This document shows, piece after piece, positions 1 to 64,000 of a stretch of 64,000 nt of DNA. The stretch is from Breznakiella homolactica (GTDB lineage: Bacteria; Spirochaetota; Spirochaetia; Treponematales; Breznakiellaceae). Made by a program: the position numbers and the translations under genes. The notes under the pieces are model-generated. The model did no database searches and was not told where the DNA came from. It saw only the letters and a list, made by a program, of their open reading frames with translations. Where the stretch lies: positions 4,092,001 to 4,156,000 of the forward strand of contig NZ_CP067089.2 of the NCBI RefSeq assembly GCF_016616095.2, in the 5' to 3' direction. Numbering within the stretch: position 1 is the stretch's first letter; each line of letters begins with the position of its first letter.

Positions 1-2
1 TT

Positions 3-758
3 GCGGCCCCATTTAAACGGGAAGCCGTAAAGGTATCGGAGCTGATTATCGGCATGAAGTGCGGCGGTTCGGACGGTTTTTCCGGAATCACCGCCAACGC
101 CCTGGTGGGCCGGGTCTGCGATACAATCACCTCATTGGGCGGTTCCGCTGTTCTGACGGAAGTTCCGGAAATGTTCGGGGCGGAACAGATGCTCATGGAC
201 CGGGCCGAGAACGAAGCGGTCTACCGTAAAATCGTAGATCTCATTAACGGGTTTAAACAGTATTACATCTCCCACAACCAGGTGGTGTACGAAAACCCGT
301 CCCCGGGAAACAAGGACGGCGGAATCACTACCCTGGAGGATAAATCCTGCGGCTGTGTCCAGAAGAGCGGAACAGCGATTGTCCATGATGTGTACAAATA
401 CGGCGGGCGGGTAACGTCCCGGGGGCTTCTTCTGCTGGAGGGCCCGGGGAACGATATCGTTTCCTGTACCGTCATGACCGCCGCGGGAGTACATCTTATT
501 TTATTCACCACCGGCAGGGGCACCCCCCTGGGCGCGCCCGTTCCAACTCTGAAAATTTCCAGCAATACCGCGCTGGCGGAGCATAAACCCAACTGGATAG
601 ATTTCGACGCGGGCAGAATGCTGTACGAAGACCCCGCAATTGTCCTTCAGGATTTGCTGAAGCTTATGTACAGTATCGCGTCGGGAACAGCCAGAACCCG
701 GAACGAAGAAAATGATTACCGGGAAATCGCCATATTAAAAGACGGAGTTACCTTATGA
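3..758 (+). CDS. uxaA: Altronate dehydratase, C-terminal part (cut by window edge)
   Basis: The frame is open from the first bases, so the N-terminus lies outside the window. The visible part is the large C-terminal domain of the UxaA/GarD family, which dehydrates D-altronate to 2-keto-3-deoxygluconate in the cytoplasm. Recognition rests on the family motif around KCGGSDGFSGITANALVG near the start, the ENPSPGNKDGGITTLEDKS segment and the later GRGTPLGAPVPTLKISSN stretch. Its TGA stop overlaps the ATG of uxaC by four bases (ATGA), so the two are translationally coupled. Whether the small SAF domain is fused upstream or encoded separately cannot be seen. Confidence 0.9.
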   Translation, partial: AAPFKREAVKVSELIIGMKCGGSDGFSGITANALVGRVCDTITSLGGSAVLTEVPEMFGAEQMLMDRAENEAVYRKIVDLINGFKQYYISHNQVVYENPSPGNKDGGITTLEDKSCGCVQKSGTAIVHDVYKYGGRVTSRGLLLLEGPGNDIVSCTVMTAAGVHLILFTTGRGTPLGAPVPTLKISSNTALAEHKPNWIDFDAGRMLYEDPAIVLQDLLKLMYSIASGTARTRNEENDYREIAILKDGVTL

Positions 759-2164
759 AACCATTTATGGATGAGGATTTTATCCTCGGCACTTCCTGCG
801 CCAGGGAGTTGTTCCACGGTACGGCGAAGCATGAACCCATCTACGACTTCCACTGCCATCTCATCCCGTCTCAAATTGCGGAGAATAAAAAGTTTTCCAA
901 CATTACCGAGATTTGGCTCGGCGGCGACCATTACAAATGGCGGATGATGCGGACCATGGGGATCGATGAAACATACATCACCGGCAATGCCGATCCCTAC
1001 GAAAAATTCCTTGCCTGGACCAGGACCGTGGAAAACCTGATCGGCAATCCTCTGTACCACTGGACCCATCTGGAGCTCCAGCGGTATTTTGATATCCATG
1101 AACCCCTGACGATTCAATCCGCCCGGGATATCTGGGACAGGGCCAACAAAAAACTCCAGTCCGGTGAGCTTTCGGTGAAGGGTATTTTCGAGAAATTCAA
1201 CGTGTACGCCGTGGGTACCACCGATGATCCCGCCGATACCCTGGAATACCACCGGGCCATCGCGGCGGGGACCGCTCCCATCGGTACCATCGGTACCAGA
1301 GTTATACCGTCGTTCAGGCCCGACAAAGCGCTGAATATCGATCTTCCTTCCTTTAAAGAGTATACTGGCCAGCTTTCCGCGGCATCGGGAATCACCATCA
1401 ATTCCTTTGATTCGGTAAAACAGGCTATTGAAAACCGGCTCATGTATTTTATCGAACACGGCTGCCGGGCATCGGACCACGCGCTGGAGTATCCGCCCTT
1501 CCAAGCCGTATCGGATACGGAAGTGGATACAATCGTAAAGAAAGCCCTGAAGGGCGAAGCAATTTCTCCAAAAGAAAGCGACGCGTATAAAACCAGTATG
1601 ATGGTTTTCCTGGCCGGTCTGTATACGAAACACGATATTGTCATGCAGCTCCACATGGCGTCAATCAGGAACAACAACGCCAGGATGTTCAAAATCCTCG
1701 GACCCGATACGGGCTACGACGCTTCCCATGACCATCAGATGAGCCGCGGACTCTCGCTGCTTCTCAACGAAATGGACGTCCGGAACAATCTGCCGAAAAC
1801 TATTTTGTATACCCTTAACCCGAAGGATTATTATCCCATGGCCACCCTCATGGGCTGCTTCCAGGGGCAGGGTGTGTCCGGGAAAATCCAGCTGGGTTCC
1901 GCCTGGTGGTTCTGCGACCACCGGGACGGTATGGAAGAGCAGATGCGTATCCTGGGAAATGTGGGAATGCTTTCCGCCTTTGTCGGTATGCTCACGGATT
2001 CCCGGAGTTTCCTGTCCTATCCCCGGCATGAGTATTTCAGGCGTATCCTCTGCAATATGATCGGCGGCTGGGTTGAGAACGGCGAGTTCCCCAACGACAT
2101 GGAAAAACTTTCCGGGATAGTCCGGAACATTTCCTTCGGAAACGCCAGGGAATATTTTAAGTAA
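755..2164 (+). CDS. uxaC: Glucuronate/galacturonate isomerase
   Basis: A 469-residue protein of normal length for uronate isomerase, which converts D-glucuronate to D-fructuronate and D-galacturonate to D-tagaturonate. The N-terminal YDFHCHLIPSQIA is the metal-binding HxH motif of this amidohydrolase-fold enzyme. The QLHMASIRNNN and LGSAWWFCDHRDGM stretches are typical of UxaC. It overlaps uxaA by four bases and is followed by a clear terminator, so it closes a uronate operon entering from the left. It should connect to the GH28 gene next door, which releases galacturonate. Confidence 0.95.
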   Translation: MKPFMDEDFILGTSCARELFHGTAKHEPIYDFHCHLIPSQIAENKKFSNITEIWLGGDHYKWRMMRTMGIDETYITGNADPYEKFLAWTRTVENLIGNPLYHWTHLELQRYFDIHEPLTIQSARDIWDRANKKLQSGELSVKGIFEKFNVYAVGTTDDPADTLEYHRAIAAGTAPIGTIGTRVIPSFRPDKALNIDLPSFKEYTGQLSAASGITINSFDSVKQAIENRLMYFIEHGCRASDHALEYPPFQAVSDTEVDTIVKKALKGEAISPKESDAYKTSMMVFLAGLYTKHDIVMQLHMASIRNNNARMFKILGPDTGYDASHDHQMSRGLSLLLNEMDVRNNLPKTILYTLNPKDYYPMATLMGCFQGQGVSGKIQLGSAWWFCDHRDGMEEQMRILGNVGMLSAFVGMLTDSRSFLSYPRHEYFRRILCNMIGGWVENGEFPNDMEKLSGIVRNISFGNAREYFK

Positions 2165-2173
2165 GAATGAGGC

Positions 2174-2205
2174 AACGCTGTGCCGTAAAGGCACGGCGTT
2201 TTTTT
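2174..2205 (+). terminator. Rho-independent terminator after uxaC
   Basis: An 11-base-pair stem (2174-2184 with 2190-2200, one G-U pair) with a short loop is followed by a run of T from 2199 to 2205. It begins 10 bases after the uxaC stop and separates it from the convergent GH28 gene. Confidence 0.85.
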
Positions 2206-2287
2206 AAAGAACCGCTCAATTTAAAATTCATTATTCGTGCAGATCAGCGCCCATGTACAGCTGCTATTTATTCTGGTTTATTGTTTC

Positions 2288-3637
2288 CTACACATACAAA
2301 AACGGCTCCGCCGGACCTTCTACCGTTGTATTAATAAAGTTCAAATTCTTCGCGTTGATAATCCTGAAACTCTTTTCCCGGACCGGCGGGATGCCGAGCG
2401 CCATATCCGAATCATCGGGGCTGACCGTGCTTTCTTCATTGGTTGAAAAAATGCAATCCCTGACTGTAATGTTTTCCGCCGGAGATTCCGGGAGGCCGGC
2501 GATAAAACCAGCTGAGGCCAGACAGCCGGTAGCTTTGATATTGACCAGTTCCACATTTTTTACCGAGGGGGTTGTATTGTCGACGGGCTGAGCATCGAGG
2601 CTGAAATATCCGTCTTCCAATGAGGCGCCGCAGCGGTAATACATGTTAATCACGAAGGGGCAGAGGTTTTCGGTCAGGACCAGGTTTCTGAACCGCAGGT
2701 TTTCGATGGCTCCGCCCCGGCTCCTCCTGGTTTTTATCCTGATCCCCCGGTCGGTCCCGCTGAAGGTACAATCCTCCGCCAGCACGTCGAAAATTCCGCC
2801 GGCGGTTTCGCTGCCGATGACGATCCCCCCATGGCCGTCCCCGACGGTGCAGTTTTTTACATGCACTTTCCTGGTGGGCCGGTTCACCCTGATTCCGTCC
2901 TTTCCGGAGCCGGACTTTAAAACAATGCCGTCATCGCCCACACCGATATCGCAGTTGATAATGGTAACATCAGTACAGGAGTCGATGTCGATACCATCGG
3001 TATTCGGTGAATTATGGGGATTGGTGATTTTTATCCCGTCAATGACGATATTGTCGCAGTACACCGGGTGGACCGTCCAGAACGGCGAGTTCGATACATG
3101 GAATGTTTCAAGCCGGATTTTTTTGCAGCTAAAAAACTGGATCGCCGGCGGCCGCAGGAATTGGATTTCCCTGCCGCCGCCGCCGCCGGGCTGTTCCGTA
3201 TACCCGGGATTGAGGGAGGCAATTTTCTTTTCAATGGGATCGACGGGTTCCTTCTGTCCGCTCCGGCGTTTCCGGTCCAGGATTTCCCACCAGACCTGGC
3301 CGCCGCAGTCGAAACGGCCGCCGCGGATGGTAATATTTTCCTGGCCGGATGCAAAAACACAGGGATGCATGCCGTAGCATTCTATGCCTTCCCACCGGGT
3401 AAGGACGGGCTGGTACAGTTCCGGCTCGGGAATGAACCGGACCAGCGCCTTTTCATCAAGTTCCAACGTGGTGTTTGAAAACAATTCGACGGGACCGGTC
3501 ATCCAGGTTCCGGGTCCCACGGTGAGGACACCGCCGCCGGCGTCCCGCAGAGCCTCCAGGGCATTTTTAAACGCGGCGGAATTATCGGTTTTACCGTCAG
3601 GCACACCGCTATACTGATTAAGATCGATACTCTTCAC
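2288..3637 (-). CDS. Glycoside hydrolase family 28 (polygalacturonase-type)
   Basis: A 449-residue right-handed beta-helix protein. All four GH28 catalytic signatures are present: NTD at about 212-214, DD at 235-236, GHG at 268-270 and RIK at 300-302, so it should be active. The family hydrolyses alpha-1,4 galacturonan or rhamnogalacturonan. The start MKSIDLNQYSGV has no signal peptide, which suggests that imported oligogalacturonides are cut in the cytoplasm, fitting the adjacent uronate genes. An AAGGAG ribosome site precedes the ATG. It is divergent from the TIM-barrel gene with 76 bases between the starts. Confidence 0.9.
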   Translation of the reverse strand: MKSIDLNQYSGVPDGKTDNSAAFKNALEALRDAGGGVLTVGPGTWMTGPVELFSNTTLELDEKALVRFIPEPELYQPVLTRWEGIECYGMHPCVFASGQENITIRGGRFDCGGQVWWEILDRKRRSGQKEPVDPIEKKIASLNPGYTEQPGGGGGREIQFLRPPAIQFFSCKKIRLETFHVSNSPFWTVHPVYCDNIVIDGIKITNPHNSPNTDGIDIDSCTDVTIINCDIGVGDDGIVLKSGSGKDGIRVNRPTRKVHVKNCTVGDGHGGIVIGSETAGGIFDVLAEDCTFSGTDRGIRIKTRRSRGGAIENLRFRNLVLTENLCPFVINMYYRCGASLEDGYFSLDAQPVDNTTPSVKNVELVNIKATGCLASAGFIAGLPESPAENITVRDCIFSTNEESTVSPDDSDMALGIPPVREKSFRIINAKNLNFINTTVEGPAEPFLYV

Positions 3638-3677
3638 AACCGGCTCCTTGTCATTTCATAAAAACACATTCCGTAAA

Positions 3678-3706
3678 TTGACTTTACGGATAACCAATTT
3701 TATACT
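3678..3706 (+). promoter_or_regulatory. Sigma-70-type promoter placed almost on the start codon
   Basis: TTGACT (3678-3683) and TATACT (3701-3706) are separated by 17 bases, close to the sigma-70 consensus. The ATG of the next gene is at 3714, only seven bases past the -10 box, so a normally placed transcript would have almost no leader. Confidence 0.7.
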
Positions 3707-3713
3707 GAAGGCT

Positions 3714-4568
3714 ATGGTACAGATTGGCCTGCGGGCCCACGATTTCGGAAAAACCACACCGGAACTTCTGGCAGAGTCCCTGGTATCCTTCAGGCCTGCC
3801 TCTATCCAGCTGGCCTTTGCCAAGGCATTGGTTAACCCGCCGCAGGTTCCCGGAGGCTTAAGCCACGGGTACGCCAACTACATCCGGTCTGTTTTCGAAA
3901 AACAGAATATCAGGATTGCCGTCCTGGGATGCTATATAAATCCGGTCCATCCCGATGCGGATATCCGGAACAGAATGCTGTTGTCCTTTGAGGAACACCT
4001 CCGTTTCGCCAGGGATTTTAACTGTCCCCTGGTGGGAACGGAAACGGGGTCATGCAATCCCGACTGCTCCTGGCATCCCGATACTGAAAAACCGGCGACC
4101 TTCGATCTCTTCTGCAGATCCATCGAACGGCTCCTTACTGCCGCGGAAAAATGCGGTTCCATTGTCGGGGTGGAAGCCGTCGCCGGCCAGCACACCATTT
4201 CTTCCGTCGAGCTTATGGAAAAGCTGATCGAAAAAATGGCATCCCCGGCACTTAAGGTTATTTACGATCCAGTCAACCTTATCCCGGAAACGGGCCTCGC
4301 CGAATCCCAGGAGGCCTTTTTTTCCAAAGCCTTTTCCGCCTTCGGAAAACACATAACCGCAATCCATTCAAAGGATTTCCGGATGGAAAAGGGCCGAAAA
4401 ACCGGAACCTTTCCCACGGGTACGGGCCAGATGGATTATAAATCGTTCCTTAAAATCCTCCTTCAGCAGAAGCCCGGGATAGACATTCTCCTGGAAAACA
4501 GTTCCCCCGCGGCGGCGGCGGAGTCTATGCGGTTTCTCAGGGAGACCGAAGCTCAAGTCCTATTGTAA
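3714..4568 (+). CDS. Sugar phosphate isomerase/epimerase-like TIM barrel
   Basis: A 284-residue protein of the xylose-isomerase-like TIM-barrel superfamily. Visible features include GVEAVAGQHT, VIYDPVNLI and the IHSKDF segment, which carry the Glu, Asp and His residues that bind the metal in this superfamily. The substrate cannot be told, but the position next to GH28 and uxaC suggests a pectin- or uronate-derived sugar. An ATG at 3648 gives 22 extra residues, but it lies upstream of the promoter and the fold starts at MVQIGLR, so 3714 is preferred. GAAGG sits only two bases before it, too close for a normal ribosome site. Confidence 0.8.
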   Translation: MVQIGLRAHDFGKTTPELLAESLVSFRPASIQLAFAKALVNPPQVPGGLSHGYANYIRSVFEKQNIRIAVLGCYINPVHPDADIRNRMLLSFEEHLRFARDFNCPLVGTETGSCNPDCSWHPDTEKPATFDLFCRSIERLLTAAEKCGSIVGVEAVAGQHTISSVELMEKLIEKMASPALKVIYDPVNLIPETGLAESQEAFFSKAFSAFGKHITAIHSKDFRMEKGRKTGTFPTGTGQMDYKSFLKILLQQKPGIDILLENSSPAAAAESMRFLRETEAQVLL

Positions 4569-4672
4569 AAGCAACGGCCGATTCTTCAATGGCTTAAAAA
4601 GGGTAGTTTTTGAACTATTCTGTCCATGGGAAACGGAAACAATCTAAAAAGTCCAAGGCTGCCGGAAAAATC

Positions 4673-5515
4673 CTACAAACGTCCCTTTCCCTTCCGGTAC
4701 GCAAGGGGCGCCTGGCCCGTAATCTTCCTGAAACAGCGTCCGAACTGGGTAATGCTTCCGAATCCGCATTCTTCCGCAATGTCCGACACCTGCCGGCTGC
4801 CTTCGGAAAGCAGCCGGCAGGCCTCCCTGACCCTGAGGGCGTTAAGGTATTCAATAAAAGTATAATGGGTGTACCAGGTAAAGATCCTGCTGATATAGGA
4901 TTCGGAAAAAAGGAATTCCCTGGACAGGATTTTCAGGGACAGAGGGGTTCTGAAGTTACGGTTTACGTAATCTATTATTCTGGTGATTTCCCGGTTTTTC
5001 TCACCCGCAGCCTTTAGGGGACTTGCCGCCGGCGACAGCCGGAAAAGCTCAACCAGTGTATTTGTGAGAATCGCCGAAACCATGGGAACGAAGTGGGCCG
5101 GCTGGCCTTCAATTTCCGCGGCCGCGGAAACCAGCGTACCGGTGATCCGGTCCCGGTCGAATTCGGGCACCGAAATAAGCGGCAGGTCCCGGCGGCTCCA
5201 ATCCTCCAGCACCGGCCGGAGCGCGGCGAAAAGGTTTGTGCCGGTATTATCAAAATAAACATTTATTATGTCGCATTCTTCATTGTATTTATGCAGGGCC
5301 CTGTGCAGAATGCCGGGACCTATGCAGATAAAATCCCCGCCCTTCAATGTTACCGTGCGGTTGGCGTAAAAAAATGTCCTGGTCCCGGAAACGATATACA
5401 TCAATTCCCAGGAAAGATGAAAATGCCTGCTCGGGTTTGTGGACGCCCTGGTCTTCCGTACCAGGGTTATTCCCAGTTCAGAATTGTTCAAACGGAAATC
5501 TTTATTACCGGCCAT
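4673..5515 (-). CDS. AraC-family transcriptional regulator
   Basis: A 280-residue two-domain regulator. The N-terminal half is a cupin-like effector domain (RHFHLSWELMYIVSG, then GPGILHR). The C-terminal hundred residues hold two helix-turn-helix units (SLKILSREFLFSESYISRIF and VSDIAEECGFGSITQFGRCF) ending in the typical FRKITGQAPLAYRK. Such proteins usually control a neighbouring sugar locus, here perhaps the GH28/TIM-barrel genes or the MATE exporter that starts 90 bases away on the other strand. The ligand is unknown. Confidence 0.88.
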   Translation of the reverse strand: MAGNKDFRLNNSELGITLVRKTRASTNPSRHFHLSWELMYIVSGTRTFFYANRTVTLKGGDFICIGPGILHRALHKYNEECDIINVYFDNTGTNLFAALRPVLEDWSRRDLPLISVPEFDRDRITGTLVSAAAEIEGQPAHFVPMVSAILTNTLVELFRLSPAASPLKAAGEKNREITRIIDYVNRNFRTPLSLKILSREFLFSESYISRIFTWYTHYTFIEYLNALRVREACRLLSEGSRQVSDIAEECGFGSITQFGRCFRKITGQAPLAYRKGKGRL

Positions 5516-5605
5516 GACATATTATGCACAGAATTTGCGGAAAAAAGCAATTTATGTACAGATTATTTATTAGAAATCGGCGATATATACTTACAGGAAG
5601 TCCCA

Positions 5606-7009
5606 ATGCAGGTACAAGCGGCCAAAAAAGATGAAGAACGGCGTGATTTTATCCTCCGCGGCAGTATGTGGAAGGTGCTTATATCCATTTCCCTGCCCCT
5701 GGTTTTATACAACGGCATAAACCACCTGTTTGCCTTTCTGGATACGGTGATCGCCTCCAATATAAGTTCCCAGGTGGTATCCACGGTTTCCTTTGTTTCC
5801 CAGATCCATTTGATGTTTACCGCCGTAGGAAGCGGTTTATCCATCGGCGGCGGCATTCTTATTGCCCGGTATTTCGGCGCGGGGGATATGGTTAACGTAA
5901 AGAAACATATCAGCACGGTTCTTTTTCTGGCGTTGATCATCAGCGGTATCCTGCTCCTTGTTTTTATTCCCCTGGCTGTCCCGTTCCTGCGGCTGCTCCG
6001 GATACCCGAAGAGCTCGTGGCCGACGGGGCCTGGTATTTTACCATTCAGCTGAGCAGTCTGGTCTGTATATTTATTAACACCATCTTTTTTTCCACAGAA
6101 AAATCAAAGGGCAATACAAAAATAATTTTATACCTCAATATTATGGTCCTTTCGATAAAACTGCTTCTGACACTGTTTTTTGTATATGTCCTGAAAACGG
6201 GAATGCTTATGCTGGCGGTGGCTTCCCTCATAGCTCATACCAGCGTGACAATTATTGCGGTCATCAGGCTGACCCGGAAAAGCAATCCCTTCAGTTTTTC
6301 CGTGAAGGCCGTGGACCTGTCCCCCAAGGTTATAAAGCCCATTCTTTTCCTGTCCCTTCCGGTATTCACGGAAAAATTCGCCTTTAGTTTTGGAAAGGTG
6401 ATTGTGAATTCCATGAGCGCCGCCTATGGCAGTATTGCGGTCGGCGCCCTGGGGGTTTCGAATAAAATTTCCGCCCTGTCCACCAGCCCGCCCGATGGTG
6501 TGCAGGAGGCGGAGACCTCCATCATCAGCCAGAATCTGGGGAATAACAATGTTCCCCGGGCGATAGCTTTCTTCAAAAAAACGCTGACCTTTAACCTGAT
6601 TTTCGGCATTGCCCTTTTTATTTTGATGACGGTTTTTAAGGACGCGGTCATCGGCCTTTTTGCCCGGGGCGATCCCGTTTTTGCCGCTGAAATAGAAAAA
6701 ATCTACCGGTATGAACGGTATGCCGCCGTTTTTCTTGCCGTCAACACCTCCGTGATGGGGTTTCTGTACGGATTCGGATTAACCCAGGTGGCCATGGTTA
6801 TCAACATTGCCAGGCTGTTCCTTTTTCGTATCCCTCCGCTGTGGATAATCCAGCGGTACACAGCCCTGGACAGCAGCGGCGTCGGTCTGGCAATGTTTAT
6901 CAGCAATGCATTAACCGGAATTACGGCAATTACCGTGTGTTTTTTTGTTATCAGAAAAATGAAGAAGCAGCAGGCAGCATCCGCGGAATTCGTGATGGGG
7001 CAGGTCTAA
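5606..7009 (+). CDS. MATE-family multidrug/solute efflux transporter
   Basis: A 467-residue polytopic membrane protein with roughly twelve hydrophobic segments and the duplicated MATE layout. Visible markers are LYNGINHLFAFLDTVIASN in the first bundle, GSGLSIGGGILIARYFGAGD between helices, and GALGVSNKISALSTSPPDGV with the matching loop in the second half. MATE proteins export cationic or small organic compounds using Na+ or H+. The frame is open far upstream to 5093, but that stretch is the shadow of the AraC gene. The ATG at 5606 follows CAGGAAG and starts the real protein. It is divergent from the AraC gene. Confidence 0.88.
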   Translation: MQVQAAKKDEERRDFILRGSMWKVLISISLPLVLYNGINHLFAFLDTVIASNISSQVVSTVSFVSQIHLMFTAVGSGLSIGGGILIARYFGAGDMVNVKKHISTVLFLALIISGILLLVFIPLAVPFLRLLRIPEELVADGAWYFTIQLSSLVCIFINTIFFSTEKSKGNTKIILYLNIMVLSIKLLLTLFFVYVLKTGMLMLAVASLIAHTSVTIIAVIRLTRKSNPFSFSVKAVDLSPKVIKPILFLSLPVFTEKFAFSFGKVIVNSMSAAYGSIAVGALGVSNKISALSTSPPDGVQEAETSIISQNLGNNNVPRAIAFFKKTLTFNLIFGIALFILMTVFKDAVIGLFARGDPVFAAEIEKIYRYERYAAVFLAVNTSVMGFLYGFGLTQVAMVINIARLFLFRIPPLWIIQRYTALDSSGVGLAMFISNALTGITAITVCFFVIRKMKKQQAASAEFVMGQV

Positions 7010-7102
7010 ATCACCCATTAAAACGGACAAAAACCGCTGGAAACCATACTTTTCCTCTCCCGGAGCCCCTTAGAAATAAAGATATTGGTTATATTAATTA
7101 TT

Positions 7103-7130
7103 TTGCATATATGCATTTCCGTGGTACAAT
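7103..7130 (+). promoter_or_regulatory. Promoter with palindrome before the sensor kinase gene
   Basis: TTGCAT (7103-7108) and TACAAT (7125-7130) are 16 bases apart, with TGG directly before the -10 box (extended -10). A perfect 12-base palindrome, TGCATATATGCA at 7104-7115, overlaps the -35 region and could be an operator. Confidence 0.5.
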
Positions 7131-7154
7131 ATACTTCCTTGGAGCTGAAGTGCC

Positions 7155-8936
7155 ATGAAAATCAAGATGCAGCACAAGATGAATCTCTATTTTCTCATTC
7201 TGATCATTCTGCCTATTGGTCTGCTTTCCATTATGCTCTTTGACTATTACGTTAAAATTCTCGAAGAAAAAATAAACGGTATGACGAAGCAGGTGCTGGC
7301 GCAGACCGCGGGCAGCATAAAAATAATCATGGACAACGCTGTTATGGCTTCCAATATTCTGTGCGTGGATTCCCAGTTCGCCGACAGCCTTTTTAACGCG
7401 GTTAACCAGGAAAACCGGTGGGAACAGTATACCAACGCCATGTATGTGCATAACCAGATCAAGGATATACAGAACGCTGTTCTTTTTAACTACAATGAGG
7501 CGAAAATTTTCGTTATTGATACGGAAGGAACCGTTTATTCCGATATGTCAATCGCCAATACTCCCGGTGAATATGAAACGATACAGCGCAGTCCATGGTA
7601 TAGAAAAACCGTCGAAAAAAACGGATTTATCCACTGGACCTCGCTGGATCAATCCGAAAACATCTTTCAGAACAAAGAGGCGGTCGCCATTTCCCAGCTG
7701 ATCAAGGGGAATAAAACATCACGGAATTTCGGGGTGGTGCTTATCCTGTTTCCGAAAAGCACATTCAACAGAATCCTCTCCAAGGAGGATGAAAACCGGG
7801 AAGACAAAACCATAACGGTTCTGATGGACAGCAATTATTCCGTATTAGCGTACCAATCGGAGTCATACGAAAAGGAAACTGTTATGGGGATGAATTATCC
7901 TTCCCTGATAAACCATGAAAAAGCCGGCCATATTGTCAGCGGCGGGGCTCTGGGTGAACTATTTGTCAATTACGAGGAAATTCCCGGAACCGGTATGACC
8001 TTGGTAAACATAATCAATTACGACGCCATGATGTCGGAAGTGTATGCCCTGCGGAACAATACGTATCTCGTTTCCATTATTATTTTTATTTTAATGATTT
8101 TTCTGGCCGTGTATTTATCCTGGAACGTAACATCCCCGGTTAAGAAACTGGAAAAAGCGATGATGCGGATTCAGGGCAGTGATTTTTCCGCCAGGGTTGC
8201 TATTGGCGGGTGTCTTGAAATTGAAAGTCTGGGAAAAAGTTTTAACATGATGGCAGGCCAGATGGATACGCTGATTCATCAGGTTGCGGAAGAAACCCGG
8301 CTCCGGCAGGAGGCCCGGCTTGAGGCGCTGCAGGCGCAGATAAATCCGCATTTTCTGATTAATACCTTAAACAGTATCCGGTGGATGGCGGCTATCAGCG
8401 GCAATGAAAACGTGTCGGACATGATTTCCAATCTGGGATTGATTCTGGAGGGCAGTATCTATAACAGCCAGGAAGAAATTCCCCTGAGAGAAGAACTGCG
8501 CTGTTTATATTCATATATTGAACTGCAGAAAATGCGGTTCGGAAATCAGTTTGAACTGGTGACGGAACTGCCTGACGCGCTGCTGGACTGCCGGCTTCCC
8601 CGTTTTATCCTCCAGCCAATTGTGGAAAATTCTATCCTCCACGGGATTGCCAGCAGCATGAGCGGTATAATAACAATTACCGGAAAAATTGACGGCCCAG
8701 TGGTTTCGCTGGAGGTCCGCGACAATGGCGTGGGCATTCCGCCGGAAAAAATCGCCGGCATTTTAAGCGGCGAACATGAACGGAAGGGAAAATTATCAAA
8801 CATCGGATTATCCAATGTCCAGCAGCGGATTAAACTCAATTACGGCGAAGCATACGGTCTTGTCATCACATCGGAAAACAGCGGCGGAACATCGGTAATA
8901 ATTACACTTCCCTTATCCCCGGAGGCAGATCTGTGA
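7155..8936 (+). CDS. YesM/LytS-type sensor histidine kinase
   Basis: A 593-residue membrane sensor. It has an N-terminal membrane segment (about 11-31), a long extracytoplasmic dCache-like region, a second membrane segment (about 304-323), a HAMP linker, then the His_kinase module (PF06580 type) with QAQINPHFLINTLNSIRW, where His399 is the likely phospho-acceptor. The ATPase domain shows QPIVENSILHG and VRDNGVGIPPE. Kinases of this type sense sugars or sugar-binding proteins. Its TGA overlaps the GTG start of the response regulator. GGAGCTGAAG precedes the ATG. Confidence 0.93.
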   Translation: MKIKMQHKMNLYFLILIILPIGLLSIMLFDYYVKILEEKINGMTKQVLAQTAGSIKIIMDNAVMASNILCVDSQFADSLFNAVNQENRWEQYTNAMYVHNQIKDIQNAVLFNYNEAKIFVIDTEGTVYSDMSIANTPGEYETIQRSPWYRKTVEKNGFIHWTSLDQSENIFQNKEAVAISQLIKGNKTSRNFGVVLILFPKSTFNRILSKEDENREDKTITVLMDSNYSVLAYQSESYEKETVMGMNYPSLINHEKAGHIVSGGALGELFVNYEEIPGTGMTLVNIINYDAMMSEVYALRNNTYLVSIIIFILMIFLAVYLSWNVTSPVKKLEKAMMRIQGSDFSARVAIGGCLEIESLGKSFNMMAGQMDTLIHQVAEETRLRQEARLEALQAQINPHFLINTLNSIRWMAAISGNENVSDMISNLGLILEGSIYNSQEEIPLREELRCLYSYIELQKMRFGNQFELVTELPDALLDCRLPRFILQPIVENSILHGIASSMSGIITITGKIDGPVVSLEVRDNGVGIPPEKIAGILSGEHERKGKLSNIGLSNVQQRIKLNYGEAYGLVITSENSGGTSVIITLPLSPEADL

Positions 8937-10513
8937 CTAAGGTACTGATTGTTGATGATGAAATCCTTGTCCATGTCGGTCTCAGTTCCGCCATTGACTG
9001 GAACGCCCATGGATTCACCCTTCTCGCAGGAGCCCGTGACGGGCTCGAAGCCTTGGACATCGCCCGCAGGGAACGCCCAGAATTTATTCTTACGGATATT
9101 AAAATGCCGCGGATGAACGGGCTGGAACTCATTAAGGCTGTAAAGGACGAGAAACTGCCGAGCCACATTCTGGTGCTGAGCTGTTACGACGATTTTGAGA
9201 CCGTCAAGGAAGCGATGAAGCTGGGCGCCATAGACTACATTCATAAGCTTTCTATGAAGCCCGATGATTTTCTGGGAGTCGTCAAGGAAATGAAAGAAAA
9301 ACTTATTTCCGCGGAGCATGAAAAAGAAGACGGTATCAATGAGCATAAACATGGAGAGGAAAAAAATAAACTTACGGAGTGGCTTATCGGCGATAGGACG
9401 GAAATTACCGGCATCGAGGCGGACAGCTTTACAGTCGATTGGAACTCCGCCGCTCCGATAAGCATCGTTCTGGATACTGTCCCCGCCGGGGAGTACCACG
9501 CCGGCAGTTTGAATTCAACACTTAACTCGCTGCGGATTCTCTGTGAGCAGATTATTAAAACGCAGAACATACAGTGCGAAGTCTTTGGGATCGATACGGA
9601 TGAATTGCTGATAATTATTTCCTCGGACAAAAACAATACCGAGCGTCTGCCCGCAATACTGAAGCGTGAGATTCTGCGGAATATTAACGTATCGGTTTCG
9701 GCAGCGTTGGGGCCGGTGTTCTCGGGAATTGAGAATTTAAAACCGGCGTTTTTGGTGTCCCGGGATATCCGCTGTCTGAGATTTTTTAAAGGTCCCGGCT
9801 GTGTCTGCCAGCTAACGGAAAAACTGCACTTTATAAAAAACGCCGATACACCGGGAACAATGTCTCTGCTTCCGTTGATCCATGAACTTGAGAAACTCCA
9901 GGAGGACAGTGTCCTGCTGCTCCTGCGTGAAATCTTCAGGGAAGTAAGAACCATTGAATATCTGCACCCCGATAAAGTCAGGAAGCTGGGGCTCGATATT
10001 CTGGGTATATTCTCCCTGGTGTCAATAAAATTCGGGTTTGAGAACAGCGGTTTCGGCCAGGAATCTGCGGGGCAGCTTTACCAGGGGGTCCTCGCCGCCG
10101 GCTTTATTGACGGGCTCGAATCGATGCTGGCTGAATACGCCCGGAAATTTATCAGCGACGTATCGGGTTTTACCGAAAAAAAATATTCCCATCTGGTCAA
10201 ACAATCGATCAGCTATATCCATGGCCATATTAATGAAAACATCACCCTGAATAAAGCGGCGAAAGCCGTGAACGCGAATCCTTCATACCTCAGCGCGCTG
10301 TTTTCGAGAGAACTGGGAAAAAGTTTTGTTTCCTACGTAACCGAATTAAAAATAGAAGCGGCAAAGGATTTGCTCGCGAGGAACATGCTGGTATATGAAG
10401 TTTCCGACAATCTCGGCTTTGAGGACAGCAATTACTTTTCGAAGGTTTTTAAAAAATATACCGGTGTAACCGCGGAGTCTTACCGTTCGCATTTCATAAA
10501 GCACAATAAATAA
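8933..10513 (+). CDS. YesN-type response regulator with AraC output domain
   Basis: A 526-residue regulator starting at GTG, which overlaps the kinase stop (GTGA) and follows a GGAGG site. The receiver domain has the acidic pair DD at 8-9, the phospho-acceptor Asp55 in LTDIKMPRMNG and the conserved Lys at about 105. A long middle region follows, then an AraC/XylS DNA-binding domain (NKAAKAVNANPSYLSALFSRE and VYEVSDNLGFEDSNYFSKVF). With the kinase it probably activates the solute-binding protein and permease genes just downstream. Confidence 0.93.
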   Translation: MTKVLIVDDEILVHVGLSSAIDWNAHGFTLLAGARDGLEALDIARRERPEFILTDIKMPRMNGLELIKAVKDEKLPSHILVLSCYDDFETVKEAMKLGAIDYIHKLSMKPDDFLGVVKEMKEKLISAEHEKEDGINEHKHGEEKNKLTEWLIGDRTEITGIEADSFTVDWNSAAPISIVLDTVPAGEYHAGSLNSTLNSLRILCEQIIKTQNIQCEVFGIDTDELLIIISSDKNNTERLPAILKREILRNINVSVSAALGPVFSGIENLKPAFLVSRDIRCLRFFKGPGCVCQLTEKLHFIKNADTPGTMSLLPLIHELEKLQEDSVLLLLREIFREVRTIEYLHPDKVRKLGLDILGIFSLVSIKFGFENSGFGQESAGQLYQGVLAAGFIDGLESMLAEYARKFISDVSGFTEKKYSHLVKQSISYIHGHINENITLNKAAKAVNANPSYLSALFSRELGKSFVSYVTELKIEAAKDLLARNMLVYEVSDNLGFEDSNYFSKVFKKYTGVTAESYRSHFIKHNK

Positions 10514-10545
10514 TTATATCGCCGTGGGAATTTTTTATGCTGTCT

Positions 10546-10570
10546 CAGGGTTCCGCTGGGCTCTGTTTTT
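10546..10570 (+). terminator. Weak terminator-like hairpin after the response regulator
   Basis: CAGGG (10546-10550) can pair with CTCTG (10561-10565), including one G-U pair, and a run of T follows. The stem is short, so this is tentative. Confidence 0.3.
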
Positions 10571-10689
10571 GAAAGTAAAAATAATCCCCATCATATAAAA
10601 ATATTCCTTATCAAAAACGGCTAATTGGTTTTCATAAAAAAATAGTCCCGAAACACCACAAAAATCTATCTTTCGGGCTGAAAAATTCA

Positions 10690-10698
10690 GTGGTATAG
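10690..10698 (+). promoter_or_regulatory. Extended -10 promoter for the ABC operon
   Basis: TGG directly before TATAGT (10693-10698) forms an extended -10 element 33 bases before the ATG. No good -35 box is seen at the expected distance, consistent with a promoter that needs an activator such as the adjacent response regulator. Confidence 0.45.
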
Positions 10699-10730
10699 TG
10701 CGGTACACAAAATTAAGTAAGGAGATGACT

Positions 10731-12005
10731 ATGCAGGGGAAGAAATTATCAGGTTCGATATTGCTGCTTTTTGCGGCGCTGAGTTTTTTCATTGGCTGCA
10801 GCAAATCAAATGAGGCTGGAGCCGCCGCGTCCGGAAAAGAAACGGGTGAGATAACGTTAATGATTATCAATTCATTCACGAAAACACCCGAAGATCCCAT
10901 CTATAAAGCGGCGGAGGATTACTATAACCGGACAGGGGTGAAGGTCACCATCGAGGCTGTCCCTTCAACGAATATCAAGGATAAATTTACCACCGCTGCG
11001 CTGGCCGGATCAGGGCCGGACATTGTAACCCTCGACAACGCGGGATGGACCGCGGATCTCGCCGCCATTGGGCTGCTTGCCCCGATTGATAATAAGCTCA
11101 GCGAAATCAGATCGGAACTGCTGCCGGATGCCCTGGCTACCAATGTGTACAAGGGCGTTACCTACGGTGTGCCCTGGTACGTAAACAATATGGTGATGTA
11201 TTACAATAAGGCGATGTTCGCGAAAGCGGGGATCACTGCCCCTCCCGCGAACTGGCAGCAGCTTGAAGACGCGGTCCGGAAACTGAAAGCCATCGGGAAA
11301 TACGGCCTTAACTTCCCGATAGGCTCTCCCGGCGGATATACGGTCTGCGCGTTCCTGATGCAGAACGGGAATGAAATCATTGATACTTCCGGAAGCGAAC
11401 CGAAGGTGGTTTTTAATTCCAGATCCGGCGTTGAGGCGTTAACCTTCATCACCGACTTATATACAAAGTACAAAGGTATGCCGGAGTCGGTAAAATCAAC
11501 CCTGTCCTGGGACCAGGTATTCGCTCCCTTCATACAGGAGGACGCGGGAATCGTATTTTCAGGGGACTGGGCAATTGCCGCGATTAAAGCCGGAAACCCG
11601 AACCTTGACTACGGAATCGCGCCCCTGCCGGTTGGCAGAGAAGCGGCGAGTATCCTCGGCGGATACAACCTGGCAATCAATAAAAACAGCAAAAAGCCGG
11701 ATCTGGCGTGGGATTTTATCAAATGGCTCAGCGAGTCGGAGCAATCGAAACTGCTCGCGGAGTATAACCGTATTTCCGCCAGGAGAGATACGGTCGAGTC
11801 CGACTTCGTTAAGGAGAATCCGATATATTCCGTTTTTGTCCAGGAAACGGTAAACAGCAAATCGCGGCCGGTGGTTACCCAGTGGCAGCAGATCCAGACC
11901 TATCTCGGCGATGCCTTTGCGTCGGTTATTCTCGGTGAATATTCCCCGCAGCAGGCCCTCGATAAATACGCCAAATTATCCGAAGAGCTCATAGCAAATC
12001 AGTAA
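10731..12005 (+). CDS. Sugar ABC transporter solute-binding lipoprotein
   Basis: A 424-residue family 1 extracellular solute-binding protein of a CUT1-type importer. The N-terminus has a positively charged start, a hydrophobic stretch and a lipobox-like FFIGC, so it should be a membrane-anchored lipoprotein. Typical core segments are ITLMIINSF, AALAGSGPDIVTLDN, GVPWYVNNMVMYYNKAMF and GGYNLAINKNSKKPDLAWDF. TAAGGAG (10718-10724) is six bases before this ATG, which decides it over in-frame ATGs at 10725 and 10698. It is the first gene of an operon with two permeases. The sugar is unknown. Confidence 0.93.
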   Translation: MQGKKLSGSILLLFAALSFFIGCSKSNEAGAAASGKETGEITLMIINSFTKTPEDPIYKAAEDYYNRTGVKVTIEAVPSTNIKDKFTTAALAGSGPDIVTLDNAGWTADLAAIGLLAPIDNKLSEIRSELLPDALATNVYKGVTYGVPWYVNNMVMYYNKAMFAKAGITAPPANWQQLEDAVRKLKAIGKYGLNFPIGSPGGYTVCAFLMQNGNEIIDTSGSEPKVVFNSRSGVEALTFITDLYTKYKGMPESVKSTLSWDQVFAPFIQEDAGIVFSGDWAIAAIKAGNPNLDYGIAPLPVGREAASILGGYNLAINKNSKKPDLAWDFIKWLSESEQSKLLAEYNRISARRDTVESDFVKENPIYSVFVQETVNSKSRPVVTQWQQIQTYLGDAFASVILGEYSPQQALDKYAKLSEELIANQ

Positions 12006-12006
12006 T

Positions 12007-12049
12007 GAAACCGGCCGCGGGGGTACGCAGAATCTCCTGCGGCGGTTTC
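12007..12049 (+). promoter_or_regulatory. GC-rich intra-operon hairpin after the solute-binding gene
   Basis: GAAACCGGCCGCGGG (12007-12021) pairs with CCTGCGGCGGTTTC (12036-12049) with one bulge. There is no long T tract. It sits between the binding-protein gene and the first permease, the usual place for a partial terminator or mRNA-stabilising hairpin that raises binding-protein levels over permeases. Confidence 0.65.
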
Positions 12050-12077
12050 TGTCTTTGGTAGCCCATGTTTTATACAG

Positions 12078-13022
12078 GTGCTTGGTACCGAAATATTCCG
12101 ATACAAGGGGTGTGGATTCTTGAACGGCATTTTCAGCGACATAAGAAAAAATAAAATCGGTTATCTGCTTATAGCTCCAGCGATTATCTGCATGCTGATG
12201 ATGTCGGTATACCCCTTGATTTCGGGTATCGTCATGAGTTTCCAGAACAATAATATGATACAGGCCTCATCCGGAAACATCGGTAAATTTATCGGTTTTA
12301 GGAATTACGGCAAACTGTTTAAAAATGATGAAATGTTTTTTAAGAGCCTCATCAATACTGGAGTCTGGGTTTTTTTCAATTTTATTTTTCAGATGTTTCT
12401 CGGTACAACCGCCGCGCTGCTGCTGAACTCAAAGTTTAAGCTGCGTCCTGTCTACCGTACTTTTGTGCTCATTCCATGGATCGTTCCTTCCGTTGTAGCG
12501 GCGTTAAATTGGCGGTGGATGTATGATTCAAAAAACGGAATCATTAATATCCTGCTCCAGCGAATGGGTTTTATTGATGAAGGGATCACCTGGCTGGGAG
12601 AAATATCCACCGCCATGCCCGCTGTAATTGTCGAAAGCATCTGGAAAGGCACGCCCTTTGTTATGCTGCTTATTCTTGCCGGGCTCCAGACTATTCCCAA
12701 GGATATGGACGAGGCGGCGTACATAGACGGCGCCGGAAGGTTCAGGACTCTTATATCGGTAACCCTGCCATATATTAAGGAATCCATTCTTATCGCCGGT
12801 ATTTTAACGATCATCCATACGATTAATAATTTTAACGCTATATGGCTTATGACAGCGGGGGGGCCTCTGGGTTCCACGGAAATATTGTTTACCTACGCGT
12901 ACCGCAAAGCCTTTATGCAGTATGACTTCGGTGTGTCCGCTTCTATTTCAACAATTATATTTTCCATTGTCGCGGTGCTCACGTTTTTTTACATCAGGAT
13001 CATGAAGTGGGGGAAGGAGTAG
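12078..13022 (+). CDS. Sugar ABC transporter permease (MalF-like)
   Basis: About 300 residues with six hydrophobic segments and the cytoplasmic EAA loop DEAAYIDGAGRFRTLISVTLP that contacts the ATPase. It forms the inner-membrane channel with the next gene. The start is uncertain: GTG at 12078 keeps the longest frame, but a TTG at 12120 preceded by AAGGGG gives a protein starting at NGIFSDIRKNKIG that fits the family better. One base separates its stop from the next start. Confidence 0.92.
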   Translation: MLGTEIFRYKGCGFLNGIFSDIRKNKIGYLLIAPAIICMLMMSVYPLISGIVMSFQNNNMIQASSGNIGKFIGFRNYGKLFKNDEMFFKSLINTGVWVFFNFIFQMFLGTTAALLLNSKFKLRPVYRTFVLIPWIVPSVVAALNWRWMYDSKNGIINILLQRMGFIDEGITWLGEISTAMPAVIVESIWKGTPFVMLLILAGLQTIPKDMDEAAYIDGAGRFRTLISVTLPYIKESILIAGILTIIHTINNFNAIWLMTAGGPLGSTEILFTYAYRKAFMQYDFGVSASISTIIFSIVAVLTFFYIRIMKWGKE

Positions 13023-13023
13023 C

Positions 13024-13851
13024 ATGAAGGAACCTGCCGCCTTACGGGTTGTTAAGTTCTCGGTGATAACGGTGATTGCGCTGTTCTGCGCGCTTCCCTT
13101 TGTGTGGGTCGTTATTACTGCGTTCAAATCACCCCAGGATTTTTTTACCGCCGGGAGAATTCTTCCTTCTTCTTTCTATTTCGGAAATTTTAAAGATGTA
13201 TGGGTAAACGCGCGGTTCTTTAAATATTTTCTCAACAGCGCTTTTCTTTCTACGGGAACAACCGCGGTATGTGTTGTGCTTTCAATTATGGCCTGTTACG
13301 GTTTCTGCCGTTTTAAAATCATCGGTAAGAATTTCATACTCCTGGCGATTCTGTTTACCCAGATGTTTCCCTCTGTTTTATTGGCCCTTCCGTATTACAG
13401 GACTCTTCAGTCGGTAAAACTGATCGATACTCTGCTTGGTCTGGGCATTACCTATACATCATTTACACTGCCTTTCTGTATCTGGACCATGATGGGGTAC
13501 TTCAATAATCTTCCCTGGGAACTCGCGGAGGCCGCCGCGATTGACGGGTGTACCCGCTTCCAGACGGTGTATAAAATTATCATTCCTATCGCGGCTCCGG
13601 GCATTGCCGCCACCGGCCTGTATGCTTTCATAAAAGCCTGGGACGAATTTATGTACGCGAATATTTTTATCAACACCACATCAAAACGTACACTGCAGAT
13701 CGGAATACATTCTCTCATTGGTGAATATACCACCGACTGGGGGATGCTTATGGCGGGCGCGGTTATCAGCTGTATACCGGTAATAATTTTGTTTTCATTT
13801 ATTCAGAAAAATCTCGTGCAGGGACTGGCCGCGGGTTCGGTGAAAGGTTAG
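13024..13851 (+). CDS. Sugar ABC transporter permease (MalG-like)
   Basis: 275 residues, six membrane segments, with the EAA loop AEAAAIDGCTRFQTVYKIIIP and the characteristic C-terminal FIQKNLVQGLAAGSVKG. It pairs with the upstream permease. No ATP-binding subunit gene follows, so the importer probably uses a shared MsmX-type ATPase encoded elsewhere. Confidence 0.93.
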   Translation: MKEPAALRVVKFSVITVIALFCALPFVWVVITAFKSPQDFFTAGRILPSSFYFGNFKDVWVNARFFKYFLNSAFLSTGTTAVCVVLSIMACYGFCRFKIIGKNFILLAILFTQMFPSVLLALPYYRTLQSVKLIDTLLGLGITYTSFTLPFCIWTMMGYFNNLPWELAEAAAIDGCTRFQTVYKIIIPIAAPGIAATGLYAFIKAWDEFMYANIFINTTSKRTLQIGIHSLIGEYTTDWGMLMAGAVISCIPVIILFSFIQKNLVQGLAAGSVKG

Positions 13852-13946
13852 GCGCCATTGCTGTACAGCCCGATGAGAAAAACGTATGGGTATTTCCAAA
13901 GCCATACCAATGGAGTTGGCTTACTTCAGTATGAGAGGCAGTGATT

Positions 13947-14807
13947 ATGAATACGGCTACATTAACGGAAATTGTGAAGAATGAAGTCCGGCAGCGGGGG
14001 GCAAAGGAAGTGGGGATCGCCTCTATTGACCGCTTCGAAGGCGCGCCGAAGGGCCACCATCCCTGTGATTATATCCCCGGAGCGAAGTCGGTGATTGTGG
14101 CGCTGATGCCGATCGCAAGCGGACTTATGGGATGGAACTCTTTTATGGCGGATTCGGAAATGGTTCCGGAGCACGAGATTTACAGTCGCCCCGACGGGAA
14201 AGAACAGCCCTGGAGTCCGCGGACTACCCTGCGCAAACATATCGAACGCCGCTGTTCCTATGAGGTGGTCAACATGGATCTGCAGTCCATAAGCATGCAT
14301 ACGGCGATCCTCCTGGAAGACTTCGGCTACCGGTCCGTGTATCTTCCCACCACCTACGGCATGACCCTTTCCTGGCCGGGGAATTTTATTTGGGATTTCC
14401 CGAAAATGAAAAGCGCGGGCGGTCCCTTTTCACACAGACACGCCGCGGTCGCCGCGGGGCTGGGACAGCTTGGCCGGAATAATCTTTTCATGACCGAGAA
14501 ACACGGTCCCCGGGTCCGGCTCGTTTCCATCATAACGGAAGCGGAACTCGAACCGGATCCCCAGATCACAAAACCAATCTGCCTCGGAGAAAAATGCAAT
14601 ATCTGCGTAAAGTCGTGCCCTTCAAAAGCTTTTTCAAGCGAAAATATCCTGAAGTACAATGTCGGCGAGACCCGGATTGAAGTCTGTACAATGAACAAGG
14701 AGAACTGCCGCAACTTTTATAAAGACAGTTCCTACGGCGAACAGTGCGGACGGGAATGCATGACCAGCTGCCCCCTCAGCCGGAAACTCAGGAAGCCGGA
14801 ACTGTAA
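13947..14807 (+). CDS. QueG-like double 4Fe-4S protein, function unknown
   Basis: A 286-residue protein related to the iron-sulfur part of epoxyqueuosine reductase and reductive-dehalogenase-like proteins. The C-terminal half carries CLGEKCNICVKSCP (three closely spaced Cys plus a distal one) and a second group CGRECMTSCP, consistent with two 4Fe-4S clusters. The middle has SHRHAAVAAGLGQLGRNNL, also seen in QueG relatives. True QueG is longer and normally sits with queuosine or tRNA genes; here it lies between a sugar importer and the arabinose operon, so a redox role in sugar or corrinoid chemistry is possible but unproven. The ATG at 13947 fits the GAGAGG site better than the in-frame GTG at 13941. 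Confidence 0.7.
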   Translation: MNTATLTEIVKNEVRQRGAKEVGIASIDRFEGAPKGHHPCDYIPGAKSVIVALMPIASGLMGWNSFMADSEMVPEHEIYSRPDGKEQPWSPRTTLRKHIERRCSYEVVNMDLQSISMHTAILLEDFGYRSVYLPTTYGMTLSWPGNFIWDFPKMKSAGGPFSHRHAAVAAGLGQLGRNNLFMTEKHGPRVRLVSIITEAELEPDPQITKPICLGEKCNICVKSCPSKAFSSENILKYNVGETRIEVCTMNKENCRNFYKDSSYGEQCGRECMTSCPLSRKLRKPEL

Positions 14808-14910
14808 GCCCGGCGGTAACCCGGTATATGTGCCGTGTCCTTCACAATATAAAACTCCATGGCTGCCGGAGAAACTGCCGGCCGGTTCATACTGGAGATT
14901 CAATAAAACA

Positions 14911-14939
14911 TTGACAATGTAAAAATTCAATTGTAAACT
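14911..14939 (+). promoter_or_regulatory. Promoter of the arabinose operon
   Basis: A perfect TTGACA (14911-14916), a 17-base spacer and TAAACT (14934-14939). The leader to the first ATG is about 115 bases and contains TGTACGTTAACG (14950-14961), which weakly resembles an AraR half-site, and a GC-rich stretch around 15000-15015. The regulator is not encoded nearby. Confidence 0.65.
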
Positions 14940-15060
14940 CACATAAGTGTGTGTACGTTAACGCATTGTTCAGTGCAGACTAATCAAAGGCATTACGTTC
15001 CCCGCCGCGGCGGCTTTTGGTTGGTGTTTTACACCAGAAAAATAAAATAATGCGGCGGGA

Positions 15061-16659
15061 ATGGATTCGTTTATGATAAAGACAATAGATGAAGGCCCTA
15101 CGTTTCTCGGTATCGAATTAGGTTCTACCCGGATAAAATCGGTCCTCATCGGTGAAGACCACCATCCCCTGGCATCCGGTTCCCACGATTGGGAGAACCG
15201 GTTTGAAGATGGGCTGTGGACCTATCATATTGAGGATGTCCACGCGGGAATCCAGGAAAGTTTCGGGGCGGTGCGGAATGACGTTCTGTCCCAATACGGT
15301 ACACCTCTGGCATCCCCCGACGCCCTGGGGGTTTCCGCCATGATGCACGGCTATCTTGCCTTTGATAAAGAGGGACGGCTCCTGGCCCCCTTCAGGACCT
15401 GGCGCAATACTACCACCGAACAGGCCGCCGCGGAACTAACGGACCTGTTTGGTTTCAATATTCCCCATCGGTGGAGTATCGCCCATGTTTACCAGGCCAT
15501 ACTGAACGGAGAATCCCACGTCCGGGATATCGCTTTTATTACCTCCCTGGCTGGGTATGTTCACTGGCGGCTCACGGGAAAAAAAGTCCTCGGCATCGGC
15601 GATGCTTCGGGGGTGCTCCCCGTTGACAGCGTGACAAAGAACTACGATACCGTGATGGCGGAAAAATTCAACAAATTAATCGAAGCAAAAAGAATCCCCT
15701 GGAAAGTGGAGGATATTCTGCCGGAAGTGCTGAACGCCGGTGAGGAGGCGGGAAGACTTACCCCGGAAGGGGCGGCGCTGCTCGATCCGTCGGGCTCCCT
15801 GTCTCCGGGGATTCCCTTCTGCCCGCCGGAGGGAGATGCGGAAACAGGCATGGTGGCGACCAACAGTGTGGCGGAACGGACCGGGAATATTTCGGCCGGT
15901 ACTTCCATATTCGCCATGGTGGTGCTGGAAAAACCCCTCTCCAGGGTATATCCGGAAATTGACATAGTCACCACTCCCACGGGAAAGCCCGTGGCCATGG
16001 CCCACTGCAACAACTGCACCACCGATCTTGACGCGTGGATAAAACTGTTCCAGGAGATTATCGGGCTGTCCGGAGCGCGGATCAGCAAAAGCGATCTCTA
16101 CGATATCCTGTACGGCCAGGCCCTTAAGGGCGAACCCAGCTGCGGGGGCCTGCTCTCGTACAACTATTACAGCGGCGAACCCATAACCGGCCTTGCCGAA
16201 GGCCGCCCTCTTTTTGTGCGCACCCCGGACAGCCGGTTCACCCTTGCCAATACCATGCGGAGCCTCCTTTTTTCGGCCATGGCCACATTAAAGATCGGCA
16301 TGGACATTTTGACGCAGAAGGAACAGGTAAAACTTGACCGGCTCCTGGGCCACGGCGGTCTTTTTAAAACCAAAACAGTCGGACAGCGCCTCATGGCGGC
16401 TGCCCTGAATGTCCCCGTGGCGGTGATGGATTCCGCCGCGGAAGGGGGTGCCTGGGGAATCGCGGTACTGGCGGCATATATGATGCAGAAACAGCCCGGG
16501 GAATCCCTGGAGTCGTACCTCACCGATAAAGTATTTTCCGGAAATACCGGAAGCCGGATTGAGCCTGACCCGGCGGATGTTTCCGGATTTGAATCGTACA
16601 TGAAGCGGTATGCCGCAGGCCTGTCCGTGGAACGGGCCGCGGCTGAGTATATTATATAA
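15061..16659 (+). CDS. FGGY-family carbohydrate kinase (probable L-ribulokinase)
   Basis: A 532-residue kinase with the ATPase-fold signatures of the FGGY family: [17 protein letters not shown] at the N-terminus (phosphate 1), [13 protein letters not shown] (phosphate 2) and [16 protein letters not shown] (adenosine). As the first gene before araA and araD it should phosphorylate L-ribulose. It does not look like classical AraB, so no symbol is given; this operon type often uses a divergent FGGY kinase. The ribosome site is weak and ATG 15073 is an alternative start. Confidence 0.85.
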
Positions 16660-16727
16660 CAGCTGTGTTCTGCGCTGCGGAACGGATCTGCAACACCGGC
16701 GGCTGAGCCGGCGGTAAAGGAGTTTTT

Positions 16728-18227
16728 ATGTTTGATCTTAAGAAATATGAATTCTGGTTCATTGTGGGAAGCCAGGATCTCTACGGAGAGGAAACCTTAA
16801 AACAGGTGGAAGCTAACGTCAGAATCATGGCTCAGGATTTTGCCGGGGACCCGCTCCTGCCCGGTACGGTGGTGCTGAAGCCCGTCGCCATAACTCCCCA
16901 GGTGATTAAGCGCCTGTTCGCGGAAGCCAACGCCAGTGAAAACTGCGCCGGCATCATTACCTGGATGCACACGTTCTCGCCTTCAAAAATGTGGATCCAG
17001 GGACTCGCGCTGAACCACAAACCAATACTCCATCTCCATACCCAGTTCAACCGGGAAATACCCTGGGACAGTATTGATATGGATTTTATGAACCTGAACC
17101 AGGCTGCCCACGGCGACCGGGAGCACGGCCACATCTATGCCCGGATGCGGCTTAACCGCAAGATCGTCGCCGGGTTCTGGAAGGACAGCGATGTCCGCCG
17201 GAGAATCGGCGTATGGATGCGCGCCGCCGCGGCCCGTCTCGATGGAACCAATTCCGTGGTAGTCCGCCTGGGCGACAACATGCGGGAAGTGGCGGTAACC
17301 GAAGGCGACAAGGTTGAGGCCCAGATCAAATTCGGCTGGCAGGTAAATACCTGGGGCATAGGGGATTTGGTTGAACGGTATAAGTCCGTCAGCGACGGCG
17401 CCGCGGAAAACCTGGTGAAGGAATTCGCGGACCGGTATGCTTTTTCCCCGGATGTGCAGCAGGGCGGCAAAAGCCGGCAGGCCCTTCTGGAACAGGTTAA
17501 AATAGAAATTGCCCTGAAGGCGCTCCTTGAGGCCGAACACGCGGGGGCGTTCACCACCAACTTCCAGGATCTGCACGGTCTTCCCCAGCTGCCGGGTTTT
17601 GCCGCGCAGCGGCTTATGGAACAGGGGTACGGTTTCGGCGGAGAAGGGGACTGGAAGCAGTCCATGCTTCTCCACGTGGCAAAGGTAATGGCTTCGGGCC
17701 TTCCCGGCGGGGTTTCTTTTATGGAGGATTATACCTATCATTTCGCCCCCGGAGAAGAAGCCGCCCTGGGCGCCCACATGCTGGAGGTGTGTCCCTCCAT
17801 CGCCGGCGAAAAACCCCGGATTGAAGTTCATCCCCTGGGAATCGGCGGCAAGGCGCCGCCGGCGCGGCTGGTCTTTGACGCGGTTCCGGGTGCCGCGGTG
17901 CTGGCTACAATAATTGATATGGGAAACCGCTTCCGTATGATCATTAACGAAGTGGAAGGAATAAAGATCAGCCATGAAATGCCCCGGCTTCCGGTTGCAC
18001 GGGCCCTCTGGAAACCCTATCCCAGCCTCACCGGTGCCGCGGAATCCTGGATCCTTGCGGGAGGAACCCACCATTCGGTTTATTCCACCGCGCTGACCAG
18101 CGAGTATTTCCGGGACTGGGCGGAAATGATGGACATTGAATGCGTGCTCATCGGCAGAGAAACGAACCCGGACCGCCTCCGGGAGGAGCTCCGCTGGGGC
18201 GAATCCTACTGGAATTCCCGGATCTGA
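16728..18227 (+). CDS. araA: L-arabinose isomerase
   Basis: A 499-residue protein, the normal length for AraA, which converts L-arabinose to L-ribulose. Diagnostic stretches are FWFIVGSQDLYGEE at the start, ITWMHTFSPSKMWIQG, LHTQFNREIPW, the metal-site region SFMEDYTYHF and GGTHHSVYSTAL near the C-terminus. It lies 68 bases after the kinase, with AAAGGAG before the ATG, and is followed after seven bases by araD. Confidence 0.97.
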   Translation: MFDLKKYEFWFIVGSQDLYGEETLKQVEANVRIMAQDFAGDPLLPGTVVLKPVAITPQVIKRLFAEANASENCAGIITWMHTFSPSKMWIQGLALNHKPILHLHTQFNREIPWDSIDMDFMNLNQAAHGDREHGHIYARMRLNRKIVAGFWKDSDVRRRIGVWMRAAAARLDGTNSVVVRLGDNMREVAVTEGDKVEAQIKFGWQVNTWGIGDLVERYKSVSDGAAENLVKEFADRYAFSPDVQQGGKSRQALLEQVKIEIALKALLEAEHAGAFTTNFQDLHGLPQLPGFAAQRLMEQGYGFGGEGDWKQSMLLHVAKVMASGLPGGVSFMEDYTYHFAPGEEAALGAHMLEVCPSIAGEKPRIEVHPLGIGGKAPPARLVFDAVPGAAVLATIIDMGNRFRMIINEVEGIKISHEMPRLPVARALWKPYPSLTGAAESWILAGGTHHSVYSTALTSEYFRDWAEMMDIECVLIGRETNPDRLREELRWGESYWNSRI

Positions 18228-18234
18228 GGCTGGT

Positions 18235-18963
18235 ATGGATATGTATAAAACCCTGCGGGAAGAAGCCTGGGAAGCCAATATGGAGATCCCCCGCCGGAAA
18301 CTCGCGATTTATACCTGGGGCAATGTTTCCGCCTTTGATCCGGCATTGGGGGTGTTCGCCATTAAGCCCTCGGGCGTACCCTACGATGCGTTAACCCCGG
18401 AATCCATGGTGGTGGTTGACCTTGACGGCGCAGTGGCCGCGGGAAAACTGAATCCTTCCTCGGATACGGAAACCCACCGGGTGCTGTACCGCGAATTTGT
18501 CCGTCTCGCCGGCGGGGCGCCGGTTCCCGTAAAGGGTATAACCCACACCCATTCACCCTATGCCGTAGCCTTCGCCCAGGCCCGGCGGCCTGTGCCGGTC
18601 TACGGGACTACCCACGCGGACCATGGGGCCGGGGAGATTCCCTGTACGGAGTATATGGATGAAGAATCGGTAAAGAACGACTATGAACTTGAGACCGGGA
18701 ACCTTATCGCGGAGACCTTCAGAAAACAGGGCGTGAATCCCTTTGATATACAGATGGTCCTGGTTGCCGGCCACGGCCCGTTTACATGGGGGAAAGATGC
18801 CGCCCAGTCCGTATACCACGCGGCGGTGCTTGAGGAGGTCTGCAAAATGGCCCATATTACACTGACCCTGAACCCGGAGCAGAAACCCCTGCCTGATTAC
18901 ATAATCAGAAAGCACTGGGAACGGAAACACGGCGACGGCGCGTATTACGGCCAGAAAAACTGA
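18235..18963 (+). CDS. araD: L-ribulose-5-phosphate 4-epimerase
   Basis: A 242-residue class II aldolase-fold enzyme that makes D-xylulose 5-phosphate. The zinc ligands are visible in THTHSPYAVAFAQ and in VLVAGHGPFTWG, and THADHGAGEIPCTEYM is typical of AraD. The frame is open upstream into araA, but the ATG at 18235 follows GAGG and begins at MDMYKTLREEAWEAN, the usual AraD N-terminus. It completes the arabinose pathway into the pentose phosphate route. Confidence 0.96.
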   Translation: MDMYKTLREEAWEANMEIPRRKLAIYTWGNVSAFDPALGVFAIKPSGVPYDALTPESMVVVDLDGAVAAGKLNPSSDTETHRVLYREFVRLAGGAPVPVKGITHTHSPYAVAFAQARRPVPVYGTTHADHGAGEIPCTEYMDEESVKNDYELETGNLIAETFRKQGVNPFDIQMVLVAGHGPFTWGKDAAQSVYHAAVLEEVCKMAHITLTLNPEQKPLPDYIIRKHWERKHGDGAYYGQKN

Positions 18964-19045
18964 CCCGCCGGAGGATTGTCTGTACTACCCGTCCGTACTG
19001 TTCATATACTTATCCGGTGTTCAAATTTCTGTTTCAGGTGATAAT

Positions 19046-19079
19046 AAAAAGGGGTTGTCCTGTTTTCAGGAGAGCCCCT
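19046..19079 (-). terminator. Terminator of the minus-strand lipoprotein operon
   Basis: A hairpin at 19051-19079 (GGGG..GTCCTG-TTTT-CAGGA..CCCC) has a run of A at 19046-19050 on the plus strand, giving a T tract in the minus-strand transcript. It ends the operon of the genes at 19.1-23.6 kb and may also slow transcripts from araD. Confidence 0.75.
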
Positions 19080-19090
19080 CTTATAAAGCA

Positions 19091-21100
19091 CTAAAAATAC
19101 CGGACCGGAAGTATGGGTAGGATGCTATTTATTGGAGTATAATAGATAAGACCGCTATCTATAGTTACTGCATATATAGAACCTCCATTAAGTATAGAAG
19201 AAGTCCAGTAGTTGCCTGAAGTAAAACTGGTTATTCCTCTTTTTTGGAGGTTTTCAGATATCCAGTAAAGTTCGACGAAGCTTGGGAGAAACCAGTCGCT
19301 GTATCCCCCCAGACTATAACTCCTTGCGGTGTGAGCGGCGGTTCCAGTAAAGTTGGCAATAATGAGTTCCGTATTAGATTTTCCGTATCCAGGTTCTATA
19401 CCTGTTCCGGCTATATACTCTGCTCCCCATTGTACATTATCAATGGGGTTAACCGCACATTCCATATACCGCCAGCCGCCGTCATAGTTTTCCTTATCAT
19501 AGAATACCCAGCCTCCGGCCGGCCCTTTGCCGCCGACGGTTGTACATGAAACCCATTTCGCGTACAACGTGACTGGACTGTCCGCGGTATATGTGCCGGA
19601 CAGGGCATAGTCAGTTCCGGAACCATTCGGCTGGGTATTCCATCCGGCAAATCTGTATACGGAACCCTCCTGCCGCAGATCGGAAGAAGTTCCCAGCGTC
19701 AGATTAACCCCATGGGTCTTTGTCTGGGCAGCCGGAACCGTACCGTGGGTCGCCCCGTTTTTATTGTATGTCACCGTATAGGTAATAAGGCCAAATGCGG
19801 CGGATACGGCAACGTCCCCCGCGGGCATGGTGAAGGTGTAGGGGCCGCTTCCGGTAACCGGAATACTGGTAATCCCCTGCTTCACGGAAAGGCTTTCGCT
19901 CTGCAGTACGTAATTGGTTATGGCCGTGACCGCCAGGGTCACGGTATCTCCCTGCAGCGCCATGGTCCGATCAGGCTGCACCGCGTTGTTCAAACTATCG
20001 GTATACCCGGAAATTGAATACACCCTGATGGTATCCAGGGCTATGTCTTCCTTCCCGGCCGCAGGCACCGCCCTGGCCGTACCTTCTTTCCATACCATAC
20101 GGGGATTTGATCCCGCATCTATCAGGGTTTTGAAATATACCGTTCCCTGTGATGAAGGAATATGCATGCGCCAATTAACCGGATTCGCGGCGGGATTGGC
20201 AATTTCGGCTTCGGCGATTTTATATGTATCCCCGCAGGATGCATCGCTGTAGGCAATGACCGTCACCTTCGAGAGGCCCGGCGGCAGGGTGTCCCCGGAA
20301 CCGGGCTTGACCGATATTGTCCCGGCCAGAGGTACCAGCGCCGAGAAATCATTCTCAGTAAAACTGTACGCCGTTCCGTCCGTGGTAAGCCCGGCGTAAA
20401 TATGCACCACCTCGGTTACCCCGGCGGTCAGCCGGGCAGCGGTGTTTTCCAGAACAATAGTCATGAGATAGTACCCGGGAGTAAGCGCCTGGGTTCCCGA
20501 TGATTTTGACTGTCCCGCGTTGTAAACAGAAAGCAAATCAATCTGTGTATCCGTTCCGGAATAGCCGTCCAGCGGGGACAGGGTAAGGGAGGCCGCGGTG
20601 GTCTTATCCTTCGGAAACGAGACGCCATAGGCGAAGGTGCCGGTGTCGCCGCTCCCCGGCAGTATGGTATCAATGGTTATCGGCACGGATATGGTATTGT
20701 CCGCGATGACCGTGATTGTTTTGCTGCCCGAGCCGGAGGCTGTTTCCCCGGCATATGCCGTGGCGGTTACGGTCCATACTCCCGGCGTAAGCTCTATGGT
20801 GCGGGAATTCGCTCCGCCGTTAAGCTGGACAGGATCAGGAACCGAGACCCCCGCCGTATCACTGCTGAAACCAAGGATGTATTTTGTAAATCCGCCGGAG
20901 GGAAGCAGTGTGCGTACACCGGAGTCCGTTTCACCATATATGCCATGAACAGTAACCGTTATCCGGCCTTGGCCGGCTTCAGGCAGAATCTCCCCGGTAT
21001 TTTTACTGAGGGGGTGAGTACATCCTCCGGCAAATACGACGGCAATTATTGCAGATGCGGTAATCAGGGTTTTATAAAAAAATCGTTTTACTTTTATCAT
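19091..21100 (-). CDS. Surface lipoprotein with beta-sandwich, InlB-type and DUF1566-like modules
   Basis: A 669-residue secreted protein. The signal sequence ends in VVFAGGC, a good lipobox. Residues about 45-330 are repeated beta-rich units with TVTATAYAG-like ends. An InlB B-repeat-like module follows (VTYNKNGATHGTVPAAQT to VTLYAKWV). The last 150 residues hold a DUF1566/Lcl-type domain (GPAGGWVFYDKENYDGGWRY, GGYSDWFLPSFVEL, NYWTSS). Such proteins are common and variable in treponemes and are thought to be surface-exposed binding proteins. It is third in a minus-strand operon, 13 bases after the previous gene, with AAGGAG overlapping that gene's stop. Confidence 0.8.
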   Translation of the reverse strand: MIKVKRFFYKTLITASAIIAVVFAGGCTHPLSKNTGEILPEAGQGRITVTVHGIYGETDSGVRTLLPSGGFTKYILGFSSDTAGVSVPDPVQLNGGANSRTIELTPGVWTVTATAYAGETASGSGSKTITVIADNTISVPITIDTILPGSGDTGTFAYGVSFPKDKTTAASLTLSPLDGYSGTDTQIDLLSVYNAGQSKSSGTQALTPGYYLMTIVLENTAARLTAGVTEVVHIYAGLTTDGTAYSFTENDFSALVPLAGTISVKPGSGDTLPPGLSKVTVIAYSDASCGDTYKIAEAEIANPAANPVNWRMHIPSSQGTVYFKTLIDAGSNPRMVWKEGTARAVPAAGKEDIALDTIRVYSISGYTDSLNNAVQPDRTMALQGDTVTLAVTAITNYVLQSESLSVKQGITSIPVTGSGPYTFTMPAGDVAVSAAFGLITYTVTYNKNGATHGTVPAAQTKTHGVNLTLGTSSDLRQEGSVYRFAGWNTQPNGSGTDYALSGTYTADSPVTLYAKWVSCTTVGGKGPAGGWVFYDKENYDGGWRYMECAVNPIDNVQWGAEYIAGTGIEPGYGKSNTELIIANFTGTAAHTARSYSLGGYSDWFLPSFVELYWISENLQKRGITSFTSGNYWTSSILNGGSIYAVTIDSGLIYYTPINSILPILPVRYF

Positions 21101-21113
21101 TGTACCGCGCTCC

Positions 21114-22022
21114 TTATTCCGCCACCGTAAAGGGTATGGTATTCGAATACGGAATACTGCCCATCGTAACCATAACGGTTATGGTGTGCCGGCGAATCGC
21201 GTATTCCGCCGAATTTACCGTGACCGTATTGCCGGTCCCGTTTTTTTCTTCGCCGTTGATAAACCACCTGCAGGATGTATACGTATTACTGACGGATACA
21301 GTCAATGTTTTCGGCAGGCTGCTTTTTCCGCTTCTGGACAATACAATCCCGTTCTCCGGAATTCCGGAGAAAATAATATCCTCGTCCTTCGGGCCGGTAA
21401 TGGTAATTGACGCCTGACTCCGGATAGTAACGGTTACAGTGTATTGCTGTTCTCCGCCGTCTTCGGCAGTAACCGTATATACCACGGGACTTGAAAAATC
21501 CTGGGACGCTTCAGGCCCGGGGCTCACCGACGCGCCGTCGGACACGGTTATTTCCGGTGTCAGGGACGTGATAACCGTGTTAAAAGGTACCGCCGCACTG
21601 ACCGTCTTTCCCGCATGGTCTATCGTGACAGCGGCTTCAATATTTTTAAACCTGAATGCCAGTATCCGCGCTCCGATTAATGCTTCCCGTACAACTACGG
21701 TAAAATCCGCGGTTTTCCCGTTTACCCCCACGGTAACAATCTGCTCCCCGCAGGATGTATTATCGAAACCCGATATATGTTCCGATTTGATTTCCAGCGT
21801 CCGATCATTTCCGTCGGAATACCTGCCTTTTACGTGCAGCCCGGTGAGGTCGATATCTTCGCCCAATAGGTATTCTGTTTTCGCGGGGAGCGAATGTATT
21901 TCAATTCCATGCAGTACGGGATCGCTTTTCAGTTCACTGTAATTGAACATATCACATCCCGAAAAGATGGAAACCAGTATACCGGTTAATACCAGCAGTC
22001 TTATTCCGCCATTCGTTCTCAT
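21114..22022 (-). CDS. Ig-like domain lipoprotein
   Basis: A 302-residue lipoprotein with signal sequence LLVLTGILVSIFSGC. Residues about 40-110 form a bacterial Ig-like (Big_3-type) domain (EYLLGEDIDLTGLHVKGRYS, then GEQIVTVGVNGKTADFTV). Residues about 115-205 resemble the DUF5018-type repeat (ITSLTPEITVSDGASVSPG, QQYTVTVTI). The end is another beta-rich unit with CRWFINGEEK. Its ATG overlaps the stop of the upstream gene, so the two products are probably made together. Function is unknown; it is likely a cell-surface partner of its operon neighbours. Confidence 0.75.
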   Translation of the reverse strand: MRTNGGIRLLVLTGILVSIFSGCDMFNYSELKSDPVLHGIEIHSLPAKTEYLLGEDIDLTGLHVKGRYSDGNDRTLEIKSEHISGFDNTSCGEQIVTVGVNGKTADFTVVVREALIGARILAFRFKNIEAAVTIDHAGKTVSAAVPFNTVITSLTPEITVSDGASVSPGPEASQDFSSPVVYTVTAEDGGEQQYTVTVTIRSQASITITGPKDEDIIFSGIPENGIVLSRSGKSSLPKTLTVSVSNTYTSCRWFINGEEKNGTGNTVTVNSAEYAIRRHTITVMVTMGSIPYSNTIPFTVAE

Positions 22023-23560
22023 ATGGTTCCCCTGTTTTTTTCTTTGGTAAGGAAAAATGAATAGCCTATGGAAGGCGATATCCGTATGCGCCGTCCGATA
22101 TGTACCGTTTGCCCGTTAAATGTATAGCTGTTTTCAAGCAGCTCCGCGGAGACCCGTAAACCCCCGGTAATCTGTCCCGGCCCAAGGGGATACCCGTATT
22201 CCGCGAGAATAACGGCTCCCAGATTCATCGGCGGTTTAAGGAAGTGGTCTTTGCTGTCCAGTATATCATCGGTATAGTTCTGACCGGAGGGAATCAGCAG
22301 CCACTCAATTCCGCCGCCGGCCGACAGAACGCCTTTTCCCGGATAAAAGCGGTATTTCACCAGCGCGGACAGCCGCATCTGGGTAAAGACCAGTTCCGCA
22401 TCGCCGTTTGAATACAATCCGTTCCCTGATGTCCCGAAGCGGAATCCCGTATAGGCCAGTGCCGCGTCAGCCTGGATCCGGATACGGTTCGTTATTCTGA
22501 AAGCGGCAAATAATGCGCCGCCGCCTCCGGCAGACAATTTATGGGAAGAAATTTCTGCGCCCCCGATACCAAACCCCAGGTCAAAAAGACCGTAGATACC
22601 GATTTCAGCAAAGGGATCCTCCGCGGCTTCTGTTTCGCCGATGCTTTCCCTGAAATTCGCCTCAGCCATGGTGATGTAGGGTTTCATGAGTTCCCGCATA
22701 ACCTGCGCATCCGGGGGATACCCGTCAATGCGTACGGGCTGCCAGTCAAAACCGGCCAGTTTCCCTTCAGCGATGATCAGTGTTCCCTGGCCCGCGTATC
22801 TGCCCCATTCATCCGCGGATACAATAAACGTGTTCCCCGCCTTTTGGGATGCCGAAGGGAAGGGCTGGAAACTGCCGTCAATAATAATATCAATACCGCG
22901 GACAGCCTCTGCCAGATCCCGGGACGTGATACCCCGGTTACCGGTGGGTATGTTTCCGGTATTGGTAATTGCTATGATAATATCCACCCGGGAGGCAAGA
23001 ATTTCCACCATTTCCAGGGAAGCGTCAATTTCATCTATAAATATATAGTTGTCCGTATCATACGAAACGGGGGCAATGATTCCGAAGAGGCCTACCTTGA
23101 TTCCGCCAAACTGCTTAATGATATATGGGGAATTTCCCAAAAAACTGCCGTCCATCGTTTTGATATTCGCGCACAGGAATGGAAAATTTGCCGCCGGTGA
23201 CTGGACCGCCGCCGGCGGCAAAGCGGCGGATCCATGGTAATCAAATATGGCCGCGTCATATCCCATCATATTGTACGCGGTAATATCAGCTCCCGGGACG
23301 GATCTATCCGGGTAAACCGTTCCGGCATCCACCAGAAGCACATTGCGGCTGGTTTCCCGTACTGATTTGATAAACGTGGCCCGTTCCGCAAGACCTTTGG
23401 CTTCCGCATCCGGCAGGACTGAACTGCGCCGGTCGTTGGTATGCAGCAGCACCAGTTCCAGATTTTTTTTCGTATCCCGGCGAGGCCCTGCCCAAACAGG
23501 AGAGATCAATAAAAAAAACACCGCAGCCATCGGAATAATCCATGTAATACGGTTCTTCAT
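22019..23560 (-). CDS. Inactive 5'-nucleotidase-like domain fused to a beta-barrel-like domain
   Basis: A 513-residue exported protein. After a cleavable signal (AVFFLLISPVWA) comes a domain that follows the UshA/5'-nucleotidase metallophosphatase pattern block by block (LLHTND at 38-43, VDAG at 77-80, MMGYDA at 98-103, VDIIIAITN at 192-200, IDIIIDGS at 223-230), yet nearly all metal ligands are replaced. Residues from about 305 to the end are alternating beta strands with aromatic ends and look like a small outer-membrane barrel (LSALVKYRFYPGKGVLSAGG, ISPSIGYSFF). The start at 23560 is chosen because an in-frame ATG at 23572 only adds MVVF. It is first in a three-gene operon. A dead phosphatase used as a binding or structural module is inferred. 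Confidence 0.7.
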   Translation of the reverse strand: MKNRITWIIPMAAVFFLLISPVWAGPRRDTKKNLELVLLHTNDRRSSVLPDAEAKGLAERATFIKSVRETSRNVLLVDAGTVYPDRSVPGADITAYNMMGYDAAIFDYHGSAALPPAAVQSPAANFPFLCANIKTMDGSFLGNSPYIIKQFGGIKVGLFGIIAPVSYDTDNYIFIDEIDASLEMVEILASRVDIIIAITNTGNIPTGNRGITSRDLAEAVRGIDIIIDGSFQPFPSASQKAGNTFIVSADEWGRYAGQGTLIIAEGKLAGFDWQPVRIDGYPPDAQVMRELMKPYITMAEANFRESIGETEAAEDPFAEIGIYGLFDLGFGIGGAEISSHKLSAGGGGALFAAFRITNRIRIQADAALAYTGFRFGTSGNGLYSNGDAELVFTQMRLSALVKYRFYPGKGVLSAGGGIEWLLIPSGQNYTDDILDSKDHFLKPPMNLGAVILAEYGYPLGPGQITGGLRVSAELLENSYTFNGQTVHIGRRIRISPSIGYSFFLTKEKNRGTI

Positions 23561-23743
23561 AAAAACCACCATAAGAATTAGTCTTGCGGCAAAGGTGAAA
23601 CAACATGATGAGAAAGAAGTAGAATAGTATAACCTGAATTCTTTACTTTGTCTTCTTTATACTAAATGATATATCTCATGGTAATGTATTTTCATGATAT
23701 TATGGAAAATAGTTCTGATTTTGTAATATGCCCGGTTGTTTCT

Positions 23744-24553
23744 TCACAAAAATATCCGGCGCTCGAATTCCACGGGGTTTCGGTTGGCCGGGCTGTTTTG
23801 GTACAGATCGATACGGAAGACACATTTATCCGCCCGGGTGACCGAAGTGGTATATTCAAAAACATAGCCGTTTTCCAGATGCCCGGTCCGCTCGATGCTG
23901 TAACCGGGCATTTTTTTTCCGCACCGCAAATGGGCGGCAGCTTCGGTATCGATGAGAACCGCCGCTAAGGTTTCGGCGGCATGGTAAATTTTAAGGTCGT
24001 ACTGGTTTGTGAGCACCGTGTACAGAGACGCTTCGGTAAAATCCGTCCGCTCAATTCCCCGGCACAAAAAGTAGGGTATATAGGTGGTTTCCAGCAGAAT
24101 AGGATTGCCGTCGGCGCACCGCACCCGCCGCAGTTTAAATACTTCGGAGTCCGCGTCAGCCATCCGCAGTTTTTCGGTTATCTGCCGGCTGGACCGTATC
24201 GCTTCTGCTTCCAGCACGATAGAACCCGGCGTGTGGCCCATATCACGCATGTTTTTTGAGAAACTGTACAGATGGTTAATGCTGCGGCGCATTTTTTCTT
24301 CAGCCACAAAAGAACCTTTGCCCCGGTAGCGAACGATGAGACCGTCCTCCATGAGGCTGTCCATGGCCTGCCGGACGGTGGTCCTGCTTATTCCCAGCGC
24401 GCCGCATATATCGGTTTCGGGTATCAGCCTGTCCCCCGGCTTAAGCGCCCCCGACTGTATCTGGTGTTTAAAATAATCCGAAAGCTGGATGTACAGCGGT
24501 GTATCGGTCATCAGATTAAAAGTGAAGGTTTTTTTGAATTCATCCCGGTGCAT
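23744..24553 (-). CDS. GntR-family (HutC/UTRA) transcriptional regulator
   Basis: A 269-residue repressor. The N-terminal winged helix-turn-helix shows PLYIQLSDYFKHQIQSGALK, then ETDICGALGISRTTVRQAMD and DGLIVRYRGKGSFVAEEK. The rest is a UTRA ligand domain (RRVRCADGNPILLETTYIP, then RADKCVFRIDLYQN at the C-terminus). It is divergent from deoC, and the shared promoter region holds several copies of a TAYCATACRRAT motif, so it very likely represses deoC and itself. AAGGAG lies before the ATG. The ligand may be a deoxyribose- or sugar-phosphate, by context only. Confidence 0.9.
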   Translation of the reverse strand: MHRDEFKKTFTFNLMTDTPLYIQLSDYFKHQIQSGALKPGDRLIPETDICGALGISRTTVRQAMDSLMEDGLIVRYRGKGSFVAEEKMRRSINHLYSFSKNMRDMGHTPGSIVLEAEAIRSSRQITEKLRMADADSEVFKLRRVRCADGNPILLETTYIPYFLCRGIERTDFTEASLYTVLTNQYDLKIYHAAETLAAVLIDTEAAAHLRCGKKMPGYSIERTGHLENGYVFEYTTSVTRADKCVFRIDLYQNSPANRNPVEFERRIFL

Positions 24554-24586
24554 ATACAGCTCCTTAAAAAGATTTTCCTCTTAATA

Positions 24587-24686
24587 TACCATACAAATAA
24601 CAGCATTGTATCAATTGTATGAAACATACCATACGGATTGACACTATTTCGGCAGCGGTCTAAAATGTATCATACAAATGGTACAT
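24587..24686. promoter_or_regulatory. deoC/gntR intergenic operators and deoC promoter
   Basis: The deoC promoter is TTGACA (24638-24643), a 17-base spacer and TAAAAT (24661-24666). Three same-direction copies of TAYCATACRRAT lie at 24587-24598, 24627-24638 and 24668-24679, 40 and 41 bases apart, and an opposite-direction copy AATTGTATGAAA is at 24613-24624. The last copy is also part of an inverted repeat, ATGTATCA (24665-24672) and TGGTACAT (24679-24686), placed just after the -10 box where a repressor would block transcription. Confidence 0.75.
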
Positions 24687-24724
24687 ATAGCCATTGGTGA
24701 ATAACCGCTATACAGGGGGATGTT

Positions 24725-25459
24725 ATGAAACCCGGAAAAAAAGCCAGTGAGATGACCGCCGCGGAACTGGCCGCGTATATTGACCAGTCTGTTTTAAAGC
24801 CGGAATTTACCCGGGAGGAAATCCGCCGGTATATACAGGAAGGTATCGGTTACGGATGCAAGACGGTTTGTATCAACCCCGCCTCCCTTGAAATTGCCAG
24901 GGAGATGTGCGCCGGGACCAATACGGGTATATGCGTGGTCTGCGATTTTCCCTTCGGACAGTCGAGTACTGTATCCAAGGCTGCCCAGGCTGAAGTTATA
25001 CTCAAAGGCGGCATGGTGGACGACCTGGATATCGTGGCGAATTACGGCTGGATACGGAGCGGCCTGTGGCCGGAGGTTGAAGCCGATATCAGGGCTGTGG
25101 CGGATGTCTGCCATAGCTATAACGCTATTGTGAAGGTGATATTCGAAACCGACGCCCTTACCGCGGACCAGGTCGCCAAGGCCACGGATATTGCCTGCGC
25201 CGCCGGGGCCGACTTCGTAAAAACTTCCACGGGATTTTATACCGGCGGGGAGAGCCGGGGAGCAACCCCGGAGATAATCGCGGTCATGATGGACGCCGCC
25301 CGGGGCCGCTGCAAGGTTAAAGGATCAGGCGGCATCCGTGACCGGGACCATTTCCTCAAACTCATTGATATGGGGATCGACCGCATGGGAATCGGTTACC
25401 GCTCAACCCCGGTGGTGCTGGGCGCGGATAACCGGCAGCAGGCAGGGGTTCTCCGGTAA
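24725..25459 (+). CDS. deoC: Deoxyribose-phosphate aldolase
   Basis: A 244-residue class I aldolase that splits 2-deoxyribose 5-phosphate into glyceraldehyde 3-phosphate and acetaldehyde. The Schiff-base lysine is Lys166 in DFVKTSTGF; the second lysine is in KVKGSGGIRD, and the acidic residue lies in VDDLDIVAN (99-107). AGGGGGA precedes the ATG. It is a single-gene unit controlled by the divergent GntR regulator. A small hairpin (CTCCGGT-AAA-ACCGGGGAG) overlaps the stop codon but has no T tract. Confidence 0.95.
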   Translation: MKPGKKASEMTAAELAAYIDQSVLKPEFTREEIRRYIQEGIGYGCKTVCINPASLEIAREMCAGTNTGICVVCDFPFGQSSTVSKAAQAEVILKGGMVDDLDIVANYGWIRSGLWPEVEADIRAVADVCHSYNAIVKVIFETDALTADQVAKATDIACAAGADFVKTSTGFYTGGESRGATPEIIAVMMDAARGRCKVKGSGGIRDRDHFLKLIDMGIDRMGIGYRSTPVVLGADNRQQAGVLR

Positions 25460-25777
25460 AACCGGGGAGCCAGAGAGTGTACCGGGAAGACCCTTCGCCG
25501 GAGATTGACTTCCAGTGGAATTTCACTGTAAAACCCCTGTTATTTCCGGCATAAAAGCAATGCTAAAAGCTAATAAAATAATTCATTGAAAGAAAAATTT
25601 TTTCCTGAAGCCTGACCTTGGCCGAGCCTCTGATTTTTTTTTCGGAAAAACAGTAGAATTATCTCTCATAATAGAGATTTTACATATATTTATTTGCATA
25701 AATATATTAACTATGATATAATTCAGTACTACAATTAATAATAATAAAAATAAAGATATACCATTATTTATATAAAC
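25460..25777. other. AT-rich intergenic region with an orphan promoter/operator
   Basis: No convincing gene in 318 bases. TTGACT (25505-25510) and TAAAAC (25529-25534) could be a promoter with an 18-base spacer. Between them lies a symmetric 16-base site of the form CAGTGNAATTNCACTG (25513-25528), which looks like an operator. The rest is AT-rich with homopolymer runs up to the XRE gene. Confidence 0.45.
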
Positions 25778-26107
25778 ATGAGTTTGGAACGCCTTGTCAT
25801 AGATAACATCAAACAAATCCGGAAGGCCAAGGGTATATCGCAGGAAAAGCTGGCGGAAGCCTGCAATACTGCGACCAGTTACATTGGCCTGATGGAGATC
25901 TATCGGAATGTTCCAAAGTTGTCGACAATTGAACGCATTGCCGGTGCTTTGGACGTTGATCCCCTGGTCTTTTTTAAGAAGACCTACCGGCTGCCGGAAG
26001 AACAGGAAATTATGCTCAGCGATTTGAAGTGCGATATTTTATCCTGTTTTGAAAAAGACCTCGACGCGGTGCTGCGGAAATATTTGAATTCGATAGAAAT
26101 CGAATAA
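25778..26107 (+). CDS. XRE-family helix-turn-helix regulator
   Basis: A 109-residue protein with a lambda-repressor-like HTH in the first 70 residues (IRKAKGISQEKLAEACNTAT, then TIERIAGALDVDPLVFF) and a short acidic helical tail. No ribosome site is visible; TTTATATAAAC directly precedes the ATG, so the transcript could be nearly leaderless. The gene and its upstream region are AT-rich compared with both neighbours, suggesting transfer. It has no obvious partner, so it is not clearly an antitoxin. Confidence 0.8.
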   Translation: MSLERLVIDNIKQIRKAKGISQEKLAEACNTATSYIGLMEIYRNVPKLSTIERIAGALDVDPLVFFKKTYRLPEEQEIMLSDLKCDILSCFEKDLDAVLRKYLNSIEIE

Positions 26108-26141
26108 CCGATCCGCCGGCTCGATATTGATTCTCCGTGAT

Positions 26142-26173
26142 GGGATACTGAATCCTTTCGGATGCAGTATCCC
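26142..26173. terminator. Strong hairpin between convergent genes
   Basis: GGGATACTG (26142-26150) pairs perfectly with CAGTATCCC (26165-26173), with an inner ATCC/GGAT stem. It lies between the ends of the XRE and glycosyltransferase genes and probably terminates both, although neither side has a long T tract. Confidence 0.5.
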
Positions 26174-26189
26174 GTATTCTAAAAGACGG

Positions 26190-27476
26190 TTACCCTACCT
26201 GTTCTTCTCCGATAGTTTTATCCGCGTATTTGCGGGAAAGAGTTTCCTGATGTACCCGGACAATATGGCTGCAGAGAGCCTGGACACCGTGCTCGCCTCT
26301 TATTTTTTCCTGCAGGTCCGCGGCGTTTTTCCGGTATGCGGAATTTTCTATAAGGTCGTTTACCTTTGTTTCCAGCTGCGCTCTCGTTATCCGGGACACG
26401 TTGCCGTACCTGGGGCCAATACCGAGATCGTGCACCCGTTTGCCCCAGTAATGCTGGTCCACAAAGAGAGGCATCACCATCTGGGGTTTGCCCGCCCGGC
26501 TTGCGCTGTGGGTCGTTCCGCATCCTCCGTGATGGATTATCACGTCAAAGAGCGGGAATATTCTGCAGTGGGGAATAAGGCCGTCCAGCAGATACATATC
26601 CTGGTTTTTCGCGTTTTCCGCCAGGGTCGCACCGGTCTGCCACCAGCCGGACCCGACCACGAATTTGTATCCCCGTTTTGAGCAGATATCCAGCAGCCAT
26701 TCGCAGAGAAGATCCTTCTTTTTCGTCTTGCAGCTCCCCAGGGTAAAGAAGAGCGTGGGTTTGCTGTCCTTGTTTACGAAATCGGCAAGCTTGTCGAATT
26801 CCTCCTGCTCAAAGGGCAGCATATCGTTGAAGCAGTACCCGCCGATATCCCAGGTGTATTTCCACGCGGGGTCGGTATTGCCCAGGGAAGGGCTGTACAT
26901 CAGGTAGTTGTGCGCGTGGCCGGGAGCGTGGTCGCCCAGGTCTTTTACCTGGGACATGCCCCGCTTTTTCCGGTTTTTGTTGATGATGTTTTTCGTCAGC
27001 ACATTAATCCCGAGGTTAAGCATGTTCCACAGTGCCTTTGGGGTTACCACCGGATTCGGGTACGGCCAGGGCATAACCGGCGGCGGTATTTTTTTCCCCG
27101 GGATAAAGGGGGCGTAGGCCGTCCGGATGAGGGGTTTCCCGCAGTATTCGGCGATACTGGGGGCGGAAAATTCGGTATTTGTCGCCACCAGGATGTCATG
27201 CTTTTCCAGAATAGGAATAAATTCCTCAAACTGCTGTTCGGTTACCCGCTGCATCCACGCCAGCAGGTCCCGGTTGTTGGTGGTTGTTTCCAGGAGGGTG
27301 CTGATATCATCGTAATTCTGCAGGGTATAGTTTAAATTAAAGGCCTGGGCGAATTTCTCGAAGACCCTGGGCAGGCTTATGGTAATTTCATGCCCCTGCT
27401 TAACCAGCGCATCCGCCAAGGCAAGATACGGATAGATGTCACCCTGGGAACCCCGGGTTATTAAAAAGATTTTCAT
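26190..27476 (-). CDS. GT1-family (UGT/MGT-like) glycosyltransferase
   Basis: A 428-residue GT-B fold enzyme. The N-terminus has ITRGSQGDIYPYLALADAL, the usual start of sterol- or macrolide-type UDP-sugar transferases. The C-terminal donor-binding region has HHGGCGTTHSASRAGKP and MPLFVDQHYWGKRVHDLGIG, matching the GT1 signature with the closing DQ pair. Family members glycosylate lipids or small hydrophobic molecules in the cytoplasm. Its ATG overlaps the stop of the radical-SAM gene, so the two probably act on the same product. The acceptor is unknown. Confidence 0.85.
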   Translation of the reverse strand: MKIFLITRGSQGDIYPYLALADALVKQGHEITISLPRVFEKFAQAFNLNYTLQNYDDISTLLETTTNNRDLLAWMQRVTEQQFEEFIPILEKHDILVATNTEFSAPSIAEYCGKPLIRTAYAPFIPGKKIPPPVMPWPYPNPVVTPKALWNMLNLGINVLTKNIINKNRKKRGMSQVKDLGDHAPGHAHNYLMYSPSLGNTDPAWKYTWDIGGYCFNDMLPFEQEEFDKLADFVNKDSKPTLFFTLGSCKTKKKDLLCEWLLDICSKRGYKFVVGSGWWQTGATLAENAKNQDMYLLDGLIPHCRIFPLFDVIIHHGGCGTTHSASRAGKPQMVMPLFVDQHYWGKRVHDLGIGPRYGNVSRITRAQLETKVNDLIENSAYRKNAADLQEKIRGEHGVQALCSHIVRVHQETLSRKYADKTIGEEQVG

Positions 27477-28684
27477 ATCAATCCGATCTGCGCCAGTTTT
27501 TCACTGTCCAGCTGGTATTTGGACTCCAGATCCCGGAGGACATTTTCGTTAATTGCCACAGGCCTGTTGAGCTTCTTTGTTTCCCGGTTGGCTTTGAAGA
27601 GCATCCGCACCATCTTGGCGGGGTTGAAAACAATGGAAGACATGATCCAGCAGCCGTGGGTACACCAGCAGTTTGCGGTATATCCGTGGCCCACATCGGC
27701 TATTTCCTTCTTCATGGCGTCACCGTTCATGATAGCCTGGATGTCGCAGCCGTAGTCCTTAACGTTTCCGATGGGGTCCCGCAGTTCGCAGGAACGGAAG
27801 CGGCCGTCGTAATCAATGACCAGGGTTGTCTCGCCGGCGGTGCAGTCCATTCCCCAGGGAGTGGGTTTGTCGATATTGCTGGCCCGGATGTTGTACAGGG
27901 AGCGCATGAGCCCAAGATAGAAAAAGCGGGCGATCTTTTTGCCCATGCGGCTGTCCACGCCTTCGGCGATACGGTCGCCGTACGCCGCGTAGTAGGGGAC
28001 GATTTTATCCTGGATTTCCCGGAGGCTTTTCTCGGTGAGTATCTTGACTCCGTCCTCCCGGGTCATTCCCCGGGCGGCCTCCACGGTATGGGTGGAAATA
28101 TTGAACCGTCCGTAGGCCCACAGCATAAAGTCCATGAGTTCTTCAACATTGTATTTTGTGATGACCGTGGCAACGTTTTTGAGTATCTGGCCGTCATCAC
28201 CGAAATTGTCGTCGATTTTCTGAAGGGTTTCCGCCGCGTGGTAAAAACTCGGGACTCCCCGCTGGGTATCGTGGGTACTGCCGAAGCCGTCAATGGAAAT
28301 GCTGATCGTCAGGTTGGCGTCGGGGCAGCTTTTGCGGAGACGTTTGAGCCATTCCACAATCAGATCGCCCTTTATTCCGTTGGAAGGAAAGTTGATATCC
28401 TTGACTTTGTTGTTTTTATAGAACAGTTCGATTATTTCCGGCAGATCCTCCCGGAGGGTCGGTTCTCCGCCGGACAGCCAGAGCCGGTTGAATTCTCCGG
28501 CGGTTTCGGAAATTTTCTTGATTTCATCGAAGGTAAGTTCCGGTTCCTTTTTATCCATTTCACCGGCGTAGAAACACATCGCGCATTTCGCGTTGCATTT
28601 TCCGGTGACAAAAAGAAAAACCGATTCGAGTTTCCGTTTTGAACTCATTGTGTTGAATGAGCTTCCTTTGCGTTTTGACGGCAT
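27473..28684 (-). CDS. Radical SAM protein with Cys-rich C-terminal region
   Basis: A 403-residue radical SAM enzyme with the cluster motif CNAKCAMC (Cys30, Cys34, Cys37), the SAM-binding LWLSGGEPT and a TIM-barrel core. The C-terminal third has several cysteines (DCTAGETTLVIDYDG, RSCELRDP, CWCTHGCW) consistent with a SPASM-like auxiliary cluster region. The substrate may be a peptide or a small molecule. It overlaps the downstream glycosyltransferase gene by four bases. AAGGATAAGGT precedes this ATG; a second in-frame ATG at 28648 has no ribosome site. Confidence 0.85.
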   Translation of the reverse strand: MPSKRKGSSFNTMSSKRKLESVFLFVTGKCNAKCAMCFYAGEMDKKEPELTFDEIKKISETAGEFNRLWLSGGEPTLREDLPEIIELFYKNNKVKDINFPSNGIKGDLIVEWLKRLRKSCPDANLTISISIDGFGSTHDTQRGVPSFYHAAETLQKIDDNFGDDGQILKNVATVITKYNVEELMDFMLWAYGRFNISTHTVEAARGMTREDGVKILTEKSLREIQDKIVPYYAAYGDRIAEGVDSRMGKKIARFFYLGLMRSLYNIRASNIDKPTPWGMDCTAGETTLVIDYDGRFRSCELRDPIGNVKDYGCDIQAIMNGDAMKKEIADVGHGYTANCWCTHGCWIMSSIVFNPAKMVRMLFKANRETKKLNRPVAINENVLRDLESKYQLDSEKLAQIGLI

Positions 28685-28890
28685 ACCTTATCCTTAATTA
28701 TTATTTTTTCATATTTCCCGAATATGGCCATATGCAAACTGACCGGGAATATACGGATTCCGCCCCGTTCCTGTACGGAAAGTACCGGCAAAAACGGCGA
28801 AATGCCGCTCCTTTGCTTTTACCGGCCCGAAGCGTAAAGAACAGTATAGTTTATTGCCCCTGTCTTGAAAAGGTACGGCGGCAGGGTATC

Positions 28891-29078
28891 TGCATTATGG
28901 GGAATCCGGCACAGAAGCATGGTTGGCAACTGGGTCCGGGGGGCCTGTCTGGGGGCAAGGGCATAGGGCTCCTCGTCGGCCTGCGGCCTCGAAAGTCGCG
29001 CCTATGCCCTTGCCCCCAGACACCCCGCGATACCGGGATTACACCATGCTTCTGTGCCGCTGATCGGGAGATAATGCA
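28891..29078. repeat. Long imperfect inverted repeat (hairpin element 1)
   Basis: Three perfectly complementary segments are nested: TGCATTAT (28891-28898 with 29071-29078), a 17-base segment (28907-28923 with 29043-29059) and a 22-base segment (28946-28967 with 29001-29022). They are separated by unmatched internal loops of similar length on both sides. The 33-base apical loop contains a core (28967-28995) whose exact reverse complement is at 29289-29317. Confidence 0.85.
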
Positions 29079-29235
29079 GATGACATTCTCTGGGAGGGGG
29101 CTGGGTATGTGAGGCCGCTTCGGGAGGAGTGAGGCAACTACAACTGGAGGCGGCAGCAACCCTATCAAGAACTACCATAACCGGGTTGTTCCACCCTTAC
29201 CCAACCACCCTCACGGAGGACGCACAGACCGGTTT

Positions 29236-29375
29236 AGCCGGAAAGCACCCGGCCGTACTGGTAACGCCGGGTCTTTCGTATAAAACGGCTTTCGAGGCCG
29301 CAGGCCGACGAGGAGCCATTCCCATTTCTACACGACAGGACCCGTGGCACCGGTAAACACGGGTGCTTTCCGGCT
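29236..29375. repeat. Long imperfect inverted repeat (hairpin element 2)
   Basis: The outer arms are a perfect 16-base pair: AGCCGGAAAGCACCCG (29236-29251) with 29360-29375. The next 35 bases on each side still pair partly, around GGTAACGCCGGGTC and its partner near 29341-29356. The apex carries the 29-base core at 29289-29317, an exact inverted copy of the core of element 1, while the arms of the two elements are unrelated. Confidence 0.85.
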
Positions 29376-29393
29376 TGCGAGAGTCTGTGTTTC

Positions 29394-29573
29394 CTACAGG
29401 CTCTCGCTGAAATTCATCAGACCGTTGAGGGCGAATTTGAGCTCCCGTTTTGCCCGCTCCTTGGCCGGAGAAAAATCATCCTCCGGAAAGTCCAGGAGAT
29501 TGTAAAAAAGGGTTCTCACTTCATCGAGCTTTTCATTCACTTCATACATCTTATCGTCTTTACTGTCTGCCAT
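29394..29573 (-). CDS. Small acidic protein of 59 residues
   Basis: A short frame with ATG at 29573 preceded by CGGAGATACA (GGAG, five to six bases away) and ended by TAG. The protein begins MADSKDDKMYEVNEKLDEVR, contains LLDFPEDDFSP and an amphipathic helical tail (ERAKRELKFALNGLMNF). No family was recognised. It starts 33 bases after the stop of the AttH-like gene on the same strand, so it is probably the second gene of that unit. Hairpin element 2 begins 18 bases past its stop. Confidence 0.65.
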   Translation of the reverse strand: MADSKDDKMYEVNEKLDEVRTLFYNLLDFPEDDFSPAKERAKRELKFALNGLMNFSESL

Positions 29574-29606
29574 TGTATCTCCGGGTGTTTCCGCGCTGTT
29601 CCGGGG

Positions 29607-30665
29607 TTACCGGTTCCAGCGTTTTTCGTCCTTGTTGAATCCGAATTCGATAATGCCCCGGGCTTTAACCCCGTTGATATCGAAGCTGCCGATACCTTCG
29701 TGGAACTGGTATACCCGGTTCTCAAAGGCAAACTGGAATTCCATTTCCTTCTCCGCCTTGACGGTCATGACCGTGCCGTCCGCCAAGGTTACCTTCGTCT
29801 CGAATGCCAGGGGAACATCGTTGGTTTTTTCGTAATCATCCATGGAAGAATAAAAATCCGTGCAGACCCGTTTTTCCCCTTTGATGAGGTACCCGGTCTG
29901 CAGCTCCCGCAGGATAGGGTAGCGGACGGCGTTGAAGTTGAGGTCGTCACCGTTTTCCATGAGGGCTATGATCCAGACGTGCCGGTCCATAAAAGCCCAG
30001 TCCCGGGTACCGAAGGAATGGTCCCGCACCGTGGGCATATCCGTCAGGGTTTTCGTTTGTCCGCTGATCGACAGTTCCGCGGTCAGTTTCCCCGACTGTT
30101 CGTAATGGACCTGGTGCGCCGCTGCCAGGTTGTTTTGGAATCCTTTTTCGAATTTTTCCCTGGCCAGAGCCCGGGCGACCGGGAGGGAATCGAAGTGCCG
30201 GGAGAATTCGAAGATCGGCGCCGTGGCGGTGAACCGGCCTTTGAATTTGACCCGGTCGGTCTGATCCGTGGGAATCCCGTTGCGGCGTTCGTCCAGCCGC
30301 ACCCGGTTCAGGTCACTGTCGAATTCAAACTCCCAGATTTTCGCCGGCTCCACACAGGTGATGGTCAGACCCGTGGGTTCATGGTTGTCGTATTCCTGCT
30401 TGGGATTGACCCAGGCATTGCCGTCCTTGTCCTTGTAGGCTACCCACAGTTCGGTCCGTCCGCCGCCCCGGTAAGCGTTCCTGAAGAGGAGGCTTTCCCC
30501 TTCAATATTATGGGCTGAAAAATAAAAGCTGTTGTTCTGGCTGCTGTCGGCATCCGCCGGCAGGGTATATGTTTCGGCATAGACCTCATCAAAGGGATGC
30601 TGCGCCTTCCGTTTATCAATAGCCTTTTTGATTATTGCCGTCTTAATCCGTGTTTTTAATCCCAT
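29607..30665 (-). CDS. AttH/CrtC-like (lipocalin-type) protein
   Basis: A 352-residue protein without a signal peptide (MGLKTRIKTAIIKKAIDKRK). The stretch VRDHSFGTRDWAFMDRHVW matches the H-S-x-G-x-R-D-W pattern of AttH/CrtC-type beta-sandwich proteins, which include carotenoid hydratases and many lipid- or isoprenoid-related proteins of unknown role. The frame stays open far upstream (to 31793) but only as a shadow of the solute-binding gene. The ATG at 30665 follows AAAGAGGT. It lies upstream of a 59-residue protein and, past the hairpin block, a radical-SAM/glycosyltransferase pair. A lipid or pigment substrate is plausible but inferred. Confidence 0.65.
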   Translation of the reverse strand: MGLKTRIKTAIIKKAIDKRKAQHPFDEVYAETYTLPADADSSQNNSFYFSAHNIEGESLLFRNAYRGGGRTELWVAYKDKDGNAWVNPKQEYDNHEPTGLTITCVEPAKIWEFEFDSDLNRVRLDERRNGIPTDQTDRVKFKGRFTATAPIFEFSRHFDSLPVARALAREKFEKGFQNNLAAAHQVHYEQSGKLTAELSISGQTKTLTDMPTVRDHSFGTRDWAFMDRHVWIIALMENGDDLNFNAVRYPILRELQTGYLIKGEKRVCTDFYSSMDDYEKTNDVPLAFETKVTLADGTVMTVKAEKEMEFQFAFENRVYQFHEGIGSFDINGVKARGIIEFGFNKDEKRWNR

Positions 30666-30720
30666 TGTATTACCTCTTTGCTGAATTACCGTGTCTTTCA
30701 TTGTATTCGGAGCGAGAATC

Positions 30721-30774
30721 TTGTCAATCTTCCGGCGCTTTGTAAAATAGTATGGTTTTAAAAAATAGTATGGT
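30721..30774 (+). promoter_or_regulatory. Promoter candidate with an 18-base direct repeat
   Basis: TTGTCA (30721-30726) and TAAAAT (30743-30748) form a possible promoter with a 16-base spacer. AAAATAGTATGGT occurs twice, at 30744-30756 and 30762-30774, exactly 18 bases apart. Such a repeat could bind the AraC-type response regulator encoded downstream. Confidence 0.4.
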
Positions 30775-30908
30775 CCGTTTCCGGCGGGATAATAAAAAAT
30801 ACTAATCATTTCGAAGATTGTGAATTGTCCCCGGTTCCAGGGGATTTTACACTGTTCATAGAATTCCCGGTGATCCGGGAAAACCAAAAAAAGAAAAGGA
30901 GCATGGGT

Positions 30909-32183
30909 ATGAAAATGAAAAATACCGCCCTTGCGGTGCTGATGATTCTTATAACAGCCGTTGTCTTTGCCGGCGGCGGCAATGATTCCGGGGGAACCTC
31001 CGGCGGAACCGTCACCATCCAGGTGGCGAACTGGGACACCGCCAATATGCCCTACGTGCCGGTGCTGATCCAGGCGTTTGAAACCGCCAATCCCGGCGTC
31101 AAAGTTGAAATTGTGGATATCCCTTCGGCGGATTACAACCAGAAGCTGACGGTGATGCTCAACGGCGGCAGCGATGTTGACGCTTTCTGGATCAAGGAAG
31201 CGGACATGGCCAAGAGTTTCAACAACCGGGGCCAGCTCATGGATCTGACCGCCAACATCCGCCGGGACGGTATCAATCTCAATGATTTTAACGGGCTGGC
31301 GGAAAATTTCGTTTTTGACGAGAAAACCGTGGCGCTCCCGGCGCGGACCGATTACTACATCATGTACTACAACAAGGATATCTTCGACGCAGCCGGGGTG
31401 GCGTATCCTTCCAACAACATGACCTGGCCCGAATGGGAACAGCTTGCCGCCCGGGTGACCTCCGGCAGCGGCAACACCAAGAAATACGGCGGGTTCCTCC
31501 ATACCTGGCAGGCCTGCGTGCAAAACTGGGCTGTCCAGGACGGTAAGCATACCATCATGGAAACCGATTACAGCTTTTTTAAGCCCTATTATGAAATGGC
31601 CATCCGCATGCAGGACGCGGGGACGATCTGGGATTTCGGTACCCTCAAGACCGCGGGGATCCACTATTCCAGCGCCTTCCTCCAGGGCAATGTGGCCATG
31701 ATGCCCATGGGGACCTGGTTCTTCAGCACCATCATCGACAGGATCAACAAGGGCGAAAGCAAGGTCCGGTGGGGCATCTCGGTGCTGCCCCATCCCGCGG
31801 GGGTTGAAGCCGGCTGGACCGTGGGTTCCACCACGCCCATGGCGGTGAACAACGCCTCAAAGAAAAAAGACGCTGCCTGGGAATTCGTAAAATTCGTCAC
31901 CGGTCCCGAGGGCGCGAAGATTTACGCCGCCGGTGGATCACTGCCTGCCCGCTCCAACAGCCAGACCCTGGCGGATATCGCCAACGCACCGGGGATGCCC
32001 GAAGGTTCCCTGGACGCGCTCCAGGTCAAACATATCAGCCTGGACCGGCCCGTGGCGGATCTGGTGGCGGATGTCAACAATATGCTTGGAGAAGAACACA
32101 GCCTGATTATGCTTAAGCAGGTCTCCATCGATCAGGGTCTGCAGAACATGGCCCGGCGTTCAAAACAGATCCAGAATAAATAG
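30909..32183 (+). CDS. Sugar ABC transporter solute-binding protein
   Basis: A 424-residue family 1 solute-binding protein. The signal peptide ends in AVVFAGGG; there is no lipobox Cys, as in many spirochaetal binding proteins, so it may be periplasmic. Core segments include VEIVDIPSADYNQKLTVML, VDAFWIKEADMAKSF and LPARTDYYIMYYNKDIFDAAG. AAGGAG (30896-30901) fits ATG 30909; ATG 30903 is too close. It heads the importer of the uronide locus and is a close paralogue of the convergent gene at 34011-35318. Confidence 0.92.
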   Translation: MKMKNTALAVLMILITAVVFAGGGNDSGGTSGGTVTIQVANWDTANMPYVPVLIQAFETANPGVKVEIVDIPSADYNQKLTVMLNGGSDVDAFWIKEADMAKSFNNRGQLMDLTANIRRDGINLNDFNGLAENFVFDEKTVALPARTDYYIMYYNKDIFDAAGVAYPSNNMTWPEWEQLAARVTSGSGNTKKYGGFLHTWQACVQNWAVQDGKHTIMETDYSFFKPYYEMAIRMQDAGTIWDFGTLKTAGIHYSSAFLQGNVAMMPMGTWFFSTIIDRINKGESKVRWGISVLPHPAGVEAGWTVGSTTPMAVNNASKKKDAAWEFVKFVTGPEGAKIYAAGGSLPARSNSQTLADIANAPGMPEGSLDALQVKHISLDRPVADLVADVNNMLGEEHSLIMLKQVSIDQGLQNMARRSKQIQNK

Positions 32184-32196
32184 TTCAAAACCCTCT

Positions 32197-32220
32197 CGGC
32201 GGGCCGGCTTTGGCCCGCCG
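32197..32220 (+). promoter_or_regulatory. GC-rich intra-operon hairpin after the solute-binding gene
   Basis: CGGCGGGCC (32197-32205) pairs perfectly with GGCCCGCCG (32212-32220) over a six-base loop, without a T tract. It lies between the binding-protein gene and the first permease, the same arrangement as at 12007-12049. Confidence 0.7.
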
Positions 32221-32252
32221 GTTTCCGGTCTCCCGGACCGAAAGGAGTTCCC

Positions 32253-33173
32253 ATGGCAAAACATGCGTATTCCGGAACCGCTGTGACCGGAAAAAAAGGA
32301 CTGTCCCTGACGGTGAGAAACACCATGATGGGAATGTCCTTCATCCTTCCGAATTTTATTGGTTTTTTTATTTTCATCCTTATCCCGGTGGTGTTTTCCC
32401 TTATCCTGAGTTTCATGGACTGGGACGGTTTCAATGCCATGACGTTTGCCGGGCTCAGGAATTTTGTCGCCATCTTCCGGGATGAGGTGTTCCGCCAGTC
32501 CCTGGGGAGGACCTTTGTTTATACAATTTCCTGTGTGGTGTTTACCCTCTTCGCGTCCCTGGGTCTGGCGGTGCTGCTCAACAAGGACATCAAGGCCAAG
32601 GGCTTTTTCCGGAGTTCCATCTTTTTTCCCTATGTGGCCAGTATCGTTTCCATCGCCGTGGTTTGGCGTCTTCTTTTTATGAAGGATATGGGACCGATCA
32701 ACGCCTTCCTGCGTTTTGTCGGTATATCGAATCCGCCGGGCTGGTTCGGTTCCACCACCTGGGCCCTGCCGGGGGTCATCATCGTGGCGATCTGGAAATA
32801 CATGGGGTATTACATGATCGTGTATCTGGCAGCTCTCCAGGACATACCCCGGGAACTCCACGAAGCGGCCAGTATCGACGGCGCTTCGAGCCTTCAGTAT
32901 TTCTGGCGGATCACCCTGCCCATGCTGGCGCCTTCAACCTTTTTTGTGGTTCTCATGCTGACGATAAACAGCTTTAAATCCTTTGACCTGATCTTCGCCC
33001 TTACCGAAGGCGGGCCGGGGACTTCCACCACGCTGCTGAGCAACTATATCTACAATAAAGCTTTTATTTCCTTCAACTACGGACAGACCAGCGCCGCCGC
33101 GATGATCCTGTTCATCATTGTGGGAAGCATCACCCTCTTCCAGCTCAGGCTGGAAAAGAAACTTTCCCGGTAG
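32253..33173 (+). CDS. Sugar ABC transporter permease (MalF-like)
   Basis: 306 residues with six membrane segments. The EAA loop is HEAASIDGASSLQYFWRITLP, and FDLIFALTEGGPGTSTTLLS is typical of the first permease in CUT1 importers. AAAGGAG precedes the ATG. It lies 69 bases after the binding protein and 17 bases before the second permease. The cargo is expected to be uronate-containing oligosaccharides from the surrounding genes. Confidence 0.93.
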   Translation: MAKHAYSGTAVTGKKGLSLTVRNTMMGMSFILPNFIGFFIFILIPVVFSLILSFMDWDGFNAMTFAGLRNFVAIFRDEVFRQSLGRTFVYTISCVVFTLFASLGLAVLLNKDIKAKGFFRSSIFFPYVASIVSIAVVWRLLFMKDMGPINAFLRFVGISNPPGWFGSTTWALPGVIIVAIWKYMGYYMIVYLAALQDIPRELHEAASIDGASSLQYFWRITLPMLAPSTFFVVLMLTINSFKSFDLIFALTEGGPGTSTTLLSNYIYNKAFISFNYGQTSAAAMILFIIVGSITLFQLRLEKKLSR

Positions 33174-33190
33174 GCCAAGGGAGGGACCCT

Positions 33191-34021
33191 ATGATAGCGA
33201 AGAAACAAACCCTGCGGCAGATCCCGGTCTACCTGCTTCTGGCGGTGGTCACCTTTGTCACGCTCCTGCCCCTGGCCTGGATGCTCTCGGCATCCCTCAA
33301 ACTTGACTCCGAGGTATTTACCGTACCCATCCAGTGGATTCCCCGGAACCCCCTGTGGAGCAACTACGTCAGGATCTGGGAGAAGATCGATTTCCTGCAG
33401 TTCACCTTCAACTCATTTAAGCTTTCGATAATTATCACCATCATCCAGGTAATCACCTCAAGCTTCGCCGCCTACGGGTTCACGAAATGCCATTTTCCCG
33501 GCAGGGACGCGCTGTTCTTTGTGTATATCGCCACCATCGCCATCCCCTGGCAGGTGTACATGCTGCCCCAGTACGTGGAAATGCGGATGATGCATCTGAC
33601 CAATTCCCATCTGGGATATATTCTCATGCAGAGTTTTATCGCCTTCGGGGTTTTTCTGATCCGGCAGTTTTACCAGTCCATACCGGATGAACTGCTCGAC
33701 GCCGCGCGGATCGACGGACTCAACGAATACGGGATTTACTTCCGGGTGGTGCTGCCCCTGTCGAAGCCGGTGCTGGCTACATTGTCGATCTTTAGTTTCG
33801 TCACCATCTGGAACGATTTTATGGGACCCATGATCTACTTCGATTCGGTGCGGAACAAGACCATACCCCTGGGGATCAGAATGTTCCTGGGACAGTACTC
33901 CACCGAATACGGGCTGATCATGGCAGCTTCGGTGGTATCTTTGATTCCGGTGTTCGCGGTGTTCTTGTCGTTCCAGCGGTTTTTTGTCCAGGGTATCGCC
34001 ACCAGCGGGCTCAAGGGCTGA
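33191..34021 (+). CDS. Sugar ABC transporter permease (MalG-like)
   Basis: 276 residues, six membrane segments, with EAA-type loop LDAARIDGLNEYGIYFRVVLP and the C-terminal QRFFVQGIATSGLKG. It completes the importer, again without an ATPase gene. Its last 11 bases overlap the 3' end of a solute-binding gene running the other way. Confidence 0.93.
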   Translation: MIAKKQTLRQIPVYLLLAVVTFVTLLPLAWMLSASLKLDSEVFTVPIQWIPRNPLWSNYVRIWEKIDFLQFTFNSFKLSIIITIIQVITSSFAAYGFTKCHFPGRDALFFVYIATIAIPWQVYMLPQYVEMRMMHLTNSHLGYILMQSFIAFGVFLIRQFYQSIPDELLDAARIDGLNEYGIYFRVVLPLSKPVLATLSIFSFVTIWNDFMGPMIYFDSVRNKTIPLGIRMFLGQYSTEYGLIMAASVVSLIPVFAVFLSFQRFFVQGIATSGLKG

Positions 34022-35318
34022 TGGACTGGCGGTCCTGGATATCCCGGGAACGGGCGCCCATCGTGGCGAGCCCCTCCTCCAGGGAGATTTCATTCAGCAT
34101 GATCCGGCGGTGGATTTCGTCCAGGGCCTGGTTGACTTCCATGACCTTGGCCTGGATAGGCCGGTCAAGGCTGATACGCCGTACCGTGAGCGCTTCCAGG
34201 AGACCCTCGGGCATACCCTCCAGGGCGGCGATTTCCTCCAGGAGGCTGCTGCCGGAATGGGCGGGGATGCCTCCGGTGGCGGCGTACAGGGCCGCCCCTT
34301 CGGGACCCGCGGCGAACCTGAGAAATTCCCATGCGGCGTCCTGCTTCGCCGAGACACTGCTGATCGCCATAGGAGTAACGGAACCCACGGTATACCCCGG
34401 GGGAATACCCGGGCCGTGGGGCAGGGCGGCCACACCCCAGCGGATAGAACTTTCCCCGGATTTTATCTTCTCCACCACGGTCATCATGAGCCAGGTCCCC
34501 ATGGGCATCATCCCGACCCGGCCGGCGAGGAAGGCGCTGGAATAATGAATGTTTCCCGTCAGCAGGCTGGCGTAATCCATCACGCTTTCATCCCGGTTCT
34601 GCATGCGCAGAACCATTTCGTAATAGGGTTTGAAAAATGCGTAGTCCCGGTCCAGGATGGTATGGATCCCATCCGCCAGGGCCCAGTTCTGGACGCAGGC
34701 CTGCCAGGTGTGGAAATGGGCGCCGTAGTATTTTTCCGCGCCCGAGCCGCGGGTCAGGATTCCGGCCGCGGTTTCGAATTCGTCCCAGGTCATGGTATTG
34801 GACGGGTAGGGCAGCCCCGCGGCGTCAAACATGTCTTTGTTATAAAACAGGACGTAATAATCCATCCGGGCCGGCAGGGCCATGACGCTTCCGTCAAAGG
34901 TAAAATGGTCAGCCAGGCCGTTGTAGTCCGCCAGGTCTATTCCGTCCCGCCGGATGTAGCCGTTGAGTTCCAGCAGCCGTCCCCGCTGGGCGTAGCTGTG
35001 GCCGGCGTCACCGTCCTTGATCCAGAAAACATCCAGGTCGGTCCGTCCGTTGAGCATGATCCCCAGCTTGTTGGTATAGTCCGCCGAGGGAATGTCGATG
35101 AGATCGATTTTAATCCCCGGATTTTTCGTTTCGAAACTCCGGGCTATGAGTTCTATGGCGGGATTCGCCGCCACATCCCAGGCGGAAACCCGGAGGGTCA
35201 CCGGCTGGTCCCGGACTGTCTGGCTGTCTCCGCCGGTATCGGAAGCGCCCAGGGCAAATCCCCGGGTACACAGGAAAACAAGCAAAACCGGAACGGTTAT
35301 TTTTCTGCGGTCCATCAT
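34011..35318 (-). CDS. Second sugar solute-binding protein, paralogue of the 30.9-kb gene
   Basis: A 435-residue binding protein with a signal peptide (VPVLLVFLCTRGFALG). It shares long blocks with the protein at 30909, for example IDLIDIPSADY, LDVFWIKDGDAGHSY, HTWQACVQNWALADG, FFKPYYEMVLRMQN and MMPMGTW, so the two arose by duplication. It is on the opposite strand, overlaps the permease gene tail to tail by 11 bases and is divergent from the sensor kinase gene. It may supply the same permeases with a different sugar, or act as the ligand-binding partner of the sensor kinase. Confidence 0.9.
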   Translation of the reverse strand: MMDRRKITVPVLLVFLCTRGFALGASDTGGDSQTVRDQPVTLRVSAWDVAANPAIELIARSFETKNPGIKIDLIDIPSADYTNKLGIMLNGRTDLDVFWIKDGDAGHSYAQRGRLLELNGYIRRDGIDLADYNGLADHFTFDGSVMALPARMDYYVLFYNKDMFDAAGLPYPSNTMTWDEFETAAGILTRGSGAEKYYGAHFHTWQACVQNWALADGIHTILDRDYAFFKPYYEMVLRMQNRDESVMDYASLLTGNIHYSSAFLAGRVGMMPMGTWLMMTVVEKIKSGESSIRWGVAALPHGPGIPPGYTVGSVTPMAISSVSAKQDAAWEFLRFAAGPEGAALYAATGGIPAHSGSSLLEEIAALEGMPEGLLEALTVRRISLDRPIQAKVMEVNQALDEIHRRIMLNEISLEEGLATMGARSRDIQDRQSISP

Positions 35319-35414
35319 TACCTGAATAGTGTAAACCCGTCGATCTCCGAAGTAAATAACTATTTCCTGTTTTTATTTTTCCGGAACGGGAACGGTGCGG
35401 GCCCGGGGCAAATA

Positions 35415-35423
35415 TGGTATACT
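35415..35423 (+). promoter_or_regulatory. Extended -10 element directly before the sensor kinase ATG
   Basis: TGG followed by TATACT (35418-35423) is an extended -10 element. The kinase ATG is at 35430, six bases later, and no ribosome-binding sequence lies between, so transcription would start at or next to the ATG. Confidence 0.55.
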
Positions 35424-35429
35424 GTGGCT

Positions 35430-37178
35430 ATGAGATTCCGAAGCATACGTTTTAAAATCATTGCTTCCGTGGTAGCGTACATTGCGGTCATCGGTGTGCT
35501 GGGAAATCTCTGGCTCTACACCCATCTCAACCGGATCGTTACCCAGAAGGCGGAACACCTGGACCGGCTTTACACCGACGCGGTCCGGGGCCAGCTGGAG
35601 CGGGGATTCTCGGAGGTGTTTAACCTCTCGGTGATATGCGCCCACGATACGGTGGTTGCCCGAATTGTTTCCCGGGAGGACCATCACAGCCTTGAGGCAG
35701 TCCGTGAGAGCCTCCACGCCCAGGACCTGCTCAATTCCTATCTCCGGTCGTGTCCGGTGAACGGGTACGTGGATAAGCTGATTCTCTTTAATGAAGGGGA
35801 TCTGCTGATACAAGCCTACGGCCGCCAGAACGGTGAAGTGACGGACCGGGAAAAGATTGCCGCGCTGCCGCTTTTTGCGGAACTCCTCAGCAGCGGCGAA
35901 CCCTGGATTGTCGGGTTCGGCGGATCCATTACCGCCAGCAAACTCAGCGACAGTTTTATGATCCTTTTCAGGGTTGATAATATTTACGATCCCGGTTCCT
36001 GCGGATACCTCTACCTTGAAATGGGTCTGGACATGGTCTCCGATGAGATCCTCCGGTACGCGGACCCCGGCAGCATGTTCGTCGTGCTGCCGGAAACCGG
36101 AGCGGTTTTGTCATCCCGGGGCAGGCTGACTGTCCCTGACGGGGATGAATACCGCTGGACGGCCTACGATGACGGCCAGCGGATCCGCCGGGGAAACCGG
36201 ACCTACCGGCTCGACCGCACACCCCTGGAGAGTGTGCCCCTGGGGTTGTATTCCCTGACCGATGTGACAAGCCTTGCCCGGGAAGATATGCAGATCCTGT
36301 ATTCCGTGCTTATCGTGGTTTTGGCCTCCCTCCTTGCCGCCGGCGGCATCGCGGTGACCCTTTCCATGCATCTTACCCGGCCCATCCAGGTGCTGATCAG
36401 CCGGATCAAAAAAATATCCGCCAATGATTTTTCCTATGATCCCGGCATTGAAAAAAGCCACGATGAAATCGGCAGTATCGGGCGGGTAGTCAACGAGATG
36501 TCCCAAAACATCAGCCGGCTCCTGCGGGAAACCGAGGAGATGTATGAACAGCGGAAGAATGCCGAGATCGCCCTGCTCCAGACCCAGGTAAATCCCCACT
36601 TCCTCTATAACACCCTCAACTCCATCCAATGGATGGCGGAAATCCAGAAGAACCCCGGGATTGCCGATATGACCCGGAGCCTTACGAATCTTCTCCGGAA
36701 CATCGCCGGCATTACCGGTGACAAGATCACCCTGGAAGAGGAACTGCGCCTCCTGGATGATTACGGAGCGATCCAGTCGGTTCGTTTTATGGGCATCTTC
36801 GAGATGGTGAATACCATTCCACGGGAATTCCTTTCCTGCCGCATCGTCAAACTGACCCTCCAGCCTTTGGTGGAAAACGCCATTATCCACGGTATTGAAC
36901 CGTCGGGTTCCTTTGGGACCATTGTCCTCAGCGCCCGGGAGGAAGGGCCGTACCTTTGTATCACCGTGGAGGATTCCGGCCAGGGGATGACCCCCGAGGA
37001 AATAGCGGGGATTCTTTCCGGGGAACACCGGGAGAGCGGTACATCCTTCAACAGAATCGGGGTGGCCAACGTCCATACCAGGCTGCAGCTGGTGTACGGC
37101 GGGGACTGCGGGCTTTCTTTTGAAAGTGAAAAAGGATCCTTTACGCGGGTTACCGTCCGGATCCGGAAGGAGCAGTAG
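35430..37178 (+). CDS. YesM/LytS-type sensor histidine kinase
   Basis: A 582-residue sensor: N-terminal membrane segment (about 10-30), extracytoplasmic region to about 285, second membrane segment (about 290-312), HAMP linker, His_kinase module with QTQVNPHFLYNTLNSIQW (His390) and an ATPase domain (QPLVENAIIHG, VEDSGQGMTPEE). The frame is open for another 480 codons upstream, but that part is the shadow of the reverse binding-protein gene. The start at 35430 begins a natural kinase N-terminus, MRFRSIRFKIIASV. The response regulator follows with no gap. Confidence 0.93.
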   Translation: MRFRSIRFKIIASVVAYIAVIGVLGNLWLYTHLNRIVTQKAEHLDRLYTDAVRGQLERGFSEVFNLSVICAHDTVVARIVSREDHHSLEAVRESLHAQDLLNSYLRSCPVNGYVDKLILFNEGDLLIQAYGRQNGEVTDREKIAALPLFAELLSSGEPWIVGFGGSITASKLSDSFMILFRVDNIYDPGSCGYLYLEMGLDMVSDEILRYADPGSMFVVLPETGAVLSSRGRLTVPDGDEYRWTAYDDGQRIRRGNRTYRLDRTPLESVPLGLYSLTDVTSLAREDMQILYSVLIVVLASLLAAGGIAVTLSMHLTRPIQVLISRIKKISANDFSYDPGIEKSHDEIGSIGRVVNEMSQNISRLLRETEEMYEQRKNAEIALLQTQVNPHFLYNTLNSIQWMAEIQKNPGIADMTRSLTNLLRNIAGITGDKITLEEELRLLDDYGAIQSVRFMGIFEMVNTIPREFLSCRIVKLTLQPLVENAIIHGIEPSGSFGTIVLSAREEGPYLCITVEDSGQGMTPEEIAGILSGEHRESGTSFNRIGVANVHTRLQLVYGGDCGLSFESEKGSFTRVTVRIRKEQ

Positions 37179-38816
37179 ATGTACCGGGTCCTGCTTGCGG
37201 ATGATGAACCCATCATTGTTTCCGGAGTAAAGTACCTCATCGACTGGGAGCGGTACGACTGCCAGATTATCGGCAGCGGCGGCAACGGCCGGGAAACCCT
37301 GGATCTGATCCGTACCCGCCGGCCGGATATTGTAGTCTGCGATATCGATATGCCCGTGCTTTCCGGTCTCGAAGTCCTGAAGACCGCCAGCGAGGAATTT
37401 CCCCGGACGGTCTTTATCATGCTGACCAATTACCATGATTTTGAACTAGCCCGGGAATCTCTGCGCTGCCGGGCGGTGGAATACCTTTTGAAAAACCAGC
37501 TCAGCCCGGAAACCCTGGAAAAAGCCCTGGCCGTTGCCAAGGCGGAATGGGAAAACCGGAATAAGCTTGACCAGGTAAATCTGGTGAATGATTACCTTGA
37601 GACGAACCGTCAGGAAGTTGTCGGCAATACTTTGATTAAACTGTTTGAATCCTCCCGGGCTGTTCCCGTGCGGGACGCGGCGGCGCTGCTGGACGGACAG
37701 GGGATGCTCTCGGGATACGCCGCTGCGTATATACCCCTTGATTTTTCGGCGCTTCCCGGAGGCGGGAGGCTTTCCGGGGAGGAAACAAAGCGGCTTTTTA
37801 TCTGGCAGAAGGAAATCATCCTCAAGATGGCCCGTTCATTTTTTCAGAACACCGTTGTCCTCGAGCCGGATCTTCTGTGCCAAAGCCTGTATCTGTTCTG
37901 CTGGGATCTTGCCCCCGGGGAGTGGGAAAAAAAACTTGAACTGTTCCGGGAAAAAGTGTGCAAGACCTCCGCCCAGATTACCCGCCTCGGGATAACGGTC
38001 CTGGGAACCGGATGCTTCAGGGACGGTTCGGAATTAGAACAATGCGGCGCGGCGGTTGCCGCCCTGCGGGAATGGTATTATCTCATGGGTTCCGAAGGAA
38101 CCTCTGGCCCCCGGGAAAACACTGTTTCCGGACGGGAAAAAACCGAAGGGAAACCCCTGGGCCTGACCGGCGCCGCGGCCCAGCTCGCCGGCGCGGTGCG
38201 GTCCCGGGACAGCGAAGAATGCCGGGCCGTCATGGATAAGGTGGTCCGGCGGATCACTGAACTTCCCCATGAAAAAATCCAGGCCCTGTGGCTGTGCAGC
38301 GAACTCTATGATACTGTCCGCCCCCTGCTCCCGGGGGATGGATGGGAGGACTGTTTTTCGGACCCCCAGGAAGCCTACCGCCAGATTGACCGGCTCGCAA
38401 CCCGGGCAGAGGTTGTCCGGTGGCTCGAAAGGATGAAGGATGCCCTCAGTTCGGTGATTCTCAATATGTCCGGGGGCCACACCGATATTATCGAAAAGGC
38501 AAAACAGTATGTGGAAGCCAACACGGACCGTCACATCATGCTCCAGGACGCGGCGGAACACGTAGGTATTTCCGCGGGTTACCTTTCAACCCTTTTCAGA
38601 AAACAGTACAACCAGCACTTCGTTGATTACATCAACCAGACCAAAATGAACCGTGCCTGTTCTCTGATCCGCCAGGGAAAATACCGGATCTATGAAATAT
38701 CCTATATGCTTGGGTATGAAAACGCCTATTACTTTACCAGGGTCTTCCGGCGCCACCTGGGGATGACTCCGTCGGAGTACCAGAAAAGCCTGGGCGCCGA
38801 ACCCCCGGCGGAATAG
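37179..38816 (+). CDS. YesN-type response regulator with AraC output domain
   Basis: A 545-residue regulator that starts on the base after the kinase stop. The receiver has DD at 9-10 and phospho-acceptor Asp55 in VCDIDMPVLSG. The C-terminal AraC domain shows DAAEHVGISAGYLSTLFRKQ and IYEISYMLGYENAYYFTRVF. It is about 40 percent longer than a receiver plus HTH need; the middle is a helical region seen in YesN proteins. It probably controls the importer and the lyase and hydrolase genes of this locus. Confidence 0.93.
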   Translation: MYRVLLADDEPIIVSGVKYLIDWERYDCQIIGSGGNGRETLDLIRTRRPDIVVCDIDMPVLSGLEVLKTASEEFPRTVFIMLTNYHDFELARESLRCRAVEYLLKNQLSPETLEKALAVAKAEWENRNKLDQVNLVNDYLETNRQEVVGNTLIKLFESSRAVPVRDAAALLDGQGMLSGYAAAYIPLDFSALPGGGRLSGEETKRLFIWQKEIILKMARSFFQNTVVLEPDLLCQSLYLFCWDLAPGEWEKKLELFREKVCKTSAQITRLGITVLGTGCFRDGSELEQCGAAVAALREWYYLMGSEGTSGPRENTVSGREKTEGKPLGLTGAAAQLAGAVRSRDSEECRAVMDKVVRRITELPHEKIQALWLCSELYDTVRPLLPGDGWEDCFSDPQEAYRQIDRLATRAEVVRWLERMKDALSSVILNMSGGHTDIIEKAKQYVEANTDRHIMLQDAAEHVGISAGYLSTLFRKQYNQHFVDYINQTKMNRACSLIRQGKYRIYEISYMLGYENAYYFTRVFRRHLGMTPSEYQKSLGAEPPAE

Positions 38817-38844
38817 GCGTTATGAATTTTTCGGGAGGCGGCGT

Positions 38845-40677
38845 ATGATACCCGACGCGGCGGTATTGCTCAAAGGACTCCGGGCCGGTACGGACCGGGG
38901 CTGCTCCGGCTCAAAATTGTTCCGGGAACTCGCCGGGGACAATGCTAAAGATGGTATCCTCAATAATCCGTCTCTGGCGGAATCCCTGGGTCTTCTTACG
39001 GATGCCCAGGACCGCCTCGCCGGTTCGGCCATCCCTGACCTCCCCTTCAGCCTCTTCTCGCTGTACCGCCGGAACGGCAGCCGCCTTGCCTATGAGGACC
39101 GGTATTTTGAACGGCGCAGGCGCCTTCTCGTATCCGGGCTTTCCGTCTGGCTCTGGGAGCGGCCCGGGGACGTAACAGCCCTGGAGGATATCCTCTGGGC
39201 CATCTGCGATGAGTATACCTGGAGCCTGCCGGCCCACCTCGATGATGCCCTTCCCGGGTTCGGGTCCGGCACAATTCTCCGGGACGGAATCGCCGTTGGC
39301 GGAACCCGGGATGACTCTTTGGTCCTCGATCTCTTTGCCTGCGAGACGGGTTTCGCTCTGGCGGAATGCTGCGCCATGACGGAGCATCTCCTGGACCGGG
39401 AGCTCATCCTCCGGGTCCGGGACACGGTGCGGCGGCGGATAATCGAAAGCTATATCACCCACGGGGGCTTCCAGAAATGGGAGTTAATGGATAACAACTG
39501 GTGCGCGGTGTGCGCCGGCAGCATTGCCGGAACGGCGCTGTATCTTGTGGAGGATGATGCCCTCCTGGGCGGGATTCTTTTCAAACTGATGCCTGCCCTG
39601 GATCGTTTTTTGGGCAGCTTTTCTCCGGACGGCGCCTGCCTGGAGGGGTTATCCTACTGGACCTACGGCGTGGAGTTTTATACCGCCGCCGCGGATCTGC
39701 TCTTCCGCCGTACCGCCGGCTCGGTGGACCTCATGGATGATCCCCGGCTCCCCGCCATTGCCCGGTTCCAGCAGTACTGCTATTTTCCCGGGGGCGCCAC
39801 GGTCGCCTTTTCCGACGGCGGCGGCCGGGATGTTTACCGGACCGGCCTGGGCTGTTTTCTGGCCCGCCGTTTCAGCGGTGTTACCCTGCCGCCGGAGCAA
39901 TACGGCATGGGGATCCTCGGCGACCACTGCCACCGTTTCGCCCCGGCTCTGCGGGACCTTCTGTGGACCGGCGGAACCCCGGAGAAAACCGGCGGTTCCT
40001 GGTGTACCGTATTCCCTGAAGCCCAGTGGATGCTCTGCAGCGGTGCTGGGGACACGGGATTTGCCGCCAAAGGCGGCTTCAACGATGAACCCCACAACCA
40101 CAACGACACGGGCAGCTTCATCTTTTACCGGAAAGGCTCTATGCTTCTCTGCGACCTCGGAGCCGGGGAATACACAAAGGAATACTTTGGCCCGGAACGG
40201 TACGGTTTTTTATGCACCGCCTCCCGGGGGCATAATCTGCCCATCATCGGCGGGCAGGGCCAGAAAGCGGGCGGGGAATTCCGCTGCGGTGATTTCGAAT
40301 ATGACGGCGAGGGTGGACTCTCCATGGACCTTGCCCCGGCGTACGGGATTCCCGCGTTTCGCCGGCTCGGACGGCGGTTCCGGTTTGACCCTTCGGCCGG
40401 ATCGGTTTTGCTCAGGGATACCTTTGTGTTTGACGGTCCTTCCCTGGCGGTGACGGAGCGTTTCATCACCCTGGTCCCTCCGGCGGTCCTGGGGAGTACG
40501 GTCCGGATCGAATCCAACGGCGCGGAATGTACGCTTTCCTCCGGAGACGGGACCGAACCGTCGGTCGCCGCCGAGGTTTACCGGGACCACAGCGGAAACC
40601 CGGTGACGGTGTATTTCACTGACTTTTCTTTCAATTCCCCGGACAGGGAATTTTCCTGTTCATTTACAATCGAATAA
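38845..40677 (+). CDS. Heparinase II/III-like polysaccharide lyase
   Basis: A 610-residue protein with an alpha-helical toroid in the N-terminal half and a beta-sandwich in the C-terminal half. Hallmarks of the family are DNNWCAVCAG (about 216-225), GLSYWTYGVEFY and the NDEPHNHNDTGSFIFYRKG segment (from about 413), where the His lies in the active site. Relatives cleave uronic-acid polymers such as heparan, alginate or other uronides by beta-elimination. There is no signal peptide, so it should act on imported oligomers. GGGAGG precedes the ATG; it follows the response regulator by 28 bases. Confidence 0.85.
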   Translation: MIPDAAVLLKGLRAGTDRGCSGSKLFRELAGDNAKDGILNNPSLAESLGLLTDAQDRLAGSAIPDLPFSLFSLYRRNGSRLAYEDRYFERRRRLLVSGLSVWLWERPGDVTALEDILWAICDEYTWSLPAHLDDALPGFGSGTILRDGIAVGGTRDDSLVLDLFACETGFALAECCAMTEHLLDRELILRVRDTVRRRIIESYITHGGFQKWELMDNNWCAVCAGSIAGTALYLVEDDALLGGILFKLMPALDRFLGSFSPDGACLEGLSYWTYGVEFYTAAADLLFRRTAGSVDLMDDPRLPAIARFQQYCYFPGGATVAFSDGGGRDVYRTGLGCFLARRFSGVTLPPEQYGMGILGDHCHRFAPALRDLLWTGGTPEKTGGSWCTVFPEAQWMLCSGAGDTGFAAKGGFNDEPHNHNDTGSFIFYRKGSMLLCDLGAGEYTKEYFGPERYGFLCTASRGHNLPIIGGQGQKAGGEFRCGDFEYDGEGGLSMDLAPAYGIPAFRRLGRRFRFDPSAGSVLLRDTFVFDGPSLAVTERFITLVPPAVLGSTVRIESNGAECTLSSGDGTEPSVAAEVYRDHSGNPVTVYFTDFSFNSPDREFSCSFTIE

Positions 40678-40689
40678 CGTGGAGGCACT

Positions 40690-42540
40690 ATGGACCCCTT
40701 TGATTTTCCGATTCGGCAAAACCCCCTGAAAACCAGGGACGATCTCCGGCAGAGCCTCGTTGATCTTCTGGAACCCCTGAACCGACACGTTTCCGGCGGC
40801 GGGTACGACCTGGGCCGCACCGCCGCCCATTACTCCCCCCGGGTGGCGCTCATGGAGGGCTGGAGCCGGACCCTCTGGGGAATCGCGCCGTTTATCGCCG
40901 GCGGCGGGGACTATCCCAATATCGATGAAGTCATGGCGATTCTCACCAAAGGCCTCGATGAAAATGATCCCGGCTGGTGGGGTGTTCCCCCGGACAGAGA
41001 CCAGCGCCTGGTGGAAATGGCCGCCATCGCTTTGAGCCTTATGATCGCCCAGGAGACCTTCTGGGATTCCCTCAAACCGGACCAGCGGAAAACCCTGGCG
41101 CGGTGGCTTGGCCTCATCCAGGAGCGGGAGCTTCCCGCCAACAATTGGCATTTCTTCCGGGTCCTGGTCTGCACCGCCCTGCGGCGTCTCGGGCTCCCGG
41201 TAAACGAAAAGGCGGAGCGGGAATCCTTTGATCTTATTGAATCCTGCTACCGGGGCGACGGCTGGTATATCGATGGCAGCAACGGGGAATACGACTGGTA
41301 CAATCCTTTCGCGTTTCATTTTTACGGGCTGATCTACGCGACAATCAACGGCGGCCGTGACCCGCAGCGGGCGGAGCGGTATACTGAACGGGCCCGGCTT
41401 TTCGCTCCCCGGTTTATTACGTGGTTCCGGGACGACGGTTCGGTGGTTCCCTACGGCCGGAGCCTCATATACCGGTTCGCGGCGGTTTCCTTTTTTTCCG
41501 CCTGCGCCTTCGCCGGCCTTGAGGTTTTTCCCTGGGGGGTGATGAAGGGACTGGTCCTGCGCCACTTCCGGTGGTGGTTTTCCCGGCCCATCCTCGACGC
41601 CGGAGGCATTCTTTCAGTGGGGTACGCCTACCCGAACCTGATCATGGCTGACCAGTACAATTCCCCGGGGTCACCCTACTGGGCGCTCAAGTCCTACCTC
41701 GTCCTGGCCCTTCCCGACGGTCATCCCTTCTGGGCCGCCGAGGAGCAGCCCCTGCCGGCGGATCTGCCCGAAGTTTCGGCGGACCCGGTTCCGGGTTTCC
41801 TGGTATCCCGCTCGGATGAGGACGTGCAGCTTCTGGTTCCGGGCCGGTACCCGGTCTACGAAGTGGTTCAGGCCGCGGCGAAATACGGCAAGTTCGCCTA
41901 TTCCGCCCGGTTCGGATTCTGCGTTTCCCACGGATCCTACGACCTGGAAAAAACCGGCTGTGATTCTACGCTGCTTTTTTCCGAAGGGGACAATTACTGG
42001 CGGGAGCGGCGGGCTGTCCGGGACCAGACAAGCGGTCCCAACTGGACCCGGTCCCTCTGGAGCCCCTGGCCGGATGTGACCGTTGCCACAACCCTGGTTG
42101 CCCTGGGAGCCTGGCACGTCCGTATCCATAAAATTGAAAGTTCCCGGACACTGGACGCGGTGGAAGGGGGCTTCTCCGTGCCGCTGTACTGCGGCCGGGA
42201 ACCGGCGGTTCCCCCGGAGACCCGGGCGGATACATCCCGGGAAGCCCTGGTGTCCTTTGCCTGGGGCGCCTCAAGAATTGCCGCCCTTGAGGCCGGATCA
42301 AACCGCACCGGAACCCTGGTGGAGCCGAGCCCGAACCTCAATCTGCTGGAGCCTTCCGGGATTATCCCCGTATTGAAAGGGAAGGTGAAGCCGGGAATCA
42401 CCATCTGGGTTACCGCGGTCAGGGCAGGCGATCCCGGCCCGGCAGCTTCGGAAAAACCGCCCCGGGTCGTTATTGAGGATGAAAAAACCGCCGTGGTGTT
42501 CCGGAGCGGCGGAACCCAGGCGGCGGTTCTGGAGGTGTAA
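40690..42540 (+). CDS. DUF2264 family protein (probable uronide-active glycosidase)
   Basis: A 616-residue protein with the DUF2264 pattern: NPLKTRDDLRQSLVDLLEPL at the start, VALMEGWSRTLWGIAP, then LPANNWHFFRVLVCTALRR and DGWYIDGSNGEYDWYNPFAF. As far as I recall, part of this family has been assigned to a glucuronidase-type glycoside hydrolase family (GH154). No signal peptide. It begins 12 bases after the lyase gene with a GGAGG site, in one operon with it. It probably removes uronic-acid residues from the oligomers handled by the neighbouring lyase and GH88 enzyme. Confidence 0.8.
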   Translation: MDPFDFPIRQNPLKTRDDLRQSLVDLLEPLNRHVSGGGYDLGRTAAHYSPRVALMEGWSRTLWGIAPFIAGGGDYPNIDEVMAILTKGLDENDPGWWGVPPDRDQRLVEMAAIALSLMIAQETFWDSLKPDQRKTLARWLGLIQERELPANNWHFFRVLVCTALRRLGLPVNEKAERESFDLIESCYRGDGWYIDGSNGEYDWYNPFAFHFYGLIYATINGGRDPQRAERYTERARLFAPRFITWFRDDGSVVPYGRSLIYRFAAVSFFSACAFAGLEVFPWGVMKGLVLRHFRWWFSRPILDAGGILSVGYAYPNLIMADQYNSPGSPYWALKSYLVLALPDGHPFWAAEEQPLPADLPEVSADPVPGFLVSRSDEDVQLLVPGRYPVYEVVQAAAKYGKFAYSARFGFCVSHGSYDLEKTGCDSTLLFSEGDNYWRERRAVRDQTSGPNWTRSLWSPWPDVTVATTLVALGAWHVRIHKIESSRTLDAVEGGFSVPLYCGREPAVPPETRADTSREALVSFAWGASRIAALEAGSNRTGTLVEPSPNLNLLEPSGIIPVLKGKVKPGITIWVTAVRAGDPGPAASEKPPRVVIEDEKTAVVFRSGGTQAAVLEV

Positions 42541-42554
42541 TCAGAACGGCGGGT

Positions 42555-43190
42555 TCAGAATCCGACATCCTCGTTGACAATGATAATGCTGTACTTGCCG
42601 GGGAATTTTTGGGCGTTCATGGTTATGAGAAGCTGGTTGCACATCCTGTCGGGGATGTTGCAGTCCCCGCAGTAGCCCGTTTCGGCGCAGGGGGTGGCGT
42701 GTCCGTTCCGCCTGCAGTTCATCGGGGCAATGCTCCGGGCCCGGGTCACCGCGGCTTCCAGGGTGGGAACGATTTTGTTGACCCCCGCCACCACTATTAC
42801 GTGCCGCGGGCCGTAGGCTATGGCCGCCACCCGGCTGCCGGAACAGTCGAGGCTCACCAGTTCTCCCGCCTCGGTAATGGCGTTGGTCCCGGTGATAAAG
42901 TAATCCGCCAGAAGACTGTCCCGGCAGACTTCAAAGTGGTCGTCGCAGTCGTACCGGTCGTAAAGTTTGTATTCCCCGTTCCGGAGTACTCCCAGGATGT
43001 CCATGGCGCTTAATGTTTCGCTGCCGCCGAGACCCACGGAGACACCCTTGGGAAGACAGGTTTCAAAAAGAATCTTCTTTGCCTCCGCCAGGTCTTCCGC
43101 GTAATACGCGGCCCAGCCTTTGTCCCGGAGCGCCGACACGACTGTATGCCCGTGTTTTTCTCCGAACCATTTCCGGTACTGATTATCCAT
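42555..43190 (-). CDS. LUD-domain (LutC/YkgG-like, DUF162) protein
   Basis: A 211-residue protein of the LUD family, which includes LutC of the lactate-utilisation complex. Typical segments are VGLGGSETLSAMDILGVL, TGTNAITEAGELVSLD and GPRHVIVVAGVNKIVPTLE. The C-terminal PCAETGYCGDCNIPDRMC carries four cysteines, characteristic of a stand-alone subfamily of unknown function. No LutA or LutB partner is nearby. It is last in the gntR-kduI-kduD-GH88 operon, nine bases after the GH88 gene, an unexpected place for a LUD protein. Confidence 0.85.
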   Translation of the reverse strand: MDNQYRKWFGEKHGHTVVSALRDKGWAAYYAEDLAEAKKILFETCLPKGVSVGLGGSETLSAMDILGVLRNGEYKLYDRYDCDDHFEVCRDSLLADYFITGTNAITEAGELVSLDCSGSRVAAIAYGPRHVIVVAGVNKIVPTLEAAVTRARSIAPMNCRRNGHATPCAETGYCGDCNIPDRMCNQLLITMNAQKFPGKYSIIIVNEDVGF

Positions 43191-43199
43191 GGGACCTCC

Positions 43200-44369
43200 T
43201 CACCAATAGGGTGTCCAGTCTTTCGAAAGCCGGGTCAGGGCTTCCATGAAAAAATAATCCCCCCAGGATACACACTCATCGACCCCGTTGTTCTCGCAGG
43301 TGTTGTAGGGTGAATTCTTCGCGTAGGTTCCGTGCAGGAGGAGTCCGTTGCTTTCGGTGTCGTTCCGCACGGCGTAGCCGGCAATGAGCGACCCCACGGT
43401 CTGCCGGGCCAGTTTTCGGTACAGCCCGGCTTCTTCATCTTCGAGATACTCCGCCATCTCCAGGAGCCCGCAGGCGGTGATCGCCGCGGCGGAGGAATCC
43501 CGGGGTTCCTCCCCTTCGGTGAAGTACAGGTCCCAGTAGGGGACCATGTCCGCCGGGAGCCGGTCAAAGTAGAATTCCGTCATCTTCCGGAATACCTCCA
43601 GGTATTCCGGATTTTTCGTGTACCGGTAACTCAGGGCGGTTCCGTAAATTCCCCAGGCCTGGCCCCGGGCCCAGGGTGAATCGTCCTTGTAGCCCTGGTG
43701 GGTGGCGCCGTGGTCGGGCTCACCCGTTTCGGGATTAAAGAAGAACGTATGATACGCTGAATTATCGGGGCGGAGGATTACCCTGAGGCATGTTTCGGCG
43801 TGGGCCAGGGCGACCTCCCGGTACCGGGCATTGCCGGTCACTTCCGAAGCCCAGTGGAGCAGGGGCAGGTTGAGCAGGCAGTCGATGATGAGCCGGTAAT
43901 TGTCCCTGGCTCCCAGGGGTCCCCAGGCCTGGATGAACCGGCCTTTCTCGTGGAACCGGGATACGAGTTTGTCCGCCGCCATCACCGCCGTTTCCTTTGC
44001 CCGTTCATTCCCTGTCAGCTTCCATGCGGCGACACAGGATAAAGAATAGAGGAAGCCCATGTCGTGGTGGTCTACTTTAATACCCCTGACGATCCGGTCC
44101 CGGAAATCCTCGGTCTGGATAAGGGCAGCGTATTTCAGGACCTCCCGCCGGCTGTGTTCCCAGGCGAGCCAGATCTCCCCGGTCCAGAATCCCGTGGTCC
44201 ATTCGGTGTTTTCAATGGGATAATAAAAATTATTCCTGCTTGCCGGCGGCTGGAACCGGTAGGTGAATTCCGGCAGGTTTGCGTACACCCGGCCGGCGCA
44301 GGCATCCAGGGCGGCTGCTATATCACCGCCGGAGGCTTCCGCGATTCCGGGAAACAGATCGGTCTTCAT
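43200..44369 (-). CDS. GH88 unsaturated glucuronyl hydrolase
   Basis: A 389-residue alpha/alpha barrel enzyme that hydrates the double bond of unsaturated uronic acid at the non-reducing end of lyase products, releasing 4-deoxy-5-keto-uronate. The two catalytic aspartates are in VDHHDMGFLYSLS and LIIDCLLNLPLLHW. HQGYKDDSPWARGQAWGIYG is another GH88 landmark. No signal peptide. The longer frame (to 44594) is the shadow of kduD; the ATG at 44369 follows AAGGAGAA. Its product is the substrate of KduI, encoded upstream in the same operon. Confidence 0.92.
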   Translation of the reverse strand: MKTDLFPGIAEASGGDIAAALDACAGRVYANLPEFTYRFQPPASRNNFYYPIENTEWTTGFWTGEIWLAWEHSRREVLKYAALIQTEDFRDRIVRGIKVDHHDMGFLYSLSCVAAWKLTGNERAKETAVMAADKLVSRFHEKGRFIQAWGPLGARDNYRLIIDCLLNLPLLHWASEVTGNARYREVALAHAETCLRVILRPDNSAYHTFFFNPETGEPDHGATHQGYKDDSPWARGQAWGIYGTALSYRYTKNPEYLEVFRKMTEFYFDRLPADMVPYWDLYFTEGEEPRDSSAAAITACGLLEMAEYLEDEEAGLYRKLARQTVGSLIAGYAVRNDTESNGLLLHGTYAKNSPYNTCENNGVDECVSWGDYFFMEALTRLSKDWTPYW

Positions 44370-44388
44370 GGGGTTCTCCTTAAAAAAA

Positions 44389-45156
44389 TTACCTGCCGAG
44401 CCACCCGCCGTCCACGGCCAGGGTAAACCCGTTGACGTAATCCGACGCCGGCGACGCCAGGAACACCGCCGCTCCGGCGATATCCCCGGGGGTTCCCCAG
44501 CGGCCAGCGGGGATGCGTTCCAGGATAGCCTTGCTCCGGTTTTCGTCACCCCGGAGCTGTTCCGTATTGTCCGTGGCCATGTACCCCGGGGCAATGCCGT
44601 TGGTGTTGATTCCGTGCTGGGCCCATTCGTTGGCCATGAGCATGGTGATTCCCTTTACCCCGCTTTTTGAGGCGGTGTATGAAGGAACCCGGATTCCTCC
44701 CTGGTAGGAAAGCATGGAAGCGATGTTGATGATCTTTCCGCCGCGGCCCTGTTTCAGGAAGCGCCGTGCGGCGGCCTGGCACATGAAGAAAACCGTTTTC
44801 AGGTTTATATTCATAACCTGATCCCATTCTTCCTCGGTGAAGTCCACCGAATCGTTGCGGATGATGATCCCCGCGTTGTTCACCAGGATATCCACACCGC
44901 CGAAGGCTTCCTCCGCGGAATCGAATATTTTTTCTATGGGATCCATGGACCGGAGGTCCGCTGAGAGGTACTGGAATTTCCGGCCCGCCGCTTCCACCAG
45001 TTTTCCGGTTTCCGCCGCTGCGGGCGCGTGGCCCACCCCGAAAATATTTGCCCCCGCTTCGGCGAGGCCCTGGGCAATGCCCTGTCCGAGTCCTCTGCCG
45101 CAGCCCGTTACGATGGCCGTTTTTCCGTCAATCCGGAATGAATCAATGATACCCAT
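44389..45156 (-). CDS. kduD: 2-deoxy-D-gluconate 3-dehydrogenase / DKII reductase
   Basis: A 255-residue short-chain dehydrogenase. It shows the cofactor motif TGCGRGLGQGIA, NNAGIIIRN and the catalytic Ser and Tyr-x-x-x-Lys in SYTASKSG. The N-terminus MGIIDSFRIDGKTAIVTG and the closing FTLAVDGGWLGR are typical of KduD, which reduces 2,5-diketo-3-deoxygluconate to 2-keto-3-deoxygluconate with NADH. It lies 41 bases after kduI and 19 bases before the GH88 gene in the same operon. Confidence 0.93.
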   Translation of the reverse strand: MGIIDSFRIDGKTAIVTGCGRGLGQGIAQGLAEAGANIFGVGHAPAAAETGKLVEAAGRKFQYLSADLRSMDPIEKIFDSAEEAFGGVDILVNNAGIIIRNDSVDFTEEEWDQVMNINLKTVFFMCQAAARRFLKQGRGGKIINIASMLSYQGGIRVPSYTASKSGVKGITMLMANEWAQHGINTNGIAPGYMATDNTEQLRGDENRSKAILERIPAGRWGTPGDIAGAAVFLASPASDYVNGFTLAVDGGWLGR

Positions 45157-45197
45157 GGGTTGCTCCTTTCCTATGTGTTTTCCGCAGGACCCGCGGG

Positions 45198-46031
45198 CTA
45201 CCGCAGATCCTCCATGGCCACATGGTCCATGTCGTCAAAGGTCTGGTTTTCTCCGGCCATGCCCCAGATAAAGGTATACGCACCGGTACCGACTCCTGAG
45301 TGGATGGACCAGGACGGGGAAATGACGCACTGTTCGTTGTTCATGACGATGTGCCGGGTTTCCTGAGGCTGTCCGTGGAGGTGGAACACCACCGACCCGG
45401 GTTTCATGTCGAAATAGAAATACACTTCCATCCGGCGTTCGTGGGTGTGGCAGGGCATGGTATTCCATACCGATCCCGGTTCCAGGATGGTCATGCCCAT
45501 GACGAGCTGGCAGCTCTGGCAGACCGCGGGATGGACGTACTGATAGATGGTCCGGACATTGACATTTTCCGGGTCACCCAGTTTGCGGGGGTTCGCTTTT
45601 TCAATGGGAATGAACACCGTGGGGTAGGCCGTGTGCGCCGGGGCGCTGACGAGGTAGAATTTCGCCGGGCCGCTGCCGCCGGAGGAAAACTCCACATCGG
45701 CGACACCCTTTCCGATATACATTCCGTCGCCTTTCTTCATGGGGTAATCGGTGCCGCCCGCGGAAACCGTTCCGTTTCCGGCGATGCAGATGATGCCCAG
45801 TTCCCGGCGGTCGAGAAACACGTCACTGCCGAAATCCTTGCCGCCTTCCAGGCGCAGTTTTTTCCCCGCCGGACAGGCGCCGCCGAACACCACCCGGTCT
45901 GAGTGGGTATAGCAGAGACTGATTTCATTTTCTATAAACGCTTTGTCAAAGAGAAAATGGTTCCGCATGGTTTCCGTGTCGTAATGTTTCGCGTCCCCGG
46001 GGTGCTCCCCGTACCGTATGTCGAGTTTCAT
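45198..46031 (-). CDS. kduI: 5-keto-4-deoxyuronate isomerase
   Basis: A 277-residue cupin-fold zinc enzyme that isomerises 4-deoxy-5-keto-uronate to 2,5-diketo-3-deoxygluconate. The metal-site motif PCHTHERRMEVYFYF and the C-terminal SWSIHSGVGTGAYTFIWGMA are diagnostic, and the N-terminal RYGEHPGDAKHYDTETMRNH is the usual KduI start. It is the first enzyme gene after the GntR regulator. With GH88 and KduD it forms a full route from unsaturated uronates to KDG. Confidence 0.96.
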   Translation of the reverse strand: MKLDIRYGEHPGDAKHYDTETMRNHFLFDKAFIENEISLCYTHSDRVVFGGACPAGKKLRLEGGKDFGSDVFLDRRELGIICIAGNGTVSAGGTDYPMKKGDGMYIGKGVADVEFSSGGSGPAKFYLVSAPAHTAYPTVFIPIEKANPRKLGDPENVNVRTIYQYVHPAVCQSCQLVMGMTILEPGSVWNTMPCHTHERRMEVYFYFDMKPGSVVFHLHGQPQETRHIVMNNEQCVISPSWSIHSGVGTGAYTFIWGMAGENQTFDDMDHVAMEDLR

Positions 46032-46086
46032 CTGTTTGCCTCCGTTCGTTAATTCAATCGGTATTTTTTCGGGCTCCCGCCCGGAA

Positions 46087-46800
46087 TTAACTCTGCATAA
46101 AATCCGGACCGGTATCCTCGAAGTAATCGGAGAATTCCCGGTATATCCGTTTTCCCAGCCGCTGTATCCCGCCGTTAAGGTGTTTGGTCATAAAGGGTTC
46201 CACCCCGTCCTTGTCCTTTTTCTGGATTATTGAGAACAGCTGTTCGTGTTCTTTTTCTATGGCTGAAAATTTGCGGGCTTCCACAATGTCGAGCATCCTG
46301 AACCGGGTGTAATGAACCTGGGCGTGCTGGATTTTGCGCCACAGCAGTTCTTTGTCCGTAGCCCGGAACCAGATCCGGTGGAAGGATGAATCTTCGGTGT
46401 AAAACTCCGGTGGGGTGAATTCGGTTCCCAGGAGGACGAGCTGTTTGCGGATGCCGTACCGTATTTTTTCGATCGCAAAGGGGTCGTATTGGTCAATGAA
46501 ATCCCGGATAACCTTGGACTCGATGGCGATACGCATGTAGATTATCTGTCTGATGTGGTTGAGATTGATCCGGGTTACGGTGGTTTCCCGGTAAGGAATG
46601 TTCTTGATAAGCTTCGCGTCGGACAGCCTCTGGAACGCGGTACGCACCGGTGTCCTGGATACGGAGAAGCGTTCGCATATTTCGTTTTCCGAAATTACCG
46701 TTCCCGGCGGTATGGTCAGGTTGAGAATCTCGTTCTTGAGGGTCCTGAATATGAGGATCGAATTATCGTTCAGTTCCTTCGGTGCCGCTGTATCCGCCAT
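46087..46800 (-). CDS. GntR-family (FadR/FCD) transcriptional regulator
   Basis: A 237-residue regulator with a winged helix-turn-helix (TIPPGTVISENEICERFSVS, then RTPVRTAFQRLSDAKLI) and an all-helical FCD ligand domain in the C-terminal two thirds. FCD proteins often bind uronates or other carboxylic acids, which matches the kdu genes it precedes. Three GTATAC palindromes just upstream of its ATG are the probable operators, giving autoregulation of the whole five-gene operon. Confidence 0.9.
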   Translation of the reverse strand: MADTAAPKELNDNSILIFRTLKNEILNLTIPPGTVISENEICERFSVSRTPVRTAFQRLSDAKLIKNIPYRETTVTRINLNHIRQIIYMRIAIESKVIRDFIDQYDPFAIEKIRYGIRKQLVLLGTEFTPPEFYTEDSSFHRIWFRATDKELLWRKIQHAQVHYTRFRMLDIVEARKFSAIEKEHEQLFSIIQKKDKDGVEPFMTKHLNGGIQRLGKRIYREFSDYFEDTGPDFMQS

Positions 46801-46810
46801 AATTTCCTGT

Positions 46811-46858
46811 TTGTATACAATTATTTAGAATGTATACAAAAATTAGATTTGTATACAT
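46811..46858 (-). promoter_or_regulatory. Triple GTATAC operator upstream of the kdu operon
   Basis: The 6-base palindrome GTATAC occurs at 46813-46818, 46832-46837 and 46851-46856, at exact 19-base steps, each in an A/T-rich frame; the first is the perfect 10-base palindrome TTGTATACAA (46811-46820). They start 10 bases before the GntR start codon. This matches the short palindromes bound by FCD-type GntR dimers. Confidence 0.75.
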
Positions 46859-46925
46859 CGTATCACAGGTGCCGGAGGCTGTCAAACTTTTTGGCCTGTT
46901 CAATGTTTTGCGGGCGCGGATAAAT

Positions 46926-46955
46926 AAAAAACCCCCGGGAAGCAGTCCGCGGGGG
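46926..46955 (-). terminator. Terminator of the glutamate dehydrogenase gene
   Basis: CCCCCG (46932-46937) pairs with CGGGGG (46950-46955), with an inner GGA/TCC stem, and six A residues (46926-46931) give the T tract on the minus strand. It separates gdhA from the kdu operon promoter region. Confidence 0.8.
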
Positions 46956-47005
46956 CCGGAAAACCCGGAAAACCGGTTAATTGCGTGATACGATACTGTA
47001 CGGAA

Positions 47006-48262
47006 TCACGGGAAGATCCCCCGGATGTTTTTGGCGGTGACCAGTTTTTTCAGGGCCAGACAGTAGGCGCTTGCCCGCAGGGTGATCTTTTTTTCCGTGT
47101 GCAGATCAAACACCTCGTCGATGGCTTTGCACATAATCCGGTTAAGGGTTTTGTTTACTTCATCCTCGTCCCATACCAGGGACTGGAGATTCTGGACCCA
47201 TTCAAAGTAGGAAACCACCACCCCTCCGGCGTTGGCCAGAATATCCGGGACCACCACAATTCCTTTTTCCTCAAGTATCTTGTCCGCCGCAACCGTGGTT
47301 GGGCCGTTGGCACCTTCCACAATAACCTTGACCTGTATATCCGCGGCGTTTTTTTCGGTAATCTGGTTTTCCATGGCCGCCGGGACCAGAACGTCCGCGC
47401 CGCAGGTAATCAGTTCCTGATTGGTGATATGATTTACCCCGGGTTCATTGTAATCCTTGAGCAGCCTGCCCCGTACCGAGAGGTATTCCCGTATGGCGCT
47501 GATATTGAGGCCTTCGGAACTGTACAGCCCGCCGGATACATCGCTCACGGCCACGATTTTCGCGCCCAGTTCGGCGATAAGCTTGGCGGAAATACTCCCG
47601 ACATTTCCCATGCCCTGAATCGCCACCCGGGCCTTGTCCGCGGGGATACCCAGTTTCTTCAGGGATTCCCGGGTGGTTATCATAACCCCCCGTCCGGTAG
47701 CTTCCACCCGGCCCAGGGATCCGCCGATTTCAATGGGCTTGCCGGTGACAACCCCGGGGATGGCGTGCCCCTTGAGCATGCTGTAGGTATCCATAATCCA
47801 GCCCATAACCTGGCCGTTGGTGTTTACGTCCGGCGCCGGAATATCCTGGTCCGGGCCGATGAGCGGAGCTATCATGGCGGTGTAGCGCCGGGTGAGACGC
47901 TGGAGTTCCGCGGAGGACAGCTTGGAAGGGTCGACCTTGACCGCGCCCTTCGCGCCGCCGTAGGGAATACCCACCACCGCGCATTTAAAGGTCATCCAGG
48001 CAGCCAGGGCCTTTACTTCGTCAATATTGACATCCTGGTGGTACCGAATGCCTCCCTTGCAGGGCCCCCGGGAGCTGGAATGCTGGACCCGGTATCCTTC
48101 GAAAATCTTTACGGTTCCGTCATCCATCATTACCGGAAATGAAACTTTTAATTCCCGTTCGGGATACATTGTTGTGGCGTAATCACTTTCAGCCAGGCCG
48201 AGTATAGAAGCTGCGTTCCTGATTGTTTCGAGAACATTATCGTAGGGGTTGTATGTACTCAT
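47006..48262 (-). CDS. gdhA: Glutamate dehydrogenase
   Basis: A 418-residue Glu/Leu/Phe/Val dehydrogenase that interconverts glutamate and 2-oxoglutarate plus ammonia. The active-site stretch GPCKGGIRYHQDVNIDEVKA, PDVNTNGQVMGWIMDTYS and the nucleotide-binding AIQGMGNVGSISAKLI are all intact. The length and motifs fit the hexameric NAD-type enzymes. The frame opens at 48337, but AGGAG seven bases before the ATG at 48262 (MSTYNPYDN) decides the start. It is a single-gene unit with its own terminator. Confidence 0.96.
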   Translation of the reverse strand: MSTYNPYDNVLETIRNAASILGLAESDYATTMYPERELKVSFPVMMDDGTVKIFEGYRVQHSSSRGPCKGGIRYHQDVNIDEVKALAAWMTFKCAVVGIPYGGAKGAVKVDPSKLSSAELQRLTRRYTAMIAPLIGPDQDIPAPDVNTNGQVMGWIMDTYSMLKGHAIPGVVTGKPIEIGGSLGRVEATGRGVMITTRESLKKLGIPADKARVAIQGMGNVGSISAKLIAELGAKIVAVSDVSGGLYSSEGLNISAIREYLSVRGRLLKDYNEPGVNHITNQELITCGADVLVPAAMENQITEKNAADIQVKVIVEGANGPTTVAADKILEEKGIVVVPDILANAGGVVVSYFEWVQNLQSLVWDEDEVNKTLNRIMCKAIDEVFDLHTEKKITLRASAYCLALKKLVTAKNIRGIFP

Positions 48263-48413
48263 AAATATCTCCTTGCGGGTATTGTAAGTATCTCCGGGAC
48301 GGCACTGCGGACTCCCCGATTTTTCATGATAAATCATAAAAACTCCGGTGGCAAACAGTTCTTTTTAAATTTTGGTATTTACCCGGGATCTTTCCGGAGA
48401 GAGTTCTCGGGAT

Positions 48414-49817
48414 TCATATCAGAAACTGAAAAAGCCGTGAAACCACCGATGCCGTGCCCATGATAAACTTCTTCATCCGGGATACCGGGACAGGAGCGAC
48501 AGCGGGATTGGGTTCGTAATTGTTGTCCTGGCCCACCTTGAGGGAAGAACCTCGGTAGCTGTCCATGGCGCCGGAAAGGATGCTGGCGAATTCGGGGCTG
48601 TCTATGACGAGCATGGTTTCCGTGTCGATATAAAAACTCCGGTCGTCCAGGTTGTAGGAACCCACGGCGCTGAGCCGTTCATCAAAGATAAAGGATTTCC
48701 CGTGGATCGAATGGATGTCCTGGTATTCGTAAATCGAAACGCCGGTGCCGACGAATTTTTTCCGCTGGCTGCTGTAATTTGAAAATGCCGGGAAATTCGG
48801 GGACGATGCCATGGAATTGGTCAGGATACTTGTTTGCGCGTCGCTGCATGTTTCCGTCAGGGTTTCCAGGAGTTTACGGTTTGCCGTGGCATAGGGCGTC
48901 TGGATATATACCGTATCCGTGGCCTGGACCGCCAGATCGGCGAGCTGATAGCCGACCCAGGCTTCCTTGGGTCCCGCGTTGATGGGGTTGTATACCAGGG
49001 TGATTTTCGCGGCGGGAACAGTTTTGCCTTTGTAGTCTTCCAGCGTCCGGGAAAAGAACACGGGATAGCTTTCCTCAAAACGGGCACCCGCAGCCGAGAG
49101 TTTCGCGTAGAGCGGTTCATCGCGTTTACCGGCGCTCAGAGGCTTCACGTAGGGGGAATCCCAAAGGCTGTCCATGTAGTCCCGCACCTGATCCGCCGCT
49201 CCGGGCCCGGCGCCGGAGGCTTTCCAGACAAAGACATCCCGGTCGTTGGTGATTTTTCCGGTAAATCCCGGCGGGGCAAAATACTTATCGCCGATATTTC
49301 TTCCGCCCAGGAGCAGCAGTTCGTCATCCACGATAATAAATTTATCGTGGAGCAGGGCGTGCCATTTCCAGGGCTTGAGCCAGTTTATGGGATTGTACAG
49401 GCGGCAGGAAATGTTTTCATGGCTGTCCAGGGTTTTTAGTATGTTTGATATTTCTCCGCTGGTGACGCCGACTTTTCCGTCCAGGAGGATTCTGACTTTT
49501 ACGCCGCGCTGCGCCGCGCTGAGGATTTCACCGAAAAACGCGTCGGTTGTTTCGCCCTTGTGAACCGTATGGTACGCAATATCCGCCGAACGGCGGGCGC
49601 TGCGGAGCATCCGGATGCGGATTCCCAGACCTTCCTGGCAGTCTTCCACCAGGGCAATCCGGTCCGGCCCGGGATCGCCGGTTTCGGATAAAAATTGCTT
49701 TTCCAGGGATTTCTTCGATTCTTCCCGCATTGTTTTCGGCCGGGCATAGGACAGGGTAGAAGCTCCCAGAACATAGAGCAAATATGCGATACAGGTGTAT
49801 TTGACTGCCTTTCTCAC
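48414..49817 (-). CDS. Phospholipase D-like protein (cardiolipin synthase/PLDc family)
   Basis: A 467-residue protein with an N-terminal hydrophobic export or anchor segment (about 8-25) and two HKD motifs: HDKFIIVDDELLLLGGRN and HGKSFIFDERLSAVGSYNLDDRS. Both are complete, so phosphatidyl- or phosphodiester-transferase activity is expected. The exported location and single N-terminal segment differ from classical cardiolipin synthase (two membrane helices), so a periplasmic phospholipase or an alternative cardiolipin synthase are both possible. It is not in an evident operon. Confidence 0.85.
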   Translation of the reverse strand: MRKAVKYTCIAYLLYVLGASTLSYARPKTMREESKKSLEKQFLSETGDPGPDRIALVEDCQEGLGIRIRMLRSARRSADIAYHTVHKGETTDAFFGEILSAAQRGVKVRILLDGKVGVTSGEISNILKTLDSHENISCRLYNPINWLKPWKWHALLHDKFIIVDDELLLLGGRNIGDKYFAPPGFTGKITNDRDVFVWKASGAGPGAADQVRDYMDSLWDSPYVKPLSAGKRDEPLYAKLSAAGARFEESYPVFFSRTLEDYKGKTVPAAKITLVYNPINAGPKEAWVGYQLADLAVQATDTVYIQTPYATANRKLLETLTETCSDAQTSILTNSMASSPNFPAFSNYSSQRKKFVGTGVSIYEYQDIHSIHGKSFIFDERLSAVGSYNLDDRSFYIDTETMLVIDSPEFASILSGAMDSYRGSSLKVGQDNNYEPNPAVAPVPVSRMKKFIMGTASVVSRLFQFLI

Positions 49818-50016
49818 CGCAGCCTGCTTTCCGGATTTCCGGTGTACACCTCCGGCCTGCGCCCGGAGGGCAGGTTCCCGCTTCCAAATCCGGCGCTTCC
49901 GAAGAACTACATATCAGGACCCCATCGGAAGCGTGTTGTACAATGCAGTACCAGCATCGGGAACGTATATACAATATACTGCCGCCGGGTAAATTCCCGA
50001 AGGAAAAACGTACCGC

Positions 50017-51171
50017 TTACTCAACCCAGCCTTTGAGCGCCTCATGGGACCGTTTGAGCTCGTCAATTACGGCAATATGCTGGGGGCATTTTTTTTCGCA
50101 GACACCGCAGGCGGCACACGTATCAACACCCTGGCCCGCTTTGGACATAAACATATAACTGCGTTTCGGCTGGTTGAAGTTATTGAACATGATGCCTTCG
50201 TTGTACCGGGAGAATACCCCGGGAATCTGTACGCCCTGGGGGCAGGGCAGGCAGTATTCACAGCCCGTACAGGGAATGGACGCCAGCGCCTCGTACTCGG
50301 TTTTTGCCTGTGCCAGGATTTCCTTTTCCGGTTCCGTAAGGCAGCCCGGCACCGCGTCGGGTTTGGAAAAAATTTCAATGTTTTCCTTGAGCTGCTCCAG
50401 GGTGGTGACTCCGCTGAGGATACAGCTGACCTCGGGATAGTTTATGAGATGGCGGAACGCCCACTCAACGGCGCTCCGTTTTGTATCCCAGGAATCGTAG
50501 AGCTTCCGCACCGGCGGCGGGGGAACAGCGAGGCCGCCTCCGCGGAGGGGTTCCATGATGACCAGGGCGGTTCCTTTTTCGCCCGCGGCCTTGACCGCTG
50601 CGGCGGTGGCTTCCTTATCCACATCGAGTAAATTCTGCTGAATCTGGCACATGTCCCAGGGGTAATAGTCAATGATATCCTTAAACCCGGAAAATCCGCC
50701 GTGATAGGAGAAACCGATTGCCCTGATCAGGCCTTCGGCGCGGAATTTCTCGTATTCTTCAATTATTCCGCGTTTTTTTATGGCTTCCCAGATGGAACTC
50801 TGAACATTATGGATCAGGTACACATCGATATAATCGGTCCGCAGTTTTTTGAGGGTATTTTCCAGGTTCCGCCGTATGTCGCCCTGGGTTTTCATTACCG
50901 AGAAGGGCTGTTTTGTGGCAATCCTGACCTTTTCACGGGTCCCGCTGCCGAGGGCTTCCCCGAGGATGGCTTCGCTCATGGTATGGTGGTATGAATACGC
51001 CGTATCGAAGTAATTGACGCCGTGGTCCACGGCGTACCGGATCAGCTCAAAGGTTTTTTCAAGATCCACCGACACTTTTCCCTCGCCGTCGATATTACGG
51101 GGAAACCGCATGCATCCGACCCCCAAGGCTGATACATCGTAACCAAGCTTTCCATACGGGCGGTAATTCAT
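50017..51171 (-). CDS. Aldo/keto reductase with C-terminal 4Fe-4S domain
   Basis: A 384-residue fusion. The first 290 residues form an aldo/keto reductase barrel with FDTAYSYHHTMSEAILGEAL (catalytic Asp and Tyr) and YIDVYLIHNVQS. The tail has two cysteine clusters, CTGCEYCLPCPQGVQIP and CAACGVCEKKCPQHI, typical of ferredoxin-like modules in this anaerobe-specific subfamily. The substrate is unknown; members are often annotated only as predicted oxidoreductases. Confidence 0.9.
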   Translation of the reverse strand: MNYRPYGKLGYDVSALGVGCMRFPRNIDGEGKVSVDLEKTFELIRYAVDHGVNYFDTAYSYHHTMSEAILGEALGSGTREKVRIATKQPFSVMKTQGDIRRNLENTLKKLRTDYIDVYLIHNVQSSIWEAIKKRGIIEEYEKFRAEGLIRAIGFSYHGGFSGFKDIIDYYPWDMCQIQQNLLDVDKEATAAAVKAAGEKGTALVIMEPLRGGGLAVPPPPVRKLYDSWDTKRSAVEWAFRHLINYPEVSCILSGVTTLEQLKENIEIFSKPDAVPGCLTEPEKEILAQAKTEYEALASIPCTGCEYCLPCPQGVQIPGVFSRYNEGIMFNNFNQPKRSYMFMSKAGQGVDTCAACGVCEKKCPQHIAVIDELKRSHEALKGWVE

Positions 51172-51348
51172 AGGAGTGTCTCCAGAAATAAGGAATGGAT
51201 CAATTGTAATCTATTAATGAAAATCAATAAAGTATTCCCATATAAGGGACCCCCCATCAGCAGATCAGAGCATTCAGGTATTTGCAGATTCTGCAGTAAT
51301 TTAATATAGTTAAAATAACTGTAAAATAATCTTTACCGCGGAGTGTCT

Positions 51349-51675
51349 ATGTATTTTGACGGCCTAATCATCGGTTTGGCATCGTTTCTAATAATCGGGC
51401 TGTTTCACCCCCTGGTTATCAAGGGTGAATATCATTTCGGAACGGGAATCTGGCCGGTTTTTCTGGTGTTCGGTATCATTACCGGCGGCTTATCCGTTTT
51501 TATCGGCAGCAGCCTTGTCCGGGCCCTTTTGGGGGTCACGGCTTTCTGTTCCTTCTGGACGATCCATGAGCTTTTCGAGCAGAAGGAACGGGTACGGAAG
51601 GGATGGTTTCCCGTGAATCCCAAAAGAGCGGAAACCGCGCCGGAAGAACCCGGAGAAACCAGCCGGGCTGAATAA
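51349..51675 (+). CDS. DUF4491 small membrane protein
   Basis: A 108-residue protein with about three hydrophobic segments and the closing pattern FWTIHELFEQKERVRKGWFP, which marks the DUF4491 family. GGAG lies five bases before ATG 51349; an in-frame GTG at 51343 overlaps the ribosome site. Function is unknown. Confidence 0.8.
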   Translation: MYFDGLIIGLASFLIIGLFHPLVIKGEYHFGTGIWPVFLVFGIITGGLSVFIGSSLVRALLGVTAFCSFWTIHELFEQKERVRKGWFPVNPKRAETAPEEPGETSRAE

Positions 51676-51809
51676 AAACTATCTTCTGTTTCCGCGGACA
51701 GCCCATGATCGAAGCCGCTTTTTTGAGGTCGATTTTTGAGGCGAACCGTGCGACAATATCAAGAAACGCGCCGGAATCCGGCTCGTGACTGTCTGTACCG
51801 GGGAGCGGA

Positions 51810-52322
51810 ATGATAAAACTTACCATATTTGCCGTTGCTGTGATTCTCATCTTTGCGCTGATAAAAAGGCTTCGCGACAATTCCCCGGACACCGGGGATG
51901 CTGCCGGTGACGATACCGGCGAAGATGGTAAGGAATACGGAATGGAAACCCGTTTTTATGAGGAAGTCCGGAGCGGCAAAAATACGGCACCCATTGCCCG
52001 GGCATATTCCCGGTTCGATTCCATGTTTATAAAATCCATGCTCCAGTCCGAGTCGATTCCCTTTCATGTGGAATACGAACATATGAGCGGTCTCCGGAGC
52101 GGCGTGAAAATCGAAAATTACAACCAGATGGTTGTGTCGGTTCTGGATGAGGATTACGATGACGCCATCCTGGTGATAGAGGAATACATCAGCAATAAAA
52201 AAAAGGACCCGAAGCCGTCCCGGACACGGAACGTCTTTGAGGGGGTTCTTTTCGGCTGGTACGTGCCGTCTCCGTCATACAGCGACAGTGTGGAAATCAT
52301 TCCCCGGAAAACCGGCGGGTAA
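51810..52322 (+). CDS. DUF2007-like protein with N-terminal membrane anchor
   Basis: A 170-residue protein: an N-terminal hydrophobic segment (3-18), an acidic linker, then a small alpha/beta domain (RFDSMFIKSMLQSESIPFHV, MVVSVLDEDYDDAILVIEEY) resembling the DUF2007 putative signal-transducing domain. The role is unknown. A GGAGCGGA site precedes the ATG. It lies between DUF4491 and phasin genes on the same strand. Confidence 0.65.
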   Translation: MIKLTIFAVAVILIFALIKRLRDNSPDTGDAAGDDTGEDGKEYGMETRFYEEVRSGKNTAPIARAYSRFDSMFIKSMLQSESIPFHVEYEHMSGLRSGVKIENYNQMVVSVLDEDYDDAILVIEEYISNKKKDPKPSRTRNVFEGVLFGWYVPSPSYSDSVEIIPRKTGG

Positions 52323-52412
52323 AATCCTGCATTTATACTATAAAACGCCGCCGGGCTTTACTTTTTTTATTTTTTTTCTATATTACAAGATAGGATAAAA
52401 ACGGAGGTATTT

Positions 52413-52718
52413 ATGAATCTTATTGAATCCACATTTTATGCGGGAATCGGGCTTGCCCTCAAGGGCAAGGAGAAAATTGAAGCGGCGGCCAACAAGTTTG
52501 CCAAAGAGCAGAAGATGAGCGCCGCTGAGGGCAAGAAATTCGTTGACGGTGTTATGGCCTCGTCTGAACAGACAAAAAAAGACCTGGACAAAAAAATCAA
52601 CGACGCCATTAAGGACGCGGTCGGCAAAATGGGACTGGCGACCAAAAAGGAAGTGGACACCCTTAAGGCAAAGGTCACAAAGCTTGAAACGGAGTTAAAG
52701 GCCGCCAAAGCTAAATAA
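52413..52718 (+). CDS. Phasin-like coiled-coil protein
   Basis: A 101-residue, Lys/Glu/Ala-rich helical protein. The first half resembles phasin-type granule-associated proteins (FYAGIGLALKGKEKIEAAAN), and the last 25 residues form a heptad coiled coil (VDTLKAKVTKLETELKAAKA). CGGAGGTATTT gives a good ribosome site. The next gene, a UbiB-type kinase, starts nine bases later. No polyhydroxyalkanoate synthase is in the window, so the granule role is unproven. Confidence 0.7.
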   Translation: MNLIESTFYAGIGLALKGKEKIEAAANKFAKEQKMSAAEGKKFVDGVMASSEQTKKDLDKKINDAIKDAVGKMGLATKKEVDTLKAKVTKLETELKAAKAK

Positions 52719-52727
52719 ACAGTTTTA

Positions 52728-54413
52728 ATGGGCTTTTTAAAAAAAACCATAAAACATTCTCACCGGATAAGTGAAATTGTCGGTATACTGATTACCTATG
52801 GTATGGGGGACATCCTCCATAGCCTGCATGTTGCCGACAGATTTCGCTTTGTCCGGAAGCTTCTCCCCAAACGCGGTTCCCGGCGGATCGACCAGCTGAC
52901 ACGGCCTGAGGAAATCAGGCTTGCCGTGGAAGAGCTGGGTACCACGTTTATAAAATTCGGGCAGATGCTTTCCAACCGGCCGGATATTATTCCCGCGGAT
53001 ATTCTCGTACAGCTGGAAAAACTCCAGGATACGGTTCCGCCTTTTCCGGGGAAGGAAGCGGTAAAAATAATTGAAGAGGATCTGGGAAAACCCCTGAAGG
53101 AACTGTTCCTTGAATTTGATCAAAAGCCTATAGCGTCGGCATCCATCGCCCAGGTGCACCGGGGGGTGCTGTACGACGGAACCGAGGTCGCCATCAAAGT
53201 TCAGCGGCCGAACATTGCCCAGAACATAATCTCGGATACGGAAATCCTCTACGCTCTGGCGGAACTTGCGGAAAAACACAGCGAACAATACCGCAAATTC
53301 AACCCCACCGGAATTGTCCGGGAATTCGAGGCCGGTATAAAATGGGAACTCGATTTTACCCAGGAACGGACAAACCTCGAACGGTTCTGCGGCGACTTCA
53401 AGGACGATTCCCGGATCCACGTTCCCAAAGCGTACGCGGAATATTCCTGTACCCGGATCCTTACCATGGAGTTTGTGGAAGGTGTCAAGGTTTCCCGGAT
53501 AACCGATGACGATCTTCCCGGATACGACCGGAAGCAGATCGCCGAAAACGGCGCGGACCTTATTCTCAAACAGATCTTCGTAAACGGCTTTTTCCACGCC
53601 GATCCCCATCCGGGCAATATTATCATCCTCGAAGACGGAACCATCGCGTTTATCGATTTCGGCATGATGGGTTCCCTCATGCCCCGCCAGCGGAGCGAAC
53701 TTTCGAACCTGATCCTTGCCCTGGTTTTAAAGGATACGGCCCTGATAACCGACGCCGTTCTGACACTGACCAGGCGGCCGAACCATCCGGAAATCCGCGA
53801 GATCGAATCCTGTATCCAGGATATGGTGGACCATTATCTCGAACGCCCCCTGGAGGAACTCAATATGGCTGAGGTTCTCCAGTCATTGATTGATGTTATC
53901 CAGCGGTTCAATCTCAAAGTCCCCACGGATCTGACCCTCATGGCAAAAGCGCTGATGACCATTGAAGGGGTGGGCATGCAGCTTGATCCCGAATTCAGAA
54001 TCTACGAATGTCTGCAGCGGTTTTCCTGGAAACTGGTGGAATCGAAATTTACCTGGAAGCGGCTTATGTCAGTGGGAATGCTCAGCCTTACCCAGGCAAA
54101 GCATATCCTGGAACACGCCCCCGGGGATATTTCTACTATTATCCGCAAGCTGAAACAGGGCAGGGTCCGGATTGAATTTGAACACCACGGTCTGGAGCCG
54201 CTCCAGCGCACCATAGATACCACCGGCAACAGGTTTATCGCGGGGGTTACCATCGGCTCTCTTATAATCGGTTCGTCCATTATGGTTCACGCGGATATTG
54301 CCCCGAAGTGGCACGGCATCCCGATCATCGGTGTCGCCGGATTTATTATCAGCGGCATTCTCGCCCTGATTGTCATTATCTCGTCTTTTTTCAGGCATTT
54401 CAAAGATAAGTAA
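52728..54413 (+). CDS. ABC1/UbiB-family atypical protein kinase
   Basis: A 561-residue protein of the UbiB/ADCK family. It has the KxGQ-like FIKFGQMLSNRPDIIPADI, the ATP-site Lys in VAIKVQRPN, the catalytic loop FFHADPHPGNI and IDFGMMG. Two membrane helices end the protein (about 500-555). Family members support quinone or lipid metabolism and act as ATPases at the membrane. No ribosome site is visible before the ATG, which is nine bases after the phasin stop, so translation is probably coupled. Confidence 0.92.
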   Translation: MGFLKKTIKHSHRISEIVGILITYGMGDILHSLHVADRFRFVRKLLPKRGSRRIDQLTRPEEIRLAVEELGTTFIKFGQMLSNRPDIIPADILVQLEKLQDTVPPFPGKEAVKIIEEDLGKPLKELFLEFDQKPIASASIAQVHRGVLYDGTEVAIKVQRPNIAQNIISDTEILYALAELAEKHSEQYRKFNPTGIVREFEAGIKWELDFTQERTNLERFCGDFKDDSRIHVPKAYAEYSCTRILTMEFVEGVKVSRITDDDLPGYDRKQIAENGADLILKQIFVNGFFHADPHPGNIIILEDGTIAFIDFGMMGSLMPRQRSELSNLILALVLKDTALITDAVLTLTRRPNHPEIREIESCIQDMVDHYLERPLEELNMAEVLQSLIDVIQRFNLKVPTDLTLMAKALMTIEGVGMQLDPEFRIYECLQRFSWKLVESKFTWKRLMSVGMLSLTQAKHILEHAPGDISTIIRKLKQGRVRIEFEHHGLEPLQRTIDTTGNRFIAGVTIGSLIIGSSIMVHADIAPKWHGIPIIGVAGFIISGILALIVIISSFFRHFKDK

Positions 54414-54439
54414 ACCATTCCCGTACTTCAGGAGCTTTT

Positions 54440-55489
54440 ATGGACCGGGTTAAAATTGCGTTTTTCGACACAAAGCCCTATGACCAGGAGTATTTTCAGC
54501 GGATTACCGGGAACTATCCCGCGGATGTGAAGTATTTTCCCATGCGCCTCGGGCCGGATTCCGCGGCCCTGGCCGCCGGATACGACGGGGTCTGTATTTT
54601 CGTCAACGATTCCGTTGATGCCCAAACCGCGGATATTCTGTACCGCGGCGGCACGAAACTGATTGCCCTCAGGTGCGCCGGATACAACAACATCGATCTT
54701 AAAGCGGTGTATGAGAAAATACACGTTGTCCGGGTCCCCGCGTATTCGCCCCACGCGGTGGCGGAATACGCCGTATCCCTCCTGCTTACCCTTAACAGGA
54801 AAACCCATAAAGCCTATTCCCGGATCAGGGACGGAAATTTTTCCCTCAACGGACTGGTCGGCTTTGATCTGTACGGAAAAACCGCCGGAATTATCGGCAC
54901 CGGCAAAATCGGCCAGGTCGCCGCGGAGATCCTGCGGGGATTCGGTATGGATGTCCTGGCTTCCGATCCCTATCCCAACGGCGAATGGGCTCAAAAAAAC
55001 GGCGTCACCTATACCGGGCGGGATGAACTGTTCCGTTCCGCCGATGTGGTGAGCCTCCACTGTCCTCTGACTCCCGAGAATTACCACATGGTAAACGGAA
55101 CGGTCCTCGATTCCATGAAACCCGGGGCCGTCATTATCAACACCGGCAGGGGCGCGCTTATCGATACGAAAGCCCTGATTGAAGCCATCAAGAAAAATAA
55201 AATCGGCGGCGCCGGGCTTGATGTGTATGAAGAAGAGGATGAGTATTTTTTTGAGGACCATTCCGGGGAAGTTATCCAGGATGATGTCCTAGCCCGGCTG
55301 ATGACCTTTCCCAATGTACTCATCACCAGCCACCAGGCGTTTTTAACCAGGGAAGCCCTGGGAGCTATCGCCGAAACCACCATGAACAATATCCGTGATT
55401 TTTTTGAAAAGAATGAGCTTCCCCATGAAGTCTGCTACCGGTGCGCCCAGGACAGCTGTGTCCGGGAAAAAACCGGGAAGTGTTTTTAG
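54440..55489 (+). CDS. D-lactate dehydrogenase (2-hydroxyacid dehydrogenase family)
   Basis: A 349-residue D-isomer-specific 2-hydroxyacid dehydrogenase. The NAD motif is GIIGTGKIGQVAAEIL, the substrate-binding Arg is in NTGRGALIDTKAL, and the catalytic His is in SHQAFLTREAL near residue 300. The N-terminal AFFDTKPYDQEYF is typical of fermentative LdhA. AGGAGCTTTT precedes the ATG, 26 bases after the kinase gene. It would reduce pyruvate to D-lactate during sugar fermentation; the window's right-edge Etf/lactate-dehydrogenase operon may run the reverse. Confidence 0.9.
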   Translation: MDRVKIAFFDTKPYDQEYFQRITGNYPADVKYFPMRLGPDSAALAAGYDGVCIFVNDSVDAQTADILYRGGTKLIALRCAGYNNIDLKAVYEKIHVVRVPAYSPHAVAEYAVSLLLTLNRKTHKAYSRIRDGNFSLNGLVGFDLYGKTAGIIGTGKIGQVAAEILRGFGMDVLASDPYPNGEWAQKNGVTYTGRDELFRSADVVSLHCPLTPENYHMVNGTVLDSMKPGAVIINTGRGALIDTKALIEAIKKNKIGGAGLDVYEEEDEYFFEDHSGEVIQDDVLARLMTFPNVLITSHQAFLTREALGAIAETTMNNIRDFFEKNELPHEVCYRCAQDSCVREKTGKCF

Positions 55490-55510
55490 CGTGACCGCCG
55501 GCGGTACATG

Positions 55511-56923
55511 CTAGTTCTCCGGGGCGGCGCGCCGGTATGCAAGCGCCCTGAATCCGTGTTTTTTTAAATCCCCCATCCGGGTAAAACCCGGTATCTTCTT
55601 CCGCTCGAACCGGTCGGCTTCCGTGGAAGGAAGGGCAAGTACGGCGATGCCGCCGGGCGCGAGAAGCGATTCCAGGGCCTCCCAGCAGGCCCCGAACCGG
55701 TCGGTTCTGGGAACGGTTTCCGGAAAAGCCGCGATAAATCCGTACCGCTGTGCCCCGGGGCGCCCCGGTATATCCCCGGCAAGGATCTCCAGCAGCCGGT
55801 CCCGGGCCAGGAGCAGATCCGCCGCCGGTACAAGGGCAGGCTCTTCGGCCGCCGCCGGAAAATTTTCCGATGCCGCCCTGAGGTTTAGCCGGGACGCTTC
55901 CAGGGCAAGAATATTCCTGCCGGACAAAACGAACCGGAGTCCCGGCTCCGTTCCGCGGCCAAGGTACGCGGACAGCCAGACCGGAAAATGGCCCTGGTCC
56001 GGTTCATGGACGAGGATCGCGTTATCCGACGCCGGACCCGGAAGAGAAAAATATTTGGCTATGTTCAGCTTGGTTACCAGTTTCGCCGCCGTCTGGACCC
56101 CGCTGCCCGGGGTATCGAAATCCGGAACCCCATGGATAGCTGTGATCCGGTAGGAAATATCTTCAATCCGGTATTCCCCGCGGCCCCGCAGGTATTCGGG
56201 ATTTGCTGAAAGGAAGCCCGTTTCTGCCGGCGGCGTACCGGTTTTTCCGTGGCGGGCTCCCGCGGTTCCGGCGCGGCCGTACATAAAAACAGTATGGTCC
56301 TTTCCTGTTTCATCATGGTATACGGTAAAACTTTCTTCCCGTATCCGGGAGCGGAACAGTTCCGCCAGGGGATTCACCGCCACAATGAGGACCCTGCCGT
56401 TCGGGCTCAGCATCGCCGCGGCTCTGCCAGCAAAATCTTCCAGGATTGGGGTTCCGGCTTTTGCCGGTATATTGGACATGATCAGATCCCAGGAAATTCC
56501 CGGAGGCCCTGATAGGAGCGGTTCCGTATGGGCGCTCAGCAGCGATGGGGGAATTCCGTTCAGCCGGGCATTCGCCTCGGTGAAACCCCGGGCAAGCTCA
56601 TCCCGGTCCTGAGCCCTGACAAAAGGCGGTCCTTCCGCCGCTTCCCGGCGCGGCTCCTCCGCGAGAACCTTGGCGGCGCATATTCCCATGACACCGGTCC
56701 CGCATCCCGCGTCGAGCACCGAGCGGGGGAGGGGCCGGCCTTCCCGCAGATCGCTGTCCCATTGCCGGGACAATACCTTGAGAAGAAACTTGGTGCCCGT
56801 ATCGATATCCGCGGAGCTGAACAAGCCATGGGAAAGGTCAAACCGGAAATCCCTTCCCCTGAACCGGAAAGGAACCTGCTTTGTGCCGTATGCCTGGATG
56901 AACGGATCGTTTATTCTTTTCAT
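55511..56923 (-). CDS. Tandem class I methyltransferase (RsmC/RlmG-like)
   Basis: A 470-residue protein with two Rossmann-type halves. The N-terminal half is an intact small-molecule-methyltransferase-like (MTS) domain: LSHGLFSSADIDTGTKFLL, the SAM motif VLDAGCGTGVMG (69-80) and NIPAKAG (151-157) in place of NPPF. The C-terminal half is a degenerate methyltransferase fold without a clear SAM motif. RsmC and RlmG have this duplication in the opposite order (inactive first). It may modify rRNA guanine; the target is unproven. It lies 69 bases after EF-P on the same strand. Confidence 0.75.
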   Translation of the reverse strand: MKRINDPFIQAYGTKQVPFRFRGRDFRFDLSHGLFSSADIDTGTKFLLKVLSRQWDSDLREGRPLPRSVLDAGCGTGVMGICAAKVLAEEPRREAAEGPPFVRAQDRDELARGFTEANARLNGIPPSLLSAHTEPLLSGPPGISWDLIMSNIPAKAGTPILEDFAGRAAAMLSPNGRVLIVAVNPLAELFRSRIREESFTVYHDETGKDHTVFMYGRAGTAGARHGKTGTPPAETGFLSANPEYLRGRGEYRIEDISYRITAIHGVPDFDTPGSGVQTAAKLVTKLNIAKYFSLPGPASDNAILVHEPDQGHFPVWLSAYLGRGTEPGLRFVLSGRNILALEASRLNLRAASENFPAAAEEPALVPAADLLLARDRLLEILAGDIPGRPGAQRYGFIAAFPETVPRTDRFGACWEALESLLAPGGIAVLALPSTEADRFERKKIPGFTRMGDLKKHGFRALAYRRAAPEN

Positions 56924-56931
56924 ACCTGCGG

Positions 56932-56959
56932 AATAAAGGAAGGCCGCCCGGAGGCGGCC
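56932..56959 (-). terminator. Hairpin after efp
   Basis: GGCCGCC (56942-56948) pairs perfectly with GGCGGCC (56953-56959); the minus-strand transcript continues into a T-rich TTCCTTTATT (56932-56941). It lies between efp and the methyltransferase gene and may reduce read-through into it. Confidence 0.55.
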
Positions 56960-56992
56960 CGATTGTACGTCGGGGAAAACAACCCGTTTTTT

Positions 56993-57556
56993 CTAGTTGT
57001 TTACCCGTTCCACGTATTCATTGGTTTCGGTGTTGACCAGGATTCTTTCATCCTGCTTGATGAACAGGGGCACCCGGACGGTGAGGCCCGTTTCGGTGAC
57101 AATCGGTTTGGTGGCTCCGGAAACCGTATCGCCCTTTACGTAATTCTCACTTTCCGCCACGGTAAAGATAACCTTGTAGGGGATCTTGATATCGATAACC
57201 TTGCCTTCCCAAATAGTCACTTCGTAATTGTCGCCGTCCTTGAGGTAGAACTTTTTGTCGGGCATATCCGAAATGGGAACCTCGTACTGGTCAAAGGTTT
57301 CGTTGTCCATGAAATGGTAGTTTTCCTGATCCGCGTACTGGTACTGGCAGGTATGGACATCCACCTGGGCGTCTTCCACTTCCTGCTGGGTCGGAATGGT
57401 CAGGCTGAGCACGGACCCATCCTTGATGCTCTTCATTTTTACCCTGGCAAAGGCTGTTCCTTTCCCGGGGCTGACGAATTCCCGTTCCGTTACAATATAG
57501 GGCTGACCTTTCTGAAGCAGACAGGTCCCTTTGGCGATATCTCCGCCTCGTATCAT
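56993..57556 (-). CDS. efp: Elongation factor P
   Basis: A 187-residue translation factor that relieves ribosome stalling at polyproline. The three-domain length is normal. The modification loop is VSPGKGTAFARVK with Lys32 at its tip, so it belongs to the lysine-type EF-P, which in many bacteria is beta-lysylated; no epmA or epmB is seen nearby. The C-terminal SGATKPIVTETGLTVRVPLF is the usual signature. AGAGGATCGC precedes the ATG. Confidence 0.96.
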   Translation of the reverse strand: MIRGGDIAKGTCLLQKGQPYIVTEREFVSPGKGTAFARVKMKSIKDGSVLSLTIPTQQEVEDAQVDVHTCQYQYADQENYHFMDNETFDQYEVPISDMPDKKFYLKDGDNYEVTIWEGKVIDIKIPYKVIFTVAESENYVKGDTVSGATKPIVTETGLTVRVPLFIKQDERILVNTETNEYVERVNN

Positions 57557-57770
57557 GCGATCCTCTCTTATTAAAGGGTTGAAGGATATACCGCATCCGG
57601 TACCATCCGTTGTATAGAAGGCGCCCTGGGACGCCGATTCTGCCTGAATGAGATTCTAGTATACAGAATTTTCCAGTTTTCGTCTATAAACAGAAGACCG
57701 GCACTATATTTTGATATACTATGTATTAATAGTTACCAGGCGTTTTTTTAAACGGTACTAAAGGGAACCC

Positions 57771-58485
57771 ATGAAAACGATCATATACTGCTGGCTTTTT
57801 CTGTTTATAATTTCTTTCAATTTATACAGTATAAAAATCAGTGTCGGTGAAGCGGATATATCTCTGAGATTAACTGATACGGATTTTACTATTGATAATT
57901 ACAATTTTGATCCACCGATAAAAGAAACGTATTCAGTTGAGTGGGAAGCAATCGATAATATGACTTATATAAAATTTAATTACACCGGACAAGCAATGGG
58001 AGAAAAAATTGCCCGGGGAGAAAAACGGTATCTGGTATTATTTTCTAAATGAATGTACCGCTGCCGCGACATCTGAATTGACAGAAGGAGAGACAACGTA
58101 TTCCGCGGGCAATATTCTCAACACAAACATTCTTACTCCTTGGGTGGAAGGAGTCTCCGGAAACGGAACAGGTGAAAGAATACGAATCGAGTACAACCAT
58201 GATTTACTATTCGGATTATATAGTTTGGAAATACTAAATGGTTATGCAGATTACAGCAAACCGTATTTATACGGGTATAACAATAGAATAAAAAAGATCA
58301 GAGTATACAATATAGGATATGATGAATATAGGGATTTTGAAATTGAGGATACCCCGCAGTATCAAAGCCTGGTGTTGGGCTTTGAAAATAAATCAAAAAT
58401 AATTGAGATAGAGATTTTAGAAGTGTATCTTGGTTCAAGATGGAATGATACGTGCATAAACGCTATTATTCCAACTGGTTTTTGA
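57771..58485 (+). pseudogene. Frameshifted secreted protein, NADase-type glycan-binding-like
   Basis: Two overlapping frames make one broken gene. The first (57771-58052) gives a signal peptide (MKTIIYCWLFLFIISFNLYS) and ends GEKRYLVLFSK. The second, one base ahead, continues NECTAAATSELTEGETTYS and carries the core TPWVEGVSGNGTGERI, a pattern I associate with NADase-type glycan-binding (discoidin-like) proteins of treponemes. Removing one base at about 58041-58049 joins them as YLVLFSNECTAA. It could be a true pseudogene or a sequencing error. The region is AT-rich. AAAGGGA precedes the first ATG. Confidence 0.65.
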
Positions 58486-58490
58486 GAATC

Positions 58491-58537
58491 AGAGGCCTGG
58501 CGTTGCAAGCCGTACGACGCAGCCGGCGCGGGGACAG
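58491..58537. repeat. GC-rich repeat fragment in the AT-rich island (copy 1)
   Basis: An abrupt GC-rich stretch in AT-rich surroundings, just after the broken gene. It contains CAAGCCG (58506-58512) and AGCCGG (58521-58526) followed by CGCGG, matching in reverse orientation the segment at 59262-59323. The two flank the 184-residue gene. Confidence 0.5.
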
Positions 58538-58562
58538 AGATATGATGATAAAGGATAGAAGA

Positions 58563-59117
58563 ATGAAGAAATATTTTTTATTTATTATGGTGACGGTAAT
58601 TTCTACAATGGTATCAGCTGAAATAATGGATATTCCATTTTTACCAGAAGAATTTGATGTCGATATTTTGCAATATCCGCATATGTTATTAATTGATAAT
58701 CCGGAATCGGAACAATTGGATTCATATTATACATTTACTGATAAAAATAATACATATCAAATACGATATGCATTTTTTAAGCAACAAGGATCAGAATCAG
58801 ATCAGCAAAAACTTAAGATCCCATATAGTTTTCTTGTTTTGCCAATTATTTGGAATGTTGCAGGTTATGAAGAAATGGGAATTTCCAATTTTAATGATTC
58901 AGACGTTAAGGCGGAATTTAATGGTGACTTTGGTTCAACAGTATTTATACAAAATCCGACATCGGACTTTGGGAAAGAATACCGATACATAATGATCAAT
59001 TTTTACTGCAAAGTAAATCAAGGAATAGTTGTTCAGTCACTGTTGTTTAATGATATAAATTTTGTAACCACCGAGCAATTTCTTGAAGTTTTTCATTCAT
59101 TTAAATTTCAGGAATAA
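58563..59117 (+). CDS. Secreted protein of unknown function, 184 residues
   Basis: The signal peptide is FLFIMVTVISTMVSA. The mature part is rich in aromatic and acidic residues and has no family that I recognise; it looks like a small globular extracytoplasmic protein (SDFGKEYRYIMINFYCKVNQ in the second half). AAGGATAGAAG precedes the ATG at 58563; the frame also opens at 58452 but passes through the GC-rich repeat. It is AT-rich and flanked by the two inverted GC-rich repeat fragments, so it may be a transferred cassette. Confidence 0.6.
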   Translation: MKKYFLFIMVTVISTMVSAEIMDIPFLPEEFDVDILQYPHMLLIDNPESEQLDSYYTFTDKNNTYQIRYAFFKQQGSESDQQKLKIPYSFLVLPIIWNVAGYEEMGISNFNDSDVKAEFNGDFGSTVFIQNPTSDFGKEYRYIMINFYCKVNQGIVVQSLLFNDINFVTTEQFLEVFHSFKFQE

Positions 59118-59261
59118 ATCAACTTACTATGATTATTTATTTAGGCGATGATGTCTAAATACGGACCTGAATATAGACGTTATATTGGAAGAACTGTTGT
59201 ATATGAAAGTAATAGACGGAAAAATCCAATAAAAATGTTGTCGCAATCAGCGCTGTGTATA

Positions 59262-59323
59262 CCCTCGGGCATCCGCGGTCGCGCCTCCGGCTGGGTCGGC
59301 TTGGCGGCAGTGCAGTACCTGCC
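59262..59323. repeat. GC-rich repeat fragment in the AT-rich island (copy 2)
   Basis: Another sharp GC-rich stretch, containing CCGGCT (59287-59292) and CGGCTTG (59297-59303), the reverse complements of motifs in copy 1 and in matching order. No gene is assigned to it; the frames crossing it are short. Confidence 0.5.
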
Positions 59324-59389
59324 AAAAAATTAGTTGTATGCAATTTTCTCATTCCGTGCTATGGTAGCAGTGGTTTTTTTGAGGATAAA

Positions 59390-59944
59390 ATGACACCAAA
59401 AAGTATTTATAAGCATTTATTTTTGGTAATAATTTTCCCATATTTGATACTATTATCTTTAGTATTGATATTTACTAATAGTTTTATTATTAAAAAGCTT
59501 TTTAATAACAATGGCCTAATCCTTTTATTAGTATTGATTGTTATGTATATTGCCGCATTAGCCTCTTCGATTACGGTCTTTATCAAATGCATCGTGAAAA
59601 AACAAAACGCACAGGAATTACTGCGGATAAATATGAAAATCAAATTAATACAAATTCCGGCCTACGTACTTATTTTTTTAGCCGGGCTGCTGCTGCTTTC
59701 TACCATATTTACCATGGGGATATCGGTTGTCTTAATGGTTCTGGACATCATGGCTGTCTTCTTAAGCGGGTTAATTGGGTTAGCCGGTGTGATACGAGGT
59801 TTTCTTGAAAAGAAAATATCCAAAAAAGCGTCGGTTATACATGGTTTCCTTCAGTTTATATTCTGCGCCGATGTCATTAGTTCCATAATCCTTTACAAAA
59901 AAAGCTTGCCGGATGATCTTACCGCAGAAGCCCCTATTAGTTAA
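59390..59944 (+). CDS. Four-helix membrane protein of unknown function
   Basis: A 184-residue protein with about four to five hydrophobic segments (for example FLVIIFPYLILLSLVLIF and ILLLVLIVMYIAALASSI). No family was recognised with confidence. GAGGATAAA precedes the ATG at 59390; the longer frame from 59255 runs through the GC-rich repeat and is not used. AT-rich, part of the island of small genes. Confidence 0.6.
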   Translation: MTPKSIYKHLFLVIIFPYLILLSLVLIFTNSFIIKKLFNNNGLILLLVLIVMYIAALASSITVFIKCIVKKQNAQELLRINMKIKLIQIPAYVLIFLAGLLLLSTIFTMGISVVLMVLDIMAVFLSGLIGLAGVIRGFLEKKISKKASVIHGFLQFIFCADVISSIILYKKSLPDDLTAEAPIS

Positions 59945-59971
59945 AAAACGAAAATAGTATAAAGTTTCAGT

Positions 59972-60613
59972 ATGAAAAATTTAGCTGATAAAGGTATTGA
60001 CAGTATACTATTTGATTTGGACGGAACGCTGTGGGACGCAACCATCGCGTGCGCGCAGGCGTGGAATAAATCATTTGAAGAATGCGGATATAAAAATACA
60101 ATCGGCAGGAAATTAATCAGGAAAATATCCGGATCACCATTAGATGTTGTGTTAACAGAATATTTTACCTTTATAAAAGAAAAGGATTACGAAAGGGTAA
60201 TAAAACAATATCAAAAAAATGAACCTCAATATATGCAGACTATTGGGGGAAGGCTTTTCCCGAATGTAAGAGCCACATTACAAAAGCTGCGCAGTCACAA
60301 GAAACTTTTTATCGTAAGTAATTGTCTGAAAGGGTATATAGAAAACTTCATTGAGAAAAAAAGCCTGGAGAAAATATTTACCGGATATAAAAGTTCCGGA
60401 GAGACAGGCCAGGCAAAAAAAGAAAATATAAAAATGATCATCACGGAGTATAAATTAAAATCGCCCGTATATGTGGGTGATACACAGTGGGATTTTGAGG
60501 CAAGCAAGGGTAATAATATTCCATTTATATACGCAAAATACGGGTTCGGAGAAATCAATAACGCGGGATATGAAATAAAAAATATCAAAGATCTGCTGGA
60601 ATTGATACGTTGA
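59972..60613 (+). CDS. HAD-superfamily phosphatase (phosphoglycolate phosphatase-like)
   Basis: A 213-residue HAD hydrolase with all four motifs: ILFDLDGTLWDA (nucleophile Asp and acid Asp), FIVSNCLKGY, the Lys in TGQAKKENIKMI and VYVGDTQWDFEAS. A small helical cap (about 20-85) puts it in the phosphoglycolate phosphatase/beta-phosphoglucomutase branch. The substrate is unknown. There is no clear ribosome site; TATAAA at 59958-59963 is eight bases before the ATG. AT-rich like its neighbours. Confidence 0.88.
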   Translation: MKNLADKGIDSILFDLDGTLWDATIACAQAWNKSFEECGYKNTIGRKLIRKISGSPLDVVLTEYFTFIKEKDYERVIKQYQKNEPQYMQTIGGRLFPNVRATLQKLRSHKKLFIVSNCLKGYIENFIEKKSLEKIFTGYKSSGETGQAKKENIKMIITEYKLKSPVYVGDTQWDFEASKGNNIPFIYAKYGFGEINNAGYEIKNIKDLLELIR

Positions 60614-60684
60614 TTTTGCAGACAAACGATACATAACAAATGTCCGGAACAAAAATAAACATGGAAAAAGTTTGATAAGGAAAT

Positions 60685-61194
60685 ATGAATATACTTGATA
60701 TTATTGGTTTGATAACAGTAATCCTGCTTGTTATTGTTGATATTATGGAAACAATAGGGCAGCATACATTTGCCGTATTTTTTTATAAAATGAGTATACC
60801 TGTCTATTTTGAAAGAATTAAATCATGTACTGGGATGTTATTTGATACATTAAATGAAGAAATCGAATATAAAGATATCGTGATAAATATTCACAAAAAC
60901 AACGAATATTTTTTAAGATTAAAGACTGAGTTAAAACTTCATCCCAAACAGATTTTTCCATTATGTATCTATTCAGTAAAAGTAAAAAACGGGAAGTATA
61001 TTCTTAAACTTAGAGTGCCGCTAACGTATTTATGTTTAACCGCATTTATAGTAATTCTTTTTATTCAGGAAAATGTATTGTCTTACGGAATAATATTTTT
61101 TCTTATTATGCTTCTTTTTTTGGGACTGAAAATGTTTGCCAGAGTAAAAGAGAGTTTTAAAGAATTAATTACCGAGAAGGAAAAAGAACTCTAA
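60685..61194 (+). CDS. Membrane protein of unknown function, 169 residues
   Basis: One N-terminal membrane segment (about 4-22), a polar middle part (about 35-110) and two closely spaced membrane segments (about 112-152), then a charged tail (KELITEKEKEL). No family recognised. AAGGAAAT precedes the ATG. AT-rich island gene. Confidence 0.55.
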   Translation: MNILDIIGLITVILLVIVDIMETIGQHTFAVFFYKMSIPVYFERIKSCTGMLFDTLNEEIEYKDIVINIHKNNEYFLRLKTELKLHPKQIFPLCIYSVKVKNGKYILKLRVPLTYLCLTAFIVILFIQENVLSYGIIFFLIMLLFLGLKMFARVKESFKELITEKEKEL

Positions 61195-61283
61195 TAAAAT
61201 GAGCTTTTGCCGGATAAGATTATTATTCCGGCAGTCATGAAAAAGTGGACGTATATCAAACTTGATAGTATCATAGCCGTATC

Positions 61284-61757
61284 ATGGAAAACGGCCAGCC
61301 GCTCCAGTATCTGATGGAAGAGAATACATGGAGAAAAAATATTTTTATTGAGGCTCTGTTAAAAATATGTGGTGCCCTTCTGTATTTTCTGACCGCGAAA
61401 CAGACACATGAAGATTCCTTCCATTACAGAATATTGGAATATGTCTTTACGAACAGCAAAACGGTAATTCTCGACAGGAAAAATAGGATTTTTCTCATTG
61501 AAGAACACGACCGGAAAGAAGAGATAAAAACTGAAGATATACGAACTATTATTTTGCGGCGGCACGCGTTTTTTGATTGGGAACGATTTTCGATTGACAT
61601 ATATGATAATGCCTTAAATGCGTATGAATGTTTTGATACGTATAATTACGGCAGAGCGGAAGAAGCCGTAAAAAAGATAGAAGAAAGCTTTGATATACCA
61701 GTGGCGGATAAAACCGCGGTAAACGGTTATGAAGGTTTCAGAAAAAGAATAGTATAA
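61284..61757 (+). CDS. Hypothetical protein, 157 residues
   Basis: A mixed alpha/beta protein with one mildly hydrophobic helix (IFIEALLKICGALLYFL, about 21-37), followed by TVILDRKNRIFLIEEHD and a helical tail. No family recognised and no ribosome site is visible before the ATG, so the start is uncertain. It is the last gene of the AT-rich island; the 205 bases to etfB hold AT-rich sequence and the etf promoter. Confidence 0.5.
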   Translation: MENGQPLQYLMEENTWRKNIFIEALLKICGALLYFLTAKQTHEDSFHYRILEYVFTNSKTVILDRKNRIFLIEEHDRKEEIKTEDIRTIILRRHAFFDWERFSIDIYDNALNAYECFDTYNYGRAEEAVKKIEESFDIPVADKTAVNGYEGFRKRIV

Positions 61758-61962
61758 TGACAATCCAAATCCCGGGGCCCTTCCGTGTCCAAAAAACGCC
61801 GGAATAATTCTAAAAAATGAAAAAAATTTTCATTGCCTTATTCTAAAAAGTATGTTAATTATAAATATGTGAAAAAAAGTTTTAGATTGGATAAAACCGG
61901 GCGGAAAATCCGCGGTAAACGGTAAAATATAGTATACCAAACCTTATATAAGGAGGTAATCC

Positions 61963-62760
61963 TTGAAGATACTCATACCCATCAAACAGGTCCCCGAGAG
62001 CAGCAATGTCAAAATGGACCCGGAAACCGGAACGGTCATCCGTTCGGGCCTTGAAAGTGTGGTAAATCCTCTGGATTTATACGCCCTGGAGACGGCCATC
62101 CGCCTCAAAGAAAGCTGCGGCGCGGAGCTGACCGCCATTTCCATGGGGCCGCCCCAGGCAATGAAGGTCCTCAAGGAAGCGGTAGCCATGGGCTGCGACC
62201 ATGGGGTGCTCATTTCGGACAGGAAATTCGGCGGCGCCGATACCTGGGCGACGTCATACACCCTGTCTCAGGCGATCCGTAAACTGGGGGATTTCGACCT
62301 GATCATCGCCGGGGAGCGGGCCACCGACGGCGACACCGCACAGGTGGGACCGGCTATCGCCGCGTGGCTCGATGTTCCGGTTGCAACCTATGTATCGAAG
62401 ATTTCAGAAGTCAAGGATTCCCGGATTTACCTGGAACGTCTGGTGGAGGAGGGGTACCAGATGCTTTCCATGCCCTTCCCCTGCCTTATAACGGTGGTAA
62501 AGGAAATCGCCGTTCCCCGGCTGCCGACCCTTAAGGGTAAAATCCGGTCCCGGGACATGGAAATACCCGTATTCACCAGTGAAAATATGGACCTAAACCC
62601 GGATTTTCTCGGCCTCAAGGGGTCTCCCACCAAGGTCGTCAGGATCAATACCCCTAAAGTCACCCGGAGCGGAAAGATTGTCCAGGCCGGGGATGACGAA
62701 TCTCTCAACGCGGCGGCGGACGAGTTTGTGGTCTTTCTTGAAGAAAAAGGCATTTTGTAA
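61963..62760 (+). CDS. etfB: Electron transfer flavoprotein subunit beta
   Basis: A 265-residue EtfB. It starts at TTG, placed six bases after a perfect AGGAGGT (61951-61957). The dinucleotide-binding region is GERATDGDTAQVGP (117-130), the form I associate with flavin-based electron-bifurcating Etf proteins rather than the AMP-binding respiratory type. VYLERLVEEG-like and LPTLKGKIRSRDMEIPV segments fit EtfB. It pairs with EtfA, 12 bases downstream. A TATAGT element lies about 30 bases upstream of the start. Confidence 0.95.
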   Translation: MKILIPIKQVPESSNVKMDPETGTVIRSGLESVVNPLDLYALETAIRLKESCGAELTAISMGPPQAMKVLKEAVAMGCDHGVLISDRKFGGADTWATSYTLSQAIRKLGDFDLIIAGERATDGDTAQVGPAIAAWLDVPVATYVSKISEVKDSRIYLERLVEEGYQMLSMPFPCLITVVKEIAVPRLPTLKGKIRSRDMEIPVFTSENMDLNPDFLGLKGSPTKVVRINTPKVTRSGKIVQAGDDESLNAAADEFVVFLEEKGIL

Positions 62761-62772
62761 GGAGACAGCGGT

Positions 62773-63774
62773 ATGAATGAAGTGTGGACCCTGGCTGAAC
62801 AGCACAACGGCCAGCTGAAGGCTGTTTCCTTTGAGCTCCTTTCCCGGGGGAGGGCTCTGGCGGACAAGCTAAAAGTTCCCCTCGTGTCGGTGCTCATCGG
62901 CGACGGTGTGGATGAATCCCGGCTGCGGGAACTGATCGAACGGGGCGCCGACAAGGTGTATGCCGTACAGGACCCGAAACTGTCCCATTTTGTGTGTGAA
63001 ACCTACGCCAAAGTTCTGGGGCGGCTTATCGATGAACATAAACCGTCAATTCTGCTGGCGGCGGCTACGTCCTCGGGCCGGACCCTCATGCCGTATACGG
63101 CGGTCAAGGCCCACGCGGGATTGACCGCGGACTGTACGGAACTCGATATCGAGGAAGGAACCGGGAATCTGCTCCAGACGAGGCCCGCCATCGGCGGCAA
63201 TATCATGGCTACCATAAAAACACCGGACCACCGGCCCCAAATGGCCACGGTCCGCCCCAAATCGTCCCGTCCTCTTGCCCGGGATGCTTCCCGGACCGGG
63301 ACAATCACGAAGATTCCCCTGGACGAAACCCTCCTGGATCAGCGGGTCCAGGTAACGGGCTACCGGAAGGACGCGGAGGATTTCGTCAACCTGGAGGAGG
63401 CGGATATTGTGATCGCCGGCGGCCGGGGCCTTAAAAAGGCTGAAAACTTCGGTATGATCCGGAAGCTCGCCGATACCCTGGGCGGCGCCGTGGGTGCGAC
63501 CCGGGAAGCGGTGGACCGCGGATGGATGGGGTATCCCCATCAGATCGGGTTAAGCGGAAAAACCATTTCCCCCAAACTCTATGTGGGCATCGGTATTTCC
63601 GGGGCTATCCAGCATTTAGCGGGGATTAAAACCAGTGAGCTTATCGTTTCAATCAATTCCGATCCCGACGCGGCGCTCCATAAGCTGGCGGATTTCGGCA
63701 TTGTCGGAGACGCGTTCCAGGTGGTGCCGGCGATACAGAAACGGCTTGACCAGCGGAAAAGGGAGGATCAGTAA
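62773..63774 (+). CDS. etfA: Electron transfer flavoprotein subunit alpha
   Basis: A 333-residue EtfA. The C-terminal FAD domain is intact: VIAGGRGLKKAENFGMIRKLAD, GATREAVDRGWMGYPHQIG and KLYVGIGISGAIQH. It lacks the N-terminal ferredoxin module found in some LctC-type EtfA proteins of lactate-oxidising acetogens. It is followed at once by a GlcD-type dehydrogenase, the usual partner in Etf-linked lactate dehydrogenase complexes. Confidence 0.95.
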   Translation: MNEVWTLAEQHNGQLKAVSFELLSRGRALADKLKVPLVSVLIGDGVDESRLRELIERGADKVYAVQDPKLSHFVCETYAKVLGRLIDEHKPSILLAAATSSGRTLMPYTAVKAHAGLTADCTELDIEEGTGNLLQTRPAIGGNIMATIKTPDHRPQMATVRPKSSRPLARDASRTGTITKIPLDETLLDQRVQVTGYRKDAEDFVNLEEADIVIAGGRGLKKAENFGMIRKLADTLGGAVGATREAVDRGWMGYPHQIGLSGKTISPKLYVGIGISGAIQHLAGIKTSELIVSINSDPDAALHKLADFGIVGDAFQVVPAIQKRLDQRKREDQ

Positions 63775-63775
63775 T

Positions 63776-64000
63776 ATGGCGCCGGTATCAGATACACAGT
63801 ACGCTCCGGTCACCCCCAAGATAGCGGAAGAACTCAGGGGAATCCTGGGAAGCGGGAATGTCCTGGTGGACGAAGAAAAAATTGAAGCCTATTCCCACGA
63901 CGAAACCGACGCAGCGGAGTACGGCCACATGCCCGAAGCCGTTGTCTTCCCTCTGACCGCAGAGCAGGTTGCCCAGGTGGTTAAGCTCGCTAACCGGGAA
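63776..64000 (+). CDS. FAD-linked lactate/glycolate dehydrogenase (LctD/GlcD-like), N-terminus only
   Basis: The first 75 codons of a gene cut by the window edge, beginning one base after the etfA stop with GGGAGGATCA as ribosome site. The visible start, TPKIAEELRGILGSGNVLVD, EAYSHDETDAAEYG and PEAVVFPLTAEQVAQVVKLA, is the usual N-terminus of the FAD-binding GlcD/LctD family. With EtfBA it should form a complex that oxidises lactate (or another 2-hydroxyacid), possibly by electron confurcation with ferredoxin and NAD+. Confidence 0.88.
   Translation, partial: MAPVSDTQYAPVTPKIAEELRGILGSGNVLVDEEKIEAYSHDETDAAEYGHMPEAVVFPLTAEQVAQVVKLANRE

Follow-up and report, generated by a model that had tools for sequence, protein, structure and literature searches.

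The locus lies in a stretch of DNA of 64,000 nucleotides (the window) and occupies the spacer between a radical-SAM gene and a short ORF that are both read from the minus strand. It consists of two long hairpins, H1 and H2, separated by a middle segment. The features, with the basis on which each was assigned, are as follows:

27473 to 28684, minus strand: neighbouring radical-SAM gene, PF04055 (ORF, Pfam)
28843 to 28871, minus strand: predicted promoter of the radical-SAM gene, with -35 TTTTCA at 28871-28866 and -10 TATACT at 28848-28843, spacing 17 (consensus match)
28882 to 29393, plus strand: whole element of ~512 bp (H1, middle, H2), one of 122 intergenic units (ends set by alignment with other copies)
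28882 to 29092, plus strand: hairpin H1, with outermost stem ATCTGCATTAT, outer stem CGGCACAGAAGCATGGT and a 22-bp inner stem (inverted repeats I3-I5; HMM match with orientation)
28936 to 29037, plus strand: inner module X in H1, built as GGGGGCCTG - arm - apex - arm' - CACCCCGCG, with the bulge GCC at 28943-28945 (row L070:4937-5038:+ of alignment A1)
28967 to 28995, plus strand: 29-nt conserved core (apex A) in H1 (inverted-repeat, shuffle and genome pattern searches)
29093 to 29220, plus strand: variable middle segment, with a third hairpin formed by its paired ends GGAGGGGGCTGGGTATG ... TACCCAACCACCC (sequence, folding)
29221 to 29393, plus strand: hairpin H2, with outer stem AGCCGGAAAGCACCCG/CGGGTGCTTTCCGGCT and inner arms of a truncated, poorly paired type (inverted repeats, HMM)
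29289 to 29317, minus strand: the 29-nt core, with module X reversed, in H2 (inverted-repeat and shuffle searches)
29338 to 29340, minus strand: 3-nt TCC bulge of module X in H2 (sequence; consensus structure of A1)
29394 to 29573, minus strand: 59-aa ORF, without a Pfam match, ending in a stop codon (29396-29394) immediately next to the H2 end (gene prediction)

H1 has three perfect stems, of 11 bp (28888-28898/29071-29081), 17 bp (28907-28923/29043-29059) and 22 bp (28946-28967/29001-29022); a preliminary description of the locus gave the two inner lengths correctly and 8 bp for the outermost one. It also described H2 as a perfect outer stem with a partly paired inner one, and this agrees with the 50-nt arm pair (29236-29285/29326-29375), which is 72% complementary, well paired in the outer stem and poorly in the inner. 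The core at 28967-28995 is, as described, the exact reverse complement of 29289-29317, and a 32-nt extension of it reaches 97% complementarity between the two hairpins. The extent given at that time was 28891-29375; the element itself, with the middle included, is a little longer (28882-29393). A 20-mer from the core was found at two places in the window, and 100 shuffles searched with up to 3 mismatches gave no match. The folding z-score of the region against shuffles is -11.3 on the plus strand and -9.9 on the minus strand; a chance origin of the hairpins and the inverted core is excluded. By nhmmer, the middle segment at 29093 to 29220 has no similarity to other middles. The truncated left arm of the window H2 is common to other H2 copies, and such hairpins (29221-29393 in the window; e.g., L043, L045, L057, and L058) can be seen as a subtype with a short left inner arm, like GTCGTATAAAACGAC, that is unpaired with the right arm.

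The core pattern was found 167 times in the whole genome (81 forward and 86 reverse), compared with a single match for the reversed control pattern, and the 561-bp region gave 114 matches in its own genome. For a survey of the family 81 genome regions were fetched, in which a profile search detected 193 hairpin matches that resolve into 122 intergenic units. The locus is one member of a family of long extragenic palindromes dispersed over the genome, which we call a so far undescribed variant of extragenic palindromic repeats; in the literature searched, which did not extend to subscription journals, no earlier description of it was found. The usual full unit contains H1, a variable middle of ~80-300 nt and H2, and its two hairpins carry module X in opposite directions. 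Each hairpin of a full unit has three tiers and is 170-200 bp long. Inverted H1-H1 units, inverted H2-H2 units and single hairpins also occur, and in some hairpins a second apex type replaces the core. BOX repeats are modular as well, as the H1-H2 units are. Module X is common to H1 and H2 while their outer arms are unrelated, and this accounts for the earlier observation of the same core on different arms. It also accounts for the complementarity of the two cores, for which a loop-loop interaction had been proposed: an inverted core is a common property of the units rather than one of this locus, and the cores are complementary because one module is used in opposite orientations, not through selection for kissing loops.

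Along the genome the units appear clustered at 1820-1883 kb, 2203-2263 kb, and 2722-2759 kb, and in long stretches, for example 1457-1820 kb, no unit was found. Short palindromes were also seen within the units. The palindrome ATATACCTAACGGTAGGTAT, which resembles a TetR-type operator, is present in several unit middles (L041, L042, L043, and L069). Another, GGAGTTTTGC-N(2-6)-GCAAAACTCC, occurs 30 times in this genome, often in the middle of a unit, and 49 times in the related genome G031, with 0 matches for the controls; it is present in 14 of 40 genomes of the family (G000, G031, and 12 more), and the control was in excess in none.

None of the 122 units lies inside a predicted gene and one partly overlaps a gene. 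Divergent spacers are enriched among those with an element (50 of 121, against 28 of 162 without one; Fisher p=1.3e-5). With promoters taken as consensus predictions and genes from an ad hoc hexamer model, the H2 end that faces a gene start is a median of 6 nt from the predicted -35 box, and 41 of 49 such ends are within 12 nt of it. In the control, element-free tandem spacers, the median distance from stop codon to -35 box is 71.5 nt and only 3 of 48 are within 12 nt (Mann-Whitney p=2.7e-14). The -35 boxes adjoining H2 ends are followed by a -10 box at the usual spacing, and about half of the unit ends that face a stop codon are 0-13 nt from it. In the window, the predicted -35 box of the radical-SAM gene is 10 nt from the H1 end. 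The element had been suggested to be a structured RNA leader of this gene; since the predicted promoter sits between the two, it is placed outside the leader. Moreover, orthologues of the gene in six genera (66-78% identity) are without such an element in the DNA examined, and the leader was rejected.

How the units came to adjoin these borders can be read in two ways: they were inserted or retained exactly at functional borders, or the unconstrained flanks around old, retained elements were eroded. Compact spacers or later deletion of the flanks could be a partial cause. One other option is that the units are ordinary transposon debris, such as MITE remnants, and that their border adjacency comes only from the shortness of the spacers. 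Their dispersed and non-coding nature, and a position that is not conserved between genera, would fit such debris. Yet the target-site duplication expected at the ends of MITEs of DDE transposons was not seen: inspection of the termini by eye revealed no direct repeats in the 20 units for which both are defined. The 6-nt distance to the -35 box, compared with 71.5 nt in element-free tandem spacers, also speaks against it, as does the behavior of the arms, considered below. We regard this option as very improbable.

The inner arms (18-20 nt) have a mean identity of 53-64% between copies, compared with 70-92% for the rest of the hairpin, and their identity is independent of that elsewhere in the hairpin (r=0.08 for H1 and 0.14 for H2). 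Left and right arms vary jointly (r=0.93), so that arms which diverge by 40-47% between copies are still ~97% Watson-Crick paired inside each copy; neutral debris would be expected to lose this pairing. There are 206 and 190 cells with changes on both sides, while slid controls gave no more than 42. In the RNAalifold consensus of 96 copies, two-sided changes affect 23 of 29 pairs, G-U is almost absent, and double transversions are no rarer than transitions. A core present at this place only, without compensatory changes, was what the preliminary description held to be fatal to its own reading; the core is instead multi-copy and the two-sided changes are abundant.

Covariation in stems is usually taken as proof of a functional RNA, and the hairpins could be an RNA structure that serves at the 3' end or in the processing of the upstream transcripts and whose stems are under selection for the RNA fold. 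Structured RNAs usually show an apex and a bulge that are conserved on stems that vary but stay paired, and in the relatives described below the X strand comes after a stop codon in 34 cases versus 10 in reverse. An element that abuts a stop codon also leaves no room for an intrinsic terminator, which was found on 0 of 47 such sides and on 25 of 120 element-free sides, although the 0 is largely by construction; the hairpins themselves are not plain intrinsic terminators, as the T-run is absent at their ends. Under RNA selection a clear excess of G-U on one strand would be expected. However, G-U makes up less than ~1% of the variable pairs and is not in excess over A-C on either strand: the helix mismatches pooled from this genome and its relatives are 78 G-T and 102 A-C (p=0.09), close to 1:1 in both directions, and the 53 hairpins from relatives are by themselves likewise close to 1:1. 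The mild excess that does exist, in the inner arms of this genome, is of A-C on the X strand (12 G-T and 26 A-C, p=0.03) and so favors the strand opposite to X. Double transversions as frequent as transitions, and the location of X on opposite strands in H1 and H2 of one unit, also argue against an RNA. In Rfam there were 0 matches at the gathering score for the whole window, and the permissive matches were to eukaryotic miRNA models, i.e., plain hairpins. An RNA 3'-end role is possible, but as an explanation of the stems we consider RNA selection unlikely.

Since G-U is not commoner than A-C, the pairing of the stems is probably not maintained by RNA selection, and a family of more than 100 copies with near-perfect covariation and almost no G-U points to correction of the arms at the DNA level, which probably fits the paired two-sided changes better. 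Stem changes that arise on both sides at once, with no G-U intermediate, are known to result from template switching (PMC8794818), which may be the mechanism acting on these arms.

An exact 22-nt core match is absent from 84,980 GTDB species. The exact core is likewise absent from IMG/VR, and a viral origin was rejected on the latter ground. BLASTN against 59 relatives gave one match, of 26 nt. A covariance model of module X also matches other genera of the family, though more weakly, and these hairpins have the same bulge with different arms, apices and outer arms. The bulge pattern GGGKCCTGYC-N-GRCACCC matches in 45 of 197 genomes of the order, and in no genome of family f3; some of these matches, mainly in GC-rich f5 genomes, are non-palindromic and at the control rate. 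In the fetched loci 53 matches are palindromic, from families f1, f4, and f5, and the bulge-and-arms design is accordingly wider than this genome: hairpins with GGG-TCC-TGYC/GRCA-CCC and different stems are present in all three, and their homology is putative in f4 and f5. As the loci of the relatives were picked by the bulge pattern, the conservation of the bulge there is partly by construction, and they demonstrate that the combination of bulge and palindrome exists rather than how frequent it is. With fold and bulge kept and both arms rewritten in step, it seems that shape rather than sequence is inherited in these look-alikes. The hairpin copies are near-identical within some genomes (e.g., G005) and different between genomes, which suggests spread within lineages, recent in cases such as G005. 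Positional conservation between genera was rejected: shared neighbor genes do not exceed expectation and in both cases checked the hairpin is at the opposite end of the gene.

Two further observations were made in these genomes. In the genome G028, at 1196500-1222000 (L148-L149), six hairpins of two alternating types are spread over 22 kb at intervals of ~3-6 kb, probably as a result of repeated gene duplication. Upstream of the radical-SAM orthologue in other genera, the spacers (L130 and L127) contain strings of differing short perfect palindromes, and palindrome-rich spacers therefore seem to be general in the family.

The explanation that we favor, with some confidence, is that these are dispersed long DNA palindromes at gene borders, whose arms are corrected by copying at the DNA level and which spread as mobile DNA. 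The units would fill the spacer between two genes, from the -35 box of one to the stop codon or the -35 box of the other, and the palindromes would behave as DNA and not like a single conserved RNA. The two arms would stay matched because each change is copied across, for which intrastrand template switching at the quasi-palindrome is the likeliest route, with the apex and the 3-nt bulge held by constraint, and the copies would be spread by an enzyme. The units may act, or may be tolerated, as borders between transcription units; they could, for instance, stop read-through, shield the 3' ends of mRNAs or take up supercoiling. If the element acts at all, it most likely acts as such a DNA-level border element. 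Against this explanation stand the lack of a transposase partner and of target-site duplications in our searches, and the position of the X strand after stop codons in relatives, which suits an RNA 3'-end role as well. More tentatively, and with a good deal of doubt, we can suggest an order-wide class of gene-border DNA elements that inherit structure, in which every helix would be rewritten jointly on both arms by template switching, the 3-nt TCC bulge between stems kept through recognition by a protein, and the whole spacer occupied. The family offers a natural system in which to test whether arms are corrected at the DNA level, and the conserved bulge gives a concrete handle in looking for a recognizing protein or a mobilizer. 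Another question that is raised by spacers filled from stop codon to -35 box is whether repeats act as transcription borders in these spirochaetes.

The preliminary description had also offered a family of hairpin mobile elements. The family is real; as for mobility, several partners were considered. IS110 targeting or derivation was rejected since the IS110 transposase (PF01548) has 0 matches in the genome, and a reverse transcriptase was set aside (a single RVT_1 locus is present). The genome has one Y1_Tnp gene, at 2483369-2483677. Since no partner transposase and no target duplications were found, we infer mobility solely from the copy number and the genome-specific subfamilies.

The closest parallel is with REP, REPIN, and BIME repeats, in which an inverted REP doublet is moved by a RAYT, a Y1 HUH transposase (Bertels and Rainey, PMC3116915). 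Common to both are extragenic palindromes in inverted doublets (X is opposite in nearly all H1-H2 units), a variable spacer, genome-specific subfamilies and no target duplication, and the presence of a Y1_Tnp gene would also agree with a RAYT. However, no X hairpin is found within 1.5 kb of that gene, where palindromes flanking a cognate RAYT would be expected, and PF01797 (Y1_Tnp) had no match in the carriers G028 (complete), G160, and G169 (drafts); a RAYT partner was rejected for these reasons. The palindromes are 170-200 bp, compared with 20-40 bp for REPIN, with three tiers, an internal bulge and stems rewritten in step between copies. That the family is a REPIN or BIME is, in our view, a slim prospect. 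CGTC REPs were reported from Spirochaetes with no dedicated transposase (Di Nocera, PMC3733652). Apex A includes GGCC-TGC-GGCC with a tag in front, CGTC in 53 of 135 copies and CAGC or TGTC in most of the others, which recalls these CGTC-tagged REPs and the Rickettsia palindromic elements; but the neighboring palindrome has a stem of 4 bp here, and not the stem of 8-9 bp ending in CGTC with a loop of 4-5 nt. ERIC, BOX, and NEMIS are likewise long intergenic repeats with nested stem-loops, and the searchable text of their description (PMC2267715) holds no spirochaete stem-loop repeat family; they conserve the stem sequence among copies, in contrast to the inner stems here. The maintenance of stems by template switching (Monttinen and Loytynoja, PMC8794818), which shares the simultaneous two-sided changes, was described for RNA genes and is proposed here for a dispersed DNA repeat family. 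Compared with REP, CGTC-REP or ERIC the present family is larger and more elaborate, and it keeps its structure while the sequence of its stems is free.
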